DNA from: Aestuariivivens sediminicola
GTDB taxonomy: Bacteria; Bacteroidota; Bacteroidia; Flavobacteriales; Flavobacteriaceae
Assembly: GCF_022662015.1 (NCBI RefSeq)
Contig: NZ_JAKMCM010000006.1
Span: forward strand, 124,001 to 188,000
Direction: 5' to 3'
DNA: 64,000 nt
Position numbers and translations under genes: made by a program. This document shows positions 1 through 64,000 of the stretch, one piece after another. The notes beneath the pieces were generated by a model. It was not told the DNA's origin. It worked only from the letters and a program-made list of their open reading frames with translations, and ran no database searches. The number at the start of each line of letters is the position of its first letter. Positions within the stretch are counted from its first letter, which is position 1.

Positions 1-1332
1 GAACCAACTGGCAAGAATGGGATTGAAATTACCGTTTTTAGCACTGTTTGTGGCAAATATCCCTATGAAATGATAGGTTAAAAATAGAAGTATGGCCACC
101 ACCATGGGAAGTCCAATACCACCCTTACGGATCAGGGCACCAAGCGGAGCACCAACAAAGAATAATATGATACATGCAAATCCCAGCGCTAGCTTTTCGT
201 GATAGGAGACAATGTGTTTCTTGTAAATGACATTTTCATTTTTAACAAAGGTCTCTTTGGAGGCAATGATCTGCTTTGTACTATTTACAGAGTTATAGGC
301 CGTGGTGACGATCTGATTCTTAGCCTTGGTATCGAATACGTCTAAGAACGACCCTTCTGAAAGACTGTCCGTTTCCATTGGCATATTCGTTTCCTTTTTT
401 ACTGATGCTTTATCGGCAAAGGAGGTGTTCCCTAAATTCTGTATGCTGGAACGCTGGTAAAGTGTTTTGGAAAAGGCATCCAGTTCAGCCTGTCGCTTGT
501 TGGACAGGGAGTCCATGGCCTTATCCAATCCACTTAGGTTAAGCATATTATACTTATCGGAATAGGATTTGTCATCGATATCAACATCATTTAATTCGGA
601 TAGATCAATATTTATGATATATTTTTCAAAAGTGCTCTTTGCAAATGGATGTCTTTTTCGTGCTGCCGCCTTTTTGGGTGTAATGTCATTATAATAATTA
701 CCATCGGTCAGAATAAGTTTTAAAACCTTTGAAGTCTCTTTACCTATGAAAACACCTTTTTTGGATTTGATAAAGGTGGAATTCTTACGGCCATTGTTTC
801 CCTTGATGTGGATAACCACATCTTCAAGGTGGTTGTCGTCCGTTTTTTCTGCAAATTTTATATTGTAATTTCCAACAGGATTAAACTGACCCTCAGCCAG
901 AAGCATTGCCGGTTTTAGCTTTGCAATGTTCTTACGCAAATTATAGGAGTTGAACTCAGCCCATGGAATAACGTTGTTCGCAAACAAAAACGTCGTGAAT
1001 CCCAGAATAACAATAAAAATGCTTAAGCCGGACATGGCACGCTGCAAAGAGATGCCTGTAGACTTCATGGCGGCGAATTCGTAATTTTCTGCAAAATTAC
1101 CAAAGACCATAATCGATGATAACAATATGGTCAGTGGTAAGACCAAAGGAATGAGTTTAGGAAGAAAGTAAAATATAAATTTTACGATCACAATCAAGTC
1201 CAAATCCTTACCAGCCAGCTCCTTTATATACAACCAAATGGTCTGTAAAATGAAAATGAGTATAAGAATTAAAAATACACTGATGAAGGTCTTAAGGTAG
1301 GTGGTTAATATGTAACGATCCAATATTTTCAC
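1..1332 (-). CDS. LptF/LptG family (YjgP/YjgQ) LPS export permease, 3' end cut by window edge
   Basis: Inner-membrane permease of the LptB2FG ABC exporter, which pulls lipopolysaccharide out of the inner membrane toward LptC/A/D. My reading of the minus strand starts at GTG (1332-1330) with VKILDRYILTTYLKTF, the usual N-terminus of this family, then hydrophobic helices and the coupling-helix signature ENYEFAAMKSTGISLQRAM. A long polar periplasmic segment follows, and C-terminal helices (LPMVVAILLFLTYHFIGIF) are visible near position 100. 444 codons are in the window and only a short C-terminal tail should be missing. The start is 8 nt after the lolA stop, so lolA and this gene are probably co-transcribed. 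I cannot separate LptF from LptG. Confidence 0.9.
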   Translation of the reverse strand, partial: MKILDRYILTTYLKTFISVFLILILIFILQTIWLYIKELAGKDLDLIVIVKFIFYFLPKLIPLVLPLTILLSSIMVFGNFAENYEFAAMKSTGISLQRAMSGLSIFIVILGFTTFLFANNVIPWAEFNSYNLRKNIAKLKPAMLLAEGQFNPVGNYNIKFAEKTDDNHLEDVVIHIKGNNGRKNSTFIKSKKGVFIGKETSKVLKLILTDGNYYNDITPKKAAARKRHPFAKSTFEKYIINIDLSELNDVDIDDKSYSDKYNMLNLSGLDKAMDSLSNKRQAELDAFSKTLYQRSSIQNLGNTSFADKASVKKETNMPMETDSLSEGSFLDVFDTKAKNQIVTTAYNSVNSTKQIIASKETFVKNENVIYKKHIVSYHEKLALGFACIILFFVGAPLGALIRKGGIGLPMVVAILLFLTYHFIGIFATNSAKNGNFNPILASWF

Positions 1333-1340
1333 AACAAAAC

Positions 1341-1982
1341 CTAGTCTAATGTATTGATGTAATACTCTTTGTACTTTGAGGCATCAAAATTAAACAAGGT
1401 TTTTGAAATCGGTTCATCCGTTTTAAAAGAATTAACAGTTAGCGTTGTTTTGGTGCCGTTCTTACCCATTTGTATGAGATTATAAATGTGTTTTGTCTGG
1501 GCGTCGATACCTAATAAGATACTTTTAATTTCTGAATTGGAATCGATGGGTGTGAGTTTCACATATTGAATCTTTCTTCCTTTTACATTTTGTATGATAT
1601 CCATAGCATAGGTATACCCATCCTCGTAAAACGAAAGCATTTTACTAGGTGTTATACTGTCCTCATCGTCAATATCGACTGAAGAAATGGTGACCTCTTC
1701 ATCCTCAGGACTTATATTATATATCTTTTTACCATCGTAAATTCGTGTTATGCCCAGAATATTAAGAACATATTTATCGCCTTCCATAACAACATCACCG
1801 CGGGTTTCTTGCCTGACATTCTCCGCCGTGTTTTCTAAAACATATTTAAAATCGATTGAAATATTGGTGTATCCCTTGACTTTCTGAGAGACTTCTTTCA
1901 ACAGGCCCTTGGCATCATTGGTATTTTGAGAGTACATACTGAAAGGCACTGTAAGTAGTAAAAGGAGTATTAATTTTTTCAT
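1341..1982 (-). CDS. lolA: LolA-like outer-membrane lipoprotein carrier
   Basis: Periplasmic chaperone that would shuttle lipoproteins from the LolCDE exporter to the outer membrane. The protein of 213 aa begins with a signal peptide (MKKLILLLLLTVPFSMYSQ) followed by a mature domain of alternating beta strands, with the GDVVMEGDKY and GKKIYNISPEDEE segments typical of Bacteroidota LolA. I chose the ATG at 1982 because it directly precedes the signal peptide. An upstream ATG at 1997 would add five residues and overlap the ftsK stop. It lies directly downstream of ftsK and upstream of the LPS permease, which puts it in an envelope-biogenesis operon. Confidence 0.85.
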   Translation of the reverse strand: MKKLILLLLLTVPFSMYSQNTNDAKGLLKEVSQKVKGYTNISIDFKYVLENTAENVRQETRGDVVMEGDKYVLNILGITRIYDGKKIYNISPEDEEVTISSVDIDDEDSITPSKMLSFYEDGYTYAMDIIQNVKGRKIQYVKLTPIDSNSEIKSILLGIDAQTKHIYNLIQMGKNGTKTTLTVNSFKTDEPISKTLFNFDASKYKEYYINTLD

Positions 1983-1986
1983 TTCT

Positions 1987-4389
1987 TTAAAGTTCATTTT
2001 CTAAAAGATTATCCAATGCAGCTAAATCAGGGACGAGAACCTGTCTTGCCTTGCTGCCTTCAAAGGGTCCTACAATACCGGCAGCTTCCAGTTGATCAAT
2101 AAGTCTGCCCGCCCTGTTATATCCCAGTTTTAACTTCCGCTGTAACAACGAAGCCGATCCTTGCTGTGCGTTCACGATAACAATGGCAGCCTCTTTAAAT
2201 AGCTGATCTCTGTCCTCTATGTCTATATCAAGACCTGTGCCACTTTCCTCCCCGACATACTCGGGAAGCAAATAGGCTTCCGGATAGGCCTTTTGAGCAC
2301 CAATGTAGTCTGTAAGACGTTCAATCTCAGGGGTATCTACAAAAGCACATTGCAATCGTATCAAGTCATTACCCTGGGTGTATAACATATCACCACGGCC
2401 AATAAGTTGATCGGCTCCGGAACCGTCTAAAATCGTCCTGGAGTCTATCTTCGAGGTCACCCTAAACGCTATACGTGCCGGGAAATTGGCCTTTATAATC
2501 CCTGTAATGACATTCACCGATGGACGCTGGGTCGCAATGATAAGGTGAATACCAATGGCCCTTGCCAATTGTGCCAGACGCGCTATAGGCGTTTCTACTT
2601 CCTTTCCCGTTGTCATGATCAAATCCGCAAATTCGTCGACAACTAAAACAATGTATGGCAAAAATCGATGGCCGTCGTTAGGATTCAATTTGCGCGCCTT
2701 GAATTTCGCATTGTACTCGGCAATGTTTCTGCACATCGCGTTTTTGAGTAACTCATAGCGATTGTCCATCTCTATACATAACGAATTAAGCGTATTTATG
2801 ACCTTGGTGTTCTCCGTTATGATGGCGTCTTCACTGTCCGGTAATTTGGCGAGATAATGGCGTTCAATTTTATTGAATAGGGTGAGTTCTACTTTTTTCG
2901 GGTCGACCAAGATGAATTTTACCTCCGCTGGATGCTTTTTATAGAGCAATGAAGTGAGAACAGCATTGAGCCCGACCGATTTTCCCTGCCCTGTGGCACC
3001 GGCCATCAATAAATGGGGCATTTTAGCCAGATCGACCACTAAGGTTTCATTGCTAATCGTTTTACCCAGGGCTATAGGTAACTGCATCTCAGAATTTTGA
3101 AATTTTTTAGAGGCGATTACGGATCTCATGGAAACCACGGTGGCATTTTTATTTGGGACCTCTATTCCAATGGTGCCTTTACCCGGAATGGGCGCTATGA
3201 TACGAATACCCAGCGCGGACAGTGATAAGGCGATATCGTCTTCTAAATTCTTTATTTTCGATATTCGAATTCCGGCTTCAGGTACAATTTCATAAAGCGT
3301 TACCGTAGGACCGATGGTAGCCTTAATACTGGCGATTCCGATCTTATAATTATTGAGTGTCTCAACAATTTTGTTTTTATTTTCTTCGAGCTCATCCTGG
3401 TTGATCTTTATGCCCTCAGTATCATATTTTTTGAGCAGATCCAAAGGTGGAAATTTATAATTGCCCAACTCCAGGGTAGGATCATAAAGGCCAAAGTTTT
3501 CGACAAGTTTATTGGCCAGGTTATCCGTTTCAGAGTGCTCCTCCTTGACATGTTCAACGGTGATCTCAATAGGCGAACTTCCGGGACTGTCATTATCGTC
3601 GCCATCAATCGCTTCTTCATCAGAACGATGTGCTTCCAGGGATGCTTTATTTTTATTTGAACTCTCATCATCTGAGAGCTTATCAGTGTTTACATCCAGT
3701 TCAAATGCCGATCGAATCGCCTCAGCTTCCTGGGATAGGTTATTATCCAGAGGAACCGTGGTGTCAGTGCCATCCATGTCATTAAATTCATGGGCTATGT
3801 TCTTTTTGGCGGATCTGAATAGTTTAGAAATGCTTTCAAATGTAATTTTAAATCGGATGGCTAAATACGTGATGAGCCCGAATAACAATAGGAGAACAAC
3901 ACCTATTTTACCCAAATAATCCTGTAAGAACATATTGATTTCGAAACCTATAGTGCCACCAAGAACGTCAATGTTATCGGCAAAGAAACCCAAAAGCGTT
4001 GCGGTCCATATAACGATTATAGTGCCCCAAAACCAATGTTTTCGAAGTTTGGATTTATTAATGTCCATGAGAACATAAACACCGGATAGAAATAGCAGCC
4101 CTGCAAACAGGAATGAGGCAATCCCAAATCCACGATGTATAAAAAAATCACTCAACCAGGCTCCTGTCTTGCTCAGCCAGTTCTCGGCTTTGGTATCTCG
4201 TGCCAGAAACTCAGTTACGGTACTTTGGTCGGCTTTACCTGTAAAGAAATAGGATACGAACGAAATGAATAATAAAATACCAAAAAGTACCAGAAAACTT
4301 CCAAAAACGAGCTTTTGCTGACTGGATAACTTAAAACGTGGTCTTTTAAGTTTTGCTCTTGGTGTTTTTTTTGATTTCGTTTTCGCCAT
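1987..4389 (-). CDS. ftsK: FtsK/SpoIIIE DNA translocase
   Basis: Septum-anchored hexameric ATPase that pumps chromosomal DNA during division and promotes dimer resolution at dif. The 800-aa protein has a basic N-terminus, about four membrane helices in residues 25-195, an acidic low-complexity linker (about 200-290), the FtsK alpha/beta motor with Walker A GATGQGKS near 463-470 and Walker B LVVDEFADL near 580, and a C-terminal gamma winged helix (about 735-800, KLGYNRAGRLIDQLEAAGIV) that reads KOPS sequences. Length and domain order are normal for Bacteroidota FtsK. It is followed by lolA with its stop only a few nucleotides from the lolA start. Confidence 0.97.
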   Translation of the reverse strand: MAKTKSKKTPRAKLKRPRFKLSSQQKLVFGSFLVLFGILLFISFVSYFFTGKADQSTVTEFLARDTKAENWLSKTGAWLSDFFIHRGFGIASFLFAGLLFLSGVYVLMDINKSKLRKHWFWGTIIVIWTATLLGFFADNIDVLGGTIGFEINMFLQDYLGKIGVVLLLLFGLITYLAIRFKITFESISKLFRSAKKNIAHEFNDMDGTDTTVPLDNNLSQEAEAIRSAFELDVNTDKLSDDESSNKNKASLEAHRSDEEAIDGDDNDSPGSSPIEITVEHVKEEHSETDNLANKLVENFGLYDPTLELGNYKFPPLDLLKKYDTEGIKINQDELEENKNKIVETLNNYKIGIASIKATIGPTVTLYEIVPEAGIRISKIKNLEDDIALSLSALGIRIIAPIPGKGTIGIEVPNKNATVVSMRSVIASKKFQNSEMQLPIALGKTISNETLVVDLAKMPHLLMAGATGQGKSVGLNAVLTSLLYKKHPAEVKFILVDPKKVELTLFNKIERHYLAKLPDSEDAIITENTKVINTLNSLCIEMDNRYELLKNAMCRNIAEYNAKFKARKLNPNDGHRFLPYIVLVVDEFADLIMTTGKEVETPIARLAQLARAIGIHLIIATQRPSVNVITGIIKANFPARIAFRVTSKIDSRTILDGSGADQLIGRGDMLYTQGNDLIRLQCAFVDTPEIERLTDYIGAQKAYPEAYLLPEYVGEESGTGLDIDIEDRDQLFKEAAIVIVNAQQGSASLLQRKLKLGYNRAGRLIDQLEAAGIVGPFEGSKARQVLVPDLAALDNLLENEL

Positions 4390-4494
4390 CGACGTATCAA
4401 TTCAAATTATGGTTACAACAGGTGTTCAGCAAAGTTGTTTTCAGAATGCAACAAAAATACAAATTACAAACGTTTATCCTAAGCGCGAAAGTAT

Positions 4495-4863
4495 TTAAAA
4501 AACTTTGGGTAAGTATATAATTAATCCGACTATTGATGCAAAAAATGCAGCAATAAATACGGCCCCTGCAGCAATATCTTTAATGAATCCTATTTTACTG
4601 TGAAATTCCGGATGTATAAAGTTGGCAACTTCTTCGATAGCCGTATTAACACCCTCAATACTTATAACTAAACCTATGGCCAGTATTTGCACCAGCCATT
4701 CGGTTTTAGATATATTAAAATAAAATCCGGCAATGGTAAGTAAAGCAGCCATAAGCACCTGCAGTTTGATGCTGGATTCTTTTCTTAAAAGTATCAAAGC
4801 ACCTCGACAGGCATACTTAATACTTTTTAACCGATTGACCAGGAAGGACTCTTTATTGGACAT
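4495..4863 (-). CDS. dgkA: diacylglycerol kinase family protein (DgkA-like)
   Basis: Small integral-membrane kinase that phosphorylates diacylglycerol or undecaprenol. The 122-aa protein has three hydrophobic helices, and it carries the family hallmarks EGVNTAIEEVANFI and KDIAAGAVFIAA, which contain the catalytic Glu and Asp/Asn residues. Length is typical. It starts 9 nt after the tpx stop, suggesting co-transcription with tpx. About 105 nt separate it from ftsK downstream. Undecaprenol kinase activity, as in Gram-positive relatives, cannot be excluded. Confidence 0.92.
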   Translation of the reverse strand: MSNKESFLVNRLKSIKYACRGALILLRKESSIKLQVLMAALLTIAGFYFNISKTEWLVQILAIGLVISIEGVNTAIEEVANFIHPEFHSKIGFIKDIAAGAVFIAAFFASIVGLIIYLPKVF

Positions 4864-4872
4864 TAATAGGCT

Positions 4873-5376
4873 TTAGGCACGCAATGCCTCTATTGCTGCA
4901 TCGTAATTCGGTTCTTCAACAACTTCCTGCACCTGTTCCGTGTAGAGAATGGTTCCGTCTTCATCTAAAATGATAATAGATCGGGCTAAAAGGCCGCGAA
5001 TAGGTCCGTCGATATAGGTTAGATTATAAGCTTCACCAAAATTACCATCGCGAAAATCCGAAAGCACTTCTACATTGTCAATCCCTTCCGCGCCACAAAA
5101 TCGTGACATGGCAAATGGTAAATCCTTTGAAATGCATAAAATTTTCGTGTTTGGCAGTTCGCTTGCCTTTTTGTTAAAGGCCCTGACAGAGGCAGCGCAA
5201 GTGCCTGTATCAATGCTGTGAAATATGTTCATGATAACCCGATGTCCCTTGTAATCACTCAAGGTTTTATCTGATAAATCGGAGGCAGCTAATTCAAAAT
5301 CAGGTGCTTTCTCACCAACCTGTGGTAAATCTCCTTTCGAGTGAATTGTATTTCCTTTTAAAGATAATATTGCCAT
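4873..5376 (-). CDS. tpx: thiol peroxidase (atypical 2-Cys peroxiredoxin)
   Basis: Thioredoxin-dependent peroxidase that reduces H2O2 and alkyl hydroperoxides. In the 167-aa protein the peroxidatic cysteine is C60 in HSIDTGTCAASVR and the resolving cysteine is C94 in MSRFCGAEGI, the spacing expected for Tpx; an extra Cys lies at 81. Thioredoxin fold and length are normal. It is divergent from katG across about 200 bp of AT-rich sequence, so both peroxide-defence genes may answer to one regulator. I could not identify a clear OxyR or PerR site there. Confidence 0.97.
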   Translation of the reverse strand: MAILSLKGNTIHSKGDLPQVGEKAPDFELAASDLSDKTLSDYKGHRVIMNIFHSIDTGTCAASVRAFNKKASELPNTKILCISKDLPFAMSRFCGAEGIDNVEVLSDFRDGNFGEAYNLTYIDGPIRGLLARSIIILDEDGTILYTEQVQEVVEEPNYDAAIEALRA

Positions 5377-5537
5377 TTTTATTTAGGTTTTGTTTTAGGT
5401 CTTAAAAATAAGAATATTAAATTGTTTGGAGTTTGAAATTTTAAATTTATTTCGAAAGTTAGGGGTAATAAGTTTTATCAATTTTGATATAATTTATTAG
5501 AATATCATTTAAAATTTCTTAAATTAATAATTGTTAA

Positions 5538-7757
<2,220 letters not shown>

Positions 7758-7841
7758 TTATAGCGAAGATGCTAATTTAGAATTCTTATTGATACCCTAA
7801 TTTTTAAGTAAGATTTGGGGTTCTAAATTCTGATTAATGCA

Positions 7842-7877
7842 AAAGCCTGTTGGAATGCCCAACAGGCTTTCTCTTTA
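7842..7877 (+). terminator. intrinsic terminator after katG
   Basis: Perfect 12-bp inverted repeat, AAAGCCTGTTGG at 7842-7853 and CCAACAGGCTTT at 7859-7870, with a 5-nt loop and a T-rich tail. It lies 84 nt after the katG stop. The A-run on the left arm is short, so it works best for the plus strand but might also stop minus-strand transcripts from nhaC. Confidence 0.85.
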
Positions 7878-8049
7878 TTTTTATGTCAAAATTGAATTTT
7901 GTGTTCATCGCTGTAATAGTTCATCAATACCTTGTTCTGTTGCTCACATTATAAACTTCCGTTGTTAGGATCGACGCGGAACACTAAGGCTTTTTCTTTA
8001 ACGAACTGCAACCTAACCGCAATATTACTATGAACGAGGTGTTGACAAT

Positions 8050-9522
8050 TTAACCGCCTTTCGAGCTTAATTGTTTTATTTTGATGTTAAGAGCCGCAAA
8101 AAATAAAGTAGTGAACGGACTTAGCCAATTAAATATTGCATAAACGAAGTATTCGGCTACACCCACACCTAAAACACCGGACTGATAGGCACCGCAGGTA
8201 TTCCAGGGAATTAATACCGAGGTTACCGTACCCGAATCCTCCAGTGTCCGACTTAAATTTTGTGGTGCCAATCCTCGGTCGTCAAATGCGTTCTTAAACA
8301 TTTTACCAGGAATTACTATTGCCAAATATTGGTCGGAAGCAATTACATTTAAACCTAAACAGCTCACAACAGTACTGGCAAACAAACCAAATACGGTGGT
8401 AGCCACTGAAAGCAGGGCCCTAGTAACCCTCGCGAGGGCACCAATTCCATCCATAATACCCCCGAAAATCATGGCACTAATGATGAGGTAAATGGTCCAG
8501 AGCATACCCGCCATACCTCCCGAGGTAAAGAGCTCGTTTAAACTTTCATTTTCAGTACTAATCTGAGTATCTCTAATCACCGATGCAAATACGGCAAAAA
8601 GTTTTGAATCGTGCAGTTCATTTAGAACGGATGATTGAAAGATAAATGCAAAAATTGCTGCAAATACCACTCCTACAGCAAGTGCAACCAAAGGTTTGGT
8701 CTTCATTAATATTAAAGCAATAACGGCTATGGGAACCAAAAATAGCCAAGGGGTAATATTGAAAGCCGCATCAATTGACCCCAATAAATTACTTAAGTCT
8801 GTACTTCCTGTGGTATCTATGGTGGTGCTCAATATAGCAAATGCAACCAATGTAATGAGTATGGATGGTACGGTCGTGATAGTCATATATCGGATATGCG
8901 TAAAAAGGTCGGTTCCCGCAATGGCAGGAGCTAAATTGGTCGTGTCACTCAAAGGTGACATCTTATCCCCAAAATAGGCTCCCGAAATGACCGCCCCCGC
9001 AATCATACCGGTATGAATACCCAGGGCAGTTCCAATGCCAATCAAGGCAATGCCCACCGTGGCAGAGGTAGTCCATGAACTTCCTGTGGCTATGGAAATT
9101 AGGGCGCAGATCACCACACATGCAGGTAAAAAGATGGCCGGGCTCAACACCTGTAGGCCATAATAGACCATAGCCGGGATTACACCACTAACCAGCCAGG
9201 TTCCCGCCAGGGCACCTACAAGCAATAATATCATTACAGGAATAAAAATACTTTTTAAATTCTCGTAAATTTCAGTTAACATACTGAACAAAGGAACCTT
9301 ATTGAAAAATCCTACGATCGCTGCGATCAATCCTCCAATTAAAAGTATGAATTGATTTGAGTAATCGCCCAGCATTGCACCATCTTCGAACTGGATGTTG
9401 TAAAACAGTAAACCCATTAAAATGATAACAGGGACCAGCGCTTCCCAAATGTTTAACTCTTTATTTTCAATTATATTCTGATCGTCGACTTTAATTTTGG
9501 AAAGGTTGCTGTTATCTTTCAT
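8050..9522 (-). CDS. nhaC: NhaC family Na+/H+ antiporter
   Basis: Integral-membrane sodium/proton (possibly malate/lactate-coupled) antiporter for ion and pH homeostasis. From the chosen start (MKDNSNLSKIKV) it has 490 aa and about a dozen hydrophobic helices. Family-typical segments include TGSSWTTSATVGIALIGIG, SGAYFGDKMSPLSDTTNLA and LIPWNTCGAYQSGVLG. An in-frame upstream ATG at 9576 would add 18 residues but runs into the probable promoter of the divergent hydrolase gene. No partner gene is present. The 290 bp between it and katG carry only the terminator and no gene I can support. Confidence 0.93.
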   Translation of the reverse strand: MKDNSNLSKIKVDDQNIIENKELNIWEALVPVIILMGLLFYNIQFEDGAMLGDYSNQFILLIGGLIAAIVGFFNKVPLFSMLTEIYENLKSIFIPVMILLLVGALAGTWLVSGVIPAMVYYGLQVLSPAIFLPACVVICALISIATGSSWTTSATVGIALIGIGTALGIHTGMIAGAVISGAYFGDKMSPLSDTTNLAPAIAGTDLFTHIRYMTITTVPSILITLVAFAILSTTIDTTGSTDLSNLLGSIDAAFNITPWLFLVPIAVIALILMKTKPLVALAVGVVFAAIFAFIFQSSVLNELHDSKLFAVFASVIRDTQISTENESLNELFTSGGMAGMLWTIYLIISAMIFGGIMDGIGALARVTRALLSVATTVFGLFASTVVSCLGLNVIASDQYLAIVIPGKMFKNAFDDRGLAPQNLSRTLEDSGTVTSVLIPWNTCGAYQSGVLGVGVAEYFVYAIFNWLSPFTTLFFAALNIKIKQLSSKGG

Positions 9523-9594
9523 GTAACTCGTGAAGTTTAAAGACGTAATGTTACGATTTTCATATTTGCTATGCAAATGAATGTGTATTGTGCT

Positions 9595-9602
9595 TACCTT
9601 TG
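9595..9602 (+). promoter_or_regulatory. candidate Bacteroidota -7 promoter box
   Basis: TACCTTTG matches the Bacteroidota sigma-A -7 consensus TAnnTTTG, and lies 19 nt before the ATG at 9622 of the membrane hydrolase gene. A TTTG occurs upstream but about 26 nt away, longer than the usual -33/-7 spacing, so only the -7 box is supported. Its position argues for the start at 9622 rather than the in-frame ATG at 9571. Confidence 0.4.
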
Positions 9603-9621
9603 TTGGTTTAAATTATGGTAT

Positions 9622-10644
9622 ATGGATTCGCTTACACAAATCGTATTAGGTGCAGCTTGTGGAGAAGCAGTTTTAGGTAAAAAAATTGGTAATAGAGCTA
9701 TGCTGTTTGGCGCTATCGGAGGGACCATTCCGGACTTAGATGTCTATGTTGGTAGCCTAATATACGGTAATGCCATTGACAGTATGCTATTTCATCGCGG
9801 ATTCATGCATTCATTCGTCTTTGCTTTTATTGCTGCCTTTCTTTTGGGATGGTTAATCTACAGGCTGTATAACACAGGGAGACGGTTTGGGACAACAACT
9901 CAGAAAGACTGGACCCACCTGTTTTTGTGGGCCTTGATCACCCATCCAATATTAGACTCCTTTACGCCCTATGGCACCGTACTATTTGCTCCATTTTCCA
10001 ATTATAGGGTGGCATTTAACAACATAGCGGTGGTGGATCCGTTTTACACAATTCCTTTTCTGATATTTCTTTTGATCGCCATGTTTTTCAAAAGAACTTC
10101 AAAACGTAGAAGATTATTCCTATGGTGGGGTATTGGTATAAGTTCATGTTATATGCTGTTTACTATCGGGAATAAGGTGTACATAGATCATATCTTCAAA
10201 GCATCCCTGAGTTATAATAGTATTGAATATAAACGCTTTATGGTTCAGCCGTCAATTTTTTCAAACATCCTGTGGTATGGCATTGCAGAAACTGATACCG
10301 CTTATACGGTGGGACAGTATTCGTTGATGGATAGAGGAAACCGTTTTTTAAATTTTGTCGATCTCCCGAAGCAAAGGGATTTAAAACCTTCAGCATATAC
10401 TGATATCAACAATTTAGCCTGGTTTAGTGATGGGTATTACAGTGTTTACAAAATTAGTGATAGTACCTATCAGTATAATGACTTAAGATATCCTTTACTC
10501 GATACGACTGATCCTAATTCTTCTGTCTTTTCCTTTAAGCTTTATCGCGACAATGGCCGTTTAAACATGAAGCCTTTTGAGCGTAATACGGAAAAAATAA
10601 ATGTGGCTATTCAATCCATTTGGGAGCGTGCAAAAGGAATATAA
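9622..10644 (+). CDS. YdjM-like metal-dependent hydrolase, membrane protein (DUF457 family)
   Basis: Member of the inner-membrane metal-dependent hydrolase family related to E. coli YdjM; the substrate is unknown. From the ATG at 9622 it has 340 aa and starts MDSLTQIVLGAACGEAVLG, the canonical N-terminus. Conserved segments are GGTIPDLDVY, LFHRGFMHSFVF and ALITHPILDSFTPYGT, which carry the His/Asp metal-binding residues, with several membrane helices. The C-terminal third is soluble and less conserved. It is divergent from nhaC and convergent with the PLP enzyme gene, whose stop is 3 nt away. Confidence 0.88.
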   Translation: MDSLTQIVLGAACGEAVLGKKIGNRAMLFGAIGGTIPDLDVYVGSLIYGNAIDSMLFHRGFMHSFVFAFIAAFLLGWLIYRLYNTGRRFGTTTQKDWTHLFLWALITHPILDSFTPYGTVLFAPFSNYRVAFNNIAVVDPFYTIPFLIFLLIAMFFKRTSKRRRLFLWWGIGISSCYMLFTIGNKVYIDHIFKASLSYNSIEYKRFMVQPSIFSNILWYGIAETDTAYTVGQYSLMDRGNRFLNFVDLPKQRDLKPSAYTDINNLAWFSDGYYSVYKISDSTYQYNDLRYPLLDTTDPNSSVFSFKLYRDNGRLNMKPFERNTEKINVAIQSIWERAKGI

Positions 10645-10647
10645 AAT

Positions 10648-11880
10648 TTAAAGGGTTAGGCCTAACTTCTCTGGACGTGGTTTGAGAATGTTTAACTCCA
10701 TCATACATTCGTGCATCATCTTATAGGTGCGCTCTATGTCGGCATCCAATCCAATGGAAAAACGAATCAGTCCGTCACTTAATCCCATCAATTTTTGTTC
10801 ATCTTCGGGGATTTCAGAGGACGTAGAGGTTCCCGGTGCACTGAATAGCGTTTTATAAAACCCTAAACTTACAGCGAGATAACCAAGGTTTCTGTGTTGC
10901 ATAAGTTCCATGAGTTTATTGGCATTCTCGATCGAACCCACATCGATGGTAAGCATGCCACCAAAGCCATATTGTTCGTTCATCATGCGCTTATATAAAT
11001 GATGCGAGGGATGAGATTCCAAACCTGGGTAAACCGTTTTCAATCCATCGGCTTCAAATTTTTTAGCCAGATACATGGCATTGTTACTGTGCTGTTGCAT
11101 TCGAATGTGAAGTGTTCTCAGGTTTTTTAGAATGGAAGCCGCCCGCAAACTATCCATAGTAGATCCGAGTAACATCGACGCACCATCGTTAACATTGCGC
11201 AAATGGTTTATTAACTCTTGTGTTCCGCAAACCACACCTCCAACGGTATCGCTGGATCCATTTATGAATTTTGTAAGGCTGTGCACCACCACATCGGCTC
11301 CTAACTTGGCAGGTGAAATGGATAAAGGGGAAAAGGTGTTGTCTACAATAAGCGCGATCTGATATTTCTTGGCGACTTTCGAAAGGCCCTTTATATCGGC
11401 GATTTCCAATAATGGATTACTAACCGATTCACAAAATAGGACTTTGGTCTTTTCGGTGATGGCGTTTTCGACCTGTTCCAGATTGGTTATGTCAACAAAT
11501 GTGGTTGAAATATTAAACCTGGGGGTGAAGTTTTTTAAAAAGGCATAGGTCCCGCCATAAATAGTTCTGCTCGATACCACATGGTCGCCGGAGCTACAAA
11601 GCTGCAAGAGCACTGAAGTAATGGCTCCCATACCCGAGGCTGCAACATTGGCAGTTTCAGTACCTTCCATGGCCGCAAGGGCCTCCCCGAGGTATAAATT
11701 AGAAGGTGATGAATGACGAGAATACAAATAACATCCATCGGCATTCCCCTCAAAGGTATCGAACATCTTCTTTGCCGATAAAAAGGTATATGTTGATGAA
11801 TCGGATATGGAAGGGTTAACCCCACCAAATTCACCGAAATACTGTAAATCCTGAATGTTGTTTGCGGGTTTAAAAGCCAT
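10648..11880 (-). CDS. PLP-dependent trans-sulfuration enzyme (methionine gamma-lyase / cystathionine lyase type)
   Basis: Cys/Met-metabolism PLP enzyme of 410 aa. The PLP lysine is K204 in VVHSLTKFINGSSD. Other family features are YSRHSSPSNLYLGEALAAME, TIYGGTYAFLKNF and the phosphate-binding SGMGAITS. The start MAFKPANNIQDLQYFGEFGG at 11880 is the conserved one; an upstream in-frame ATG at 11934 would add hydrophobic residues of low plausibility. It is divergent from an Lrp/AsnC gene, an arrangement in which the regulator usually controls the amino-acid-degrading enzyme. Methionine gamma-lyase is my first choice; cystathionine gamma-lyase or a homocysteine enzyme are alternatives. Confidence 0.88.
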   Translation of the reverse strand: MAFKPANNIQDLQYFGEFGGVNPSISDSSTYTFLSAKKMFDTFEGNADGCYLYSRHSSPSNLYLGEALAAMEGTETANVAASGMGAITSVLLQLCSSGDHVVSSRTIYGGTYAFLKNFTPRFNISTTFVDITNLEQVENAITEKTKVLFCESVSNPLLEIADIKGLSKVAKKYQIALIVDNTFSPLSISPAKLGADVVVHSLTKFINGSSDTVGGVVCGTQELINHLRNVNDGASMLLGSTMDSLRAASILKNLRTLHIRMQQHSNNAMYLAKKFEADGLKTVYPGLESHPSHHLYKRMMNEQYGFGGMLTIDVGSIENANKLMELMQHRNLGYLAVSLGFYKTLFSAPGTSTSSEIPEDEQKLMGLSDGLIRFSIGLDADIERTYKMMHECMMELNILKPRPEKLGLTL

Positions 11881-11964
11881 GATGATTATTTTTAAGTATA
11901 GTGCAAATTTCGAATAAAACAGAATAAAAATCAATATTATTATATAACTATAGAAAATAAAACT

Positions 11965-11992
11965 AATATAATTTGTTATTATAGATTATATT
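11965..11992. promoter_or_regulatory. candidate Lrp/AsnC operator (inverted repeat)
   Basis: Perfect 8-bp arms AATATAAT and ATTATATT separated by 12 nt, in the very AT-rich 159-bp region between the PLP lyase start (11880) and the Lrp/AsnC gene (12040). AT-rich palindromes of this size are typical of Lrp-family sites. High A+T raises the chance of random palindromes, so this is tentative. Confidence 0.4.
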
Positions 11993-12039
11993 TTATTATT
12001 TTAATGATTTAATCCATATTTTAAGAAAATTATTCGGTT

Positions 12040-12498
12040 ATGGTTTTTGATGCAATTGACAAGCGATTACTAGAGTACTTACAACAAGACAGCAAGCAAA
12101 CGAATAAAGAACTATCTTTAAAATTAGACCTTTCTGTAACCGCAGTTTATGAACGCATAAAAAAGTTAGAAAGAGAAGGCTTTATTGATAGCTACGTGGC
12201 AATAGTAAATAAAGAAAAAATAGAAAAGGATTTCGTTGTTTTTTGTCATGTTAAACTCGTACAGCACGCTCAGGATTATGTGATTAAATTTGAGAAGGCA
12301 GTTACGAGTTTGAATGAGGTACTGGAATGTTATCACATCAGTGGTGATTATGATTATTTGTTAAAGGTAATTGTCAGGGATATGCCTTCCTTTCGTGAGT
12401 TCATGGTAAAAAAATTAACAACAATAGATCATATTGGAAGTACCCATAGCATGTTTGTGATCAGTGAGGTAAAGCATTCTACTGCCATTAACTTTTAA
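12040..12498 (+). CDS. Lrp/AsnC family transcriptional regulator
   Basis: Feast/famine regulator of 152 aa. It has an N-terminal winged HTH (residues about 4-60: DAIDKRLLEYLQQDSKQTN, then LSVTAVYERIKKLEREGFI) and a C-terminal RAM ligand-binding domain with CYHISGDYDYLLKVIVRDM and a final strand in STHSMFVISEVKHS. Length is normal. It is divergent from the methionine gamma-lyase-type gene, which is its likely target along with itself. The next gene starts 1 nt after the stop. Confidence 0.95.
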   Translation: MVFDAIDKRLLEYLQQDSKQTNKELSLKLDLSVTAVYERIKKLEREGFIDSYVAIVNKEKIEKDFVVFCHVKLVQHAQDYVIKFEKAVTSLNEVLECYHISGDYDYLLKVIVRDMPSFREFMVKKLTTIDHIGSTHSMFVISEVKHSTAINF

Positions 12499-12499
12499 T

Positions 12500-13126
12500 A
12501 TGAATTCGACAAGATATAAAATCATTGAGTTTTTAGTCATTTTTATGGCTTTCCCCATTGGTTTGGCTTTTAACTATCCGATTTGGATTAAATTAAGTAT
12601 TGGACTTCTTGGACTTATTTATATCGGGTTTGTTTTAACCAAACATGAGGGGATTGCCTTGAAGAGAAATAAGGCATTAGATTGGAAATGGTTTTGGAAA
12701 CAAACCATGATCAAGTTCACAATAATAGCGATTTTAACAACACTTTTGGTTTGGCTTACCAACAAAACAGCACTCTTTAATGTCGTAATGACGAAACCTT
12801 ATCTTTGGGTCATTATTCTTTTTATATACACTCTTTTTTCTGTTTATCCTCAGGAAATCGTCTACAGGACCTTTTTTTTTAAAAGATATCTCAGTCACAT
12901 TAGTGACAAAAGGTTATTTATTGTTCTGAATGCGGCAGTCTTTTCAGTGGGGCATGTTTTTTTTAAGAATGGATGGGTATTACTCCTCACCTTTTTGGGT
13001 GGATTACTGTTTGCCATTACCTATTCTAAAACCCGTTCTACAATTTTGGTTTCCTTAGAACATGCCATCTATGGCTGTTGGCTGTTTACAGTGGGTATGG
13101 GTGAAATGTTGGGTTTCCCCCAATAG
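12500..13126 (+). CDS. CPBP family intramembrane metalloprotease-like protein
   Basis: Membrane protein of 208 aa with about seven hydrophobic helices and the CPBP/Abi (Rce1-like) motifs: motif 1 at QEIVYR (Q118, E119, R123), motif 2 FSVGH with H152, and motif 3 LEHAIYG with H188. The first Glu of the usual EExxxR motif is Gln here, so activity may differ from classic members. It starts directly after the Lrp/AsnC gene and probably shares its transcript. Bacterial CPBP proteins have been linked to prenyl-protein processing or bacteriocin immunity, but the role here is unknown. Confidence 0.82.
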   Translation: MNSTRYKIIEFLVIFMAFPIGLAFNYPIWIKLSIGLLGLIYIGFVLTKHEGIALKRNKALDWKWFWKQTMIKFTIIAILTTLLVWLTNKTALFNVVMTKPYLWVIILFIYTLFSVYPQEIVYRTFFFKRYLSHISDKRLFIVLNAAVFSVGHVFFKNGWVLLLTFLGGLLFAITYSKTRSTILVSLEHAIYGCWLFTVGMGEMLGFPQ

Positions 13127-13134
13127 TTTTCTGA

Positions 13135-13827
13135 TCAGTGACAGGCATCCCAAACAGGGTCCTGAGGTAATGGTGCCACAACTTTTATCGGAATTTTTTT
13201 TACTGGATGGGTGAACTCTATTTGTCTGGCATGTAAATGAATACTGGCGTCTTTATTGCTCCTGTCGAAACCATATTTTAAATCACCCTTTATGGGACAG
13301 CCGATACTACTGAGTTGTGACCGGATCTGATGATGTCTGCCCGTTTCTAATGTAATTTCAAGTAACACATAACGTTCTAATTGCTTAATGACCTTATAGC
13401 TCAGAACTGCCCTTTTAGCCCCTTTGGTTTCACGTGAATGAGCAGTAGATTTATTGTTCTTTGGATTCTTTATTAACCAGTGAATTAAGGTGTCCTCATG
13501 TTGTTCTGGCATGTTCTTCACCACGGCCCAATAGGTTTTGTGGATAGCATTCGAGTGAAATAAACTGTTTAATCTGGGCAAGACCTTACTCGTTTTGGCA
13601 AATACAACTATACCGGTTGTTGGTCTGTCCAGTCGGTGGACAACACCAAGGTACACATTACCGGGCTTATTATATTTTATTTTTAGGTAGGCTTTGACAA
13701 TCTCACTTAAGGGGGGATCTCCGGTTTTATCACCCTGAACAATATCCCCAGCACGCTTGTTAACAACAATAATATGATTGTCTTCATAGAGTACTGCTAA
13801 ATTCGAAACATTGGATACCGTCTTCAT
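13135..13827 (-). CDS. RluA family pseudouridine synthase
   Basis: RNA uridine isomerase of 230 aa. The catalytic Asp is D67 in GVVHRLDRPTTG, the RluA-family motif; RHHQIRSQLSSIGCPIKGD and YGFDRS are also characteristic. No S4 RNA-binding domain precedes the catalytic domain, so it is a short single-domain member resembling RluA/TruC rather than RluC/RluD. The exact rRNA or tRNA target cannot be read from the sequence. It is convergent with the CPBP gene (8-nt gap). Confidence 0.94.
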   Translation of the reverse strand: MKTVSNVSNLAVLYEDNHIIVVNKRAGDIVQGDKTGDPPLSEIVKAYLKIKYNKPGNVYLGVVHRLDRPTTGIVVFAKTSKVLPRLNSLFHSNAIHKTYWAVVKNMPEQHEDTLIHWLIKNPKNNKSTAHSRETKGAKRAVLSYKVIKQLERYVLLEITLETGRHHQIRSQLSSIGCPIKGDLKYGFDRSNKDASIHLHARQIEFTHPVKKIPIKVVAPLPQDPVWDACH

Positions 13828-13901
13828 AAATTGACAAAAAGCAAACTTATGATAATTATTCGGACAAAATAAATTAATGCGAGATACCGGTGTAACTTAA
13901 A

Positions 13902-13926
13902 AAGGGAATACACGATGTATTCCCTT
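13902..13926 (-). terminator. intrinsic terminator after the 13951 lipoprotein gene
   Basis: Inverted repeat AAGGGAATAC (13902-13911) / GTATTCCCTT (13917-13926) with a short loop. Read on the minus strand it is followed by a run of five T, 25 nt after the lipoprotein stop. It separates that gene from the pseudouridine synthase gene downstream. The plus-strand side is also T-rich, so it may act both ways. Confidence 0.7.
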
Positions 13927-13950
13927 AAATTTTTCTTTAAATGGCAATTT

Positions 13951-14460
13951 TTAACGTTTAGGCAGTAATGGGCATTCGAAATACAGATCTATGGAATCAA
14001 AGTCATTTGGGTCAAGATCTTCTTCTGAACAGGCCATGGCATACTTGCTGGCATCCACACCATCTTTAAGTAGATTCATATGCCAACGCCCACCATTGTA
14101 ATCTTGATCTCCAGGTTTTGAATCTGAAATTAAAGGCAGTCCACCGTAAAACATCGCTTCTGGCATCATATATAATTCGTCAAAATTACCCTTGCCGGGT
14201 TTGAAGGTTGCCGGAACTACAATTGCCGTATATTCAATACAATCTGCCCAAACCGGTGGTCGTTCTCTTCCTGAATTTTCTGACTTATTGGAGCCCGATT
14301 TACTCGAAACGTCAACACCCGAGCTAACATCGGTGATATACTGCAGAAGTTCCAAATTATTGACTTTTTGATTTGGGATAACTTCAGTGGATTCATCGGA
14401 GCATCCTGTTGAAACAGCGAACAGTCCGAAGAGTAACATAGAAATAATCGTCATTTTCAT
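13951..14460 (-). CDS. hypothetical lipoprotein
   Basis: Protein of 169 aa with a lipoprotein signal peptide: hydrophobic stretch then AVSTGC with the lipidated Cys at 20, followed by SDES, which suggests outer-membrane sorting in Bacteroidota. The mature part has a Ser-rich, low-complexity region (GVDVSSKSGSNKSENSGRE) and a C-terminal half with two Cys (ACSEEDLDPND, LYFECPL). I recognise no domain. It stands alone, with its own candidate operator upstream and terminator downstream, and seems lineage-specific. It is likely to be a real gene because of the clean signal peptide and flanking signals. Confidence 0.75.
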   Translation of the reverse strand: MKMTIISMLLFGLFAVSTGCSDESTEVIPNQKVNNLELLQYITDVSSGVDVSSKSGSNKSENSGRERPPVWADCIEYTAIVVPATFKPGKGNFDELYMMPEAMFYGGLPLISDSKPGDQDYNGGRWHMNLLKDGVDASKYAMACSEEDLDPNDFDSIDLYFECPLLPKR

Positions 14461-14519
14461 GATAAATAGCTTTTAAGATTAATAATGATTCAAAACTATT
14501 CGAACATGCCGATATAAAA

Positions 14520-14535
14520 TGTTAGCTACCTAACA
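14520..14535. promoter_or_regulatory. short perfect inverted repeat upstream of the lipoprotein gene
   Basis: TGTTAG-CTAC-CTAACA, a 16-nt perfect palindrome with a 4-nt centre, lies 60 nt upstream of the lipoprotein start (14460, minus strand). It is not followed by a T-run, so an operator or RNA hairpin is more likely than a terminator. Function unknown. Confidence 0.3.
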
Positions 14536-14629
14536 TATACCAAAAAAAATCGATTTAAAGAATGAAAAGCTACAGTTCCTTACGAAATAGGGGCTACTTT
14601 AGGGGGAATAAATAAAATGCAAACGACAC

Positions 14630-15448
14630 CTAGTATTGTTCATCGTCATTGGGGAAGTCCATATTTTTGACATCAGCGACATATTGTTGCATTGCTCTAG
14701 TCATGTCCTCGTAGAGGTTGAGATAGCGGCGCAAAAAACGAGGGTGAAATTCATGGGTCATACCAAGCATATCATGTAAAACCAATACCTGTCCGTCAAC
14801 ACCATTACCGGCTCCAATACCTATAATAGGAATAGAGACACTCTCTGCAACTTCCTTCGCAAGTTTTGCCGGAATTTTTTCAAGGACGATACCAAAACAG
14901 CCTATTTTTTCAAGCATAATAGCATCTTCTTTAAGTCTCTGGGCCTCTTCTTCTTCCTTGGCACGGACGGTGTAGGTTCCAAACTTGTATATAGATTGTG
15001 GAGTCAATCCTAAATGTCCCATAACGGGAATACCCGCATTTAAAATACGCTTGATAGATTCCTTCGCTTCTTTCCCGCCCTCCAATTTAACAGCATGAGC
15101 TCCGCTCTCCTTCATGATTCGAATGGCTGATCTAAGGGCTTCTTTAGGATCACTCTGGTAACTGCCAAAGGGTAAATCCACAACTATTAAAGCCCGATCT
15201 ATAGCTCGAATAACGGAAGAGGCGTGGTAAATCATCTGATCCAAGGTAATGGGTAAGGTGGTTTCATGACCCGCCATGACGTTGCTTGCCGAATCACCTA
15301 CAAGAATAACATCTACACCGGCACCATCTACAATTTTCGCCATGGTATAGTCGTAAGCCGTTAGCATGGAAATTTTTTCACCATTTGCTTTCATATCGAC
15401 CAAAGTTTTTACCGTTATGCGCTTGTATTCCTTTTTAGCTGAAGACAT
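14630..15448 (-). CDS. panB: 3-methyl-2-oxobutanoate hydroxymethyltransferase
   Basis: Ketopantoate hydroxymethyltransferase, first committed step of pantothenate (CoA) synthesis: transfers a hydroxymethyl group from 5,10-methylene-THF to 2-oxoisovalerate. The 272-aa protein has the PanB motifs [45 protein letters not shown] (catalytic Glu) and [18 protein letters not shown]. Length is normal for the family. It is monocistronic here; no panC or panD is in the window. Confidence 0.97.
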
Positions 15449-15603
15449 GTTGTTTAGTTTGTTTTAGAAGGTTACCACAATAGAAAAAGGGCATCATGTA
15501 ACTTGTGTAAAAGTAATAATTTAAAAATAGAAACTGTTAAACTTTTCTTTAAACAAAGTAGTATTCTCGGATGTTGTTTTATTTTCGAGCCAAACTCATT
15601 TTT

Positions 15604-16065
15604 ATGAAACACATACTATTTTATGCGGTTGTTTTAATCTCAACGGCACTATTGGGACAAGACGATGAAAAATTAAAGGTCCGTGAAGCGGTAGATACCT
15701 TTTTTGAAGGGTTTCATAAGGGAGATACAACATTACTTAAATCCGTTATGATGGAAAAGGTGTTGTTGCAAACGGCTTATAGAAACAAGGAAGGCCAGGA
15801 CGTTTTGGTATCCGATGAAATATCAAAGCTCATAAATGCCGTTGCCAACAGACCACCAGAGCAAATATGGGATGAACGTTTATTGGACTATAGCATTCAG
15901 ATAGATGGGAATATGGCCAATGCCTGGACGCCCTATGAATTTTGGTTTAATGGCAAGTTCAGTCACTGCGGTGTCAATTCCTTTCAATTATTTAAACAAG
16001 GGGATCAATGGAAGATCATATATTTAATTGATACCCGGCGACGCAATGGTTGTGAAAACGGTTAA
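15604..16065 (+). CDS. secreted NTF2-like (SnoaL/DUF4440-type) protein
   Basis: Small protein of 153 aa from the ATG at 15604, with a signal peptide (MKHILFYAVVLISTALLGQ) and then an NTF2-like cone fold: KVREAVDTFFEGFHKGDTT, a central segment with GNMANAWTPYEFWFNGKF, and a C-terminal strand GDQWKIIYLIDTRR. An in-frame ATG at 15571 would add 11 residues before the signal peptide and is less likely. No catalytic residues can be assigned. It is convergent with sdaA, whose stop is 6 nt away. Confidence 0.8.
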   Translation: MKHILFYAVVLISTALLGQDDEKLKVREAVDTFFEGFHKGDTTLLKSVMMEKVLLQTAYRNKEGQDVLVSDEISKLINAVANRPPEQIWDERLLDYSIQIDGNMANAWTPYEFWFNGKFSHCGVNSFQLFKQGDQWKIIYLIDTRRRNGCENG

Positions 16066-16071
16066 GCAGAA

Positions 16072-17496
16072 TTAGCAATCCGTTAAGTGCACGCCTACGG
16101 CCAGCCCTCCTTCGCTTGTCTCCTTATACTTGGTGTTCATGTCTTTTGCGGTTTCCCACATGGTCGATACGACTTTGTCGAATGGAACTTTTGCATTACT
16201 GGGATTTGTATCCAAGGCGAGTTCGGCAGCGTTAATTGCCTTAATGGCGCCCATGGCGTTCCGTTCGATACATGGTATTTGCACCAAACCACCGATCGGG
16301 TCACAGGTAAGGCCTAAATGATGCTCCATGGCAATTTCTGCCGCAATCAACACTTGCTCCGGGGTGCCACCCAATAATTCGCAAAGTGCCGCTGCCGCCA
16401 TTGCTGAAGAGACTCCAATTTCAGCCTGACAGCCCCCCATCGCAGCACTTATAGTGGCGCCTTTCTTAAAGATACTTCCAATTTCACCGGCCACCAGCAG
16501 AAATTTTTTGATATGCTGGAAGTCTGCTTCATGATTTTCTATAACCATATAATACATCAATACAGCAGGAATGACACCTGCACTTCCATTTGTGGGCGCA
16601 GTAACAACACGTCCCAAAGCCGCATTCACCTCGTTTACGGCCAGAGCGAAACAGCTTACCCATTTTAAAATTTGTCGAAACTTAACTTCTGTGTTTCTAA
16701 TACTCTGTAGCCATTCTTGTGGTGAATTATAGGGCATATCACCCTTTAAGTTTCTATAGGTGTCAAATGCACGTCGTCTTACCTGCAAACCTCCGGGTAA
16801 ATTCCCTTCGGTGTGACAACCTATATACATGCACTCCAACATTGTGTTCCAAATACGATGTAATTCATGATCAATGGTTTCTGTCGCTCTAATGGACTTT
16901 TCGTTTTCAAGGACCACTTCAGAAATAGAGGTGTTCAATTGTCTACAGTATTTGAGTAAATCCGCGCCGGTTTCGATCGGGTAGGGAAAGGTGCAGTAAA
17001 ATATAATCTTGTTAGCTTTGGCCCTTTTGCGTTCTTCCTGAACGACAAAACCTCCGCCTATGGAATAATAGGTGGCATTCGTTTTCCGACCATGGATAAC
17101 AGCCGAAAACTGAATTCCATTGGAATGAAACGGCAAAAACTTTTTATTGAAGACAATTTCGTTTTCGGGCTTGAATGTTATTTTTCGTTCACCATTAAGT
17201 AGGATGCTGTTTGTATTTTTTATCTCCTTTATAATTTGGTGAATTTGCTCAGTAGGAATCGTTTCCGGGTTAGCCCCGCTCAATCCTAGCATGACAGCAA
17301 AATCTGTGGCATGACCTTTTCCAGTAAGTGATAAGGAACCATATAGATTTACGGTAATGCGCTCGACCTTGTCAAACTTATTGGACTTTTTTAACGATGC
17401 AATCCAACGTTCTGCAGCCCGCCAGGGGCCTAAGGTATGTGAACTGGAGGGTCCTATACCAATTTTTAACATGTCAAAAACCGAAATGCATTCCAT
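16072..17496 (-). CDS. sdaA: L-serine ammonia-lyase (L-serine dehydratase)
   Basis: Fe-S enzyme that deaminates L-serine to pyruvate. The 474-aa single chain has an N-terminal beta domain ([20 protein letters not shown]) and a C-terminal alpha domain with [17 protein letters not shown], the cluster-binding Cys segments [18 protein letters not shown] and [15 protein letters not shown], and the extreme C-terminal Cys in GVHLTDC. That Cys in E. coli-type enzymes inserts into the active site. Length and motifs are normal. It is transcribed alone. Confidence 0.97.
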
Positions 17497-17666
17497 TTAC
17501 AATGTTTGTTTAGGTGAAGGGATTTTGAATTGTAAATATAAGCGCTTTTTGGGGCTTGTAAATCAAAAGCAACATTGTTTTATCTGGAAATTAGTCGAAT
17601 CTAAACGTTCTATTTCACTTCTGATAGCTGCAAACCTGAATTAAAATAAGTGTAATAAACGATATA

Positions 17667-17707
17667 TGACACTGTGTCAGTTTGCTTTTGTTGGCATAAT
17701 CATTGAC
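17667..17707 (+). promoter_or_regulatory. candidate regulatory palindrome and promoter of dnaK
   Basis: A perfect 13-nt inverted repeat, TGACAC-T-GTGTCA (17667-17679), is followed 12 nt later by TTGGCATAATCATTGAC (17691-17707), which has GG-N10-GA spacing resembling a -24/-12 style or specialised promoter. The block ends 53 nt before the dnaK ATG. It is not CIRCE. I infer a stress-regulator operator next to the dnaK promoter; the identity of the regulator is unknown. Confidence 0.45.
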
Positions 17708-17760
17708 TTATACAAACCGAATTAAAAGATTTTAGAACACAATAAAAAGTCAAATATATC

Positions 17761-19671
17761 ATGAGTAAAATTATTGGAATAGATTTAGGAACAACCAATT
17801 CGTGCGTTTCCGTGATGGAAGGTAACGATCCGGTTGTAATACCAAATGCCGAAGGCAAGCGTACAACGCCATCGGTAATTGCATTCGTTGAGGGAGGCGA
17901 AATTAAAGTTGGAGATCCGGCGAAAAGACAAGCGGTAACAAACCCCAAGAAAACAGTTTATTCAATTAAACGTTTTATGGGTAATAAATATTCAGAATCT
18001 CAGAAAGAGGCCGATCGAGTGCCTTACAAAGTGGTGAAAGGTGATAATAACACACCGCGAGTGGATATTGATGGCCGTCTTTATACCCCTCAGGAATTAT
18101 CGGCTATGATTCTTCAAAAAATGAAGAAAACTGCTGAAGATTATCTTGGTCAGGATGTAACTAGAGCAGTTATTACTGTACCGGCTTACTTTAATGACTC
18201 ACAACGTCAGGCAACCAAGGAAGCCGGAGAGATTGCCGGACTTAAGGTAGAACGTATCATCAATGAACCAACAGCGGCTGCTTTGGCCTATGGATTGGAT
18301 AAAAAGGGGAAAGATCAAAAAATTGTTGTATTCGATTTTGGTGGTGGCACCCATGATGTATCCATTCTTGAACTGGGTGATGGCGTCTTTGAAGTATTAT
18401 CTACAGATGGTGACACCCACCTGGGAGGTGACGATGTTGATGAAAAAATCATTAACTGGTTGGCAGATGAATTTAAAAAGGACGAGGCAATGGATTTGAG
18501 ACAAGACCCTATGTCATTGCAACGTTTAAAGGAAGCTGCTGAAAAGGCAAAAATTGAATTGTCATCTTCTACCCAAACCGAAATCAATCTGCCTTATATA
18601 ACAGCTACTGCCAGTGGACCAAAACACCTGGTACGTACCTTAACACGTTCAAAATTCGAACAGTTGATTGATGATTTAGTGAAGCGCACCATCGCTCCGT
18701 GTGAATCTGCTCTGAAAGCTGCGGGCTTGAGTAAGAGTGATATTGATGAAATTATTTTAGTTGGTGGTTCAACACGTATTCCTGCAGTACAGTCTGCCGT
18801 CGAAAAATTCTTTGGAAAAGCACCGAGTAAAGGGGTGAATCCGGATGAGGTTGTATCCTTGGGAGCTGGTATTCAAGGTGGTGTATTAACAGGTGATGTT
18901 AAGGATGTCCTCTTATTGGATGTTACGCCATTATCTCTAGGAATCGAAACCATGGGTAATGTCTTCACCAAGTTGATAGAAGCCAATACCACGATTCCTA
19001 CCAAGAAATCACAGATTTTCTCAACAGCGGCAGATAATCAGCCTTCTGTGGAAATTCATGTGTTACAAGGAGAACGCGCCATGGCAGCCGACAACAAAAC
19101 CATAGGACGTTTCCATTTGGATGGTATTCCACCCGCGAGACGTGGTACCCCGCAAATTGAAGTGACATTCGATATTGACGCCAATGGTATTATAAAAGTT
19201 TCAGCGGAAGATAAAGCAACCGGTAAGAAACAAGATATCCGAATTGAAGCATCTTCAGGATTAACCGAAGAGGAAATCGAAAAAATGAAAGCCGATGCCG
19301 AGGCAAATGCTGAAGCGGACAAAAAGGCCGCTGAAAAAGCACAGAAGTTAAATGAGGCAGATTCAATGATTTTCCAAACAGAGAAGCAGTTGGAAGAGTT
19401 TGGTGATAAATTATCTGAGGATAAGAAAAAACCAATCCAGGATGCATTGGAAGAGTTGAAAAAGGCCTATGAGTCTAAAGACTTAGAAGTTATTGAACCA
19501 GCTTTGGAAAAAATAAATGAAGCTTGGAAACAGGCTTCTGAAGAAATGTACAAAGCTCAAGCTGAAGCACAGCAGACCGGATCTGCTGCTCAGGACTCCG
19601 ATGCTGGACAGCAGGAGGGTAAGGCAGAAGGAAGTGATGTGGAAGACGTAGACTTCGAAGAAGTCAAGTAG
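17761..19671 (+). CDS. dnaK: molecular chaperone DnaK (Hsp70)
   Basis: ATP-dependent chaperone of 636 aa. Nucleotide-binding domain with [10 protein letters not shown] (residues 5-14), [34 protein letters not shown] and the [11 protein letters not shown] adenosine motif. The substrate-binding domain contains [18 protein letters not shown] and the lid follows, ending in the acidic tail [12 protein letters not shown], equivalent to the conserved EEVD-like end. No grpE or dnaJ is next to it. An inverted repeat about 80 bp upstream is a candidate heat-shock control element, and a bidirectional terminator lies downstream. Confidence 0.99.
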
Positions 19672-19695
19672 CCTGTCCTGAGCTTTGTCGAAGGG
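19672..19695. repeat. REP-like intergenic motif immediately after dnaK
   Basis: The segment CCTGAGCTTTGTCGAAGGG right after the dnaK stop resembles the widespread CCTGAGCTTGTCGAAGG extragenic motif found in many bacterial genomes. Only one copy of this form is in the window. The array at 56333 contains a different family (CATTCCTGC/GCAGGAATG). Confidence 0.45.
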
Positions 19696-19741
19696 TTAAC
19701 TTCGGATAAGATAATCGTTTAATCTTTAATACTTTAAAAAA

Positions 19742-19770
19742 AAAACGCAACCAATTTGGTTGCGTTTTTA
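19742..19770. terminator. bidirectional terminator between dnaK and 19790 gene
   Basis: Perfect 11-bp arms AACGCAACCAA (19744-19754) and TTGGTTGCGTT (19756-19766) with an A-run before and a T-run after, located between two convergent genes. It should terminate dnaK on the plus strand and the small secreted-protein gene on the minus strand. Confidence 0.85.
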
Positions 19771-19789
19771 TCTTTTAAAGATGCTGCTC

Positions 19790-20290
19790 TTATAGAAAAT
19801 CACCTGTTTCATCCAATTTCACTCTAATAACTTGATCGTTATTAGTAAGTTTAACTTTGTATTGTTTTTTCACTTTTGCACCTTCAGAGAAATAGGTCAC
19901 ACGATAGACATCTTTTTCAAAATTCCAGTTTGGGTAGCGTGTGAAAAGAGCTTCTCGTACCATTTTAGGCAATTTTACATCTTTAAATCTTTCGATGGTT
20001 CGTAATACTTTACCATTTTTATCGTAAGCGGCTAATATGGCGCCGTTTGGGATATGAAAGGATACAGTATAAGTGTCGTATGCATCGCTGTAAAGATCTG
20101 AACCTTTCACATCGTACATCGCCACTTGTTCTTCTAATTTCTGAACGGTTAAATCGACATCTTCTGAATCAACAGCACTCAGATATTTGTAGTTCACTGC
20201 CGTGATTTCTACAGCAGGTAATTGCTGGTTTTGTGCATAAATTGCTAGAGATAGACTAAAACCAATGAGACCAAAAATTAATTTTTTCAT
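19790..20290 (-). CDS. small secreted protein, PepSY/BLIP-like fold suspected
   Basis: Protein of 166 aa with a clear signal peptide (MKKLIFGLIGFSLSLAIYAQ). The mature part has repeated beta-strand patterns. RTIERFKDVKLPKMVREAL and ARYPNW-like RYPNWNFEKDVYRVTYF resemble the putative beta-lactamase-inhibitor-like PepSY proteins common in Bacteroidota. Homologues in databases are, as I recall, sometimes mislabelled nicotinate-nucleotide adenylyltransferase; no nucleotide-binding motif is visible here. It is a single gene, convergent with dnaK. Role unknown. Confidence 0.75.
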   Translation of the reverse strand: MKKLIFGLIGFSLSLAIYAQNQQLPAVEITAVNYKYLSAVDSEDVDLTVQKLEEQVAMYDVKGSDLYSDAYDTYTVSFHIPNGAILAAYDKNGKVLRTIERFKDVKLPKMVREALFTRYPNWNFEKDVYRVTYFSEGAKVKKQYKVKLTNNDQVIRVKLDETGDFL

Positions 20291-20418
20291 GATAACAAGT
20301 TTTTAGGGTTATTCGTCTAAATGTATTTTTAAAATATAGCATACACAATGATAAATATCAGCGAGATAAGCGATTACCTAAATTATTTAGTTTATTTGTA
20401 AACAAAACTTTTGCACTA

Positions 20419-21648
20419 TTGTTTTCAGAGAAAATAAATTACAAATACCGCACAAAACGGATTGCCGTAAAATTGAATTCCAAAGGAGAACAGTTTGTCT
20501 TAAAGGGCCACCCATGGATTTTTTCTAATAGTATCACAAAGATGAACGATGATGCCATAACTGGAGACCTGGCTGTTATATTTAGCAAAAACAAAAATAA
20601 GGTTATCGGGCTGGGGTTGTATGATGCCAATTCTCCGATTCGAATTAAAATGCTCCATAGTGGGACAGATCGGGTTGTAATTAATGAAGCATTTTTTGAA
20701 AGAAAGATAAACGAAGCTTATAACATACGATTGCCTCTTTTGGCCACAAACACGAATAGTTATCGCTTATTATTTGGTGAGAACGATGGTTTTCCAGGAT
20801 TAATAGCTGATGTATACGGTCAGGTTCTGGTTATAAAATTATACTCAGAGATATGGTGGCCTTATTTAGAGATCATACTTCCGATTTTATTACAATACAC
20901 TAAAACACAATGTATCGTACTAAGGTTAAGTCGACAGTTAAATCAATTGAGTAATCATGGTTTGGCGGATGGTGAGGTTATTTTTGGTAGCATGGACAAT
21001 GAGATAGTAGAATTTTTAGAGCATGGTGTGAGATTTTCAGCAAATGTCATACGAGGCCATAAAACCGGCTATTTTCTGGATCATCGTGCCAACAGAAAAC
21101 AAGTTGGACAGTGGAGCAGAGGGAAATCTGTATTGGATGTATTTTCATATGCCGGTGGATTTTCAGTTCATGCCTTAGCTCAGGGTGCAAAGGAGGTAAC
21201 AAGTTTGGACCTGAGTGAACAGGCTTTGGACATGGCAGTTAATAATGGGAAATTGAATGCCTACAACGGAACACATAACACTATAGTTGGCGATGCCTTT
21301 GAGGAGATGGATAAACTGATTAAAAGAAATGTAACTTTTGATGTGGTCGTTATCGATCCTCCAAGTTTTGCAAAACGTCATTCAGAGATAGAATTAGCCA
21401 AAAGGAAATATGCGCAGTTGGCGGCTTTGGGTGAAAAATTAACAGCAGGGAATGGCTTGTTAGTATTAGCCTCATGTTCTTCTCGAGTTTCAGATCAGAC
21501 ATTTTTTGATATTAATAATCATGTTTTAACCTTAACAAAGAGAGCATTTGACCGCATCCTTAAAACCGGACATGATATAGATCATCCTGTTCGTTTTTTG
21601 GAAGGGGCTTACCTGAAATGCGGCTATTATAGATTTTTCGACGCCTAA
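20419..21648 (+). CDS. class I SAM-dependent rRNA methyltransferase (RlmI-like)
   Basis: RlmI/YccW-type m5C methyltransferase, probably acting on 23S rRNA. The 409-aa protein has an N-terminal PUA domain (LKGHPWIFSNSI, GLGLYDANSPIRIKML), the linker motif TGYFLDHRANRK, the SAM-binding VLDVFSYAGGFSVHAL and the motif IV segment VVVIDPPSFAKRH. A catalytic Cys is expected in LASCSSRVS. The only upstream start in frame is TTG (20419); no ATG precedes the PUA domain, so the exact start is uncertain. It is divergent from the small secreted-protein gene. Confidence 0.88.
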   Translation: MFSEKINYKYRTKRIAVKLNSKGEQFVLKGHPWIFSNSITKMNDDAITGDLAVIFSKNKNKVIGLGLYDANSPIRIKMLHSGTDRVVINEAFFERKINEAYNIRLPLLATNTNSYRLLFGENDGFPGLIADVYGQVLVIKLYSEIWWPYLEIILPILLQYTKTQCIVLRLSRQLNQLSNHGLADGEVIFGSMDNEIVEFLEHGVRFSANVIRGHKTGYFLDHRANRKQVGQWSRGKSVLDVFSYAGGFSVHALAQGAKEVTSLDLSEQALDMAVNNGKLNAYNGTHNTIVGDAFEEMDKLIKRNVTFDVVVIDPPSFAKRHSEIELAKRKYAQLAALGEKLTAGNGLLVLASCSSRVSDQTFFDINNHVLTLTKRAFDRILKTGHDIDHPVRFLEGAYLKCGYYRFFDA

Positions 21649-21655
21649 GATATTT

Positions 21656-21684
21656 ATTATGCACGCATAATATTCGTATATTTG
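21656..21684 (+). promoter_or_regulatory. candidate operator plus -7 box of nitronate monooxygenase gene
   Basis: Perfect palindrome ATTATGC-AC-GCATAAT (21656-21671) followed 5 nt later by TATATTTG (21677-21684), which matches the Bacteroidota -7 consensus TAnnTTTG. The ATG of the nitronate monooxygenase gene lies 20 nt further on. A palindrome just upstream of the -7 box would be well placed for a repressor or activator. No regulator gene is adjacent. Confidence 0.45.
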
Positions 21685-21704
21685 AAGCAATTAATTTTTC
21701 ACTA

Positions 21705-22652
21705 ATGTCAATAAAACTCACCGAACTTTTAAATATAAAGTACCCGATAATTCAGGCACCCATGTTCTTGGTTTCGAATGTTGCTATGGTTAAAGAGGCC
21801 ATGAATAGTGGTATTGCGGGTTGTATTCCTGCATTGAATTACAGAACCTTAGATGAGCTTCGTGAGGCTATCAGAGCCTTGCATCTGGCGAAAGTAGAAG
21901 GAGGTTCTTTTGGATTTAATTTAATTGTTAATAAATCAAATGTCAAATATAAAGGGCAATTGGAGGTCCTATGTCAAGAAGGGTGTGACTTCATCATAAC
22001 CTCATTGGGAAGTCCTAAAGAAACTATTAAACACGCTCACAAGGTTGGAATAAAAGTATTTTGCGATGTGGTTGACCTCAATTATGCACGCAAGGTTGAA
22101 GGCTTGGGAGCAGATGCTATTATTGCTGTAAACAATCAAGCAGGTGGTCACAGAGGAGAAATTTCACCAGAAAAATTACTTAGAGAATTAACAACCCACT
22201 GTAATATTCCAATAATTTCGGCTGGTGGTGTTGGGTGCAAGGCAGATCTCGATAAAATGCTTAGCTTCGGTGCGGCCGGTGTATCCGTAGGCAGTCCCTT
22301 CATTGCCTCTAAGGAGGCCAATGTTAACGAAGCGTATAAGCAGGCCTGCGTGGACTATGGGGCGAGCGATATTGTATTGACTGAACGTATTTCCGGTACA
22401 CCTTGTACGGTTATCAATACGCCTTATGTCCAAAAAATAGGAACTAAGGCAACATGGCTTGAAAATCTTCTAAACAAAAATCGAAAACTTAAAAAATGGG
22501 TAAAAATGATTCGATTTGCCATCGGTATGAAAGCAACCAAAACTGCAGCTACCAAAGCGACTTATAAGACGGTTTGGGTAGCAGGGCCCAGTATTGAGCA
22601 TACACATGCCATACTTCCAGTGAAGGAAATTGTTAATAAATTGATTAGTTAA
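21705..22652 (+). CDS. nitronate monooxygenase family protein
   Basis: FMN-dependent enzyme of the 2-nitropropane dioxygenase family that oxidises nitronates, for example the toxin propionate-3-nitronate, to aldehydes. The 315-aa TIM barrel has PIIQAPMFLVSN at the N-terminus, the catalytic-type His H149 in NNQAGGHRGE, and the FMN phosphate-binding ISAGGVGCKADL and GAAGVSVGSPFIAS. A related role as an enoyl reductase (FabK-like) is less likely. It is followed 24 nt later by a PPOX-type flavoprotein gene, so the two may form a flavin-dependent detoxification pair. Confidence 0.92.
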   Translation: MSIKLTELLNIKYPIIQAPMFLVSNVAMVKEAMNSGIAGCIPALNYRTLDELREAIRALHLAKVEGGSFGFNLIVNKSNVKYKGQLEVLCQEGCDFIITSLGSPKETIKHAHKVGIKVFCDVVDLNYARKVEGLGADAIIAVNNQAGGHRGEISPEKLLRELTTHCNIPIISAGGVGCKADLDKMLSFGAAGVSVGSPFIASKEANVNEAYKQACVDYGASDIVLTERISGTPCTVINTPYVQKIGTKATWLENLLNKNRKLKKWVKMIRFAIGMKATKTAATKATYKTVWVAGPSIEHTHAILPVKEIVNKLIS

Positions 22653-22676
22653 TCACATAAAAATGACTTGGAATTT

Positions 22677-23282
22677 ATGAAAATTTCAAATTTAAAAGAG
22701 TTAAGAGACTTATATGGATATCCAAGTGGGAGGGCCAAAGATAAAGTATTGACCAGTTTAGATAAACACTGTATAAATTTCATCCATCACGCTCCTTTTC
22801 TTGTTTTGTCCTCATGTGACAAAAAAGGAAAATTGGATGCTTCTCCCAGAGGAGGGCATCCGGGATTTGTGAAAATAGTAAATGCATCCCAAATAATCAT
22901 TCCAGATGCCAAAGGCAATAATAGAGTTGACAGCTTAGGCAATATAATTCAAACGGAGCAGATAGGTCTGCTGTTTTTAATCCCGGGTATGGATGAAACT
23001 CTGAGAGTGAATGGTCATGCATACCTATCGACGAGCGAAGACCATTTGGCTTTGTTTTCTTCTGAAAAGAATAAACCCAAATGTTGTATCATAGTCGATA
23101 TAAAAGAGGTTTTTCTACACTGTGCCAAAGCCTTAATGCGATCTAGATTATGGGATATGACCTCTCAAATTAAAAGAGATTCTTTTCCTACTATGGGAGA
23201 AATGTTAAAGGATCAATTAGGAACAACTGAGGACCCTGAGAGCCAAATCGACATGATAAATAGGTACAAACAAGATTTATAA
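22677..23282 (+). CDS. pyridoxamine 5'-phosphate oxidase-like FMN protein (MSMEG_1061 type)
   Basis: Flavin-binding split-barrel protein of about 201 aa. FLVLSSCDKKGKLDASPRGG and IIPDAKGNNRVDSLGNI are hallmarks of the MSMEG_1061-like PPOX subfamily; a C-terminal segment has VDIKEVFLHCAKALMRSRLW. I used the ATG at 22677; an in-frame TTG at 22668 is an alternative. The enzyme substrate is unknown and F420 is not expected in this phylum. It probably shares a transcript with the nitronate monooxygenase gene. Confidence 0.88.
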   Translation: MKISNLKELRDLYGYPSGRAKDKVLTSLDKHCINFIHHAPFLVLSSCDKKGKLDASPRGGHPGFVKIVNASQIIIPDAKGNNRVDSLGNIIQTEQIGLLFLIPGMDETLRVNGHAYLSTSEDHLALFSSEKNKPKCCIIVDIKEVFLHCAKALMRSRLWDMTSQIKRDSFPTMGEMLKDQLGTTEDPESQIDMINRYKQDL

Positions 23283-23428
23283 ATTTTTTAGACTTCCGTT
23301 TTACAGAGTTCAAATACACGATTGAACTGAAATAATTAGACTTTTTGAGCTAGCCTTGTATTACAGCGATGTTTTTTGCTTTTAATCTTTTTGTTTAAAA
23401 AAAACTTTTATAAATTAAACAAAAGTAT

Positions 23429-23436
23429 TATGTTTG
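23429..23436 (+). promoter_or_regulatory. candidate -7 box of the fasciclin gene
   Basis: TATGTTTG matches TAnnTTTG and lies 31 nt before the ATG at 23468. No TTTG sits at the usual -33 spacing, so support is limited to the -7 match and position in an AT-rich leader. Confidence 0.4.
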
Positions 23437-23467
23437 ATGAAAATTGTAAATTGTTAAACAAAAGGTT

Positions 23468-24883
23468 ATGAAAACAACAAACGTAAAAGCAAAAGTCCCA
23501 AGTCGTTTTTTGAGGTTTACCTTACTTTCTTTATCTCTCTTATTTCTCACTTTCTCATGTAGTAACGAGGACGCTGAAATGTTAGAGCCTCAGAATATGG
23601 AACCCAATATTGTGGAAGTATTAGAATCTTACAATCGTACTACTGCGGCTCAAAAAAGCAGTGACGATAAATATTCAGATTCAGAGCCCACATTTGAAAT
23701 TTTAAGCGTGGCTTTGGCGAAAACGAAATTGGCAAGTACTGTTTCCAGAAATCGATTGACTGTTTTTGCTCCTACGGACAAGGCTTTCGAAGCGATCGGA
23801 TTGAATAAAAAGAACATTGCAGACGTTCCTGGAATCGTAGACATTTTGCTTTACCATGTTGTGGGTCAACCTGTGTACAGCTCAGATTTGTCTTCCGGGC
23901 CGGTTGAGACGGTACAGGGAACTGATGTGATTGTGAATGTTGATGGTGATAATGTCTTAGTTAATAATGCTATCGTAACCATTGCTGATATTAAAGCAAG
24001 AAATGGGGTAATACATGTTTTGGATAGCGTCCTATCTATTCCATCACTGAATTTGGTTGAATTGGCTTTAAGTCAGGATCCTGAATTTTCCATCCTGGTC
24101 GAGGCTGTTACTATGGCTGGTTTGGGAGAAGTCTTAGCCGAAGGCGGTCCGTTCACTGTATTTGCACCAACGAATCAGGCTTTTATGGATTTATTGGAAG
24201 CTACACCCTTCACAAGTTTGGAAGACGTACCCATGGATTTATTGACTCAGATTTTATTATACCACGTGGTTGATGGTTATGCCTTTAGTAATCAATTGGC
24301 AAATGGTTTTGTGCCGACCATAAATGGTGCTGCAGTGCAAGTGAATTTAGACATGGCCCCAATGGTATACATTAACGATTCAAATGTCATTATACCTAAT
24401 GTTCAGGCTACCAACGGAGTGGTGCATGCCATTGACAAAGTACTTATGCCACCCACAATGAATTTAGTGGAATTGGCTTCAAGTTTTGATCCAGAGTTTT
24501 CGTTATTGCTTCAGGCAGCTACTACAGCTGGATTGGCCGGTGTTTTGAGTGGTGATGGTCCTTATGAGCAACTCACCGTATTCGCTCCAACCAATGCGGC
24601 GTTTCTAAGCCTTCTTGGTTTGACTGACATAGAAGAAGCGAAAGCAGTGATCAGCGGTCTTGACGTAACGACCCTTACAAATATCTTATTGTATCACGTC
24701 GTAGAAGGTCGCGTTTATTCAAGTGATTTGTCGTCTGGAGCCGTATCTACATTGAATGGTGATTTTGATTTGGATTTAGGAACATTAACCATTGATGGTA
24801 ATGCCTCATTGGTACCCAGTTTATTAAACGTACAAGCAACAAATGGAGTCATACATGTAATTGACGCTGTTCTGATGCCATAG
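23468..24883 (+). CDS. fasciclin (FAS1) domain lipoprotein, three domains
   Basis: Cell-surface adhesion-type protein of 471 aa. The N-terminus has a hydrophobic stretch ending in LTFSC followed by SNED, a lipoprotein signal. Three FAS1 domains follow at about residues 65-195, 195-330 and 330-471. Each has the H1 motif (LTVFAPTDKAFEAI, FTVFAPTNQAFMDL, LTVFAPTNAAFLSL), the YH motif (LLYHVVGQ, LLYHVVDG, LLYHVVEG) and a final NGVIHVIDAVL-like strand. Bacterial FAS1 proteins mediate cell-cell or matrix adhesion. It is monocistronic, with a good terminator downstream. Confidence 0.95.
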   Translation: MKTTNVKAKVPSRFLRFTLLSLSLLFLTFSCSNEDAEMLEPQNMEPNIVEVLESYNRTTAAQKSSDDKYSDSEPTFEILSVALAKTKLASTVSRNRLTVFAPTDKAFEAIGLNKKNIADVPGIVDILLYHVVGQPVYSSDLSSGPVETVQGTDVIVNVDGDNVLVNNAIVTIADIKARNGVIHVLDSVLSIPSLNLVELALSQDPEFSILVEAVTMAGLGEVLAEGGPFTVFAPTNQAFMDLLEATPFTSLEDVPMDLLTQILLYHVVDGYAFSNQLANGFVPTINGAAVQVNLDMAPMVYINDSNVIIPNVQATNGVVHAIDKVLMPPTMNLVELASSFDPEFSLLLQAATTAGLAGVLSGDGPYEQLTVFAPTNAAFLSLLGLTDIEEAKAVISGLDVTTLTNILLYHVVEGRVYSSDLSSGAVSTLNGDFDLDLGTLTIDGNASLVPSLLNVQATNGVIHVIDAVLMP

Positions 24884-24945
24884 TTGTAATACACAGCATA
24901 GAAAGAAAAAGAAAAATTTGATTAGTTAGTTGGTTTGATTTAGTT

Positions 24946-24980
24946 AAGGATGTGACCTGTCTTCCAGGCACATCCTTTTC
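24946..24980 (+). terminator. intrinsic terminator after fasciclin gene
   Basis: Stem AAGGATGTGACCTG / CAGGCACATCCTT with one bulged A and a 5-nt loop, followed by TTTTC. It lies 62 nt after the fasciclin stop and before the convergent guaC stop (25017). Confidence 0.8.
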
Positions 24981-25016
24981 TAGTTTCAAAAAACAGGAAA
25001 GACTAAAACGAATTTA

Positions 25017-26057
25017 TTATTCCGAATAAATTTGATTCTCCTGTTCATTAACCCTAATAAATGTCGTCCGTTTTGTTAATTCTTTCAGACGTGCGGCACC
25101 TACATAGGTACAGGTACTTCGAAGACCTCCTAATATATCCTGAATGGTTGATTCTACTTCCCCTTTATAGGGAACTTCAACAGTTTTACCTTCGCTAGCG
25201 CGATATTCTGCTACACTACCAATATGTTTTGTCATTGCTGTTGACGAACTCATACCATAGAATTTTCGGAACGACTGTCCATTACGCTCAACGATTTCAC
25301 CGCCACTTTCATTATGTCCTGCTAACATGCCACCAAGCATAACAAAATCGGCTCCTGCACCAAAGGCTTTAGCGATATCGCCTGGGGAAGCACATCCACC
25401 ATCACTTATTATTTGTCCTCCAAGACCATGAGCAGCATCTGAACATTCAATTATTGCGGAGAGTTGAGGATATCCAACACCTGTTTTAACTCGTGTCGTA
25501 CATACGGATCCAGGCCCTATACCTACTTTTACGATATCTGCACCGGACAACAGAAGTTCTTCCACCATTTCACCAGTCACCACATTTCCTGCAATAATAA
25601 CTTTTTCAGGGTACTGTTCTCTTGTTCGTCTTACAAAATTTACAAAATACTCCGAATAGCCATTCGCCACATCTATGCATATCATTTGTAATGCAGGTAT
25701 AATTTTAAAGATTGCTTTTAATTTGTCCGAATCTGCTTTACCAATACCGGTACTTACAGCAATATAATTGTAATAGCTTTCAGGAATGGAAACAGCAAAT
25801 TTACCCCATTCTTCAACCGTATAGTGCTTATGAATGGTAGTGCATAATTTTTTATCAGCCAGTGCCAGTGCCATATTAAAAGTCCCTACCGTATCCATAT
25901 TAGCAGCCATTACAGGAATACCGCTCCAGATTAATGGGCTGTGCAAAAATTTAAACTCGCGCTCCAAAGTTACTTGAGCTCTACTTTTTAAAGTAGAACG
26001 TTTCGGACGGATCATAACATCTTTAAAACCTAACTTGATATCGTATTCAATGCGCAT
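25017..26057 (-). CDS. guaC: GMP reductase
   Basis: NADPH-dependent enzyme that deaminates GMP to IMP in purine salvage. The 346-aa TIM barrel belongs to the IMPDH/GMPR family but lacks CBS domains. The catalytic Cys is C186 in [47 protein letters not shown] and the mobile-flap segment [15 protein letters not shown] fit GMPR rather than IMPDH. It sits 87 nt downstream of ridA in the same direction. Confidence 0.96.
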
Positions 26058-26144
26058 GATGATTTTAATTTAATCCACCTTAAAATTAGTTCATTATGCT
26101 GAAAACAGAAAACAATTTAGCATTATTAAGAGGAGGACAGGGGA

Positions 26145-26525
26145 TTATCCTATAGCAATCATACTGATTTCAACATTCACGTCTTTAGGTAATCGTGCGA
26201 CTTCAACTGTTTCGCGTGCAGGGGCATTATGACCGTCAAAATAACTACCGTAAGTTTCATTAATCAACTTGAAATCATTCATATTACTAATAAAAATAGA
26301 CGATTTAACAACATTTTCAAAGCTCATGTCCGAAGCCTCCAATATGGCTTTTAAATTGTTCATAACCTGATGTGTTTCCTGTTTAATGTCGTCTAATATT
26401 AAATCTCCTGTATTGGGATTTAAAGCTATCTGTCCCGATATATAAAGGATATTGTTCACTAGAATGGCCTGATTATAGGGTCCAATGGGCGCAGGTGCAT
26501 TTGGCGTGTTAATTATTTTTTTCAT
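26145..26525 (-). CDS. ridA: RidA family reactive enamine/imine deaminase
   Basis: Trimeric YjgF/YER057c/UK114 protein that hydrolyses reactive 2-aminoacrylate and related enamines released by PLP enzymes such as serine/threonine dehydratases. The 126-aa protein has the substrate-binding Arg R104 in ARETVEVARLPKDV and the signature ISGQIALNPNTGDL. Full length and apparently active by these residues. It starts 11 nt after the lptD-like stop. SdaA in this window is an Fe-S rather than PLP enzyme, so it is not an obvious source of enamine. Confidence 0.95.
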   Translation of the reverse strand: MKKIINTPNAPAPIGPYNQAILVNNILYISGQIALNPNTGDLILDDIKQETHQVMNNLKAILEASDMSFENVVKSSIFISNMNDFKLINETYGSYFDGHNAPARETVEVARLPKDVNVEISMIAIG

Positions 26526-26536
26526 GACCTTTAAAA

Positions 26537-29236
26537 CTATAATTGTTGATCTGGTTGTCTACGTTTTTCGTACTTCAAATCTTTTAGAATACTCGACTTT
26601 ATACCAATAAAGAAATTCCATGAGCTACGAGCACTGAAGGGCACCCAACTGAAGCTCATTCGCCAACTCAACAAATCGCGTTCAAATCTAAATTGTGTAT
26701 ATGTAAATCCTTGATTTTTTATATCATAACCGGATGACACCCCAACAGACCATTTGGGTGATAGCTCAACATCTCCGGAGAACATGAGGGAATGCGATGA
26801 AATTTCGTTTTGTCTTCGACTGTTGCTATAATTTACCGCATAGGCCAGGCGCAAACTCCATGGAATTTTATAATTATATAATTCACTTGGTTTTTGCTCT
26901 TCTTGCTCCTCTTCACCCGGTCCATCGATTTGTTGGTTAGAGAAGTCCAAGTTTTTAGGTAAGACATCTTCTGGGCGATTGCTCGCTTCCGGACCTTGAT
27001 CTCTATCCTTTTTGTTATCCTTACTAGAAAGGGAATAGCTCATGGTTAAATTGGCACTTGTCAGTCGAAACAAACTCCCCCCATTCTCAATATTAAATTT
27101 GTCTATCCTGTTGTTATTATTATCCAGTGCATAGGGGTCGAGGGTTGCTCCGAAGTTCACACTCATTTTGTTATTAAAGAGTTGAGTACCACCACTCATT
27201 CTAACGGGACTCCATTGCAATGAATCTCCGGCAAAGTTGTAAGACGTTGAAAAATTTAGATTATTTAGTAATACAATCTTTTTGGGTTCGGTGGCTGTAC
27301 TGTCTTTATCCCTAACTTTGGCTTCCAAGTTGTTGGCTATGGAAATCCCCATGGAACTCGAAAAATTCTTTCCGGGAACTCCAAACAGTCCCCCCTCAAA
27401 GCGGGAGAATTCCACTTCACTTTCGGTTTGGCCATCGGCATTAATTACTTCCACAGTCTCATAATATTTATCGAAGGCCGGATTTATATTATAACTAATC
27501 GACGGACGCATCACATGTCGAATGGCCTTAATGGCACGATCTTCACCTTCTTCTTCAAAATTGTACATTCCATAAACAGTGGTTCCTAAACTAGTACTGA
27601 AATTGTAGGTCCTGTAAGAGTCAAAACCTTTCAAATCTTCTGTCACGACCTTACCTTCATCCGGGTCGTAAAATTTATTCACCGTATTAAATGTCCAAAC
27701 TTCGTTGTAATTCGTACTCGCACTCACACTGAAATATTTGAATATTTTAAAGTTCGTATTTAAGGGTATCGTGTGCTGTAAACCCGTTTTGGCATCGTCA
27801 AACATTTCCTTTTTAAAAAATAGCGAATCGGTGGTTTGAATCCTGTTTTCTCCCCTGACACTGTATTGAAGATTAATGTTCTGTATAATCCCTTTCTTAG
27901 ATCCATTTTTGGGTGCAAGAGGGTAGATACGTCCCACGCTACCCTGAAAAGTAGGTAGGGTCATATTTATTTGTTCGGTGTTGGTGTTTTGAGAATGGGT
28001 TGCTGTAACACTAAAATTGACCTGGGGTTCACCTTGAAAGGTTTTCGAGTACGAAACCGACGACGCCAGGGTATTATTCAAGAAATTTCCTGTGTTTATC
28101 TGGTTAAGTGAATTCCTGTAATAGGTGCTGCTTCCAAGGTTGACCGATGCAGAAAAACGAGAACTCGGACTCGCTTTTGAATCCTGACTATGCGACCACC
28201 TCAAATTATAAATTGTATTTCTGGAATAATCGGGAAAACCGCGTTCACTGGTAATTAAATTCTCGTATCTAAAACTTAAGTTCCCTCTGAATTTATAGCG
28301 CACCGCATAGGTGTTCTCAGCACGGAAACCGTAGCTTCCATTGGTGTAGTAATCGCCATAAATCGCCAAATCGAAATAATCACTTATGGCGAAATAGTAG
28401 CCCATATTTTGCAAAAAATAACCACGATCATTTTGTTCCCCAAAGCTTGGAATAATGATACCCGAGGTTTGCTTTTCCGATTGAGGAAAGAATCCAAAGG
28501 GCAAACCAATGGGCGTGGGGACATCATAAATGAACAAATTTGCAAGTCCAGTCACAATTTTCTTTTTAGGAACGACCTTTGCCTTTCTCAATTTAATATA
28601 GTATTCCGGGTCATCCAGATCTGTTGCAGTGGTGTATTTAGCATCCTTTATAAAATAGACAGAGTCGTTAACCCTTTTGGTTATATTTGCGATGACCGTA
28701 CCTTCTCCCTGTTCGGTTACAGAATGATAGATCAGCGCTTTTTCTGTTTTCGTATTGAATAATATAGAATCAGGTTCCACCACATTTCCGGCCTGTGTGA
28801 ATATTGGGGCCTGCGTGTAGCCTTCGATGCTGTCTGTAATGCCTTTGGCATATACTTCATCCGTACTCAGATCAATAGTGATGCTTCCAGCCTTTATATT
28901 CATTTCGCCATAGTTTATTTCGGCCTCATTGTAGAGATAGAGTTTCTGTTTCTTCTTGTTGAACGAGGCATAATCGGCAGAGGTGTATTTTACTATATCC
29001 GTTAAAATCTCGTTTTTTGGCTTAATGGAGTCTTGTAAAGTAGAATCCTGTTCTTTAATGATTATATTTTTGGTATCCAGAATACTATCTGTTATAATTG
29101 TAATACTTTTAGGGATGCTGTCTCTTTTATTATTGACGATTTCCTTTTTAACCGGGAACTCTTGAGCGAAGCCAATCATGTTGATAAACATGGTAAAACT
29201 TAAGGCAAAAAGTATTTTAATGCTGTTTGTGTGCAA
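26537..29236 (-). CDS. LptD-like LPS-assembly outer-membrane protein
   Basis: Outer-membrane translocon component expected to insert LPS into the outer leaflet. The 899-aa protein has a signal peptide (LFALSFTMFINMIGFAQ), an N-terminal OstA/LptA-like beta-jellyroll (about residues 85-200; YLYNEAEINYGEMNIKAGSI, KTEKALIYHSVTEQGEG) and a large C-terminal barrel with many alternating aromatic strands, ending in FSWVPFSARSSWNFFIGIKS. The start is TTG at 29236, needed for the full signal peptide. It is divergent from the amidase gene across 210 bp and co-directional with ridA, a common arrangement in flavobacteria. Confidence 0.9.
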   Translation of the reverse strand: MHTNSIKILFALSFTMFINMIGFAQEFPVKKEIVNNKRDSIPKSITIITDSILDTKNIIIKEQDSTLQDSIKPKNEILTDIVKYTSADYASFNKKKQKLYLYNEAEINYGEMNIKAGSITIDLSTDEVYAKGITDSIEGYTQAPIFTQAGNVVEPDSILFNTKTEKALIYHSVTEQGEGTVIANITKRVNDSVYFIKDAKYTTATDLDDPEYYIKLRKAKVVPKKKIVTGLANLFIYDVPTPIGLPFGFFPQSEKQTSGIIIPSFGEQNDRGYFLQNMGYYFAISDYFDLAIYGDYYTNGSYGFRAENTYAVRYKFRGNLSFRYENLITSERGFPDYSRNTIYNLRWSHSQDSKASPSSRFSASVNLGSSTYYRNSLNQINTGNFLNNTLASSVSYSKTFQGEPQVNFSVTATHSQNTNTEQINMTLPTFQGSVGRIYPLAPKNGSKKGIIQNINLQYSVRGENRIQTTDSLFFKKEMFDDAKTGLQHTIPLNTNFKIFKYFSVSASTNYNEVWTFNTVNKFYDPDEGKVVTEDLKGFDSYRTYNFSTSLGTTVYGMYNFEEEGEDRAIKAIRHVMRPSISYNINPAFDKYYETVEVINADGQTESEVEFSRFEGGLFGVPGKNFSSSMGISIANNLEAKVRDKDSTATEPKKIVLLNNLNFSTSYNFAGDSLQWSPVRMSGGTQLFNNKMSVNFGATLDPYALDNNNNRIDKFNIENGGSLFRLTSANLTMSYSLSSKDNKKDRDQGPEASNRPEDVLPKNLDFSNQQIDGPGEEEQEEQKPSELYNYKIPWSLRLAYAVNYSNSRRQNEISSHSLMFSGDVELSPKWSVGVSSGYDIKNQGFTYTQFRFERDLLSWRMSFSWVPFSARSSWNFFIGIKSSILKDLKYEKRRQPDQQL

Positions 29237-29446
29237 CGCTTTTGATGTATTTTTGTAAAAGTATGGCTCGGTTATTGAATTGCCAAAATTACAGATATTT
29301 TTCTGTGATTTGATTGATATTTATTTAAAAATTTTAAATTGTATTATATCGGAATTCTAGGTCTTTTGCTATTGAAAAAAACAAACATGTGGCAACCAAT
29401 TTTATTGCACATTGAACCTGACCTGATTCCATAATAGGACATACAA

Positions 29447-30547
29447 ATGAGAGTGAATAATTCTATAGGTTTTATATTTTCCATTTTAGTTTTAATCTAT
29501 TTTTATCCTATAATGGCAAATGCCCAATCACAGGATCATAAGTTTGTGGTGGTATTGGACGCCGGACATGGAGGTCATGATCCTGGCAATGTAGGTAACG
29601 GATTTAAGGAAAAGGATATTGCATTAAAAATCGTGTTACTGGTGGGTAAGCAACTCGAGAAAAACCCCAATATTAAGGTGGTTTATACCAGGGAACGAGA
29701 TGTGTTTGTGGATTTGTTTGTAAGGGGAAAAATTGCTAACAAGGCAAATGCAGACTTATTTGTGTCCGTGCATTGTAACTCCCATGGTTCAAGTGCTCAT
29801 GGTACGGAAACATTTGTTTTGGGGACACATCGCAATCAGACCAATTTTGAAGTAGCCAAAAAGGAGAATTCCGTTATATTCTTGGAGGAGGATTATGAAA
29901 AGAACTATGAAGGTTTTGATCCAAATTCCCCGGAATCGGTCATGAGTATATTATTGAGTCAGGAAGAATATTTAGATCAGAGTATACTATTGGCAAGTTT
30001 AATTGAAGACAAATTCTCTGGAACGCTGAAACGTAAAAGCAGAGGGGTCAAGCAAGCTGGTTTTATTGTATTGCACCAAACGGTTATGCCGAGTGTGCTC
30101 ATTGAAACAGGTTTTTTAACCTATCATAAGGAAGGCCATTATTTAAACTCAAAAAAGGGACAGCAAGAAATCGCGCAGGCCATAGTTTCGGCTGTTATGG
30201 AGTATCGAAATAGTCTGGAAGCCAATATCGATTACGCTGTTGCGTATAGAGAAACCGAGGATGATCTGAGCAGTGTGTCGAACGATATCGTTTTTAAGAT
30301 TCAAATAGCAGCAAGTTCGAAATCCATTGAGACGAAACCTTATAATTTTAAGGGTCTGGATGGCATAACCATGCAGCGGGAAGGTAATCTCTTTAAATAT
30401 TTTTATGGCGAAACCTCGAACTATGAGGCCACCAAGACCATGATCGAGGAAGCAAAGGGCAGGGGCTATGCCTCAAGCTTTGTTGTGCCCTTTAGAGCTG
30501 GAAAGAAGATTACTTTATCCGAAGCTTTAAAATCGACAGCTAATTAG
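29447..30547 (+). CDS. N-acetylmuramoyl-L-alanine amidase with C-terminal SPOR-like domain
   Basis: Zinc-dependent peptidoglycan amidase that cleaves the glycan-peptide bond. The 366-aa protein has a signal peptide (to ANAQ at about residue 26), an Amidase_3 domain with VVLDAGHGGHDPGNVG (H41), E56 in FKEKDIALK, FVSVHCNSH and PSVLIETGFLT (catalytic Glu). The C-terminal part (about 285-360, VFKIQIAASSKSIETKPYNF, FKYFYGETSNYEATKTMI) resembles SPOR folds that bind denuded glycan at division sites. It is the first gene of an amidase-MCE-Fe-S gene series. Confidence 0.95.
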   Translation: MRVNNSIGFIFSILVLIYFYPIMANAQSQDHKFVVVLDAGHGGHDPGNVGNGFKEKDIALKIVLLVGKQLEKNPNIKVVYTRERDVFVDLFVRGKIANKANADLFVSVHCNSHGSSAHGTETFVLGTHRNQTNFEVAKKENSVIFLEEDYEKNYEGFDPNSPESVMSILLSQEEYLDQSILLASLIEDKFSGTLKRKSRGVKQAGFIVLHQTVMPSVLIETGFLTYHKEGHYLNSKKGQQEIAQAIVSAVMEYRNSLEANIDYAVAYRETEDDLSSVSNDIVFKIQIAASSKSIETKPYNFKGLDGITMQREGNLFKYFYGETSNYEATKTMIEEAKGRGYASSFVVPFRAGKKITLSEALKSTAN

Positions 30548-30600
30548 CTCCATTCTTTTTAAATTTATCTTAAATTTGTTTTTCTAAAAGATAAATTATT

Positions 30601-31536
30601 TTGAAACTATCCAAAGAAGTTAAAACTGCTTTACTTGTTATTTCTGGAATCTTCCTTCTTATTTATGGGTTTAATTATTTAAAGGGTGAAAGCATCTTTA
30701 CCAGCCAGGCTGTTTATTACACAGAGTTCGATTATAATGCGCTGAGTACCTCTTCTTCAGTAACCATTAGGGGAAATGCCGTGGGTAAGGTGAGTGATAT
30801 TGTTTATGATTTTAAAACAGGTAAAACCAAGGTATATTTTACTGTCGATCCGGAATTAAAGTTTTCCAGGAACAGTAAAATACGACTTTACGAAACGGGT
30901 CTTATGGGGGGGAATGCCCTGGCCATAATAAAGGCCAACGACACTGAATTTGCTAAAAACGGAGATTTTATAGAATCCGAAATACAACCCGGACTCATTT
31001 CCAGTTTAAAGAGTAATTTTACCGGACTCAGCTCTAATTTAGACAGTACCCTGCGCTCTGCAGATACCTTACTTGTAAGTTTAAATACACTGGTGACAGA
31101 TACTTCTGATGATGGAATAAAAAGCACTATAGCCGAATTAAACGGTACTTTAATTGCAGTTAAAGATTTAGCCGTTTCTGTCCAGGCAATGGTGGATAAT
31201 AATGATCAGAAATTAAGCAAGGTCATCGATAATTTTAACAATACCAGTGAAAATTTGGCGACCCTATCCAATGATATTAAGGATATTGAATTGAGTAAAA
31301 CAGTAGCTAAATTGGATGAAACCTTAGCGACCTTCAATGCCATTTTAAAGGATTTAGACGATGGAAATGGCACCGTGGGAAAACTTCTCAAGGATGAGGC
31401 CTTGTATGCTAATCTTGATGGCGCAACAAAGGAGTTAGAAGAACTTCTAAGGGATATAAAATTACATCCGAAACGTTATTTTAGAATTTTATCTAAAAAA
31501 GAAATCCCGTATACTGGTAACGCGGAATCCAATTAA
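30601..31536 (+). CDS. MlaD/MCE family substrate-binding protein
   Basis: Membrane-anchored lipid-transport protein of 311 aa. It has one N-terminal transmembrane helix (TALLVISGIFLLIYGFNYLK) and a single MCE domain (about 35-115; TSSSVTIRGNAVGKVSDIVY, RLYETGLMGGNALAII). A long helical C-terminal region (about 130-300) follows, likely to form a needle or barrel across the periplasm. The start codon is TTG (30601). No MlaE or MlaF permease genes are adjacent. It starts 53 nt after the amidase and ends 6 nt before the Fe-S gene. Confidence 0.92.
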   Translation: MKLSKEVKTALLVISGIFLLIYGFNYLKGESIFTSQAVYYTEFDYNALSTSSSVTIRGNAVGKVSDIVYDFKTGKTKVYFTVDPELKFSRNSKIRLYETGLMGGNALAIIKANDTEFAKNGDFIESEIQPGLISSLKSNFTGLSSNLDSTLRSADTLLVSLNTLVTDTSDDGIKSTIAELNGTLIAVKDLAVSVQAMVDNNDQKLSKVIDNFNNTSENLATLSNDIKDIELSKTVAKLDETLATFNAILKDLDDGNGTVGKLLKDEALYANLDGATKELEELLRDIKLHPKRYFRILSKKEIPYTGNAESN

Positions 31537-31542
31537 GAATTA

Positions 31543-32856
31543 ATGGAGTATTTGCCCAATATTTGTTTTGCAATAGCCCTATTTATAGGTATAGCATACT
31601 TTACCAGAAATGTTAAAAAGCTCATTCGCAACATTAAACTAGGACTTGATGTTGAGGTTGTTGATCAAAAACCTCTGCGATGGAAAAACATGCTCATGGT
31701 CGCTCTTGGTCAGAGTAAAATGGTAAAACGTCCTATTGCCGGTATGCTGCATATTATTGTTTATCTCGGGTTTATAATAATTAACATTGAAATTTTAGAG
31801 ATTGTAATCGATGGGCTTGTCGGGACCCACAGGGTCGGATTAAAAGTGCTGCCTGTTCATGTCTATGGGGTTTTAATCGGGACGTTTGAAATCCTTGCAG
31901 TACTTGTATTTGTGGCTGTAATCGTGTTCTGGTTGAGAAGAAATACAATTAAACTCCAACGATTCTGGAATAGTGAAATGACAAGTTGGCCGAAGAATGA
32001 TGCCAATTACATACTTTATTTTGAAATGGTACTCATGGCCTTGTTTATAGTCATGAATGCAACCGATGTCAATTTTCAAAGCCTGAATTCCGGAAATATT
32101 GTGAGTCAGTTTGTAGCGGATTGGTTTTCCGGCTTACCGGAAAATACGCTTCATGTGATCGAAAGGACGGCCTGGTGGCTGCATATATTGGGAGTTTTGA
32201 TTTTCTTAAACTATTTATATTTTTCGAAGCACCTACATATTTTATTGGCGTTTCCAAATACCTATTATGCGAAGCTAACACCGAATGGGAAATTAAATAA
32301 TCTTGAATCGGTAACCAATGAAGTTAAAATGATGCTGGATCCTAACATCGATCCTTTTGCATCGCCACCGGAGGGAACTTCGCCTGAAGTTCCAGCTAAA
32401 TTTGGTGCTAGCGATGTTCAGGATTTAAGTTGGGTGCAGTTACTGAATGCGTATACATGCACGGAATGTGGGCGGTGTACAAGTGAATGTCCGGCCAATC
32501 AGACCGGTAAAAAACTGTCTCCCAGAAAAATTATGATGGATACCCGAGACCGATTGGAGGAAGTTGGTAAAAACATAGATGCGAACAAGGGCGTGTTCAA
32601 AGAAGATGGTAAGCAGTTGCTAGATAACTATATATCAAGGGAGGAACTGTGGGCTTGTACCACATGTAACGCTTGCGTGGAGGCTTGTCCGGTGAGTATT
32701 GATCCGTTATCCATAATTATGGATATGCGACGCTATTTGGTTATGGAACAGAGTGCTGCCCCTGCAGAGCTCAATAATATGATGACAAATATAGAGAACA
32801 ATGGTGCACCATGGCCCTATAATCAAATGGACAGGTTAAATTGGAAGAACGAATAA
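31543..32856 (+). CDS. membrane (Fe-S) oxidoreductase subunit, ferredoxin-type clusters
   Basis: Inner-membrane redox protein of 437 aa. The N-terminal ~240 residues contain about five membrane helices with His residues suitable for haem or quinone contact (IAGMLHIIVYLGFI, VHVYGVL, TAWWLHILG). The C-terminal part has two [4Fe-4S] ferredoxin motifs, CTECGRCTSECP (near 304) and CTTCNACVEACP (near 371). The layout is that of HdrE/HdrD-like or NarI-type fused subunits that move electrons to or from quinones. The CCG-domain partner follows 8 nt downstream. The electron donor is unknown; an acyl-CoA/ETF or lactate dehydrogenase route is possible. Confidence 0.88.
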   Translation: MEYLPNICFAIALFIGIAYFTRNVKKLIRNIKLGLDVEVVDQKPLRWKNMLMVALGQSKMVKRPIAGMLHIIVYLGFIIINIEILEIVIDGLVGTHRVGLKVLPVHVYGVLIGTFEILAVLVFVAVIVFWLRRNTIKLQRFWNSEMTSWPKNDANYILYFEMVLMALFIVMNATDVNFQSLNSGNIVSQFVADWFSGLPENTLHVIERTAWWLHILGVLIFLNYLYFSKHLHILLAFPNTYYAKLTPNGKLNNLESVTNEVKMMLDPNIDPFASPPEGTSPEVPAKFGASDVQDLSWVQLLNAYTCTECGRCTSECPANQTGKKLSPRKIMMDTRDRLEEVGKNIDANKGVFKEDGKQLLDNYISREELWACTTCNACVEACPVSIDPLSIIMDMRRYLVMEQSAAPAELNNMMTNIENNGAPWPYNQMDRLNWKNE

Positions 32857-32864
32857 AAAAGGAG

Positions 32865-33656
32865 ATGAGTGAAGAACTAAAGGTGCCAACAATGGCTGAA
32901 TATGTGGCTCAAGGGAAACAACCTGAAGTTTTATTTTGGGTTGGATGTGCAGGTAGTTTTGATGACAGAGCAAAAAAAATAACGAAGGCCTTTGTTAAAT
33001 TATTACATAAGGCCAAGGTTGAATTCGCGGTGTTAGGTGCGGAAGAAAGCTGTACCGGCGATCCCGCCAAACGGACGGGTAATGAATTTTTATTCCAGAT
33101 GCAGGCCGTTACCAACATTGAACTATTGAATTCGTATCAGATCAAATCCATTGTAACGGCATGCCCTCATTGTTTTAATACCATAAAAAACGAATATCCC
33201 GATTTGGGTGGTAATTATGAGGTGATGCACCATACCCAGTTTTTAAAGTCCTTATTGGATGAGGGGCGTTTAACGATCGACGGTGGTAAATTTAAGGGTA
33301 AACGGATCACCTTTCATGATCCATGCTATTTAGGACGCGCGAACAAGGTTTATGAAGCCCCCAGGGAACTCATTGAAAAATTGGAGGCTGAACTTGTTGA
33401 AATGAAAAGGTGCAGACAAAATGGATTGTGTTGTGGGGCAGGGGGTGCCCAAATGTTCAAGGAACCTGAAAAAGGAGACAAGGATGTGAATGTGGAACGC
33501 ACTGAAGAGGCCTTAAATACGAATACCGAAATCATAGCTGCCGGTTGTCCCTTTTGTAATACGATGATGACCGATGGGGTTAAGGCCAAAGAGAAGGAAG
33601 GCGAAGTTGAAGTTTTGGATATAGCAGAACTCATTTCGAATGCACAGGATTTATGA
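32865..33656 (+). CDS. CCG-domain (Fe-S)-binding oxidoreductase (HdrB/GlpC-like)
   Basis: Soluble partner of the membrane Fe-S protein, 263 aa from the ATG at 32865. It contains two CCG cysteine-rich domains: WVGCAGSFDD with CPHCFNTIK, then HDPCYLGRANKVYEAP, LCCGAGGAQM and GCPFCNTMM. Such domains bind non-cubane [4Fe-4S] clusters in heterodisulfide reductase and GlpC/LutA. An in-frame TTG at 32841 would overlap the upstream gene; the ATG giving MSEELKVPTMAEYV is more plausible. The two Fe-S genes almost surely form one complex. Confidence 0.9.
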   Translation: MSEELKVPTMAEYVAQGKQPEVLFWVGCAGSFDDRAKKITKAFVKLLHKAKVEFAVLGAEESCTGDPAKRTGNEFLFQMQAVTNIELLNSYQIKSIVTACPHCFNTIKNEYPDLGGNYEVMHHTQFLKSLLDEGRLTIDGGKFKGKRITFHDPCYLGRANKVYEAPRELIEKLEAELVEMKRCRQNGLCCGAGGAQMFKEPEKGDKDVNVERTEEALNTNTEIIAAGCPFCNTMMTDGVKAKEKEGEVEVLDIAELISNAQDL

Positions 33657-33759
33657 TGTCCGTTTAGAATTTAAAAATGTTAAGGAAATTCTATAGTGGA
33701 CGAACAGTTATTAATTTACCCATAGTAAAGTTGTGGGTTTTAAGTTTTAAAAAGAATCG

Positions 33760-34245
33760 ATGTTAGTAGATTTTAGCACATTACCTGAAACGTCTCGCGT
33801 TTGGATTTACCAATCCAATCGGCCATTCACCGATACAGAAATTCAACAAATTGAGCACAAGCTCGATGCATTCATTGAAAACTGGACAGCTCATGGTAGC
33901 GATTTAAACGCGGGTTATGTAATTAAATATAAGAGATTTATAGTTATTGGATTAAATCAAGATCTAAATAAAGCGACGGGTTGTTCAATCGATGCATCAG
34001 TCCATTTCATTCAACATTTAGAACAAGAATATCAGGTTGATTTAATGGACAAAATGAACGTATCATTCAAGCAGGGCGATTATATTACCTATAAACCATT
34101 GACCGATTTTAAGCAAATGGCGAAGGATAAAGCGGTTTCCAAACAGACGATCGTGTTTAATAATTTGGTGAACAATATTGCGGAGTTTAAGGAAAATTGG
34201 GAAGTACCGGCCAGTGACAGCTGGCATAGTCGGTTTTTAAGATAG
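33760..34245 (+). CDS. conserved Bacteroidota protein of unknown function (often mislabelled ABC ATPase)
   Basis: Soluble protein of 161 aa with no signal peptide or membrane segment. Residues near the middle (AGYVIKYKRFIVIGLNQDL, GCSIDASVHFIQHLEQ) look like an alpha/beta fold; the C-terminus is WEVPASDSWHSRFL. As I recall, relatives are annotated as ABC transporter ATPase, but no Walker A, signature or Walker B motif exists here, so that label is wrong. It is 103 nt downstream of the Fe-S pair in the same direction and might share the transcript. Confidence 0.8.
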   Translation: MLVDFSTLPETSRVWIYQSNRPFTDTEIQQIEHKLDAFIENWTAHGSDLNAGYVIKYKRFIVIGLNQDLNKATGCSIDASVHFIQHLEQEYQVDLMDKMNVSFKQGDYITYKPLTDFKQMAKDKAVSKQTIVFNNLVNNIAEFKENWEVPASDSWHSRFLR

Positions 34246-34352
34246 TTTACGGTCGCGATGTTATGATTTTGGCCATAACTAGTTGAAAAAAAACTTTCAT
34301 AATTTAAACAGATTACTCATTTTTACGGCTTATAAAAATTATATAGGGTTTT

Positions 34353-35576
34353 ATGGCTAACGAGATTTTTTTATTAAATATTTCTGGACAGGATAAACCT
34401 GGTTTAACATCGGGTTTAATGGGGGTATTAGCGTCATATGATGCAAAAATCTTAGATATCGGTCAGGCCAATATACACGAAACCCTGTCCTTGGGTATTT
34501 TGTTCAAAATTGAATCCGGTAAAAAATCGGCAGCCGTATTAAAGGATCTCTTATTTAAGGCCTATGAACTGGGCATAACAGCAAAGTTTACACCGATCTC
34601 ACTTGAGGATTATGAGCATTGGGTAAGCCTACAGGGTAAAAACCGCTACATTGTGACCATTCTGGGTGAAAAACTGGCGGCTGAGCAGATAACGGAAGTT
34701 ACCAAGGTTATTTCAGAAAAGAATCTAAATATCGATTCCATAAAACGACTAACAGGTCGCTTATCCCTGGTGAAGGAGGAGGAGTATCCGAGGGCTTCAA
34801 TTCAGTTGTCCATTCGAGGGCAAATAGAGGATAAAACGGAATTTACAGAGAAGTTCATGCAGATTTCCCATGAACTGGATGTGGATATTGCTTTTCAGGA
34901 AGACAATATTTTCAGAAGAAACAGGCGTTTGGTATGTTTTGATATGGATTCCACATTAATTCAAACCGAAGTCATAGATGAGTTGGCAGAATTGGCCGGA
35001 GTGGGAGAGGAAGTGAAGGCGATTACTGAAGCGGCCATGCAAGGCGAAATCGATTTTAATGAAAGTTTCAAAAGGCGAATGAAACTTTTAAAGGGTCTGA
35101 GCGAAGAGGTACTTCATAATGTGGCGGTAAATCTTCCTATTACCAAAGGCGCCAGACGACTCATTGACACCTTAAAATCCTATGGCTTTAAAACAGCTAT
35201 TTTATCGGGTGGATTTACTTATTTCGGTCATTATTTGCAAAAGGAATTTGGAATAGATTATGTCTATGCCAATGAGCTGGAAATAAAAGACGGTGTATTA
35301 ACGGGAAATTATATAGGTGCCATTGTAAATGGTGAAAAAAAGGCTGAATTCCTCAAGGAAATAGCTAAAAAGGAAGGTATCGATATCAGTCAGACCATAG
35401 CTGTTGGCGATGGTGCCAACGATTTACCAATGTTGAACCTTGCCGGTTTAGGCATTGCTTTTCATGCCAAACCCAAAGTGAAAAATAATGCTCAAAGTTC
35501 CATATCCAGTATTGGTTTAGACGGCGTGCTGTACTTACTGGGGTATCATGACAGACATATTGATCTCATAGACTAG
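34353..35576 (+). CDS. serB: phosphoserine phosphatase with N-terminal ACT domains
   Basis: HAD-family enzyme that dephosphorylates O-phosphoserine in the last step of serine synthesis. The 407-aa protein has two ACT-like regulatory modules (about 1-180: IFLLNISGQDKPGLTSGLMG, RYIVTILGEK) and the HAD domain with nucleophile motif CFDMDSTLIQTEVIDELAE near residue 197, ILSGGFTYFG, and VGDGANDLPML. Architecture matches two-ACT SerB of Bacteroidota and Actinobacteria. It is not linked to serA or serC in the window. Confidence 0.96.
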   Translation: MANEIFLLNISGQDKPGLTSGLMGVLASYDAKILDIGQANIHETLSLGILFKIESGKKSAAVLKDLLFKAYELGITAKFTPISLEDYEHWVSLQGKNRYIVTILGEKLAAEQITEVTKVISEKNLNIDSIKRLTGRLSLVKEEEYPRASIQLSIRGQIEDKTEFTEKFMQISHELDVDIAFQEDNIFRRNRRLVCFDMDSTLIQTEVIDELAELAGVGEEVKAITEAAMQGEIDFNESFKRRMKLLKGLSEEVLHNVAVNLPITKGARRLIDTLKSYGFKTAILSGGFTYFGHYLQKEFGIDYVYANELEIKDGVLTGNYIGAIVNGEKKAEFLKEIAKKEGIDISQTIAVGDGANDLPMLNLAGLGIAFHAKPKVKNNAQSSISSIGLDGVLYLLGYHDRHIDLID

Positions 35577-35699
35577 TCTGTTTTTTTAATATCTTTCTTT
35601 ATAAATCTATCATAAAGTCTTTTTTACTTCATTCTAAATGTATTAATTTGTCCCAGTTGTTACTCCGATTTCTGGTAATGATTAATTAATGTCCTTTGT

Positions 35700-38657
35700 A
35701 TGCGCCATATCTATTTTATTGTTCTTTATTTATCTGTTTATATATCCGCTTTTGCCCAAACACATAGTGATCCTCTAGCAAGCGAAGATTTTGAGGCGCA
35801 ACAGAAGTGGGTCGATAGTGTTTACAATGCATTGACGCTCAGAGAAAAGATCGGTCAGCTCTATATGATCATGGTATTTTCCAATCAGGATGAGAAAACA
35901 AGACAGGCCAATATCGATTTGGTTCGGGACTATCAATTGGGGGGTGTCATTTATTCATTGGGAGGACCTCTGAGGCAGGCCAGGCTCAATAATGAATTTC
36001 AAGCCATTTCTAAAGTACCGTTATTAATTGGTATGGATGCAGAATGGGGTCTGGGCATGCGTTTGGATTCCACCTATGCCTTTCCATGGAATATGACCTT
36101 AGGTGCTATTAAGGATAATAAACTTATAGAACGCACCGGCCAGTACATTGGCGAACACTGCAAACGTTTAGGTGTGCATTTTAACTTTGCACCCGTAGTG
36201 GACATCAATACCAACCCAAATAACCCCATCATTGGTAATCGTTCTTTTGGAGAAAGCAGAGATAATGTAACCGAAAAGGCCTTAGCTTTTATGAAGGGCA
36301 TGCAGGATGCCGGTGTTTTAGCCAATGCAAAGCATTTCCCCGGGCATGGCGACACCGACCAGGACTCGCATAAAACCTTGCCATCGATTAGTTTCGATGA
36401 AAAACGAATTGATTCCATTGAACTATATCCCTACAGAAAGCTCATTAAAGAGGGCTTGTCGAGTGTTATGGTGGCCCATTTGAATGTGCCCAGCCTGGAG
36501 TCGCGTTTGGGGTACCCGTCCTCTTTATCCAAAACGATAATAACGGATATTTTAAAGGAGCGTCTTGGTTTTAAGGGTATTATTTTCACGGACGCCCTAA
36601 ATATGAGAGGTGTTGCCGATCTGGCCGTACCCAATGTCGATGGAAGTACATCCCATAAATTTACAACCAGCGGTGCAATAGACCTGGAAGCCTTTAAGGC
36701 CGGTAATGATGTGCTGCTTATTTCAGAAGATGTGCCAGCAGGGATCGCAAGAATTGAAGCAGCCTTTAATGATGGTGACATATCCGAGGAACGTCTTGCG
36801 CATTCGGTCAAAAAAGTGCTTCGAGCAAAATACAAGGTGGGACTGAACAACTATGAGCCCGTCGGACTGTATAATCTGGCGGAAGACCTGAACAGACTCA
36901 AGGATGATGTGCTCTATGAAGAACTCATGGAAAATGCCCTGACCATTGTAAAGAACGCGAACAATATATTGCCCTTTCGAAACTTGGAAACCAAATCATT
37001 CGCCTATGTCGAATTGGGTGATGACTCGGGTAACACCTTTTATGAGGCGCTCAAAAAATACACTAAAATTCATAAAATCGAATCGGATGATTTTCAGGAT
37101 TTGACCAATAAGTTAAACGCCTATAACACGGTCATAGTTGGCTTTCACCGATCTAACGACAATCCGTGGAAGCCTTATAAATTTAATGAAAGCCAATTGA
37201 ACTGGATCAGTGAGATATCGAAAACCCATCAGGTGATTTTAGATGTTTTCGTAAAGCCATATGCCTTAATCGATTTAAAGGATATATCGGATATAGAGGG
37301 CATTGTTGTAAGTTATCAGAACAGCAGGATTGCTCAGGAAAAATCGGCACAGTTACTCTTCGGCGCCATTCCCTCGAAAGGGGTGATGCCGGTTTCTGCA
37401 GGAACGCATTTTAAGGTGGGTGATGGCATTTTTCTTAATGCGATAAAACGGTTAAGCTATGGATTGCCGGAACATGTAGGGATGAATTCTGAGCGGTTGA
37501 ATAGAATAGATTCAGTTGCCCGGTTGGCGATTCGAGAAAAAATGACCCCCGGTATTCAACTTCTGGTGGCTCGAAAGGGCAAAGTAATCTATAATAAAAA
37601 TTTTGGGAAGCACACCTATAAAGGAAAGAAGGAAGTACAGTCTGATGATATTTATGATGTTGCATCGTTGACCAAAATTTTGGCCACTCTGCCATTGCTG
37701 ATGGAGTTAGTGGAACAGGGTATAGTGAGTTTGGACACTAAACTTCCGGAGATTCTTCCCGAGTACGAGGACTCCAATAAGGCGCATATCACCTTAAAAA
37801 GTATGTTGTCGCATTACGCGAGATTACGCCCATGGGAACCGTTTTACTACAAGACGCTGGATTCCATTACCCTTAAACCGAGTCCGAAATATTACAGTTC
37901 TGAAAAAAGCAAGGCATTTAATATTGAAGTCGCCAAGAATCTTTATCTCAGGACAGATTACGAAGATTCCATTCAGGAAATCATCAAAGAGTCGGAGCTA
38001 TTGCAGCGACGACGTTACCGATATAGCGATTTCCCCTATTATATGCTAAAGAAATTTATTGAGTATCATTACGACAGAAGATTGGACGAGCTGGTGCAAA
38101 ATCATTTTTACGAATCCCTCGGCGCAAATCATACGATGTATAATCCCTATGATAAGGTAAGCGATAAGAAAATTGTACCTACTGAGGACGATGATTATTT
38201 TAGGTATCAGGAAATACATGGTTATGTGCATGATATGGGAGCAGCCATGCAGAATGGAATTGGAGGTCACGCCGGTATCTTCAGTAATGCCAACGATGTG
38301 GCTAAGATTATGCAACTGTATTTACAACGCGGTTTCTATGGGGGAAAGCGTTATTTAAAACCGGAAACCATCGATATGTTCAACACCTGTTATTATTGCG
38401 ATCATGATAACAGAAGAGGTGTAGGATTCGACAAACCACAGCTGGGTGAAGAAGGCCCTACCTGTGGTTGTATATCTATGACCAGTTTTGGTCACTCGGG
38501 ATTTACGGGCACCTATGCATGGGCTGATCCCGAAGAAGAAATCGTGTATGTGTTTTTGGCCAATAGAACCTATCCTAAAGCTGAAAACAATGTGCTATTA
38601 AAGAAAAATATAAGAACCTCAATTCAACGTTTGATTTATGAAGCAATCGACAATTAA
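35700..38657 (+). CDS. GH3 (NagZ-like) glycosidase fused to a serine beta-lactamase-like domain
   Basis: Exported 985-aa two-domain enzyme. After a signal peptide (to about residue 20, YISAFAQ), a GH3 domain spans about 30-400. It carries the NagZ His/Asp signature KHFPGHGDTDQDSHKTLP and the nucleophile-bearing IFTDALNMRGVAD, suggesting beta-N-acetylglucosaminidase on muropeptides. A linker with a GH3 C-terminal-like region follows. A class C beta-lactamase/serine hydrolase domain then covers about 590-985, with SLTK (near 656), YSD (near 773) and HSGFTGT (near 930). The fusion is known in Bacteroidota and would couple glycan and peptide/ester cleavage of peptidoglycan. bshA follows after a tandem repeat. 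Confidence 0.93.
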   Translation: MRHIYFIVLYLSVYISAFAQTHSDPLASEDFEAQQKWVDSVYNALTLREKIGQLYMIMVFSNQDEKTRQANIDLVRDYQLGGVIYSLGGPLRQARLNNEFQAISKVPLLIGMDAEWGLGMRLDSTYAFPWNMTLGAIKDNKLIERTGQYIGEHCKRLGVHFNFAPVVDINTNPNNPIIGNRSFGESRDNVTEKALAFMKGMQDAGVLANAKHFPGHGDTDQDSHKTLPSISFDEKRIDSIELYPYRKLIKEGLSSVMVAHLNVPSLESRLGYPSSLSKTIITDILKERLGFKGIIFTDALNMRGVADLAVPNVDGSTSHKFTTSGAIDLEAFKAGNDVLLISEDVPAGIARIEAAFNDGDISEERLAHSVKKVLRAKYKVGLNNYEPVGLYNLAEDLNRLKDDVLYEELMENALTIVKNANNILPFRNLETKSFAYVELGDDSGNTFYEALKKYTKIHKIESDDFQDLTNKLNAYNTVIVGFHRSNDNPWKPYKFNESQLNWISEISKTHQVILDVFVKPYALIDLKDISDIEGIVVSYQNSRIAQEKSAQLLFGAIPSKGVMPVSAGTHFKVGDGIFLNAIKRLSYGLPEHVGMNSERLNRIDSVARLAIREKMTPGIQLLVARKGKVIYNKNFGKHTYKGKKEVQSDDIYDVASLTKILATLPLLMELVEQGIVSLDTKLPEILPEYEDSNKAHITLKSMLSHYARLRPWEPFYYKTLDSITLKPSPKYYSSEKSKAFNIEVAKNLYLRTDYEDSIQEIIKESELLQRRRYRYSDFPYYMLKKFIEYHYDRRLDELVQNHFYESLGANHTMYNPYDKVSDKKIVPTEDDDYFRYQEIHGYVHDMGAAMQNGIGGHAGIFSNANDVAKIMQLYLQRGFYGGKRYLKPETIDMFNTCYYCDHDNRRGVGFDKPQLGEEGPTCGCISMTSFGHSGFTGTYAWADPEEEIVYVFLANRTYPKAENNVLLKKNIRTSIQRLIYEAIDN

Positions 38658-38658
38658 T

Positions 38659-38743
38659 CGTACTTTTAACTTTAATTTACTTATAACTTTAACGTACTTT
38701 AAACTCTAACGTACTTTAAACTTAAACGTACTTATAACTTTAA
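38659..38743. repeat. tandem repeat of a ~17-bp AT-rich unit before bshA
   Basis: About five imperfect copies of a 16-18-nt unit of the form ACGTACTTTAAACTTTA fill the whole space between the GH3 stop (38657) and the bshA ATG (38745). The last three copies are the most regular (17-nt period). The repeat runs up to the start codon, so it forms the bshA leader. Copy number could vary by slippage. Confidence 0.85.
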
Positions 38744-38744
38744 A

Positions 38745-39881
38745 ATGAAAATAGGAATCGTTTGTTATCCGACCTTTGGAGGAAGTGGCGTAGTGGCCAC
38801 CGAGCTGGGTTTAGAATTGTCCAAACGGGGACATGAAATTCATTTCATTACGTACAACCAACCTGTTAGGTTGGAATTACTGAGCAACAATGTACATTAT
38901 CATGAAGTCACGGTACCGGAATATCCTTTATTTCATTATCAGCCCTATGAGCTTGCTTTGTCCAGTAAGTTAGTGGATATGGTGAAGCTGCACAAGATCG
39001 ACATATTGCATGTGCATTATGCAATACCTCATGCTTATGCCGCTTATATGGCCAAAAAAATGCTTCAGGAAGAGGGGATTTATGTGCCGATCGTCACCAC
39101 CTTACATGGTACCGACATTACCCTCGTTGGGAGTCATCCGTTTTATAAGCCTGCGGTGACCTTCAGTATAAATAAATCTGATGCTGTAACGGCGGTATCT
39201 CATAGCCTCAGAGAAGACACATTGCGTCTTTTCGATATTAAAAACGAAATTCATGTGGTACCGAATTTCATTGATCTGGATAAGCATGATTACAAGTTTA
39301 CGGATTGTCATCGTACCATGATGGCCAGCAATAAAGAAAAAATTATTACCCATATCAGTAATTTACGACCTGTAAAGCGTGTCCAGGATGTTATAGAGGT
39401 GTTTTATAACATTCAAAAGGAAATGCCGGCAAAATTAATGTTAATTGGAGAGGGGCCCGAGAGGGAAAGGATTGAATACCAGTGTCAGGAACTAGGCATT
39501 CTTGATAAGGTTATTTTCTTTGGACGGAGCAATGAGATCAATAAAATACTTTATTTCAGTGATTTGTTTTTGCTCACCTCGGAAACAGAGAGCTTTGGTT
39601 TAGCTGCCCTTGAGGCTATGGCCTCCAGTGTGCCGATTATTTCAAGTAATACGGGTGGTATACCCGAGGTTAATGTCGATGGTGTTTCCGGGTATTTGTG
39701 CAATGTCGGTGATATAGACGATATGACTGAGAAGGCCCTATACATTTTAGGCGATGACAAAAGGCTAAAAACATTTAAGGAAAATGCCAGAAAAGAATCC
39801 CTGAAATTTGACCTGCATACCATAGTGCCGCAATACGAAGCCATTTATGAGGATACTTTAACCAAATGTCTGGTATTATAG
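38745..39881 (+). CDS. bshA: N-acetyl-alpha-D-glucosaminyl L-malate synthase
   Basis: GT4 glycosyltransferase that joins GlcNAc (from UDP-GlcNAc) to L-malate, the first step of bacillithiol synthesis. The 378-aa protein has the BshA N-terminus MKIGIVCYPTFGGSGVVATE, HVHYAIPHAYAAYMAKKML, TTLHGTDITLVG, and the C-terminal nucleotide-sugar site (TETESFGLAALEAMAS). Length and motifs are normal for BshA. bshB and bshC are not in the window. Its presence implies that bacillithiol is the low-molecular-weight thiol here. Confidence 0.95.
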   Translation: MKIGIVCYPTFGGSGVVATELGLELSKRGHEIHFITYNQPVRLELLSNNVHYHEVTVPEYPLFHYQPYELALSSKLVDMVKLHKIDILHVHYAIPHAYAAYMAKKMLQEEGIYVPIVTTLHGTDITLVGSHPFYKPAVTFSINKSDAVTAVSHSLREDTLRLFDIKNEIHVVPNFIDLDKHDYKFTDCHRTMMASNKEKIITHISNLRPVKRVQDVIEVFYNIQKEMPAKLMLIGEGPERERIEYQCQELGILDKVIFFGRSNEINKILYFSDLFLLTSETESFGLAALEAMASSVPIISSNTGGIPEVNVDGVSGYLCNVGDIDDMTEKALYILGDDKRLKTFKENARKESLKFDLHTIVPQYEAIYEDTLTKCLVL

Positions 39882-39900
39882 TACTGAGAGGTGATAGTAA

Positions 39901-39937
39901 AAAAAAACATCCCGCCACAGGCGGGATGTTTTTTTTA
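39901..39937. terminator. bidirectional terminator between bshA and the 39958 gene
   Basis: GC-rich stem CATCCCGCC (39908-39916) / GGCGGGATG (39920-39928) with a 3-nt loop, an A-run of seven before and a T-run of eight after. It lies between two convergent genes and should stop both. Confidence 0.9.
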
Positions 39938-39957
39938 TATGGGAAAGGTATTGGGTT

Positions 39958-40437
39958 TTAAAATTGATAGCGAATACCCAATGCAATATCGAAATCCAAA
40001 TCGTCATTAAAATCCCCAAAACCAATCTCAGGCCTGAAATCCAGGGATATTAGCAATGGAATATCAAAGTTATATTCAATTCCAATGTCGCCGGCAGCAA
40101 AGAAAAACGTTTCGCTATCACTCACTGTACCGTTATCATAATCGAATGAACCTAAGCCACCACCGGCACCGACATACCAGTTAAACATGTCATCAAGAGG
40201 AAACACCCATTGGTACAATCCGGCTAATTTAAAGCCATCATAGTTATTTCCATCACGCCATCCCAGATCAAATTCCAAACGGTTGTTATCGGCTAAAGCA
40301 CGTTGATAGGAAATTTCGGCACCGAAGCCATCACTGTCACCGAGTCTTAACCCCAGCGCATTATCGGCTATGGCCTGAGCATTTGATGTTAATGTAAATC
40401 CAATGAGAGCAATTGCTAATAAAAATACTTTTTTCAT
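39958..40437 (-). CDS. small outer-membrane beta-barrel protein
   Basis: Protein of 159 aa with a signal peptide (MKKVFLLAIALIGFTLTSNAQ) and amphipathic beta strands typical of an 8-stranded barrel (LRLGDSDGFGAEISYQRAL, NRLEFDLGWRDG, WYVGAGGGLGSFDY, IGIEYNFDIPLLISLDFRPE). It ends in Phe (ALGIRYQF), the usual BAM recognition end. Similar to OmpW/OmpA-barrel-like proteins of flavobacteria; function unknown. It is monocistronic and convergent with bshA. Confidence 0.85.
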   Translation of the reverse strand: MKKVFLLAIALIGFTLTSNAQAIADNALGLRLGDSDGFGAEISYQRALADNNRLEFDLGWRDGNNYDGFKLAGLYQWVFPLDDMFNWYVGAGGGLGSFDYDNGTVSDSETFFFAAGDIGIEYNFDIPLLISLDFRPEIGFGDFNDDLDFDIALGIRYQF

Positions 40438-40586
40438 AAATTTTAAAGTTTTTTGTTTTGTTGTTAATATACGGTCAATGGTTAAAAACAGATCATTTTC
40501 AACATTGCCTTATATTTACAAAAATAGCGCCAAAAATGTAATTATCTTTATCGGCAAATTAAATTTATAAACTAAGTTATTCAATA

Positions 40587-43508
40587 ATGGGGTTAGAGCC
40601 ACATTTACAGGCCTTAAGAAATACGCTTTCCGGGGAATTGTTTTTCGATGACCTTTTAAAATCCCTTTATGCCACGGATGCATCGGTTTATCGTATGTTA
40701 CCCCTGGCGGTGGCTTATCCGGAGACCGTTGAAGATATTAGAAAACTCATACAATTTGCGGAAAGGCATCAAACGAGTCTGATTCCGCGTACGGCCGGAA
40801 CATCATTGGCGGGACAGTGCGTCGGTTCCGGTATCGTAGTCGATGTTTCCAGGCACTTTACAAAGATTCTGCATCTCGATAAAGACAGGCAAACGGTCAC
40901 CGTGCAACCCGGTGTGGTTCGCGATGCTTTAAACAACTATTTGAAACCCTTCGGGCTGTTTTTCGGACCGAATACCTCCACTTCCAATCGGTGTATGCTA
41001 GGGGGCATGGTTGGGAACAATTCTTCGGGTTCCACCTCTATAAAATACGGGGTGACACGGGATAAAGTTTTAGAGATGCATACCATCCTAAGCGACGGTA
41101 CCGAAGTGGTTTTTGGTGAACTTACCACAGCCCAATTTTTAGAAAAGACCAAAAAGGATACTTTGGAGGGACACCTTTACAGGACCATTTATGAGGAATT
41201 AAAGCCGAGTGCCGTTCAGGAGCGGGTATTAGAGATTTTTCCAAAACCTGAAATTCACAGGAGAAATACAGGTTATGCCATTGATGCATTGATTCAAACG
41301 GAAGTATTCAATGCATCCTCTCGGACATTTAACATGTGTGAGCTTTTATCCGGCAGTGAGGGCACACTGGCCTTTACGACGCAAATGACCTTAAAATTGG
41401 ATGTACTGCCGCCTTCGGAAGCGATTATGGTGGCGGCGCATTTTGATAGTATAGAAAAATGTTTACAAGCAGTAGTGCCGCTTATGAAGCATGATTTGTA
41501 CAGCTGTGAAATGATGGATAAGACGATTTTAGACTGTACGAGGAACAATAAAACCCAGGAGGAAAACAGAACCTTCCTGCAGGGTGATCCCAAGGCGATA
41601 TTAATGTGTGAAGTGCGTGCAAACACCAAAGCAGAGGTTGAAGCACAGGCTGGGGGACTAATAGAAACCTTAAAACAAACGGGCTTGAGTTATGCCCATC
41701 CTATGCTCTTTGGTGACGATGTAAATAAGGCTACGACCTTGCGAAGTGCGGGTCTTGGATTGCTGGGAAATATCATTGGTGATAAAAAGGCGGTAGCCTG
41801 TATAGAGGACACGGCAGTCGTTTTAGATGACCTGGCGGATTATATTTCTGAATTCACCAGTTTAATGCGCGACTATAAGCAGGACGCAGTCTACTATGCC
41901 CATGCCGGAGCGGGGGAAATTCACCTGCGTCCGATACTCAATCTCAAACGAAAGCAAGATGTCTCATTATTTAGGAAAATTACGACTGATGTTGCCACAT
42001 TGGTTAAGCGTTATGGGGGTTCCATGAGTGGAGAGCATGGCGACGGCATCGTAAGAGCAGAGTTCATTCCCATGATGATCGGAGAGGAGAATTATGAGAT
42101 ATTAAAACGTATTAAACAGGCCTTCGATCCGCACTGCATTTTTAATCCCGGGAAAATAGTCGATGCCTATCCCATGGATCAGTCCCTGCGTTATACGGTG
42201 GATAGAAAGGAACCCGAAATACATACCCTTCTCGATTTTTCCAGATCTCAAGGGATATTAAGAGAAGCTGAAAAATGCAATGGCTCAGGCGATTGCAGGA
42301 AGTTGCCTGAATTCGGGGGTGTGATGTGTCCCAGTTATCGGGCAACCCGTAATGAAAAGGATACCACCCGAGCAAGAGCGAATGCATTGCGGGAGTTCTT
42401 AACCCATTCGACTAAAGACAATCCCTTCAACCATGATGAACTTAAGTCCGTATTCGATTTGTGTCTGAGCTGTAAAGCCTGTGCCAGTGAATGTCCGAGC
42501 AGCGTGGATGTAGCCAGTTTAAAGGCAGAATTTCAATACCAATACCAAAAGGATAATGGGGTGTCTTTACGAACCAAACTATTTGCTTACAACAACCGCA
42601 TAAACACCTGGTCCAGTCGCATGCCCAGGCTGTCGAATGCAATGCTGTCGAATAGCATCTCAGCTTCCCTTTTAAAATGGACCTTTGGAATTGCCAAGCC
42701 CAGGACACTGCCATTGGTGTCGGATAAAAGCTTGTACAGACACTATTCGGAATTCAGAACGAACAGAAAACAGGGCCGCTACCTGAAGAAGGTGTACCTG
42801 TTTAACGATGAGTTCACTAATTTCTTAGATACGGCTATCGGCATGGATGCATTGGAGTTGCTGGAGGGTTTGAACTATGAGGTTCAGATTATCGGGCATG
42901 AAGAATCTGGTCGTGCATTTTTGTCAAAGGGATTACTCGAACAGGCCAGGGTGCTGGCCAATAAAAATGTTGCTGTCTTCAAGGATGTCATTACGGCAGA
43001 GACCCCTTTGATAGGTATTGAGCCTTCGGCAATTTTAAGCTTTAAGGATGAATATCTAAAACTGGCTGACGATTTGCAGGCCGCAGAAGCCATCGCTCGA
43101 AATACGTTTCTCATTGAGGAATTTATACACAACGAAATTAAACTGGGTAACATAAGACCGGAACAATTTACTTCGGAAAGCAAAACCATTAAATTCCACG
43201 GGCATTGCCATCAAAAGGCACTGGCCAATCAGTCTTCGAGTTTTGAAGTGTTGAATTTACCCAGGAACTACAAGGTTACGATCATTCCCAGTGGCTGTTG
43301 TGGTATGGCTGGAAGTTTTGGTTATGAAAAGGAACATTATGAAGTGAGTATGCTAGTTGGAGAGCAACGCTTGTTTCCTGCCATTAGAAACACACCTGAA
43401 AACGTGATTATCAGCGCCAACGGTACGAGTTGCAGACATCAGATAAAAGATGGGACACAGCGTGAAGCAGAACACCCTATTTCTGTGTTAAGAAAAGCCC
43501 TATTGTAA
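40587..43508 (+). CDS. FAD-linked oxidase / Fe-S oxidoreductase fusion (GlcD-GlpC type, D-lactate/2-hydroxyacid dehydrogenase)
   Basis: Large 973-aa redox enzyme. The N-terminal FAD_binding_4 domain contains PRTAGTSLAGQCVGSGIVVD and GGMVGNNSSGSTSIKYG; the FAD-oxidase C domain has HAGAGEIHLRPILNLK and GSMSGEHGDGIVRAEF. Fe-S motifs follow: CNGSGDCRKL with VMCPSYRAT (near 563) and CLSCKACASECP (near 625). A C-terminal CCG region has HGHCHQKALA (near 871) and SGCCGMAGSFGYE (near 902). The architecture is that of Dld-II/glycolate-oxidase-like enzymes passing electrons to quinone. D-lactate or another 2-hydroxyacid is the likely substrate. It is transcribed alone. Confidence 0.93.
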   Translation: MGLEPHLQALRNTLSGELFFDDLLKSLYATDASVYRMLPLAVAYPETVEDIRKLIQFAERHQTSLIPRTAGTSLAGQCVGSGIVVDVSRHFTKILHLDKDRQTVTVQPGVVRDALNNYLKPFGLFFGPNTSTSNRCMLGGMVGNNSSGSTSIKYGVTRDKVLEMHTILSDGTEVVFGELTTAQFLEKTKKDTLEGHLYRTIYEELKPSAVQERVLEIFPKPEIHRRNTGYAIDALIQTEVFNASSRTFNMCELLSGSEGTLAFTTQMTLKLDVLPPSEAIMVAAHFDSIEKCLQAVVPLMKHDLYSCEMMDKTILDCTRNNKTQEENRTFLQGDPKAILMCEVRANTKAEVEAQAGGLIETLKQTGLSYAHPMLFGDDVNKATTLRSAGLGLLGNIIGDKKAVACIEDTAVVLDDLADYISEFTSLMRDYKQDAVYYAHAGAGEIHLRPILNLKRKQDVSLFRKITTDVATLVKRYGGSMSGEHGDGIVRAEFIPMMIGEENYEILKRIKQAFDPHCIFNPGKIVDAYPMDQSLRYTVDRKEPEIHTLLDFSRSQGILREAEKCNGSGDCRKLPEFGGVMCPSYRATRNEKDTTRARANALREFLTHSTKDNPFNHDELKSVFDLCLSCKACASECPSSVDVASLKAEFQYQYQKDNGVSLRTKLFAYNNRINTWSSRMPRLSNAMLSNSISASLLKWTFGIAKPRTLPLVSDKSLYRHYSEFRTNRKQGRYLKKVYLFNDEFTNFLDTAIGMDALELLEGLNYEVQIIGHEESGRAFLSKGLLEQARVLANKNVAVFKDVITAETPLIGIEPSAILSFKDEYLKLADDLQAAEAIARNTFLIEEFIHNEIKLGNIRPEQFTSESKTIKFHGHCHQKALANQSSSFEVLNLPRNYKVTIIPSGCCGMAGSFGYEKEHYEVSMLVGEQRLFPAIRNTPENVIISANGTSCRHQIKDGTQREAEHPISVLRKALL

Positions 43509-43891
43509 ATACAGGTGTTAACCTGTATATCTTCGGTGAATCTATCCTGAATTAAGACATTTCACCCCTTTTTTTCAAGGTTTTAAATCATATTCTCAGT
43601 GAGTTCGTTCAAATTCATGAATCTGGATATCTTTTCTATCACGCGTTTATTTTTATGTCAAGGCCGTTCTTTTAATGGGCACATTTGTTAATAAGGGGTT
43701 GTTTTAGAGATAAATATGATTTGTAATTCACGCCTTGTTATGGCTGCTTTTGCATCCTGATCGCGATAGTATTGACCAGTTGGCGATATAGACTATCCAT
43801 GAACGGGCAATAGCGACCACTGCAACCAAGAAACATTCACTAATTTTGATCTACCCAAACGCATTTAATAATTTAACCTTACATATTAGTT
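43509..43891. other. intergenic stretch without supported gene
   Basis: This 383-bp gap begins with a hairpin right after the preceding stop (ATACAGGT-GTTA-ACCTGTAT, 43509-43528) that lacks a T-run, so it is at best a weak terminator. The rest holds only short open stretches. One minus-strand stretch (about 43691-43790) reads open for 34 codons without a start codon, which is within chance. Confidence 0.5.
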
Positions 43892-44125
43892 ATGGATATC
43901 AGATGCCTTAAAAGCGACCTCCAGAACAACACTTTGTTTAGTCTCATAGAACGGGATGAGTATAACCGTTTTAAAAACCCTTCATTACCGGTGGCAAAAG
44001 CCCATAAAATGAATTACACAGTTAAAGAAAAGGGAACACCTTTGACCTCCTTTTCCCAGGAGTTGGAGTTCATGCGTACAGAACGTTCCGAATTAAAATG
44101 TGATCACGGGAAACCATTACCTTAG
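43892..44125 (+). CDS. possible small hypothetical protein (77 aa)
   Basis: Open frame of 77 codons starting ATG, hydrophilic and charged (SLIERDEYNRFKNPSLPVAK, ELEFMRTERSELKCDHG), with two Cys and no signal peptide or membrane segment. Codon use looks plausible. There is no clear ribosome-binding sequence, no homology that I recognise, and the gap around it is otherwise non-coding. It may be a lineage-specific small protein or chance. Confidence 0.4.
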   Translation: MDIRCLKSDLQNNTLFSLIERDEYNRFKNPSLPVAKAHKMNYTVKEKGTPLTSFSQELEFMRTERSELKCDHGKPLP

Positions 44126-44177
44126 AACATAGGTTGCTCAGTACTCGAAAAGACACTATTAAACCCTAATCTACCAA

Positions 44178-44276
44178 ATGATGATCGAAAAAATTGAGAT
44201 TATTGTAATCATTTTAGGCTTTATTCTAATAACGTATATCATAATGCATAAGGTATTCAAGAATAAACGGCATTAA
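44178..44276 (+). CDS. possible single-helix membrane micropeptide (32 aa)
   Basis: Short ORF starting with two ATG codons: MMIEKIEIIVIILGFILITY then IIMHKVFKNKRH. It forms one strongly hydrophobic helix (about residues 5-23) with a positively charged C-terminus, the usual pattern of small bitopic proteins (N-out or N-in by charge, C-terminus cytoplasmic). It lies 52 nt after the 77-aa ORF and is followed 92 nt later by a terminator, consistent with a short plus-strand transcript. Homology unknown. Confidence 0.45.
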   Translation: MMIEKIEIIVIILGFILITYIIMHKVFKNKRH

Positions 44277-44368
44277 TAACTATCAGTACTATACACCTCT
44301 TTGGTATAGTGGGTTCTAAGTACCATGAAATTAAAAATTGACCTTGTGATAGGTTAATAGCCCTGTTT

Positions 44369-44397
44369 GACCGTTCAGGATAAAAACGGTCTTTTTA
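44369..44397 (+). terminator. intrinsic terminator after the small ORFs
   Basis: Stem GACCGTT (44369-44375) / AACGGTC (44385-44391) with a 9-nt loop, followed by TTTTTA. It is on the plus strand, downstream of the small ORFs at 43892 and 44178, and over 850 nt from the large oxidase gene, so it supports a separate short transcript. The remaining sequence to 44553 holds nothing I can support. Confidence 0.65.
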
Positions 44398-44552
44398 TGC
44401 TCTACCTTCAGCTATCCTGAGCTACCAAATAAGGCCCATGGTAGGATAGGTTACAGAATAGGACCTCTACCTTATAATGAATATGCACACTACTGTCGAA
44501 TCCGCCGGATTAAAATAGGAATTCCCATACATAGGCAGATGTATCTACCGTA

Positions 44553-45419
44553 TCAGGCCTGCTTCTTCTGACGGTGCTCCTGTTCTTTTTGACTCACTAT
44601 GGTTATGGCAGCGATGACATCCTGTATACCATCTAAATCGTCATTGTCTTCATCTACAGAGAACGGCAGAAGCTTATCACTGTTAAAGCTATACACTTTC
44701 CAACGCTTGAACTGATACTCCAATGCCGTAAAATTTTCAACCCAGTCACCGGAGTTCAGGTACATCGTTTTACCTGATGGGGTTTCAATGTATTCCATTT
44801 TAGGTTGGTGAATATGTCCGCAGACAACGTAGTCATAGCCTTTCTCAATGGCTAAATCGGATATAACGGACTCATAATCATTAATATATTTGACAGCGCC
44901 TTTAACACTGTTTTTGATTTTCTTGGACAAGGAGTAGCGTTCTTTTCCTCGAGATTCCAGATACCAGTTAACCAGTCTATTGAGAAGGGTCAATAGTGTA
45001 TAACCATAACTACCGAGTTTTGCCAGCCATTTGGCCTTTCGTATGGAGACATCGAAAACATCGCCGTGAAAGAACCACGCTTTTTTTCCATCCAGTTCCA
45101 AAACCTTTTTGTTTACGATGGACACATTTCCAATTTCTGTGTTGGCAAACTTTCTAAATATTTCATCGTGATTTCCTGTAATATATATGACTTCTACACC
45201 ATTGGAAGCCATGTCGATAAATTTTTTGATGACCTTTAAATGCGATTTAGGGAAATAATGCTTACTGAACTGCCACACATCAATAATATCACCGTTAAGA
45301 ATTAGCTTTTTTGGATCTATACTGTTCAAGTAGGTCAATAGCTGTTTGGCATGGCAACCATAGGTGCCTAAATGCACATCGGAGATTACGACGAGTTCAA
45401 CTTTTCGTTTAAGTTTCAA
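44553..45419 (-). CDS. UDP-2,3-diacylglucosamine diphosphatase-like metallophosphoesterase (LpxH type)
   Basis: Calcineurin-like phosphoesterase of 288 aa, expected to cleave UDP-2,3-diacylglucosamine to lipid X in lipid A synthesis. The dimetal site motifs are all present: ISDVHLGTYGCHA (D and H near 14-16), LNGDIIDVWQF, ITGNHDE, FHGDVFDV and VCGHIHQPKMEY. Similar to the LpxH/LpxG-like proteins of Bacteroidota. The C-terminus is charged and low in complexity (SQKEQEHRQKKQA). It is divergent from aroC across 226 bp. Confidence 0.88.
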   Translation of the reverse strand: MKLKRKVELVVISDVHLGTYGCHAKQLLTYLNSIDPKKLILNGDIIDVWQFSKHYFPKSHLKVIKKFIDMASNGVEVIYITGNHDEIFRKFANTEIGNVSIVNKKVLELDGKKAWFFHGDVFDVSIRKAKWLAKLGSYGYTLLTLLNRLVNWYLESRGKERYSLSKKIKNSVKGAVKYINDYESVISDLAIEKGYDYVVCGHIHQPKMEYIETPSGKTMYLNSGDWVENFTALEYQFKRWKVYSFNSDKLLPFSVDEDNDDLDGIQDVIAAITIVSQKEQEHRQKKQA

Positions 45420-45645
45420 GGGAATGCTGTTTAAAGGGGTAAATAAATACTATTTGTATTATTAAATCATTACCTCATAATTATCTCTATATGAGTATAT
45501 TGTTAAGTTATCGTTATGAATTCATGGTTTTTTCCGAGTAAGGTATCATTGGAGTACAATGGTATAAGCCTAAACCTGTTCATTAACATAAGGTTTTGCA
45601 CCATTAGATTCTTAAAAAAGATTTATTTTAGCAAAAAATTTCATT

Positions 45646-46707
45646 ATGGCTGGAAATACCTTCGGAAAACTATTTAAATTAACCACCTATGGCGAATCCC
45701 ATGGTCCTGCCTTGGGCGGTGTCATTGACGGCTGTCCGCCTGGTATACATTTGGATTTGGAAGCCATTCAAAGCGAATTGAACAGAAGAAAACCGGGGCA
45801 GTCGGCCATTGTTACGCAACGCAAGGAACCGGATTCGGTTGCATTTCATTCCGGACTATTCGAGGGAAGGACTACCGGAACACCGATTGGATTTGTCATA
45901 GAAAACACCAATCAAAAATCGCATGATTACAGTCATATCAAGGACAGTTACAGGCCAAGTCATGCCGATTATACCTACGATCAAAAATATGGGTTAAGAG
46001 ATTATCGCGGTGGTGGGCGAAGTTCGGCTCGTGAGACGGCCTGCCGCGTTGTTGCCGGAGCCATTGCCAAACAAGTAATTAAGGAGGTCGGCATTGTGGC
46101 CTATGTATCCAGCGTTGGTAAAATGGCCTTAGATAAGCCCTATAGTGAACTGGACCTGACACAGGTAGAATCGAATGTGGTGCGTTGTCCGGATAAGGAT
46201 ATGGCCGCGAAGATGGAGAACTACATCAAAGAGGTTCGAAGTAAAGGGGATACCATAGGCGGTGTTGTAAGTTGTGTTATAAAAAACGTTCCCGTTGGTT
46301 TGGGAGAGCCGGTGTTCGATAAATTGCATGCCGAATTGGGGAAAGCCATGCTTTCTATTAATGCGGTAAAGGGTTTTGAATACGGCAGTGGATTTCATGG
46401 CAGTACGATGTATGGGAGTGAACATAACGATGCTTTCAATACCGATGGTACCACCAAAACAAATTATTCAGGCGGTATTCAAGGTGGTATTAGCAATGGT
46501 ATGGATATCTATTTTAATGTTTCCTTTAAACCGGTAGCTACTTTAATTCAGAAATATGAGACCATCGATAAGGAGGGTCAGATCGTTGAGATGCAGGGGA
46601 AAGGACGGCATGATCCCTGTGTGGTTCCCCGTGCCGTTCCGATTGTTGAGGCCATGGCCGCTTTGGTAATCGCAGACTTTTTCCTAATCAATAAAATCTA
46701 TCAATAG
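45646..46707 (+). CDS. aroC: chorismate synthase
   Basis: Last enzyme of the shikimate pathway; needs reduced FMN to convert EPSP to chorismate. The 353-aa protein shows the three signature regions: [38 protein letters not shown] and the C-terminal [18 protein letters not shown]. The N-terminus [18 protein letters not shown] is canonical, so the ATG at 45646 is right. It is a stand-alone gene. The following 283 bp to the thioesterase show no feature. Confidence 0.98.
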
Positions 46708-46990
46708 ATTTATAGATGTACCTTTTCAATGGGATGCATCGGTGATGCGAACGCCATGTATAAACAATGGATAGGGCGTCAGTAAGCTGTTAAAATTGCG
46801 TAATTCTTTTTATCTTTCCTTACCAAAGGTATGACATCACTGTTATGGTATGAGGATTACAGGGATGAGGTTAATGACTTTAGATGATCAAAGCTGTGGG
46901 CATAGGCCAGTACGATATCGGGTTTCCAAGACCCCTATGTCCCGGTTTAGAGGACATTGATGATATTAGGAAGGGTATAATTTCTAAAAG

Positions 46991-47545
46991 ATGAGATGGA
47001 TTAAACTTTTATTGACGATCGCAAGGGCAAAGTACCGACCCAAATTGCAAGGCTCAGAGACGACGCACCTTAACTTTCGGGTATGGATTACAGATATCGA
47101 TGTGTCGGTGATGAACCATGCCGCCATAATGACCGTTTTCGAGATGGGACGGGCCGATTTTATGGTGCGATCTAATTTTTTCAAAGTGGCCACCAGGAAC
47201 AAGTGGTTTTTCCCCAATCAAGCCATCAATGTTCAGTTTTACAGGCCCTTAAAAATGTTCCAGGCGGCCTCGGTCTATACCAAGATGTCCTATGTGGACG
47301 ACACCTGGTTTTATTTCGAACAAAAGATTATCCGAAATGGAAAACCCATTGCAGCTTGTTTTGCTAATGGTTTGGCAAAGAAGGGCAGAGAAACCATACC
47401 GTCATCCGAAATCATAAAAGCCTTAGGTCTTGAGGTTAAAAACGTACCGTCTCAAAGGCACGAACTCATTGATATGTTTAATGAAAAGAACGAAAAACTA
47501 ACAGAGAAAATCATAGAGAATTGGTCCATAGAATCCAATTCATAA
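46991..47545 (+). CDS. hotdog-fold acyl-CoA thioesterase-like protein
   Basis: Protein of 184 aa of the 4HBT/THEM6-like hotdog family. Key segment: RVWITDIDVSVMNHAAIMTV followed by FEMGRADFMVR, where Asp and Asn-His pair with the dimer partner. The long central strand QAINVQFYRPLKMFQAASVY and ACFANGLAKKGRETI complete the fold. It resembles eukaryotic THEM6 more than YbgC. Substrate unknown, probably long or medium acyl-CoA. It stands 105 nt upstream of the symporter. Confidence 0.8.
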   Translation: MRWIKLLLTIARAKYRPKLQGSETTHLNFRVWITDIDVSVMNHAAIMTVFEMGRADFMVRSNFFKVATRNKWFFPNQAINVQFYRPLKMFQAASVYTKMSYVDDTWFYFEQKIIRNGKPIAACFANGLAKKGRETIPSSEIIKALGLEVKNVPSQRHELIDMFNEKNEKLTEKIIENWSIESNS

Positions 47546-47650
47546 TTTCGAACAACTGCCAGATGGGCCTTGACCGCATTAAGACATTAAAAATACTTAT
47601 CTTGCCTGAGTAAACAAATTGTACTTTTTCCCGGGATATAAAATTGATTT

Positions 47651-48976
47651 ATGAAAAAACTAGCATTACACTGGAAGATTATTATAGGAATGGTTCTTGG
47701 CATCCTGTTCGGATTCATCATGAATTCTGTTGATGGCGGCAAGGGATTTGTATCTGATTGGATCGCACCATTTGGAACCATCTTTATCAACCTCTTAAAA
47801 CTCATTGCAGTGCCCTTGATTTTGGCTTCTTTAATTAAGGGGATATCTGATTTAAAGGACATTTCTAAGATAAAGTCCATGGGATTGCGCACCATTTCCA
47901 TTTATATATCAACGACAGTGGTGGCCATCATTATCGGATTGAGTATTGTTAATGTGATCCAACCCGGTAAAGGAATGCCCCAGGACACGATAGAAAAAAT
48001 TAAATTGAAATACGAAAACGATGCCGGAGTTACCGATAAATTAATGGAGGCAACAGCCCAGAAAGATGCGGGTCCGCTGCGGGCATTGGTCGATATTTTT
48101 CCCAGTAATATTTTTAAAGCCTTTGCTGAGGCTTCCATGCTGCAGGTGATCTTCTTCGCTTTGTTTGTAGGTATCTGTCTCTTGCTCATTGGTGAGAAAA
48201 AAGCAAAACCCTTAATTAATTTTTTCGATTCACTCAACGAGGTGGTTATGAAAATGGTAGATTTGATCATGCTCTTTGCGCCCTATGCCGTTTTCGCGCT
48301 GTTGGCTAATGTGATCATTGCCTTCGACGACACTGAAATACTGGTAAAGCTTCTATTTTATTCCTTGTGTGTTGTTGGAGGACTCATTGTAATGATTCTT
48401 TTTTATCTGACCCTCGTGGGGGTATTTGCCAAAAAATCACCCTTGTGGTTCTTAAAAGAAATAAGTCCTGCCCAGCTCCTGGCTTTTTCTACCAGCAGCA
48501 GTGCGGCTACTTTACCCGTTACCATGGAGCGCGTTGAAGAACATTTAGGCGTAGACAAGGAAGTTTCAGGTTTTGTCTTGCCTGTTGGTGCCACGGTAAA
48601 TATGGACGGAACGAGCCTGTACCAGGGCATTGCGGCCGTATTTATCATGCAGGTTATTTGGCCTGAGGGATTGACGTTTACCAATCAGTTGGTCATTATT
48701 TTAACAGCCTTATTGGCATCAATCGGCAGTGCTGCTGTGCCAAGCGCAGGAATGGTCATGCTTGTAATTGTTTTGGAATCAATAGGATTTCCGGGAGAAT
48801 TACTGCCTATTGGATTAGCACTTATTTTTGCGGTAGACCGGCCTTTGGATATGTGCAGAACGGTAGTCAATGTTACCGGAGATGCCACCGTATCCATGCT
48901 GGTAGCCAAATCTTTGGATAAGATTCATGATCCTAAACCTAAAGAATGGGATGACCATTATGATGAAGTCAAATAA
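47651..48976 (+). CDS. dicarboxylate/amino acid:cation symporter (DAACS family)
   Basis: GltP/DctA-type transporter that imports glutamate, aspartate or C4-dicarboxylates with Na+ or H+. The 441-aa protein has about eight membrane helices and two re-entrant loops. Signature residues are FSTSSSAATLPVTMERVEEH (HP1, near 281), VNMDGTSLYQG (TM7, NMDGT) and SAAVPSAGMVML (HP2). Substrate choice cannot be read reliably. It lies 34 nt upstream of the GshB-like ligase, so glutamate or aspartate uptake may be tied to that operon. Confidence 0.95.
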   Translation: MKKLALHWKIIIGMVLGILFGFIMNSVDGGKGFVSDWIAPFGTIFINLLKLIAVPLILASLIKGISDLKDISKIKSMGLRTISIYISTTVVAIIIGLSIVNVIQPGKGMPQDTIEKIKLKYENDAGVTDKLMEATAQKDAGPLRALVDIFPSNIFKAFAEASMLQVIFFALFVGICLLLIGEKKAKPLINFFDSLNEVVMKMVDLIMLFAPYAVFALLANVIIAFDDTEILVKLLFYSLCVVGGLIVMILFYLTLVGVFAKKSPLWFLKEISPAQLLAFSTSSSAATLPVTMERVEEHLGVDKEVSGFVLPVGATVNMDGTSLYQGIAAVFIMQVIWPEGLTFTNQLVIILTALLASIGSAAVPSAGMVMLVIVLESIGFPGELLPIGLALIFAVDRPLDMCRTVVNVTGDATVSMLVAKSLDKIHDPKPKEWDDHYDEVK

Positions 48977-49010
48977 AATTTTTATTTTTAATTAAAACCA
49001 TTAAAACAAC

Positions 49011-50048
49011 ATGAACGTTTGTTTTATCATGTATCCCTGGGATCAGATTGATCCGGAAAACGATTCCACACTGGCCTTGATCAAGGAGTGTGCAAAGAGA
49101 GGCCATGGTTTAGCCATGTGTACCCCTGCCAATTTAACCATACGCAATAGCGTTACCAACGCTTTTTGTACGGTTCTTAATCGTATGGAAAAAGTACCGT
49201 CCAGCCTCAGGGCCTTCTATAAAAAAGCCGATTTAAGAGAGGAAATGTTGCCTTTGGCCGGCTTCGATGCCATTTTCTTTAGGGCAAATCCACCCCTGGA
49301 TCCTATCATGTTGAATTTCTTAGACTCTGTAAAGGATGATGTGTTTATCATCAATTCATTGGAAGGCATGCGTGAGGCCAATAACAAGCTGTATACCGCA
49401 GCCTTTGGTGATGCCCACAGCAATATAATTCCAGCGACTCATGTGTCTAAAAACAAACGATACCTCATTAGGCAGATCAAGGAATCCAAAGCCGATAAAA
49501 TGATTTTGAAGCCTTTGAACGGTTATGGGGGTTCGGGCGTTATTTTAATCGAAAAATCGGCCATGAGTAACATCAATTCCTTGTTAGACTTCTACATTAC
49601 CAATAGCGATGGCTCATCCAATTACGTTATTTTGCAGGATTATATAGAAGGGGCGGACCAGGGGGATATTCGAATCTTACTGCTGAACGGGGAACCTATT
49701 GGTGCCATGAAACGGGTGCCCGGAAGTGATGATCATCGCTCAAATGTCTCTGCGGGGGGCAGTGTACAAAAACATAATTTAACGAAAACGGAAAAGGCAC
49801 TTTGCAAGCAGATAGGCCCTAAACTGGTGAATGATGGTCTTTATTTTGTGGGTATCGATGTTATTGGTGGCAAGCTTGTTGAGGTCAATGTCATGTCCCC
49901 TGGTGGTATCACCTACATGAACAAAGTGTATAAGCCCAAGGTTAAAATTGAAGAAAAGGTTATCGATTTCCTTGAAAGTAAGGTTTTGGATAAGTTACAG
50001 GCTTTTGACAGGCGTGCGCGATTGAGAAAAACCGTTGAAGATGCATAG
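49011..50048 (+). CDS. GshB-like ATP-grasp amide ligase
   Basis: ATP-grasp protein of 345 aa with the glutathione-synthetase-type domain order: N-terminal Rossmann-like part (1-120), central ATP-grasp with KMILKPLNGYGGSGVILIEK (163-182, phosphate loop), GDIRILLLNGEPIGAMKR (218-235), SNVSAGGS (244-251), and the metal-binding GIDVIGGKLVEVNVMSPGGI (281-300). GshB would add Gly to gamma-Glu-Cys. The window also has bshA, and no gshA is seen, so another acceptor is likely. It heads the tight five-gene operon ending at 53380; its stop overlaps the next start by 8 nt. Confidence 0.9.
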   Translation: MNVCFIMYPWDQIDPENDSTLALIKECAKRGHGLAMCTPANLTIRNSVTNAFCTVLNRMEKVPSSLRAFYKKADLREEMLPLAGFDAIFFRANPPLDPIMLNFLDSVKDDVFIINSLEGMREANNKLYTAAFGDAHSNIIPATHVSKNKRYLIRQIKESKADKMILKPLNGYGGSGVILIEKSAMSNINSLLDFYITNSDGSSNYVILQDYIEGADQGDIRILLLNGEPIGAMKRVPGSDDHRSNVSAGGSVQKHNLTKTEKALCKQIGPKLVNDGLYFVGIDVIGGKLVEVNVMSPGGITYMNKVYKPKVKIEEKVIDFLESKVLDKLQAFDRRARLRKTVEDA

Positions 50049-50559
50049 CACAAGGGCCCTTAAAAAAGCATTGATGATAGTTTTGATGTGTTTGATAGGG
50101 TTACAATTGCATGGCCAGAACAGCACCGTTGAACAATGGTATCAGGTCATTTCAAAATTGCGGAATGATGTGAACCATAATTTTTTAAAAACTTTAAGAC
50201 CGGCAATGGCAGATTTTGAGATGCTCTTTTTAAATAAGGATTACGCTGATAAGGCCATGACGTATGCCAATACGAAATGGGATGGTATCGATAAGGTCCC
50301 GGATCATAGTATGAAACCACCGCATGACACTGATAAAGTACGCTTATTAATGGCGACAAAGCAGGACTTATTGGCTTCGATAACCCATGGTTTACCTGAA
50401 GATTACAGCACACTTGGGAAATACTTAAAAGACGATGTCGTGGTTTATGGACTACAATATGTTGATGATAATGGTGAGGAACAAAAAACAAGAGCCGCTT
50501 TTTTTTATGTCAATGATCGATGGATCATCATACCTCAAACATTCAAAGCCTTTCAATAA
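50041..50559 (+). CDS. small secreted protein of the ligase operon
   Basis: Protein of 172 aa with a signal peptide (ALKKALMIVLMCLIGLQLHG, then Q as in many Bacteroidota signals). The mature part is mostly helical first (VEQWYQVISKLRNDVNHNFL), then a C-terminal beta segment (VVVYGLQYVDDNGEEQKTRA, NDRWIIIPQTFKAF). I recognise no family. The ATG at 50041 overlaps the ligase stop (50048) and its own stop is 3 nt before the sulfurtransferase ATG, so translation is probably coupled. An in-frame TTG at 50035 is an alternative start. Confidence 0.8.
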   Translation: MHSTRALKKALMIVLMCLIGLQLHGQNSTVEQWYQVISKLRNDVNHNFLKTLRPAMADFEMLFLNKDYADKAMTYANTKWDGIDKVPDHSMKPPHDTDKVRLLMATKQDLLASITHGLPEDYSTLGKYLKDDVVVYGLQYVDDNGEEQKTRAAFFYVNDRWIIIPQTFKAFQ

Positions 50560-50562
50560 GCC

Positions 50563-51381
50563 ATGTCAGATTTAGAAATAAAACATCCTGTTGTCTCTGT
50601 TCACTGGCTTCATGAAAATTTGAATGCCGAGAATATAATCATTCTTGACGGTACCATTGATAAAGGGTCCAGTACCATCGCGGACCAGCTTCCACAGAGC
50701 AGATATTTCGACATTAAGCATAAATTCAGCAATACATCCGATCCCTTTCCCAATGCCTTTCCTTCCGAGGCACAATTTCAAACAGAAGCTCGAAACCTGG
50801 GTATTAACATCGATAGTGTCATTGTGGTATATGATGATAAAGGCATCTATTCGAGTGCCAGGGTGTGGTGGATGTTTAAGGCTTTTGGCCATACCAAAGT
50901 CGCGGTACTCAACGGAGGGTTCCCGGCCTGGGTAAAGGCCGGTTATCCGGTTGAACCCATGAGACCCTACAGCGGTCCAAAAGGTAATTTTAAGGCGCAG
51001 TTTCGACCCGACACCATGGTGTTCTTTGATGCTATGAAAACCATTTCTGCCGACCGAACCGCCAGGATTTTAGATGCCCGATCGGCGGCACGTTTTAATG
51101 CTGAGGTAGCCGAACCTCGAAAGGGATTGCGGAGCGGGCATATTCCAAATGCCGTCAGCTTACCCTATACAGCACTCATGGATGAGGAGCTGTTAATGGA
51201 TAAAGAAGCATTGGAAAAGAGGTTTAATACTATCGCTGATAAGGATGACAAACTTGTGTTTTCCTGTGGTTCCGGTATTACGGCCTGTATCCTGGCCTTG
51301 GGAGCCGAAATTTCAGGCTATAAAAACTGTGCCGTTTATGATGGTTCATGGACCGAATGGGGCACATTAGTAGAAGCATAA
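50563..51381 (+). CDS. rhodanese-type sulfurtransferase (3-mercaptopyruvate sulfurtransferase-like)
   Basis: Two-rhodanese-domain enzyme of 272 aa. The N-terminal domain is inactive (YDDKGIYSSARVWWMFKAFG, VAVLNGGFPAW). The C-terminal domain carries the active cysteine near residue 235 in FSCGSGITACILALG; the CGSG[IV]T loop is typical of mercaptopyruvate rather than thiosulfate sulfurtransferases. It transfers sulfane sulfur to thiols or thioredoxin. It ends 2 nt before the N-formylglutamate amidohydrolase start. Its role in the operon is unclear; a thiol-containing substrate of the ligase would fit. Confidence 0.9.
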   Translation: MSDLEIKHPVVSVHWLHENLNAENIIILDGTIDKGSSTIADQLPQSRYFDIKHKFSNTSDPFPNAFPSEAQFQTEARNLGINIDSVIVVYDDKGIYSSARVWWMFKAFGHTKVAVLNGGFPAWVKAGYPVEPMRPYSGPKGNFKAQFRPDTMVFFDAMKTISADRTARILDARSAARFNAEVAEPRKGLRSGHIPNAVSLPYTALMDEELLMDKEALEKRFNTIADKDDKLVFSCGSGITACILALGAEISGYKNCAVYDGSWTEWGTLVEA

Positions 51382-51383
51382 TT

Positions 51384-52214
51384 ATGGAAAAATTATCTGT
51401 AAACGAGATTATTTATAAAATAAGACAGCAGCATATCTTTGAAGCGGTGTCTTCGGATTATTCATTTCGGATTAAAATTGCAGATTATGTACCCTATGTT
51501 TGTGGCGCAGTACATGATGGCCATCAGTTTAGAAAGGAGCTTTGGGATTCGTGTCTGCATACCGCATATGAGCGCTGGTATGAAGAGGATCCTGAAACCA
51601 GGACGATGGTTCAATCACATCCTATAGTTATTGCGGGATGCGACTCCAGGTTCGAATATGATTTGAACAGGGTTCCGGAAGAGGCCGTTTTTGTTACAGC
51701 CTGGGGTAAACCGTTGTGGAAAGAGCCACTCCCTGAGGTGATGGTTCAAAAGAGCCTCGAAAAGCACGCCAATTTCTATAAGGTGGTCTTTGCCCTCATA
51801 CAGACTGTTGAATCCCGGTTTGGGTTCTGTACGGTTTACGATATGCACAGTTATAACTGGAAACGTTGGGACAGGGAAGTGCCGACCTGGAATTTAGGCA
51901 CAAGCAATATTGATAACAAGCGGTTTGGCATGGTGGTGGAGCAATGGCGTCAAAGTCTTTCTCAAGTCCAGTTCCCCAGAGGTATAAAATCGACCTCAAA
52001 AATTAATGACACCTTTCAGGGCAATGGGTATTTTTTAAGATTCATTACTCAGAATTTCAAAAATACCTTAGTTTTGGCAACCGAAATAGCTAAAGTGTAT
52101 TGCGATGAGTACGATCAGATCATTTATCCGGAAGTGGTTAAGGCCGTTGAAACGCAATTGGCGGAACGTATTGAAAAGCATGCTATTGAAACATTCGAGA
52201 CCTTTAAAAGATAG
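51384..52214 (+). CDS. N-formylglutamate amidohydrolase-like (HutG-type) enzyme
   Basis: Zinc amidohydrolase of 276 aa from the ATG at 51384. Family signatures: VHDGHQF, the GCDSRFEYDLNR segment with conserved Arg residues, the DMHSYN metal-binding motif, and WNLGTSNIDN. Classic HutG hydrolyses N-formylglutamate in histidine breakdown, but no hut genes are near. In this operon it more likely removes an N-acyl group or cleaves an amide on a glutamate-like product. An upstream in-frame ATG (51348) lies inside the preceding gene and is unlikely. Confidence 0.88.
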   Translation: MEKLSVNEIIYKIRQQHIFEAVSSDYSFRIKIADYVPYVCGAVHDGHQFRKELWDSCLHTAYERWYEEDPETRTMVQSHPIVIAGCDSRFEYDLNRVPEEAVFVTAWGKPLWKEPLPEVMVQKSLEKHANFYKVVFALIQTVESRFGFCTVYDMHSYNWKRWDREVPTWNLGTSNIDNKRFGMVVEQWRQSLSQVQFPRGIKSTSKINDTFQGNGYFLRFITQNFKNTLVLATEIAKVYCDEYDQIIYPEVVKAVETQLAERIEKHAIETFETFKR

Positions 52215-52219
52215 ATAAA

Positions 52220-53380
52220 ATGAAGATGGACCGGCAGGTATCAACAGAAATTCTCCTAGACATCGATAACGCTATCGATGCTTTAGTTAAGCAAATTGAA
52301 CTGCTCAGTTATGTTAATCCCATAAATATAGAGGAGGAAAAGGAGCGATTCTTTTCATCGAAATATGTAAAGCCTCCGGTTTTTGAATATCCCGAAATAA
52401 ATTTCGATCGGTTTAGATTACATAGGGAGTTATTTACGCAACCCCTGGAACTGATCGAGGACGAACAGATTAAAAACCTTTATGAGGAGATCATTTACGC
52501 CTATTCGGGCCTCATACAATGTATTGAGACCATAGGCACTGAAAAAAAATTCTATTATAATTGCCTGCACTGTTTTGGTACGCCCACGGAAACAGATGTC
52601 GAAAATGCCAAATTCATTCTGCATTTTGAAGACGAAGATGATCAGGACCCTATTTTTAAACCTAAATATTCGGCTCAGCAGGCCGAATCGTTTTTCAGAT
52701 CCTTTTCGCAACGGTACGACTTTAGTTATGCCATAAAACATTCCAGTCAGATCTCGGCCATTGCCATGGTGTTGAACAACGTTAAAACCCTGGTTTTAAA
52801 TACCAATTATACGTTTTCTGATAACGAAATTGCCGTCCTGACCAACCATGAGATAGGGGTACATATGGTGACAACAATGAATGGTATGTTACATCCTTTG
52901 AAAATATTTTCACATGGTTTTCCCAATTATGAGGAAACGCAGGAAGGCTTGGCGGTTTTTGCAGAATACATGAGTAATAACCTGACCATACGACGATTGA
53001 AAGAATTGGCCTACCGCGTTATTGCAGTGGATAGTCTGGCCAAGGGGTACTCCTTCTCCAGGACCTTCAGGTTATTGCACAATCAGTATGATCTGGACCG
53101 TGAAAATGCCTATTATATTACGGTTCGTGCCCATCGGGGTGGCGGGTTTACCAAAGATTATTTGTACTTAACCGGATTGAAAAAGGTGTATGACTATTAT
53201 CACGAGGGCAAGGATTTAAGTCTTCTGTTAACCGGTAAAGTGACCATGGAGTATCTTGATGTAATCGAAGTCCTGATTGACAAGGGTCTTGCTGTTCCTG
53301 CCAGGCATATTACAGATGCCTATGCCGAAAATAACAATACCAACAGGACCGTAGATTTTATTTTAAAGAGTCTCAAATAA
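52220..53380 (+). CDS. DUF1704 / QEGLA-motif zinc peptidase (MATCAP-related)
   Basis: Protein of 386 aa of the DUF1704 family, named in databases flavohemoglobin expression-modulating QEGLA motif protein. It shows the gluzincin-like zinc site HEIGVH (210-215, HExxxH) and the distal EETQEGLA (238-245), with Tyr/Arg-rich surroundings (TVRAHRGGGFTKDYLYLTG). Eukaryotic members (KIAA0895L/MATCAP) are carboxypeptidases that remove C-terminal tyrosine from tubulin, so a carboxypeptidase role is likely. It starts 5 nt after the amidohydrolase gene and is the last gene of the operon. Confidence 0.9.
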   Translation: MKMDRQVSTEILLDIDNAIDALVKQIELLSYVNPINIEEEKERFFSSKYVKPPVFEYPEINFDRFRLHRELFTQPLELIEDEQIKNLYEEIIYAYSGLIQCIETIGTEKKFYYNCLHCFGTPTETDVENAKFILHFEDEDDQDPIFKPKYSAQQAESFFRSFSQRYDFSYAIKHSSQISAIAMVLNNVKTLVLNTNYTFSDNEIAVLTNHEIGVHMVTTMNGMLHPLKIFSHGFPNYEETQEGLAVFAEYMSNNLTIRRLKELAYRVIAVDSLAKGYSFSRTFRLLHNQYDLDRENAYYITVRAHRGGGFTKDYLYLTGLKKVYDYYHEGKDLSLLLTGKVTMEYLDVIEVLIDKGLAVPARHITDAYAENNNTNRTVDFILKSLK

Positions 53381-53415
53381 CAGGCACCTTAGCCCTTTAG
53401 AGGACCTTTGCAGGA

Positions 53416-54123
53416 TTAGGCTGTATTACCCCTGTTTTCTCTGCCATATATGGATTTCATATCCGGACGTTCGGTACAGTAATAATGGACCCATATATAG
53501 ATGTGGCTAAATAGTGCTATTGCTATGGCCGCTTCCGATTTTAAAAGGATACCGGGGACCCATAGGATCAGAAAACCGAAGAGGTACATGCCGTTAGAGG
53601 TGAATTTAAAAATGCCTTTTCTTACGAATCCCATGGTTTTGTATTCGTCCGGGTAGAAATGGTCTATTCCAAACGCCCTGTTGATTCCAAAATAGGTCTT
53701 TACCGAATAAAAGAGATAAAGGGAGGGAATCAGTAGGATGACCGCGATCGTATAAGCTAAATAAGAGGCCATACGTATGGTGCCCTGATTCGAAACGGCC
53801 AATAAAATAAGTGTGACCGGGCGAAGAAGAATAAGCATTGCAAATCCGATTTTATAAAGGGTAAATCCTCGTTTTCCAAACCTTGTAGAAATGCCTTTTT
53901 GGTAAAGTTCAATTCTCCAACACAGCATGACATAGACCTGATGGAGTACAGGTATAATTACCGTTAGGAGCATCCATTCTGTTGTACTCAACCCCCAAAG
54001 GCTGCCCGAAGTCATGCCGACATGGGTCTGTGCATACCAATACAGCAAACAAAGTAATATGAGCAATGCAATAAAGTGCCAGCCCTGGTGATTAAACGTT
54101 TTTTTTAAATTAAGAAATGGCAT
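53416..54123 (-). CDS. membrane protein, phospholipid/isoprenylcysteine methyltransferase-like
   Basis: Integral-membrane protein of 235 aa with about five to six helices. The C-terminal region FKFTSNGMYLFGFLILWVPG followed by HYYCTERPDMKSIYG resembles the R-H-P-x-Y.../E-R-pattern of the PEMT/ICMT family that methylates phospholipids or prenyl-cysteines using SAM. The usual RHP triplet is degenerate here (KFTSNGMY), so activity is not assured. It is convergent with the ligase operon (35-nt gap) and downstream of the PhoD-like gene. Confidence 0.6.
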   Translation of the reverse strand: MPFLNLKKTFNHQGWHFIALLILLCLLYWYAQTHVGMTSGSLWGLSTTEWMLLTVIIPVLHQVYVMLCWRIELYQKGISTRFGKRGFTLYKIGFAMLILLRPVTLILLAVSNQGTIRMASYLAYTIAVILLIPSLYLFYSVKTYFGINRAFGIDHFYPDEYKTMGFVRKGIFKFTSNGMYLFGFLILWVPGILLKSEAAIAIALFSHIYIWVHYYCTERPDMKSIYGRENRGNTA

Positions 54124-54228
54124 GACAGGGTTATGAAATGGCTTTTATAAATTCAATTAAAGAAGAGTCATATGTCAATTGTTTTGGAGGTTTACCGGAT
54201 GCTATGCATATCCTAACCTAACACCTTA

Positions 54229-55881
54229 CTATTCGTCAAGTTCAACGCGGTATGGAAAGCCTTGAAACTGTTCGGCATTCGGTGCAGAGACATCACTATC
54301 CCTTGGCCAGCATTCGAAAGTGACCGCTTTCTCGTCTTTATGAAATCGTATGAGACCATAGCCTGCTCCCTGAGATGGATTATCCGGATTGACATAGGCA
54401 TGCATGGTTATTTTATTATTAAAACCATCAAGGTATCTTCCATTCCAAGGCAATAAACCATTAGAATTGGGGCCTGCTTTTTCATCTTCCGGCCACCACC
54501 ATCTGCTGTAATAATTGTTCACGATGGCCGGGACAACAAAGGCCCATGGGCCATCTTCAAAAGCATCAATGCCATGTTTAATGACGGTTGCCAAATGCTG
54601 ATCTCCCGCAATGTGAACGGCATTAGCCTTTTTAATGGCCGTCAGTGCTCTGTTCCTTCCGGACTGTGGCCAACCGTTAGAATCCATATCGGCATGCAGT
54701 CGATTGTCCATACTACCATGTATATGAGCCCCTCCGCAGAAACCTGTTTGCGATAGAACGACTTTAAGATGATCCGTGTCCTTCTGTCCCCAGGTATCCA
54801 AAAAGTCGAGTTGCCTTTTCCCAAGTAATTCAAGTCCTTCCAGATCGACACTGGCAGGGTCATAGTTTGGATCCCTGATATGGTCCGGCCTCGGTCCGAT
54901 CTGCGGTATTTTGCCTTTCGGGCCCGATTTAAATTTTCTATCTTCTATAATGGCAAAATCAACACCACCTACGATAAGGTTGGTATAGTATACCCCTATG
55001 CCTTGTTTAATTGGAGCAGGATCAAAAGGATCCGGTAAATGACTGGTTTGGCAACGCTCCACCATCTTCACATATTCAGGGTGATAAAAATAGCCGCCAT
55101 CATCTCCGGCAGGTGTCGATGCCTTCTTACCGTATTCTCCCCAGAGGTTGCCCTGACCAATATCATGATCATCAGGGATGGTAATACATGGGCGATTTCT
55201 AAACACCTCTCTAAACTGCATCCCGAATTTTAACCATGCCGCTGTATGTTCAGAGTGGTCATAGGACTGATCGCCTGCAAAAAACACAATATCCGGATCC
55301 TGGTAGTTGATGTTTTTAACGTATTGGTCTCTGTCGCCTCGATCCTTATTACTGTTACAGGACAGCGCGGCTAACACAATATCTTTTTTGTCCTTCGGAT
55401 CCTTTCTAATCAGACCTTCATATGTGGCATTACTGCCATGTCGCAATCTGTAGGGTGTGTCCTCCCGGGCACTCCAATTTTCCACACGAAATGTCGCAGA
55501 CCAACCCAGGTCATTGACCTTCTCCGTCATGATGTCCTGCCACCTGTCGTCTTTTTTAATTTCTAAATGAACCGCTCTCGATTCATCGGGATACAATGGA
55601 AAAAGTTGTGCTGTGAGCTTCAGTGTGTTGTTGTGCACTGTATATATACCAAATGCAATGACCTCCTCTCGATTGACTTTAACATCGATTATGGGGTTGG
55701 GTTTGCGGTTCCACCAGTCATTCGTCGCAATGGTGTCAATATCTTGAAAGGGAGCAAGGTGAGGCGGTTTTAATTGGTCATTGCTTTTGTTTGAGGCGGA
55801 TCTGTTACAACTGCTGCATACAGACAACATAAGGATTGTAAATAGGAGGTGGGTTGCAGTTTTCATAATGTTAGTTTTCAT
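54229..55881 (-). CDS. PhoD-like metallophosphatase/phosphodiesterase lipoprotein
   Basis: Exported alkaline phosphatase D-type enzyme of 550 aa. The N-terminus has a lipoprotein signal ending LSVCSSC then NRSASN. Metal-site motifs: FFAGDQSYDHSEHTAAW (near 202), TIPDDHDIGQGN (near 238), and VHIAGDQHLATVIKHG (near 424). N-terminal beta domain residues 60-165 are typical of PhoD. It is probably anchored in the periplasm or on the cell surface and releases phosphate from organic esters. The start could be M1 (55881) or M6 (55866). No pho box was recognised upstream. Confidence 0.9.
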   Translation of the reverse strand: MKTNIMKTATHLLFTILMLSVCSSCNRSASNKSNDQLKPPHLAPFQDIDTIATNDWWNRKPNPIIDVKVNREEVIAFGIYTVHNNTLKLTAQLFPLYPDESRAVHLEIKKDDRWQDIMTEKVNDLGWSATFRVENWSAREDTPYRLRHGSNATYEGLIRKDPKDKKDIVLAALSCNSNKDRGDRDQYVKNINYQDPDIVFFAGDQSYDHSEHTAAWLKFGMQFREVFRNRPCITIPDDHDIGQGNLWGEYGKKASTPAGDDGGYFYHPEYVKMVERCQTSHLPDPFDPAPIKQGIGVYYTNLIVGGVDFAIIEDRKFKSGPKGKIPQIGPRPDHIRDPNYDPASVDLEGLELLGKRQLDFLDTWGQKDTDHLKVVLSQTGFCGGAHIHGSMDNRLHADMDSNGWPQSGRNRALTAIKKANAVHIAGDQHLATVIKHGIDAFEDGPWAFVVPAIVNNYYSRWWWPEDEKAGPNSNGLLPWNGRYLDGFNNKITMHAYVNPDNPSQGAGYGLIRFHKDEKAVTFECWPRDSDVSAPNAEQFQGFPYRVELDE

Positions 55882-56332
55882 ATGGATTATTGCAGAATTA
55901 ACCGTATGACGGTCATATCAAAAGTAAACAAATAAATTAATAGAAATTGACGACACCTTAGTTAAAAATGAATACCACTAAAGAATGTCTTAATTGGGTT
56001 TTTGTTGAGATAAAAATCTAGCAATTTGATCTCAATTTAAGCATTTTTTAATGTGCTCACGGGTTTCCATCCCTCGTTTCATGCCTGGTCTATAAGCCCA
56101 AAATTTCATGGGTATGGAATGGAAAAAACATAAGCATAAAATGGCGAAAACACAGGCATGGAATTTTATTTTTCCCGCATCTTTTTTAAGCCCTGTAAAC
56201 ACTGGTGTTCCCAAACGTATTTTCGGTTTATACACCAAATTAAGTGTAATAGAATGCTATAGCTGTGCACTTCAGGAGTGCTATAAAGATCCTCTTTTTT
56301 TTAGTAAACAGGTCTTATTAAAGGTTAATTCA
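55882..56332. other. non-coding stretch between phoD-like gene and repeat array
   Basis: AT-rich upstream region of the PhoD-like gene followed by about 300 bp with overlapping open frames on both strands (plus 56108-56401, minus 56032-56238) that have low-complexity content and no recognisable family. I see no gene here with confidence. The plus frame runs into the repeat unit at 56333. Confidence 0.5.
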
Positions 56333-56687
56333 TGTCATTCCTGCCTTTCGACTATGGCCCAGGATAAACTACGGCAGGAATCCATTATAGATAGATTTTA
56401 ATTCTTAGTAATGTTCTTTTTCCCATTGCCACAAAAAGAACCAAACCTGCCTACCTGGCGGATGGCAGGCAGGAAAGTCTAGTCCTTATGGCTTCGGCGG
56501 TCAATATGGTTTTATGTTCATTTTTTTGCTTGTCCAAAAAAATGAACCAAAAAAAGGACACCAATAGTAGGAATTTCACCTGCGGTGAACCAAGCTCAAA
56601 ACTTGGCGTCGCTTCACTCCTGAATCTCCAAGCTTTTGAGCTTATATTTTTACTATTGGATAAGAGCAATACAGATTTGAATTATCT
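56333..56687. repeat. direct repeat unit A, 355 bp
   Basis: First copy of a 355-bp direct repeat. It begins TGTCATTCCTGCC, contains GTTCTTTTT/AAAAAGAAC and GTTCATTTTTTTG/AAAAAAATGAAC hairpins, a CCTGCC/GGCAGG-rich palindrome near 56440, and ends TTGAATTATCT directly at the next copy. Short ORFs on both strands inside it (for example minus 56451-56669) are repeated exactly in copy B and are not likely genes. Confidence 0.93.
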
Positions 56688-57042
56688 TGTCATTCCTGCC
56701 TTTCGACTATGGCTCAGGATAAACTAGGGCAGGAATCCATTATAGATAGATTTTAATTCTTAGTAATGTTCTTTTTCCCATTGCCACAAAAAGAACCAAA
56801 CCTGCCTACCTGGCGGATGGCAGGCAGGAAAGTCTAGTCCTTATGGCTTCGGCGGTCAATATGGTTTTATGTTCATTTTTTTGCTTGTCCAAAAAAATGA
56901 ACCAAAAAAAGGACACCAATAGTAGGAATTTCACCTGCGGTGAACCAAGCTCAAAACTTGGCGTCGCTTCACTCCTGAATCTCCAAGCTTTTGAGCTTAT
57001 ATTCTTACTATTGGATAAGAGCAATACAGATTTGAATTATCT
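56688..57042. repeat. direct repeat unit B, 355 bp
   Basis: Second copy of the same unit, exactly 355 bp after the first, differing at only a few bases that I could find by eye (CCCAGG/CTCAGG and CTACGG/CTAGGG near the left end, one T/C near the right end). Near identity means recent tandem duplication. Confidence 0.93.
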
Positions 57043-57478
57043 TGTCATTCCTGCCTTTCGACTATGGCTCAGGATAAACTACGGCAGGAATCCATTATAG
57101 ATAGATTTTAATTCTTAGTAATGTTCTTTTTCCCATTGCCACAAAAAGAACCAAAAAGGTCTAGTCCTTATGGCTTCGGCGGTCAATTCTAATTTTAAAG
57201 GCTAAAATCCATGAATTCCTCCCGATGGTCGTCAAACAATATGGATTTTTACGCCTTTTTCAATTGATTGACACTCGCCTGCCAGCTATTAGGGACTTTA
57301 ATTACTTCAGATATTAATATATCCGGCTCCTCCCTTAAGACTAAGGGAGGTGGCCCCTCCCGAATACTAGGGATCGGGGGGACGGAGGGTTCTGATTATT
57401 TAATTCAAAATTCTTTTTTATTTCTACTTGTGGATTCCTGCCTACCTGATCGACTGGCAGGCGGGCGCAGGAATGACA
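57043..57478. mobile_element. MITE-like unit C with 12-bp terminal inverted repeats
   Basis: 436-bp unit with TGTCATTCCTGC at the left end and its exact inverse complement GCAGGAATGACA at the right end (57467-57478). Each end is part of a hairpin: left CATTCCTGCC...GGCAGGAATCC, right GGATTCCTGCC...GCGCAGGAATGACA. The left ~100 bp match units A and B; the rest is shared only with unit D. No transposase is encoded, so it would be non-autonomous. Confidence 0.75.
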
Positions 57479-57602
57479 AAAGAAATTCGAATTTGTAATT
57501 GCTTAAGAAGTATGCAGTAATTCAATTATTCGGCAATATAAACTGCCCCGAATCCCCAATCGAAGTCATTTGGTATTACTTAGATTATATTTGACAACGA
57601 TC

Positions 57603-58014
57603 TGTCATTCCTGCGAAGGCAGGAATCCATTATAGATAGATTTTAATTCTTAGTAATGTTCTTTTTCCCATTGCCGCAAAAAGAACCAAAAAGGTCTAGT
57701 CCTTATGGCTTCGGCGGTCAATTCTAATTTTAAAGGCTAAAATCCATGAACTCCTCCCGATGGTCGTCAAACAACATGGATTTTTTACGCCTTTTGCAAT
57801 TGATTGACACTCGCCTGCCAGCTATTAGGGACTTTAATTACTTCAGATATTAATATATCCGGCTCCTCACTTAAGACTAAGGGAGGTGGCCCCTCCCGAA
57901 TACTCGGGATCGGGGGGACGGAGGGTTCTGATTATTTAATTCAAAATTCTTTTTTATTTCTACTTGTGGATTCCTGCCTACCTGATCGACTGGCAGGCGG
58001 GCGCAGGAATGACA
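57603..58014. mobile_element. MITE-like unit D with 12-bp terminal inverted repeats
   Basis: 412-bp relative of unit C with the same terminal repeats TGTCATTCCTGC and GCAGGAATGACA. It differs mainly in the left hairpin: D has the compact perfect stem ATTCCTGC-GAAG-GCAGGAAT, whereas A-C have a ~30-nt loop. The interior is nearly identical to C, with scattered substitutions. 124 bp of unrelated AT-rich sequence separates C from D. Confidence 0.75.
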
Positions 58015-58142
58015 GATAAATGCGTAATTAATAATACGCTTATTCAACCAACTAAGCTCTAAGATCTATAGACTACTGACTAAAAACTAAAGCATAATGC
58101 GATAGCTTGTCATTCACTCAATTCAATTGGGTTGATTCCGCC

Positions 58143-58562
58143 TCAATCCAGGAATCTGGCTTTCAATTCTACTGTTGGAACCATGCAAGAGGCTTGTTTC
58201 CCAAACCATTTATACCGATTTCTGGCCACGTAATCGTATACCCAATTACGGATGACTACCGGTATGATAAAGAAAACAACCGAAAGGCTGACAGGTAACC
58301 TTAATCGTGAAGCGATTTTCAAAGCACCCGTACTTTTAAATGCCAGGCCTTCTCCCGGTGTATATAATATTATGGAATCTGTTTTTGAAGTATCGATATC
58401 ATAATGCCTGATAAGCTTTTGTCCAGCCTCACCCTGCAAAGGAGCAAACATGAAGTGCTCATTTTTATCATGTCGAATGACATATTGCACTGCGCCATTG
58501 CAGAGGTTACACACCCCATCGAAAAGGATGAGTTGCTTGTGGTTCGGTATAGGTACTGTCAT
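58143..58562 (-). CDS. DCC family thiol-disulfide oxidoreductase-like protein (DUF393)
   Basis: Small protein of 139 aa with the DCC signature near the N-terminus: LILFDGVCNLCNGAVQYVIR, containing CxxC at 18-21 as in thioredoxin-like proteins. LQGEAGQKLIRHYDI and a hydrophobic segment near 90-110 (LRLPVSLSVVFFIIPVVIRN) follow. The family is predicted to act in thiol-disulfide exchange; substrates are unknown. Its start codon overlaps the mutS2 stop (58559-58562), so it is translationally coupled to mutS2. Confidence 0.9.
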   Translation of the reverse strand: MTVPIPNHKQLILFDGVCNLCNGAVQYVIRHDKNEHFMFAPLQGEAGQKLIRHYDIDTSKTDSIILYTPGEGLAFKSTGALKIASRLRLPVSLSVVFFIIPVVIRNWVYDYVARNRYKWFGKQASCMVPTVELKARFLD

Positions 58563-60724
58563 CTTTTAGTTTCCACGAGTTCCAGCTGTTCCAGACTGAC
58601 CTTGGTGATAAAAACACCATAGTTTACAACCGCTTTGTTCTTTTCAATTTTGTCGATGCTGCCAACTGCACGCCCATCTTCCATACGCACACGATCCCCA
58701 ACTTTCAGGATGGGTTTTGGCTTTGGGATAGCTATGGCCTTTTTCCTGGCCTCTTTTTTCTGTTTTCGAATATGGTTTACTTTCTTTTCAACCTCCTGTT
58801 TCACCTGCTGCTCCTTGGCTTTGACTAATTTCTTTTGTTTGGGTGTAATTTTTTGGCGTTTTGAATTCTCTATCTGCACCAGTTTAAACAATTCGGCCAT
58901 CAAATCACGTTTACGCTTGTTTTCAACATATTTTTCAGCCAGATCCTTTACTTTTTGTCCAAGGTAAATAAGACGCTGGTTGCTGTCGTATAACTCCTGA
59001 TAGCTTTCCAGTTTTTTTTGGATCTTGGCGTTTATTTCTTCAAGTCGGTCCGCCTCCTCACTCGTTTTTCTCTCATTTTGACGCAAAGACTGTCCTGTCT
59101 TTTCCAATCGCGATCGTTCTTTCTGCAATTTGGCGATGGTAGCATCAAATCGAATCTTACTGCGCTCTATCTTCTTTTTGGCACGGTTGATCAGACTGTA
59201 GGGGATGCCATTCTTCTGAGCAACTTCGAAGGTAAAAGAACTTCCCGCCTGACCCACGGCGAGTTTAAACATAGGCTCTAAGGTATGCTCGTTGAACAAC
59301 ATGTTCGCATTAACCATATGCGGCAATTCCGTCGCTAAGATCTTAAGATTCGAATAATGGGTCGTTATTATGCCAAAAGCCTTTCTATGATAGAATTCCT
59401 CTAAAAATGTTTCCGCCAGTGCCCCACCCAATTCCGGATCACTTCCTGTTCCGAACTCATCAATTAAAAACAGGGTATTGGCATTGCATTTCTTTAAGAA
59501 ATAGTTCATCTGTTTTAAACGATAGCTATAGGTACTTAAATGATTTTCAATGGATTGGTTGTCTCCGATGTCACTCAGAATTCTGTCGAACAGGCAGACC
59601 TCACTGCGTTCATGAACCGGAATCAGCAATCCACTTTGCAGCATGACCTGAAGCAAACCTATGGTCTTAAGCGTGATACTTTTGCCCCCTGCATTCGGAC
59701 CCGATATCACAATTATTCGGCTATCGTCTTTAAGCCTTATGGTTTGTGGAAAGGTTGGAATGTCCTTTTCCAAATTATTCAGATAGAGCAGGGGATGATA
59801 GGCATCGCGCAAATAGAGGCTCCGGTTCTCGGAAAGAGCGGGCAGTATGGCATTGAGGGACCTCGCGTATTTGGCTTTTGCCGAAATGACATCCATGCTT
59901 ATTAAGAAGGATTGATAGTCCTGAAGTAATGGTAAATAGGGACGTATAGCATTGGTAACCTCCTTTAAAATCCTGATAATTTCCTCTTTCTCTTCATGCT
60001 CGAGGTTACTCAACTCACGGGAATGCTGTATGGTGGTTTCGGGTTCAATGTAAACAATGCTCCCGGTTTTACTACTTCCCATAACCTGACCGTTTACCTT
60101 GCGTCTGTACATCGCTTTTACCGCCAACACCCGATGGTTATCCACTACGGATTCCCGGATATCGTCCAAATAATCCAACTTCTGATAGGTGTGCATTGCT
60201 GTTGCAAAACTTTGATTAATCCTGCCTTTCACTTTATTTATGGCCTTCCTGATGTCGTAAAGTAAGACGGATGCATTGTCCTTTACATCGCCGAACCGAT
60301 CAATAATGCCATCCACCTTTTCAATGAGCACTTTCGTCACTTCGATCTCCGAAGCCGACCTATGTAATTTGGGGTAGTATTCATTGAATTTCTGTAAGAA
60401 TTGGATAATGGTATTGACCGTAAGGGATATGGCTGCTATTTTTTGTAATCCATGAACATCCAAAAAAGTGTTTTCTATCATTAAAAGTTTTAGCTCTTTG
60501 CTGATGGCCTCGAATCCATGGTTTGGAATGCGATTGTCATTCTGAAAAGACGACAGGTATTCATTGGTCTGTTCCAGAGCAAGTTTCAGTTCATCCTCAG
60601 ACCGATACGGCATAATCTGAAGCGCATGCTGGTGACCTAAACCGGTGACGCAATAGTCACTCAGCTGTTCAAGCACAGTTGGAAATTCCAGATCTTGTAA
60701 TGTCTTTTGATGAATCCCGTTCAT
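58559..60724 (-). CDS. mutS2: MutS2-family ATPase without Smr domain
   Basis: MutS-like ATPase of 721 aa. After helical core and clamp domains it has Walker A GPNAGGKSITLKTIGL (near 338-350), LFLIDEFGTGSDPELGGALA (Walker B) and IITTHYSNLK. Then comes a long coiled coil (about 500-670) and a short KOW-like end (KVGDRVRMEDGRAVGSIDKI). Canonical MutS2 of Firmicutes is about 785 aa and ends with an Smr nuclease domain; none is present here. MutS2 acts in recombination suppression or ribosome-collision rescue. It is co-transcribed with the DCC gene. Confidence 0.95.
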   Translation of the reverse strand: MNGIHQKTLQDLEFPTVLEQLSDYCVTGLGHQHALQIMPYRSEDELKLALEQTNEYLSSFQNDNRIPNHGFEAISKELKLLMIENTFLDVHGLQKIAAISLTVNTIIQFLQKFNEYYPKLHRSASEIEVTKVLIEKVDGIIDRFGDVKDNASVLLYDIRKAINKVKGRINQSFATAMHTYQKLDYLDDIRESVVDNHRVLAVKAMYRRKVNGQVMGSSKTGSIVYIEPETTIQHSRELSNLEHEEKEEIIRILKEVTNAIRPYLPLLQDYQSFLISMDVISAKAKYARSLNAILPALSENRSLYLRDAYHPLLYLNNLEKDIPTFPQTIRLKDDSRIIVISGPNAGGKSITLKTIGLLQVMLQSGLLIPVHERSEVCLFDRILSDIGDNQSIENHLSTYSYRLKQMNYFLKKCNANTLFLIDEFGTGSDPELGGALAETFLEEFYHRKAFGIITTHYSNLKILATELPHMVNANMLFNEHTLEPMFKLAVGQAGSSFTFEVAQKNGIPYSLINRAKKKIERSKIRFDATIAKLQKERSRLEKTGQSLRQNERKTSEEADRLEEINAKIQKKLESYQELYDSNQRLIYLGQKVKDLAEKYVENKRKRDLMAELFKLVQIENSKRQKITPKQKKLVKAKEQQVKQEVEKKVNHIRKQKKEARKKAIAIPKPKPILKVGDRVRMEDGRAVGSIDKIEKNKAVVNYGVFITKVSLEQLELVETKR

Positions 60725-60840
60725 ATGTTTTTCTTAGGCCTGTGTTTACATCTCTTGATGATTTGAATAAGGTTTTTTTGTAGTGATTGAACCAACACTA
60801 ACAGATTAACCTTTATGGCACATCCACAACCGATGTAAAG

Positions 60841-61326
60841 TTAAAAATTTACGGGTTTTAACCCATCCAACTTTAAATTATAATCATACTGCAGATCTTC
60901 GTGAAGTGATTTTACTATCTTTCGTACAAGGGCTATTTGGCGTTGGTACATATTGATTAACTGTTGACTTCGATGTATACTGGGCTTAAAATCTCGTAGA
61001 AGCGTACAAAAATAAAGTAGCAGCTCTACTTCAGTTTCTTTGTTTTGTGAATATCGAATATACTTTTTAACGTTCCGTAGAATTTTACGCATACTTTTTC
61101 GAATGTAAAAAAAGCTCGCCCTGTTTATCTGATCAAATTCATGGTCCATATACATCTTAACGCTTTGGATATAGCCTTCCTCGTTGGCGGATTCAAATAA
61201 AAGATAGGATAGGAGTTCTTTATTTTCCTTTTTGAATCGCGATAACCTGAGACACAGTTCCTGAAGTTCAGGTTGGGAAAGCATGTTTAACTCTTTTTTG
61301 ATCTCTTTAAGTGGAACTGCTTTCAT
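60841..61326 (-). CDS. conserved hypothetical helical protein
   Basis: Protein of 161 aa, mostly alpha-helical and basic, without signal peptide or membrane segment (ELQELCLRLSRFKKENKELL, ASFFYIRKSMRKILRNVKKY). I recognise no characterised family, but it looks like a conserved flavobacterial hypothetical. Its start lies 14 nt after the stop of the E1 dehydrogenase gene, so the two are probably co-transcribed. Confidence 0.75.
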   Translation of the reverse strand: MKAVPLKEIKKELNMLSQPELQELCLRLSRFKKENKELLSYLLFESANEEGYIQSVKMYMDHEFDQINRASFFYIRKSMRKILRNVKKYIRYSQNKETEVELLLYFCTLLRDFKPSIHRSQQLINMYQRQIALVRKIVKSLHEDLQYDYNLKLDGLKPVNF

Positions 61327-61340
61327 TAAAGGTCTTGATC

Positions 61341-63755
61341 TTATCTCAATTTAGGAAAATCAGATGGATTAAATTCATGCATGACGTCATATACGGCTTC
61401 AAAAACATCTTCTGCAGAAGGTTTGGAGAAGTAATCTCCATCATTTCCATAGGCCGGTCTGTGGTCCTTGGCAGTTAAGGTTTTGGGTGCGCTGTCCAGA
61501 TACTGATATCCCTTCTGGGTATTCAATACTTCATTTAGAATATAGGCTGAAGCACCCCCGGGAACATCCTCGTCAATTACCATTAGACGATTCGTTTTTG
61601 CTATACTTTTAACGATATCATGATTTAAGTCAAGAGGAATCAGAGATTGAACATCAATAACTTCGGCATCAATACCCACACTTAATAGCGCTTTGGCAGT
61701 ATCCATAACAATGCGCAGGGTAGAACCATAAGACACCAGGGTAATATCTTTTCCTTCCTTAACGGTTTCAACGACTCCGATAGGTGTTCGTAGCTCGGAA
61801 AGGTTGCTCGGCATACGCTCTTTCAAACGATACCCATTTAAACATTCAATTACAATTGCAGGATCGTCGCCTTCGAGTAGGGTGTTGTAAAAACCGGCCG
61901 CCTTGGTCATGTTCCTGGGCACTAAAACAAAAATACCCCTTACCAGGTTCACAATACCTCCCATTGGAGATCCGGAATGCCAGATACCTTCAAGCCGATG
62001 TCCTCTGGTACGGACTATTAACGGTGCCTTCTGCATGCCTTTGGTACGATAGTGCAGCGTCGCCAGGTCGTCACTTATGATCTGAAGTGCGTATAACAGG
62101 TAATCCAAATATTGGATTTCTGCTATGGGTCGAAGCCCCCTTAATGCAAGGCCGATACCCTGTCCTACAATAGTGGCTTCTCGAATTCCGGTGTCCGCTA
62201 TGCGGAGTTCACCGTATTTTTCCTGTAAACCTTCAAGGCCTTGATTCACATCCCCAATGTTTCCGGTGTCTTCCCCAAAAATAAGTACTTCGGGGTGTGT
62301 ATTGAAAATGGCATCAAAATTATCCCGAATTATGATTCTGCCGTCAACCTGATTCAGTTCGTCATCTTGATAAATAGGTTTCACCTCTTTCACATGGATC
62401 GCGGAGCGCTCTGTTTCAGAGTACAGATGAGAGCTAAACTTCGGCTCGGTATCCTCGAGGACCTGAGTTATCCATTCCGACAGTTTACGTTTCTCATCAG
62501 ATGATTCGCCGATGGTAAAACGCAGTGCGCGCCGCGCATAGGAAACCACATCCTTTCGGGTGGGTTCATTAATTGCGGACAAGTCTTTTAACAGCTTGCC
62601 TAAAAACACTCCATTTGGACTCGTATCAACCAGGGGTTGAAGGAGAGCAATAAGTGCTTTCCGATCCTTGCGAATCGGCTCTAAAAATTCCTCCCAGGTA
62701 CTTTTCTTAATGGCCCGGACTTCTTTTTTAATGTTCCGTTCTAACTCCAAAAGCGATTCATTCGATGCAATACCGCTTTCGATGATCCATTCGCGCATTT
62801 TGATATTGCAATCGTGTTCGGCTTCCCAATCCAAACGCTCCTTACTTTTATAGCGTTCATGGGAGCCGGAAGTCGAATGTCCTTGCGGCTGGGTTAGTTC
62901 CTGTACATGAATAATTACCGGAACGTGCTCATGTCGCGCAATGGCAGCAGCCTCCTGATAGGTTTCGATAAGATTGGGATAATCCCAACCCTTAACGCGC
63001 AGAATCTCATAGCCCTTCTGCTCCTTATCCCTTTGGAAACCATTTAAAATTTCGGAAATATTCTCTTTGGTCGTTTGGTATTTTGCCGGCACCGAAATTC
63101 CATATTCATCATCCCATATACTTATAATCATTGGAATTTGAAGAACGCCAGCAGCATTTACCGTTTCAAAAAACAGGCCTTCACTGGTGCTGGCATTTCC
63201 AATGGTACCCCAGGCCACTTCGTTGCCATTGTTCGAAAATTTAGCGGCATCGATGGCTTTTAGGTTTTTGTAAATTTTAGACGCCTGAGCCAGTCCCAAA
63301 AGACGTGGCATTTGACCGGCAGTGGGGGAGATGTCTGCACTGGAGTTATACTGAGTCGTTAAATCCTTCCATTCTCCGTGTTCATCAAGACTATGTGTCA
63401 CAAAATGACCACCCATTTGCCTCCCGGCGGACATGGGTTCCAGTTCTAAATCCGTATTGGCGTAGAGCCCGGCAAAAAAGTGCTCTACCGTAAATTCACC
63501 AATGGCCATCATAAAGGTCTGGTCTCTGTAATAACCTGAACGCCAGTCGCCTTTTGCAAAAGCCTTGGCCATAGCCAATTGAGGTACCTCTTTCCCGTCG
63601 CCAAAAATTCCAAATTTTGCCTTACCGGTCAAGACCTCTCGACGCCCCAATAAACTGCATTCCCGGCTTCTCAAAGCTGTGGCATAATCTTTCAAAACTT
63701 CTGCTTTGAAGTCCTCAAAAGTGATGTTGCTTTTTAAATCGGGGATGATATCCAT
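61341..63755 (-). CDS. fused E1 component (alpha+beta) of a 2-oxoacid dehydrogenase, branched-chain type
   Basis: Thiamine-diphosphate enzyme of 804 aa from the ATG at 63755 (MDIIPDLKSNITFEDFKAEV). The N-terminal half is an E1-alpha domain: SRECSLLGRREVLTGKAKFG, RSGYYRDQTF, QMGGHFVTHSL and the TPP region GTIGNASTSEGLFFETVNAA. The C-terminal half, from about 465, is a transketolase-like beta domain: VLIFGEDTGNIGDVNQGLEG, DTGIREATIVGQGIGLALRG and VIDEDVPGGASAYI. It would feed the E2/E3 complex for branched-chain 2-oxoacids or pyruvate. No E2 or E3 gene is in view. An in-frame ATG at 63806 would add 17 residues. Confidence 0.9.
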   Translation of the reverse strand: MDIIPDLKSNITFEDFKAEVLKDYATALRSRECSLLGRREVLTGKAKFGIFGDGKEVPQLAMAKAFAKGDWRSGYYRDQTFMMAIGEFTVEHFFAGLYANTDLELEPMSAGRQMGGHFVTHSLDEHGEWKDLTTQYNSSADISPTAGQMPRLLGLAQASKIYKNLKAIDAAKFSNNGNEVAWGTIGNASTSEGLFFETVNAAGVLQIPMIISIWDDEYGISVPAKYQTTKENISEILNGFQRDKEQKGYEILRVKGWDYPNLIETYQEAAAIARHEHVPVIIHVQELTQPQGHSTSGSHERYKSKERLDWEAEHDCNIKMREWIIESGIASNESLLELERNIKKEVRAIKKSTWEEFLEPIRKDRKALIALLQPLVDTSPNGVFLGKLLKDLSAINEPTRKDVVSYARRALRFTIGESSDEKRKLSEWITQVLEDTEPKFSSHLYSETERSAIHVKEVKPIYQDDELNQVDGRIIIRDNFDAIFNTHPEVLIFGEDTGNIGDVNQGLEGLQEKYGELRIADTGIREATIVGQGIGLALRGLRPIAEIQYLDYLLYALQIISDDLATLHYRTKGMQKAPLIVRTRGHRLEGIWHSGSPMGGIVNLVRGIFVLVPRNMTKAAGFYNTLLEGDDPAIVIECLNGYRLKERMPSNLSELRTPIGVVETVKEGKDITLVSYGSTLRIVMDTAKALLSVGIDAEVIDVQSLIPLDLNHDIVKSIAKTNRLMVIDEDVPGGASAYILNEVLNTQKGYQYLDSAPKTLTAKDHRPAYGNDGDYFSKPSAEDVFEAVYDVMHEFNPSDFPKLR

Positions 63756-63924
63756 TGTCTTGATAAAGTGCGTTGCAAATTTAACTAAAGTTTGTTGCTT
63801 TTGCAATTTATAGCTGTGTTAAATAATTGAATTATATTTAAAAAAGTTATTGAAATATAGAAAATAATTGAATATTATTCATTTTATTCAATTTAAACAG
63901 ATAATATTTCAATAAATGGAATAT

Positions 63925-64000
63925 CTAGAACCAGCGCCTGCGGAATAAGCCCAACAGAATCTGAGGGTCTACTGTAAATTTGATTCTAATTTTCTGATCG
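63925..64000 (-). CDS. possible 3' end of an unknown minus-strand gene at the window edge
   Basis: Reading the minus strand from the right edge gives 24 open codons (DQKIRIKFTVDPQILLGLFR then RRWF) and a stop at 63927-63925. The amino-acid content looks coding. The segment TVDPQILLG faintly recalls the end of F1-ATPase delta subunits, but the tail does not fit. The sequence beyond the window decides this. Confidence 0.2.
   Translation of the reverse strand, partial: DQKIRIKFTVDPQILLGLFRRRWF

Follow-up and report, generated by a model that had tools for sequence, protein, structure and literature searches.

The operon and its products

The window analysed here, a 64,000-nucleotide stretch of Aestuariivivens sediminicola contig NZ_JAKMCM010000006.1, contains five open reading frames between positions 49011 and 53380, all on the plus strand. 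A check of these frames bears out the gene positions in a preliminary description made from the sequence, and reproduces the spacings it gave from the ligase gene to the DUF1704 gene (in order, -8, 3, 2 and 5 nt). The genes encode a GshB-like ATP-grasp ligase of the PRK12458 subfamily (345 amino acids; 49011-50048; GSH-S_N/GSH-S_ATP and NF009110), a small secreted-type protein (172 amino acids from the ATG at 50041; 50041-50559), a two-domain rhodanese of the 3-mercaptopyruvate sulfurtransferase type (272 amino acids; 50563-51381), an FGase-type metallohydrolase with a carboxypeptidase A-like fold (276 amino acids; 51384-52214) and a DUF1704/MATCAP zincin carboxypeptidase (386 amino acids; 52220-53380). 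A gene for an SDF-family symporter (441 amino acids; 47651-48976, plus strand; Pfam SDF, 418 bits), absent from the earlier gene list, lies 34 nt upstream of the ligase gene. The operon probably comprises six genes, with the symporter gene as its first. The Bacteroidetes-type promoter pattern has one chance-level match in the whole window and none at the operon.

The DUF1704 protein matches PF08014 with 331 bits (cut-off 27) and aligns with nearly the full TIGR02421 profile (QEGLA motif protein) at 312.7 bits, below the cut-off of 338.65. Its HEIGVH (210-215) and QEGLA (241-245) motifs lie where they had been placed previously, and H210, E211, H215 and E242 are invariant in alignments of 10 and 20 rows. 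The predicted model superimposes on human MATCAP/TMCP1 (7z5g) with Z 24.5 and an rmsd of 3.0 over 292 aligned residues, and the next family in the fold comparison is DUF885 (3iuk, Z 16.0). The two enzymes share the fold, the HExxH glutamate and the downstream metal glutamate, but they are only 22 percent identical over those 292 residues, and the window enzyme is encoded in an operon and has the short form that lacks an N-terminal extension. To our knowledge, enzymes of this family have been characterised only as tubulin carboxypeptidases.

The FGase-type protein matches PF05013 (49.2 bits, cut-off 28.9) and no NCBIfam model, HutG included, at E 0.001; no hut genes were found among the window neighbours scanned with Pfam. 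Its profile found none of the sequences of solved structures at E up to 1, but fold comparison of the predicted model succeeded, with Z 24.1 to 2q7s and 21.5 to 2odf (N-formylglutamate amidohydrolase fold). The sulfurtransferase has two rhodanese stretches (Rhodanese twice, 94 bits) and a CGSGIT loop with Cys235; we take CGSGxT to be the 3-mercaptopyruvate sulfurtransferase motif. It falls below the cut-off of NF008557 (198 bits versus 250) and matches 1urh with E 1e-51. The 172-amino-acid protein has, as judged by eye, a hydrophobic, signal-like N-terminal stretch, and no Pfam match. The best solved-structure match of the symporter is the bacterial aspartate transporter 9bgz (E 1.7e-91), with LDMxRTxVNVTGD kept, and its score against NCBIfam GltP (262 bits) is below the cut-off of 638.

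A three-gene core and its variable companions

Among 148 Bacteroidota genomes, a single set used for both searches, 10 carry DUF1704 and exactly these 10 carry a PRK12458-type ligase that scores above 390 bits, so the neighbourhood is far from a chance one (Fisher p 1e-15, a value that ignores relatedness, with seven of the 10 carriers from one family). The ligase passes its cut-off of 408 bits in nine of them and scores 396.5 in the other (G002). The two genes are adjacent in all 10, and nine also have the FGase gene; in carrier G053 it was not found in the 17.5-kb stretch, and a gene for an AstE/AspA-type N-acyl-amino-acid hydrolase follows the ligase. For a closer view we took the nearest 80 DUF1704 loci, mostly from Flavobacteriaceae, from at least 570 confirmed relatives; the main counts use the 71 that have 6 kb upstream, nine with short upstream sequence being omitted. 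Ligase and FGase are both found in 70 of these 71 loci, and all five genes together only in the window and four of the 71. The proposal that the genes are conserved jointly beyond close relatives thus stands for three of them and fails for the set of five: the operon core is the GshB-like ligase, the FGase-type hydrolase and the DUF1704/MATCAP peptidase.

The sulfurtransferase and the secreted protein had both been regarded as unusual additions. This is correct for the secreted protein, which is present in only four of the 71 nearest loci, but not for the sulfurtransferase, present in 45. All seven Aquimarina loci keep the core and lack the sulfurtransferase. Relatives carry a 108-amino-acid protein between the sulfurtransferase and the FGase; its best TerB match (E 0.008, below cut-off, in two of four scanned) makes it TerB-like by sequence, short of identity as TerB. 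We read all three of these, the sulfurtransferase, its TerB-like partner and the small secreted protein, as probable accessories of particular lineages. Forty-five of the 71 nearest loci adjoin aroC, a core gene, and none of the five operon proteins matches a PADLOC model at E 0.001, so a role in anti-phage defence was rejected.

The core extends to the Pseudomonadota. Twelve of 127 matching plasmid records were opened (the broken record L154 and the phage record L153 are outside this count); by profile search the ligase is adjacent in nine (L134-L141 and L150) and missing from the stretch in three (L133, L151 and L152). FGase::DUF1704 fusions occur in L013, L133, L134 and L150; a second Bacteroidota family and the Vibrionaceae have such fusions, and because the two enzymes are fused in several lineages they appear to form one functional unit. 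The linkage of a ligase of an amide-forming family with two enzymes of amide-hydrolysing families, noted at the outset in one genome, therefore holds in Bacteroidota and Pseudomonadota and is reinforced by these fusions.

Trees of the ligase and of DUF1704, which drew on 15 of the nearest 80 loci, show the same split into clades A and B. The unrooted ligase tree has three clades, A (24 rows), B (nine rows) and canonical GshB, the last with only two rows. In rhizobia the clade B genes for the FGase, the QEGLA motif protein and a "glutathione synthase" are adjacent and on the same strand in all seven records opened, as in the window, but the ligase, which belongs to a separate clade, is last in order rather than first, the stretches have no SDF or sulfurtransferase match, and the DUF1704 protein is longer (about 620-675 amino acids, of which 229-272 form an additional N-terminal region). 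This region might be a decayed FGase domain; Pfam at E up to 10 finds FGase in none of 10. In hhalign comparisons it gave 193 colinear columns with clade A FGases (P 0.004, probability 8 percent) and 30 columns with clade B FGases (P 0.022, probability 2 percent), and five unrelated profiles gave P 0.18-0.75. The Photobacterium set has the same three families and a ligase of clade A that shares 60 percent identity with that of the window; it differs in that the FGase and DUF1704 are fused, DUF413/MaoP is upstream and there is no SDF or sulfurtransferase match.

Such a trio is said to have been reported earlier by Iyer et al. in 2009 (Mol Biosyst), whose predicted amidoligase-peptidase operons reportedly place an ATP-grasp ligase next to peptidases whose folds are unrelated. 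Our literature search for the trio, among the matches listed and in the portions of text they gave, found its members named only in PMC10308900. In a published data set, neighbouring Photobacterium damselae locus tags with these names are induced 27-38-fold at low salinity.

The ligase and the glutathione question

The ligase passes two NCBIfam models, NF009110 (a subfamily named glutathione synthetase; 456 bits, cut-off 408) and the glutathione synthase equivalog NF003573 (281 bits, cut-off 272), and falls below a second equivalog, TIGR01380 (237 bits, cut-off 299). It matches E. coli GshB (1gsa) with E 3e-39 and in the alignment keeps nine GshB residues (K125, K160, R210, R225, R233, N235, D273, E281 and N283). 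A thiol system, in which the ligase would produce a tripeptide (glutathione or one like it), the sulfurtransferase would handle its sulfur and the hydrolases would degrade it, is consistent with this family membership and with the frequency of the sulfurtransferase. Against it, clade A has Tyr and clade B has Asn in place of the canonical pocket residue D9, and T288 is replaced by Gly, in a comparison whose canonical set is five rows (G076 read with a stop and L147 with an over-long start), and the Aquimarina loci dispense with the sulfurtransferase. Further, neither gamma-glutamylcysteine ligase family (PF04107, PF04262) was found in the host genome, which is estimated to be 100 percent complete; nine of the 10 carriers among the 148 Bacteroidota genomes lack both, and among 18 carriers PF04262 is missing in all and PF04107 in 16 (G130 and G150 carry a PF04107 gene). 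Because the enzyme for the preceding step is missing in the host and in 16 of 18 carriers, glutathione biosynthesis is judged unlikely in spite of the two models passed, and we regard a thiol system as a whole as very unlikely. The earlier proposal that the operon makes and remodels a peptide, amide or thiol-containing metabolite is supported as to the linkage of the ligase with two hydrolases, and its glutathione-type thiol version is not supported.

A possible build-and-trim cycle

Our tentative and best reading, which we hold at somewhat under an even chance, is that the core of this probable six-gene operon runs a cycle in the cytoplasm that builds up and trims a small molecule. This molecule would be amide-linked and is probably acidic. 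In the cycle an amino acid, probably an acidic one, would be attached and taken off again, the acceptor being a small molecule with an N-acyl group or, with lower probability, the C-terminus of a protein. Judging from its nearest solved relatives, the SDF symporter would import aspartate or glutamate. The GshB-like ligase, with conserved catalytic residues and no gshA in its genome, would use ATP to activate a carboxylate and couple the amino acid to it. DUF1704, with a fold and catalytic residues indicated by model and alignment, would then take the C-terminal residue off again, much as its eukaryotic relatives strip tyrosine, glutamate and polyglutamate from tubulin tails. The FGase-type enzyme, placed likewise by fold and motifs from model and alignment, may cleave the second amide, through which an acidic amino acid carries its N-acyl or N-formyl group, and so free the building block. 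Of the 71 nearest loci, 59 have an SDF gene on the same strand no more than 6 kb away, and in 51 the ligase gene follows it immediately. Several observations count against such a cycle. Twelve of the 71 loci have no SDF gene within 6 kb, and in 20 the ligase has none immediately ahead of it. In Arenibacter (L126), Pseudoalteromonas and Legionella, DUF1704 is found with neither ligase nor FGase, and Vibrio HDW18 has an FGase::DUF1704 fusion without a ligase.

The same genes might instead serve scavenging, the transporter and two hydrolases degrading imported acyl-peptides and the ligase having a side activity or making a storage form. Two of the three core enzymes are indeed hydrolases and the usual upstream gene belongs to an uptake family, but the ligase is found just as regularly as the hydrolases (in 70 of 71 nearest loci) and no peptide transporter was found among the window neighbours scanned with Pfam; we consider scavenging quite unlikely.

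The alternative that the target is a protein C-terminus, the ligase adding residues to an acidic tail, DUF1704 removing them and the FGase trimming a modified end, would parallel the action of TTL/TTLL ligases and MATCAP on tubulin. It draws on the modelled structural relationship of DUF1704 to MATCAP and on the eukaryotic relatives, which according to PMC10499314 include deglutamylases as well as detyrosinases; TMCP1 was similarly efficient whether the recombinant alpha-tubulin ended in Tyr, Ala, Glu or Gly. The two Photobacterium records and Vibrio HDW18 each have a DUF413/MaoP or like open reading frame upstream, with a strongly acidic C-terminus that in GJ3 ends in tyrosine. However, E. 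coli likewise has MaoP next to a LysR gene, and in the two Photobacterium records 119 and 113 nt separate MaoP from the ligase, so that their proximity may be a coincidence. Among the Flavobacteriaceae operons no protein recurs as a candidate substrate, and an FGase-family hydrolase fits small molecules better. We therefore think this alternative unlikely. Its boldest form, which traces the chemistry of the tubulin code to a bacterial root in this operon, with the ligase writing and the MATCAP-type enzyme erasing residues on acidic C-terminal tails of a bacterial protein in response to salinity, and with DUF413/MaoP as the candidate substrate in Vibrionaceae, is a long shot.

Whichever substrate the small-molecule cycle or its alternatives act on, the gene set is real and widespread: bacterial relatives of the tubulin carboxypeptidases have a ligase as neighbour in all 10 sampled Bacteroidota carriers, in 70 of the 71 nearest loci and in nine of the 12 plasmid records opened. 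The module is compact and open to metabolomics of a single deletion strain. Discovery of its substrate would reveal what MATCAP-type chemistry does without tubulin, would correct the annotations "glutathione synthase" in genomes without gamma-glutamylcysteine ligase and "flavohemoglobin expression-modulating protein", and may add a new compound to the known metabolites of marine and rhizobial bacteria.

Organization of the operon and its nearest relatives

The five plus-strand genes of the preliminary description (49011–53380), which encode a GshB-like ATP-grasp ligase, a secreted 172-aa protein, a sulfurtransferase, an N-formylglutamate amidohydrolase-type hydrolase (FGase) and a MATCAP-like zinc peptidase (DUF1704), lie exactly where it placed them, with open frames and gaps of -8, 3, 2 and 5 nt; a convergent gene starts 35 nt 3' of the set. 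The gene for an SDF-family symporter (47651–48976) ends 34 nt 5' of the ligase gene, and it is probably part of the same operon, since SDF genes recur upstream across relatives. Of the 71 loci with at least 6 kb of upstream sequence among the 80 nearest of at least 570 DUF1704 relatives, 59 have a same-strand SDF gene in the upstream 6 kb, and 51 have one immediately 5' of the ligase gene; of the 10 Bacteroidota genomes inspected, 6 have SDF.

These same 71 loci contain FGase (70), ligase (70), sulfurtransferase (45), aroC (45), a 108-aa protein (23) and the secreted protein (4). Of the two genes that the preliminary description took to make this version less usual, the secreted protein is indeed rare, but the sulfurtransferase is common. 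The 108-aa domain is a C-terminal fusion on the sulfurtransferase in 10 of the 80 nearest loci (of at least 570), with a profile match in all 10; this weakly TerB-like protein lies between sulfurtransferase and FGase (L053, 7955–9115, and nine other loci; L078, 8820–9146). DUF1704 in locus L082 and FGase in L123 are each split into two frames, by assembly error or decay. The one exception among the 71 is Arenibacter locus L126, where DUF1704 accompanies two SDF genes with neither ligase nor FGase at the locus; a ligase of this type is also missing elsewhere in that genome (best match 94 bits). About 5 kb 3' of that DUF1704 gene lie genes (16412–19737) whose starts, judged by eye, resemble those of a peptide-tagging set of alpha-E, transglutaminase and ATP-grasp genes.

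Distribution of the ligase, FGase and DUF1704 trio

PF08014 (DUF1704) matches 10 of 148 Bacteroidota genomes, and the proposed neighbourhood check bore out the association: the ligase adjoins DUF1704 in all 10 and FGase in 9, in one of them as a fusion (L013, 667 aa). The sulfurtransferase is present in three carriers and the secreted protein in the window alone. Profile NF009110 matches 61 of the 148 genomes, but exceeds 390 bits in exactly the 10 DUF1704 carriers (its 408-bit cut-off in nine); the next-best genome (G076, 193.9 bits) has a canonical-looking GshB. In the tenth carrier, G053, a profile search of a 17.5-kb stretch found no FGase; an AstE/AspA-family gene lies 87 nt 3' of its ligase gene, and an amino-acid permease gene lies upstream.

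DUF1704 also matches 127 plasmid or secondary-chromosome records, and the ligase adjoins it in 9 of the 12 opened. Seven records (rhizobia and Roseateles XES5) have, by annotation and profile, the order FGase, long DUF1704, ligase (FGase in 7/7), and Photobacterium DA100 and GJ3 have the ligase followed by an FGase::DUF1704 fusion; by profile search of the stretch, the ligase is absent from Vibrio HDW18 (fusion alone) and from Pseudoalteromonas and Legionella (DUF1704 alone). The Photobacterium and window ligases are 60 percent identical. Unrooted ligase and DUF1704 trees show the same split into clade A (window, Photobacterium) and clade B (rhizobia, some Bacteroidota), with canonical GshB, represented by two rows only, as a third ligase clade. 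In genomes G103 and G118 a single run of genes holds a clade A ligase and FGase next to a ligase and DUF1704 of clade B, an arrangement suggesting that A and B may do compatible jobs. Loci L014 (7028–12724) and L015 (5478–10378) are composite operons with one ligase per clade and DUF1704 of clade B only. The sole DUF1704 match in the phage collection is in Pseudomonas phage Y1 (L153, 5001–5555), an unverified record that may be contamination. A Desulfocapsa plasmid (L148, 2986–6666) carries genes for a GshB-like ligase, a C45 peptidase and a radical SAM protein, possibly a different amide-forming cluster.

The encoded proteins and their likely substrate

An NCBIfam profile places the ligase in the PRK12458 subfamily of GshB-like ATP-grasp enzymes. 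Glutathione synthesis was considered as its role and judged unlikely, because both gamma-glutamylcysteine ligase families are missing from the host genome; across 18 carriers, PF04262 is absent from all and PF04107 from 16. Compared with five canonical GshB rows (E. coli numbering), 80 rows of clade A and 10 of clade B retain K125, K160, D208, R210, R225, R233, N235, D273, E281 and N283, but D9 is replaced by Tyr or Asn and T288 by Gly, so we infer an intact engine with an altered acceptor pocket. Although two of the three NCBIfam models that bear the name of glutathione synthase score the ligase above their cut-offs, which counts against this reading, its pathway is probably not that of glutathione.

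The sulfurtransferase has two rhodanese domains and a CGSGIT loop; its closest solved structure is the E. coli-type 3-mercaptopyruvate sulfurtransferase 1urh, and its score is under the equivalog cut-off. A profile search matched the secreted protein to no family. FGase is a PF05013 member whose predicted model resembles N-formylglutamate amidohydrolase 2q7s (Z 24.1) ahead of carboxypeptidase A-like structures (Z 12.5 and lower), among them succinylglutamate desuccinylase (Z 11.0). Its motifs SR-x3-D-x-NR and D-x-HS, presumably counterparts of those of aspartoacylase, do not vary in an alignment of seven diverse rows. The DUF1704 model matches human MATCAP (TMCP1) with Z 24.5 over 292 residues at 22 percent identity. 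TMCP1 mutants E281A and E316A are reported inactive (PMC10499314), and these residues would correspond to E211 and E242 of the window protein, since the HExxH and EGLA motifs line up.

Three agreeing hints (symporter, hydrolase families and eukaryotic DUF1704) are consistent with an acidic substrate. The best solved-structure match of the SDF symporter is an aspartate transporter, and it retains LDM-x-RT-x-VNVTGD, within which we take the substrate-binding residues to lie. N-acyl glutamate or aspartate are substrates of the FGase and AstE/AspA families. Eukaryotic members of the DUF1704 family cleave off polyglutamate in addition to tyrosine (PMC10499314).

Possible salinity response and significance

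For Photobacterium damselae, PMC10308900 reports that A0J47_RS17020 ("GshB") is induced 38.4-fold and A0J47_RS17025 ("QEGLA motif protein") 27.5-fold at 1 percent NaCl relative to 3 percent. These tags are consecutive in number, both on chromosome II, and the same pair in two other Photobacterium records is a clade A ligase and an FGase::DUF1704 fusion, so what the paper calls "GshB" is probably not glutathione synthase but the ligase linked to DUF1704. The induction at low salinity points to a possible osmotic role of the module. Upstream of the module, next to a divergently oriented LysR gene, the two Photobacterium records and Vibrio HDW18 (L134, 4604–8122; L150, 3547–7131; L133, 5687–8113) have a gene of DUF413/MaoP type whose product is highly acidic at its C-terminus. 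The GJ3 copy, identified by likeness alone, ends in tyrosine, as does alpha-tubulin. The link of this DUF413/MaoP gene to the module is a weak lead, since there are three records, gaps of 119 and 113 nt separate it from the ligase gene in Photobacterium and one of 75 nt from the fusion gene in Vibrio, and LysR-MaoP may be an ancestral pair.

The module is real and conserved. Its core trio is already visible in public annotation, and was reportedly noted in an earlier study; to it the window version adds a transporter, a sulfurtransferase and a rare secreted protein.
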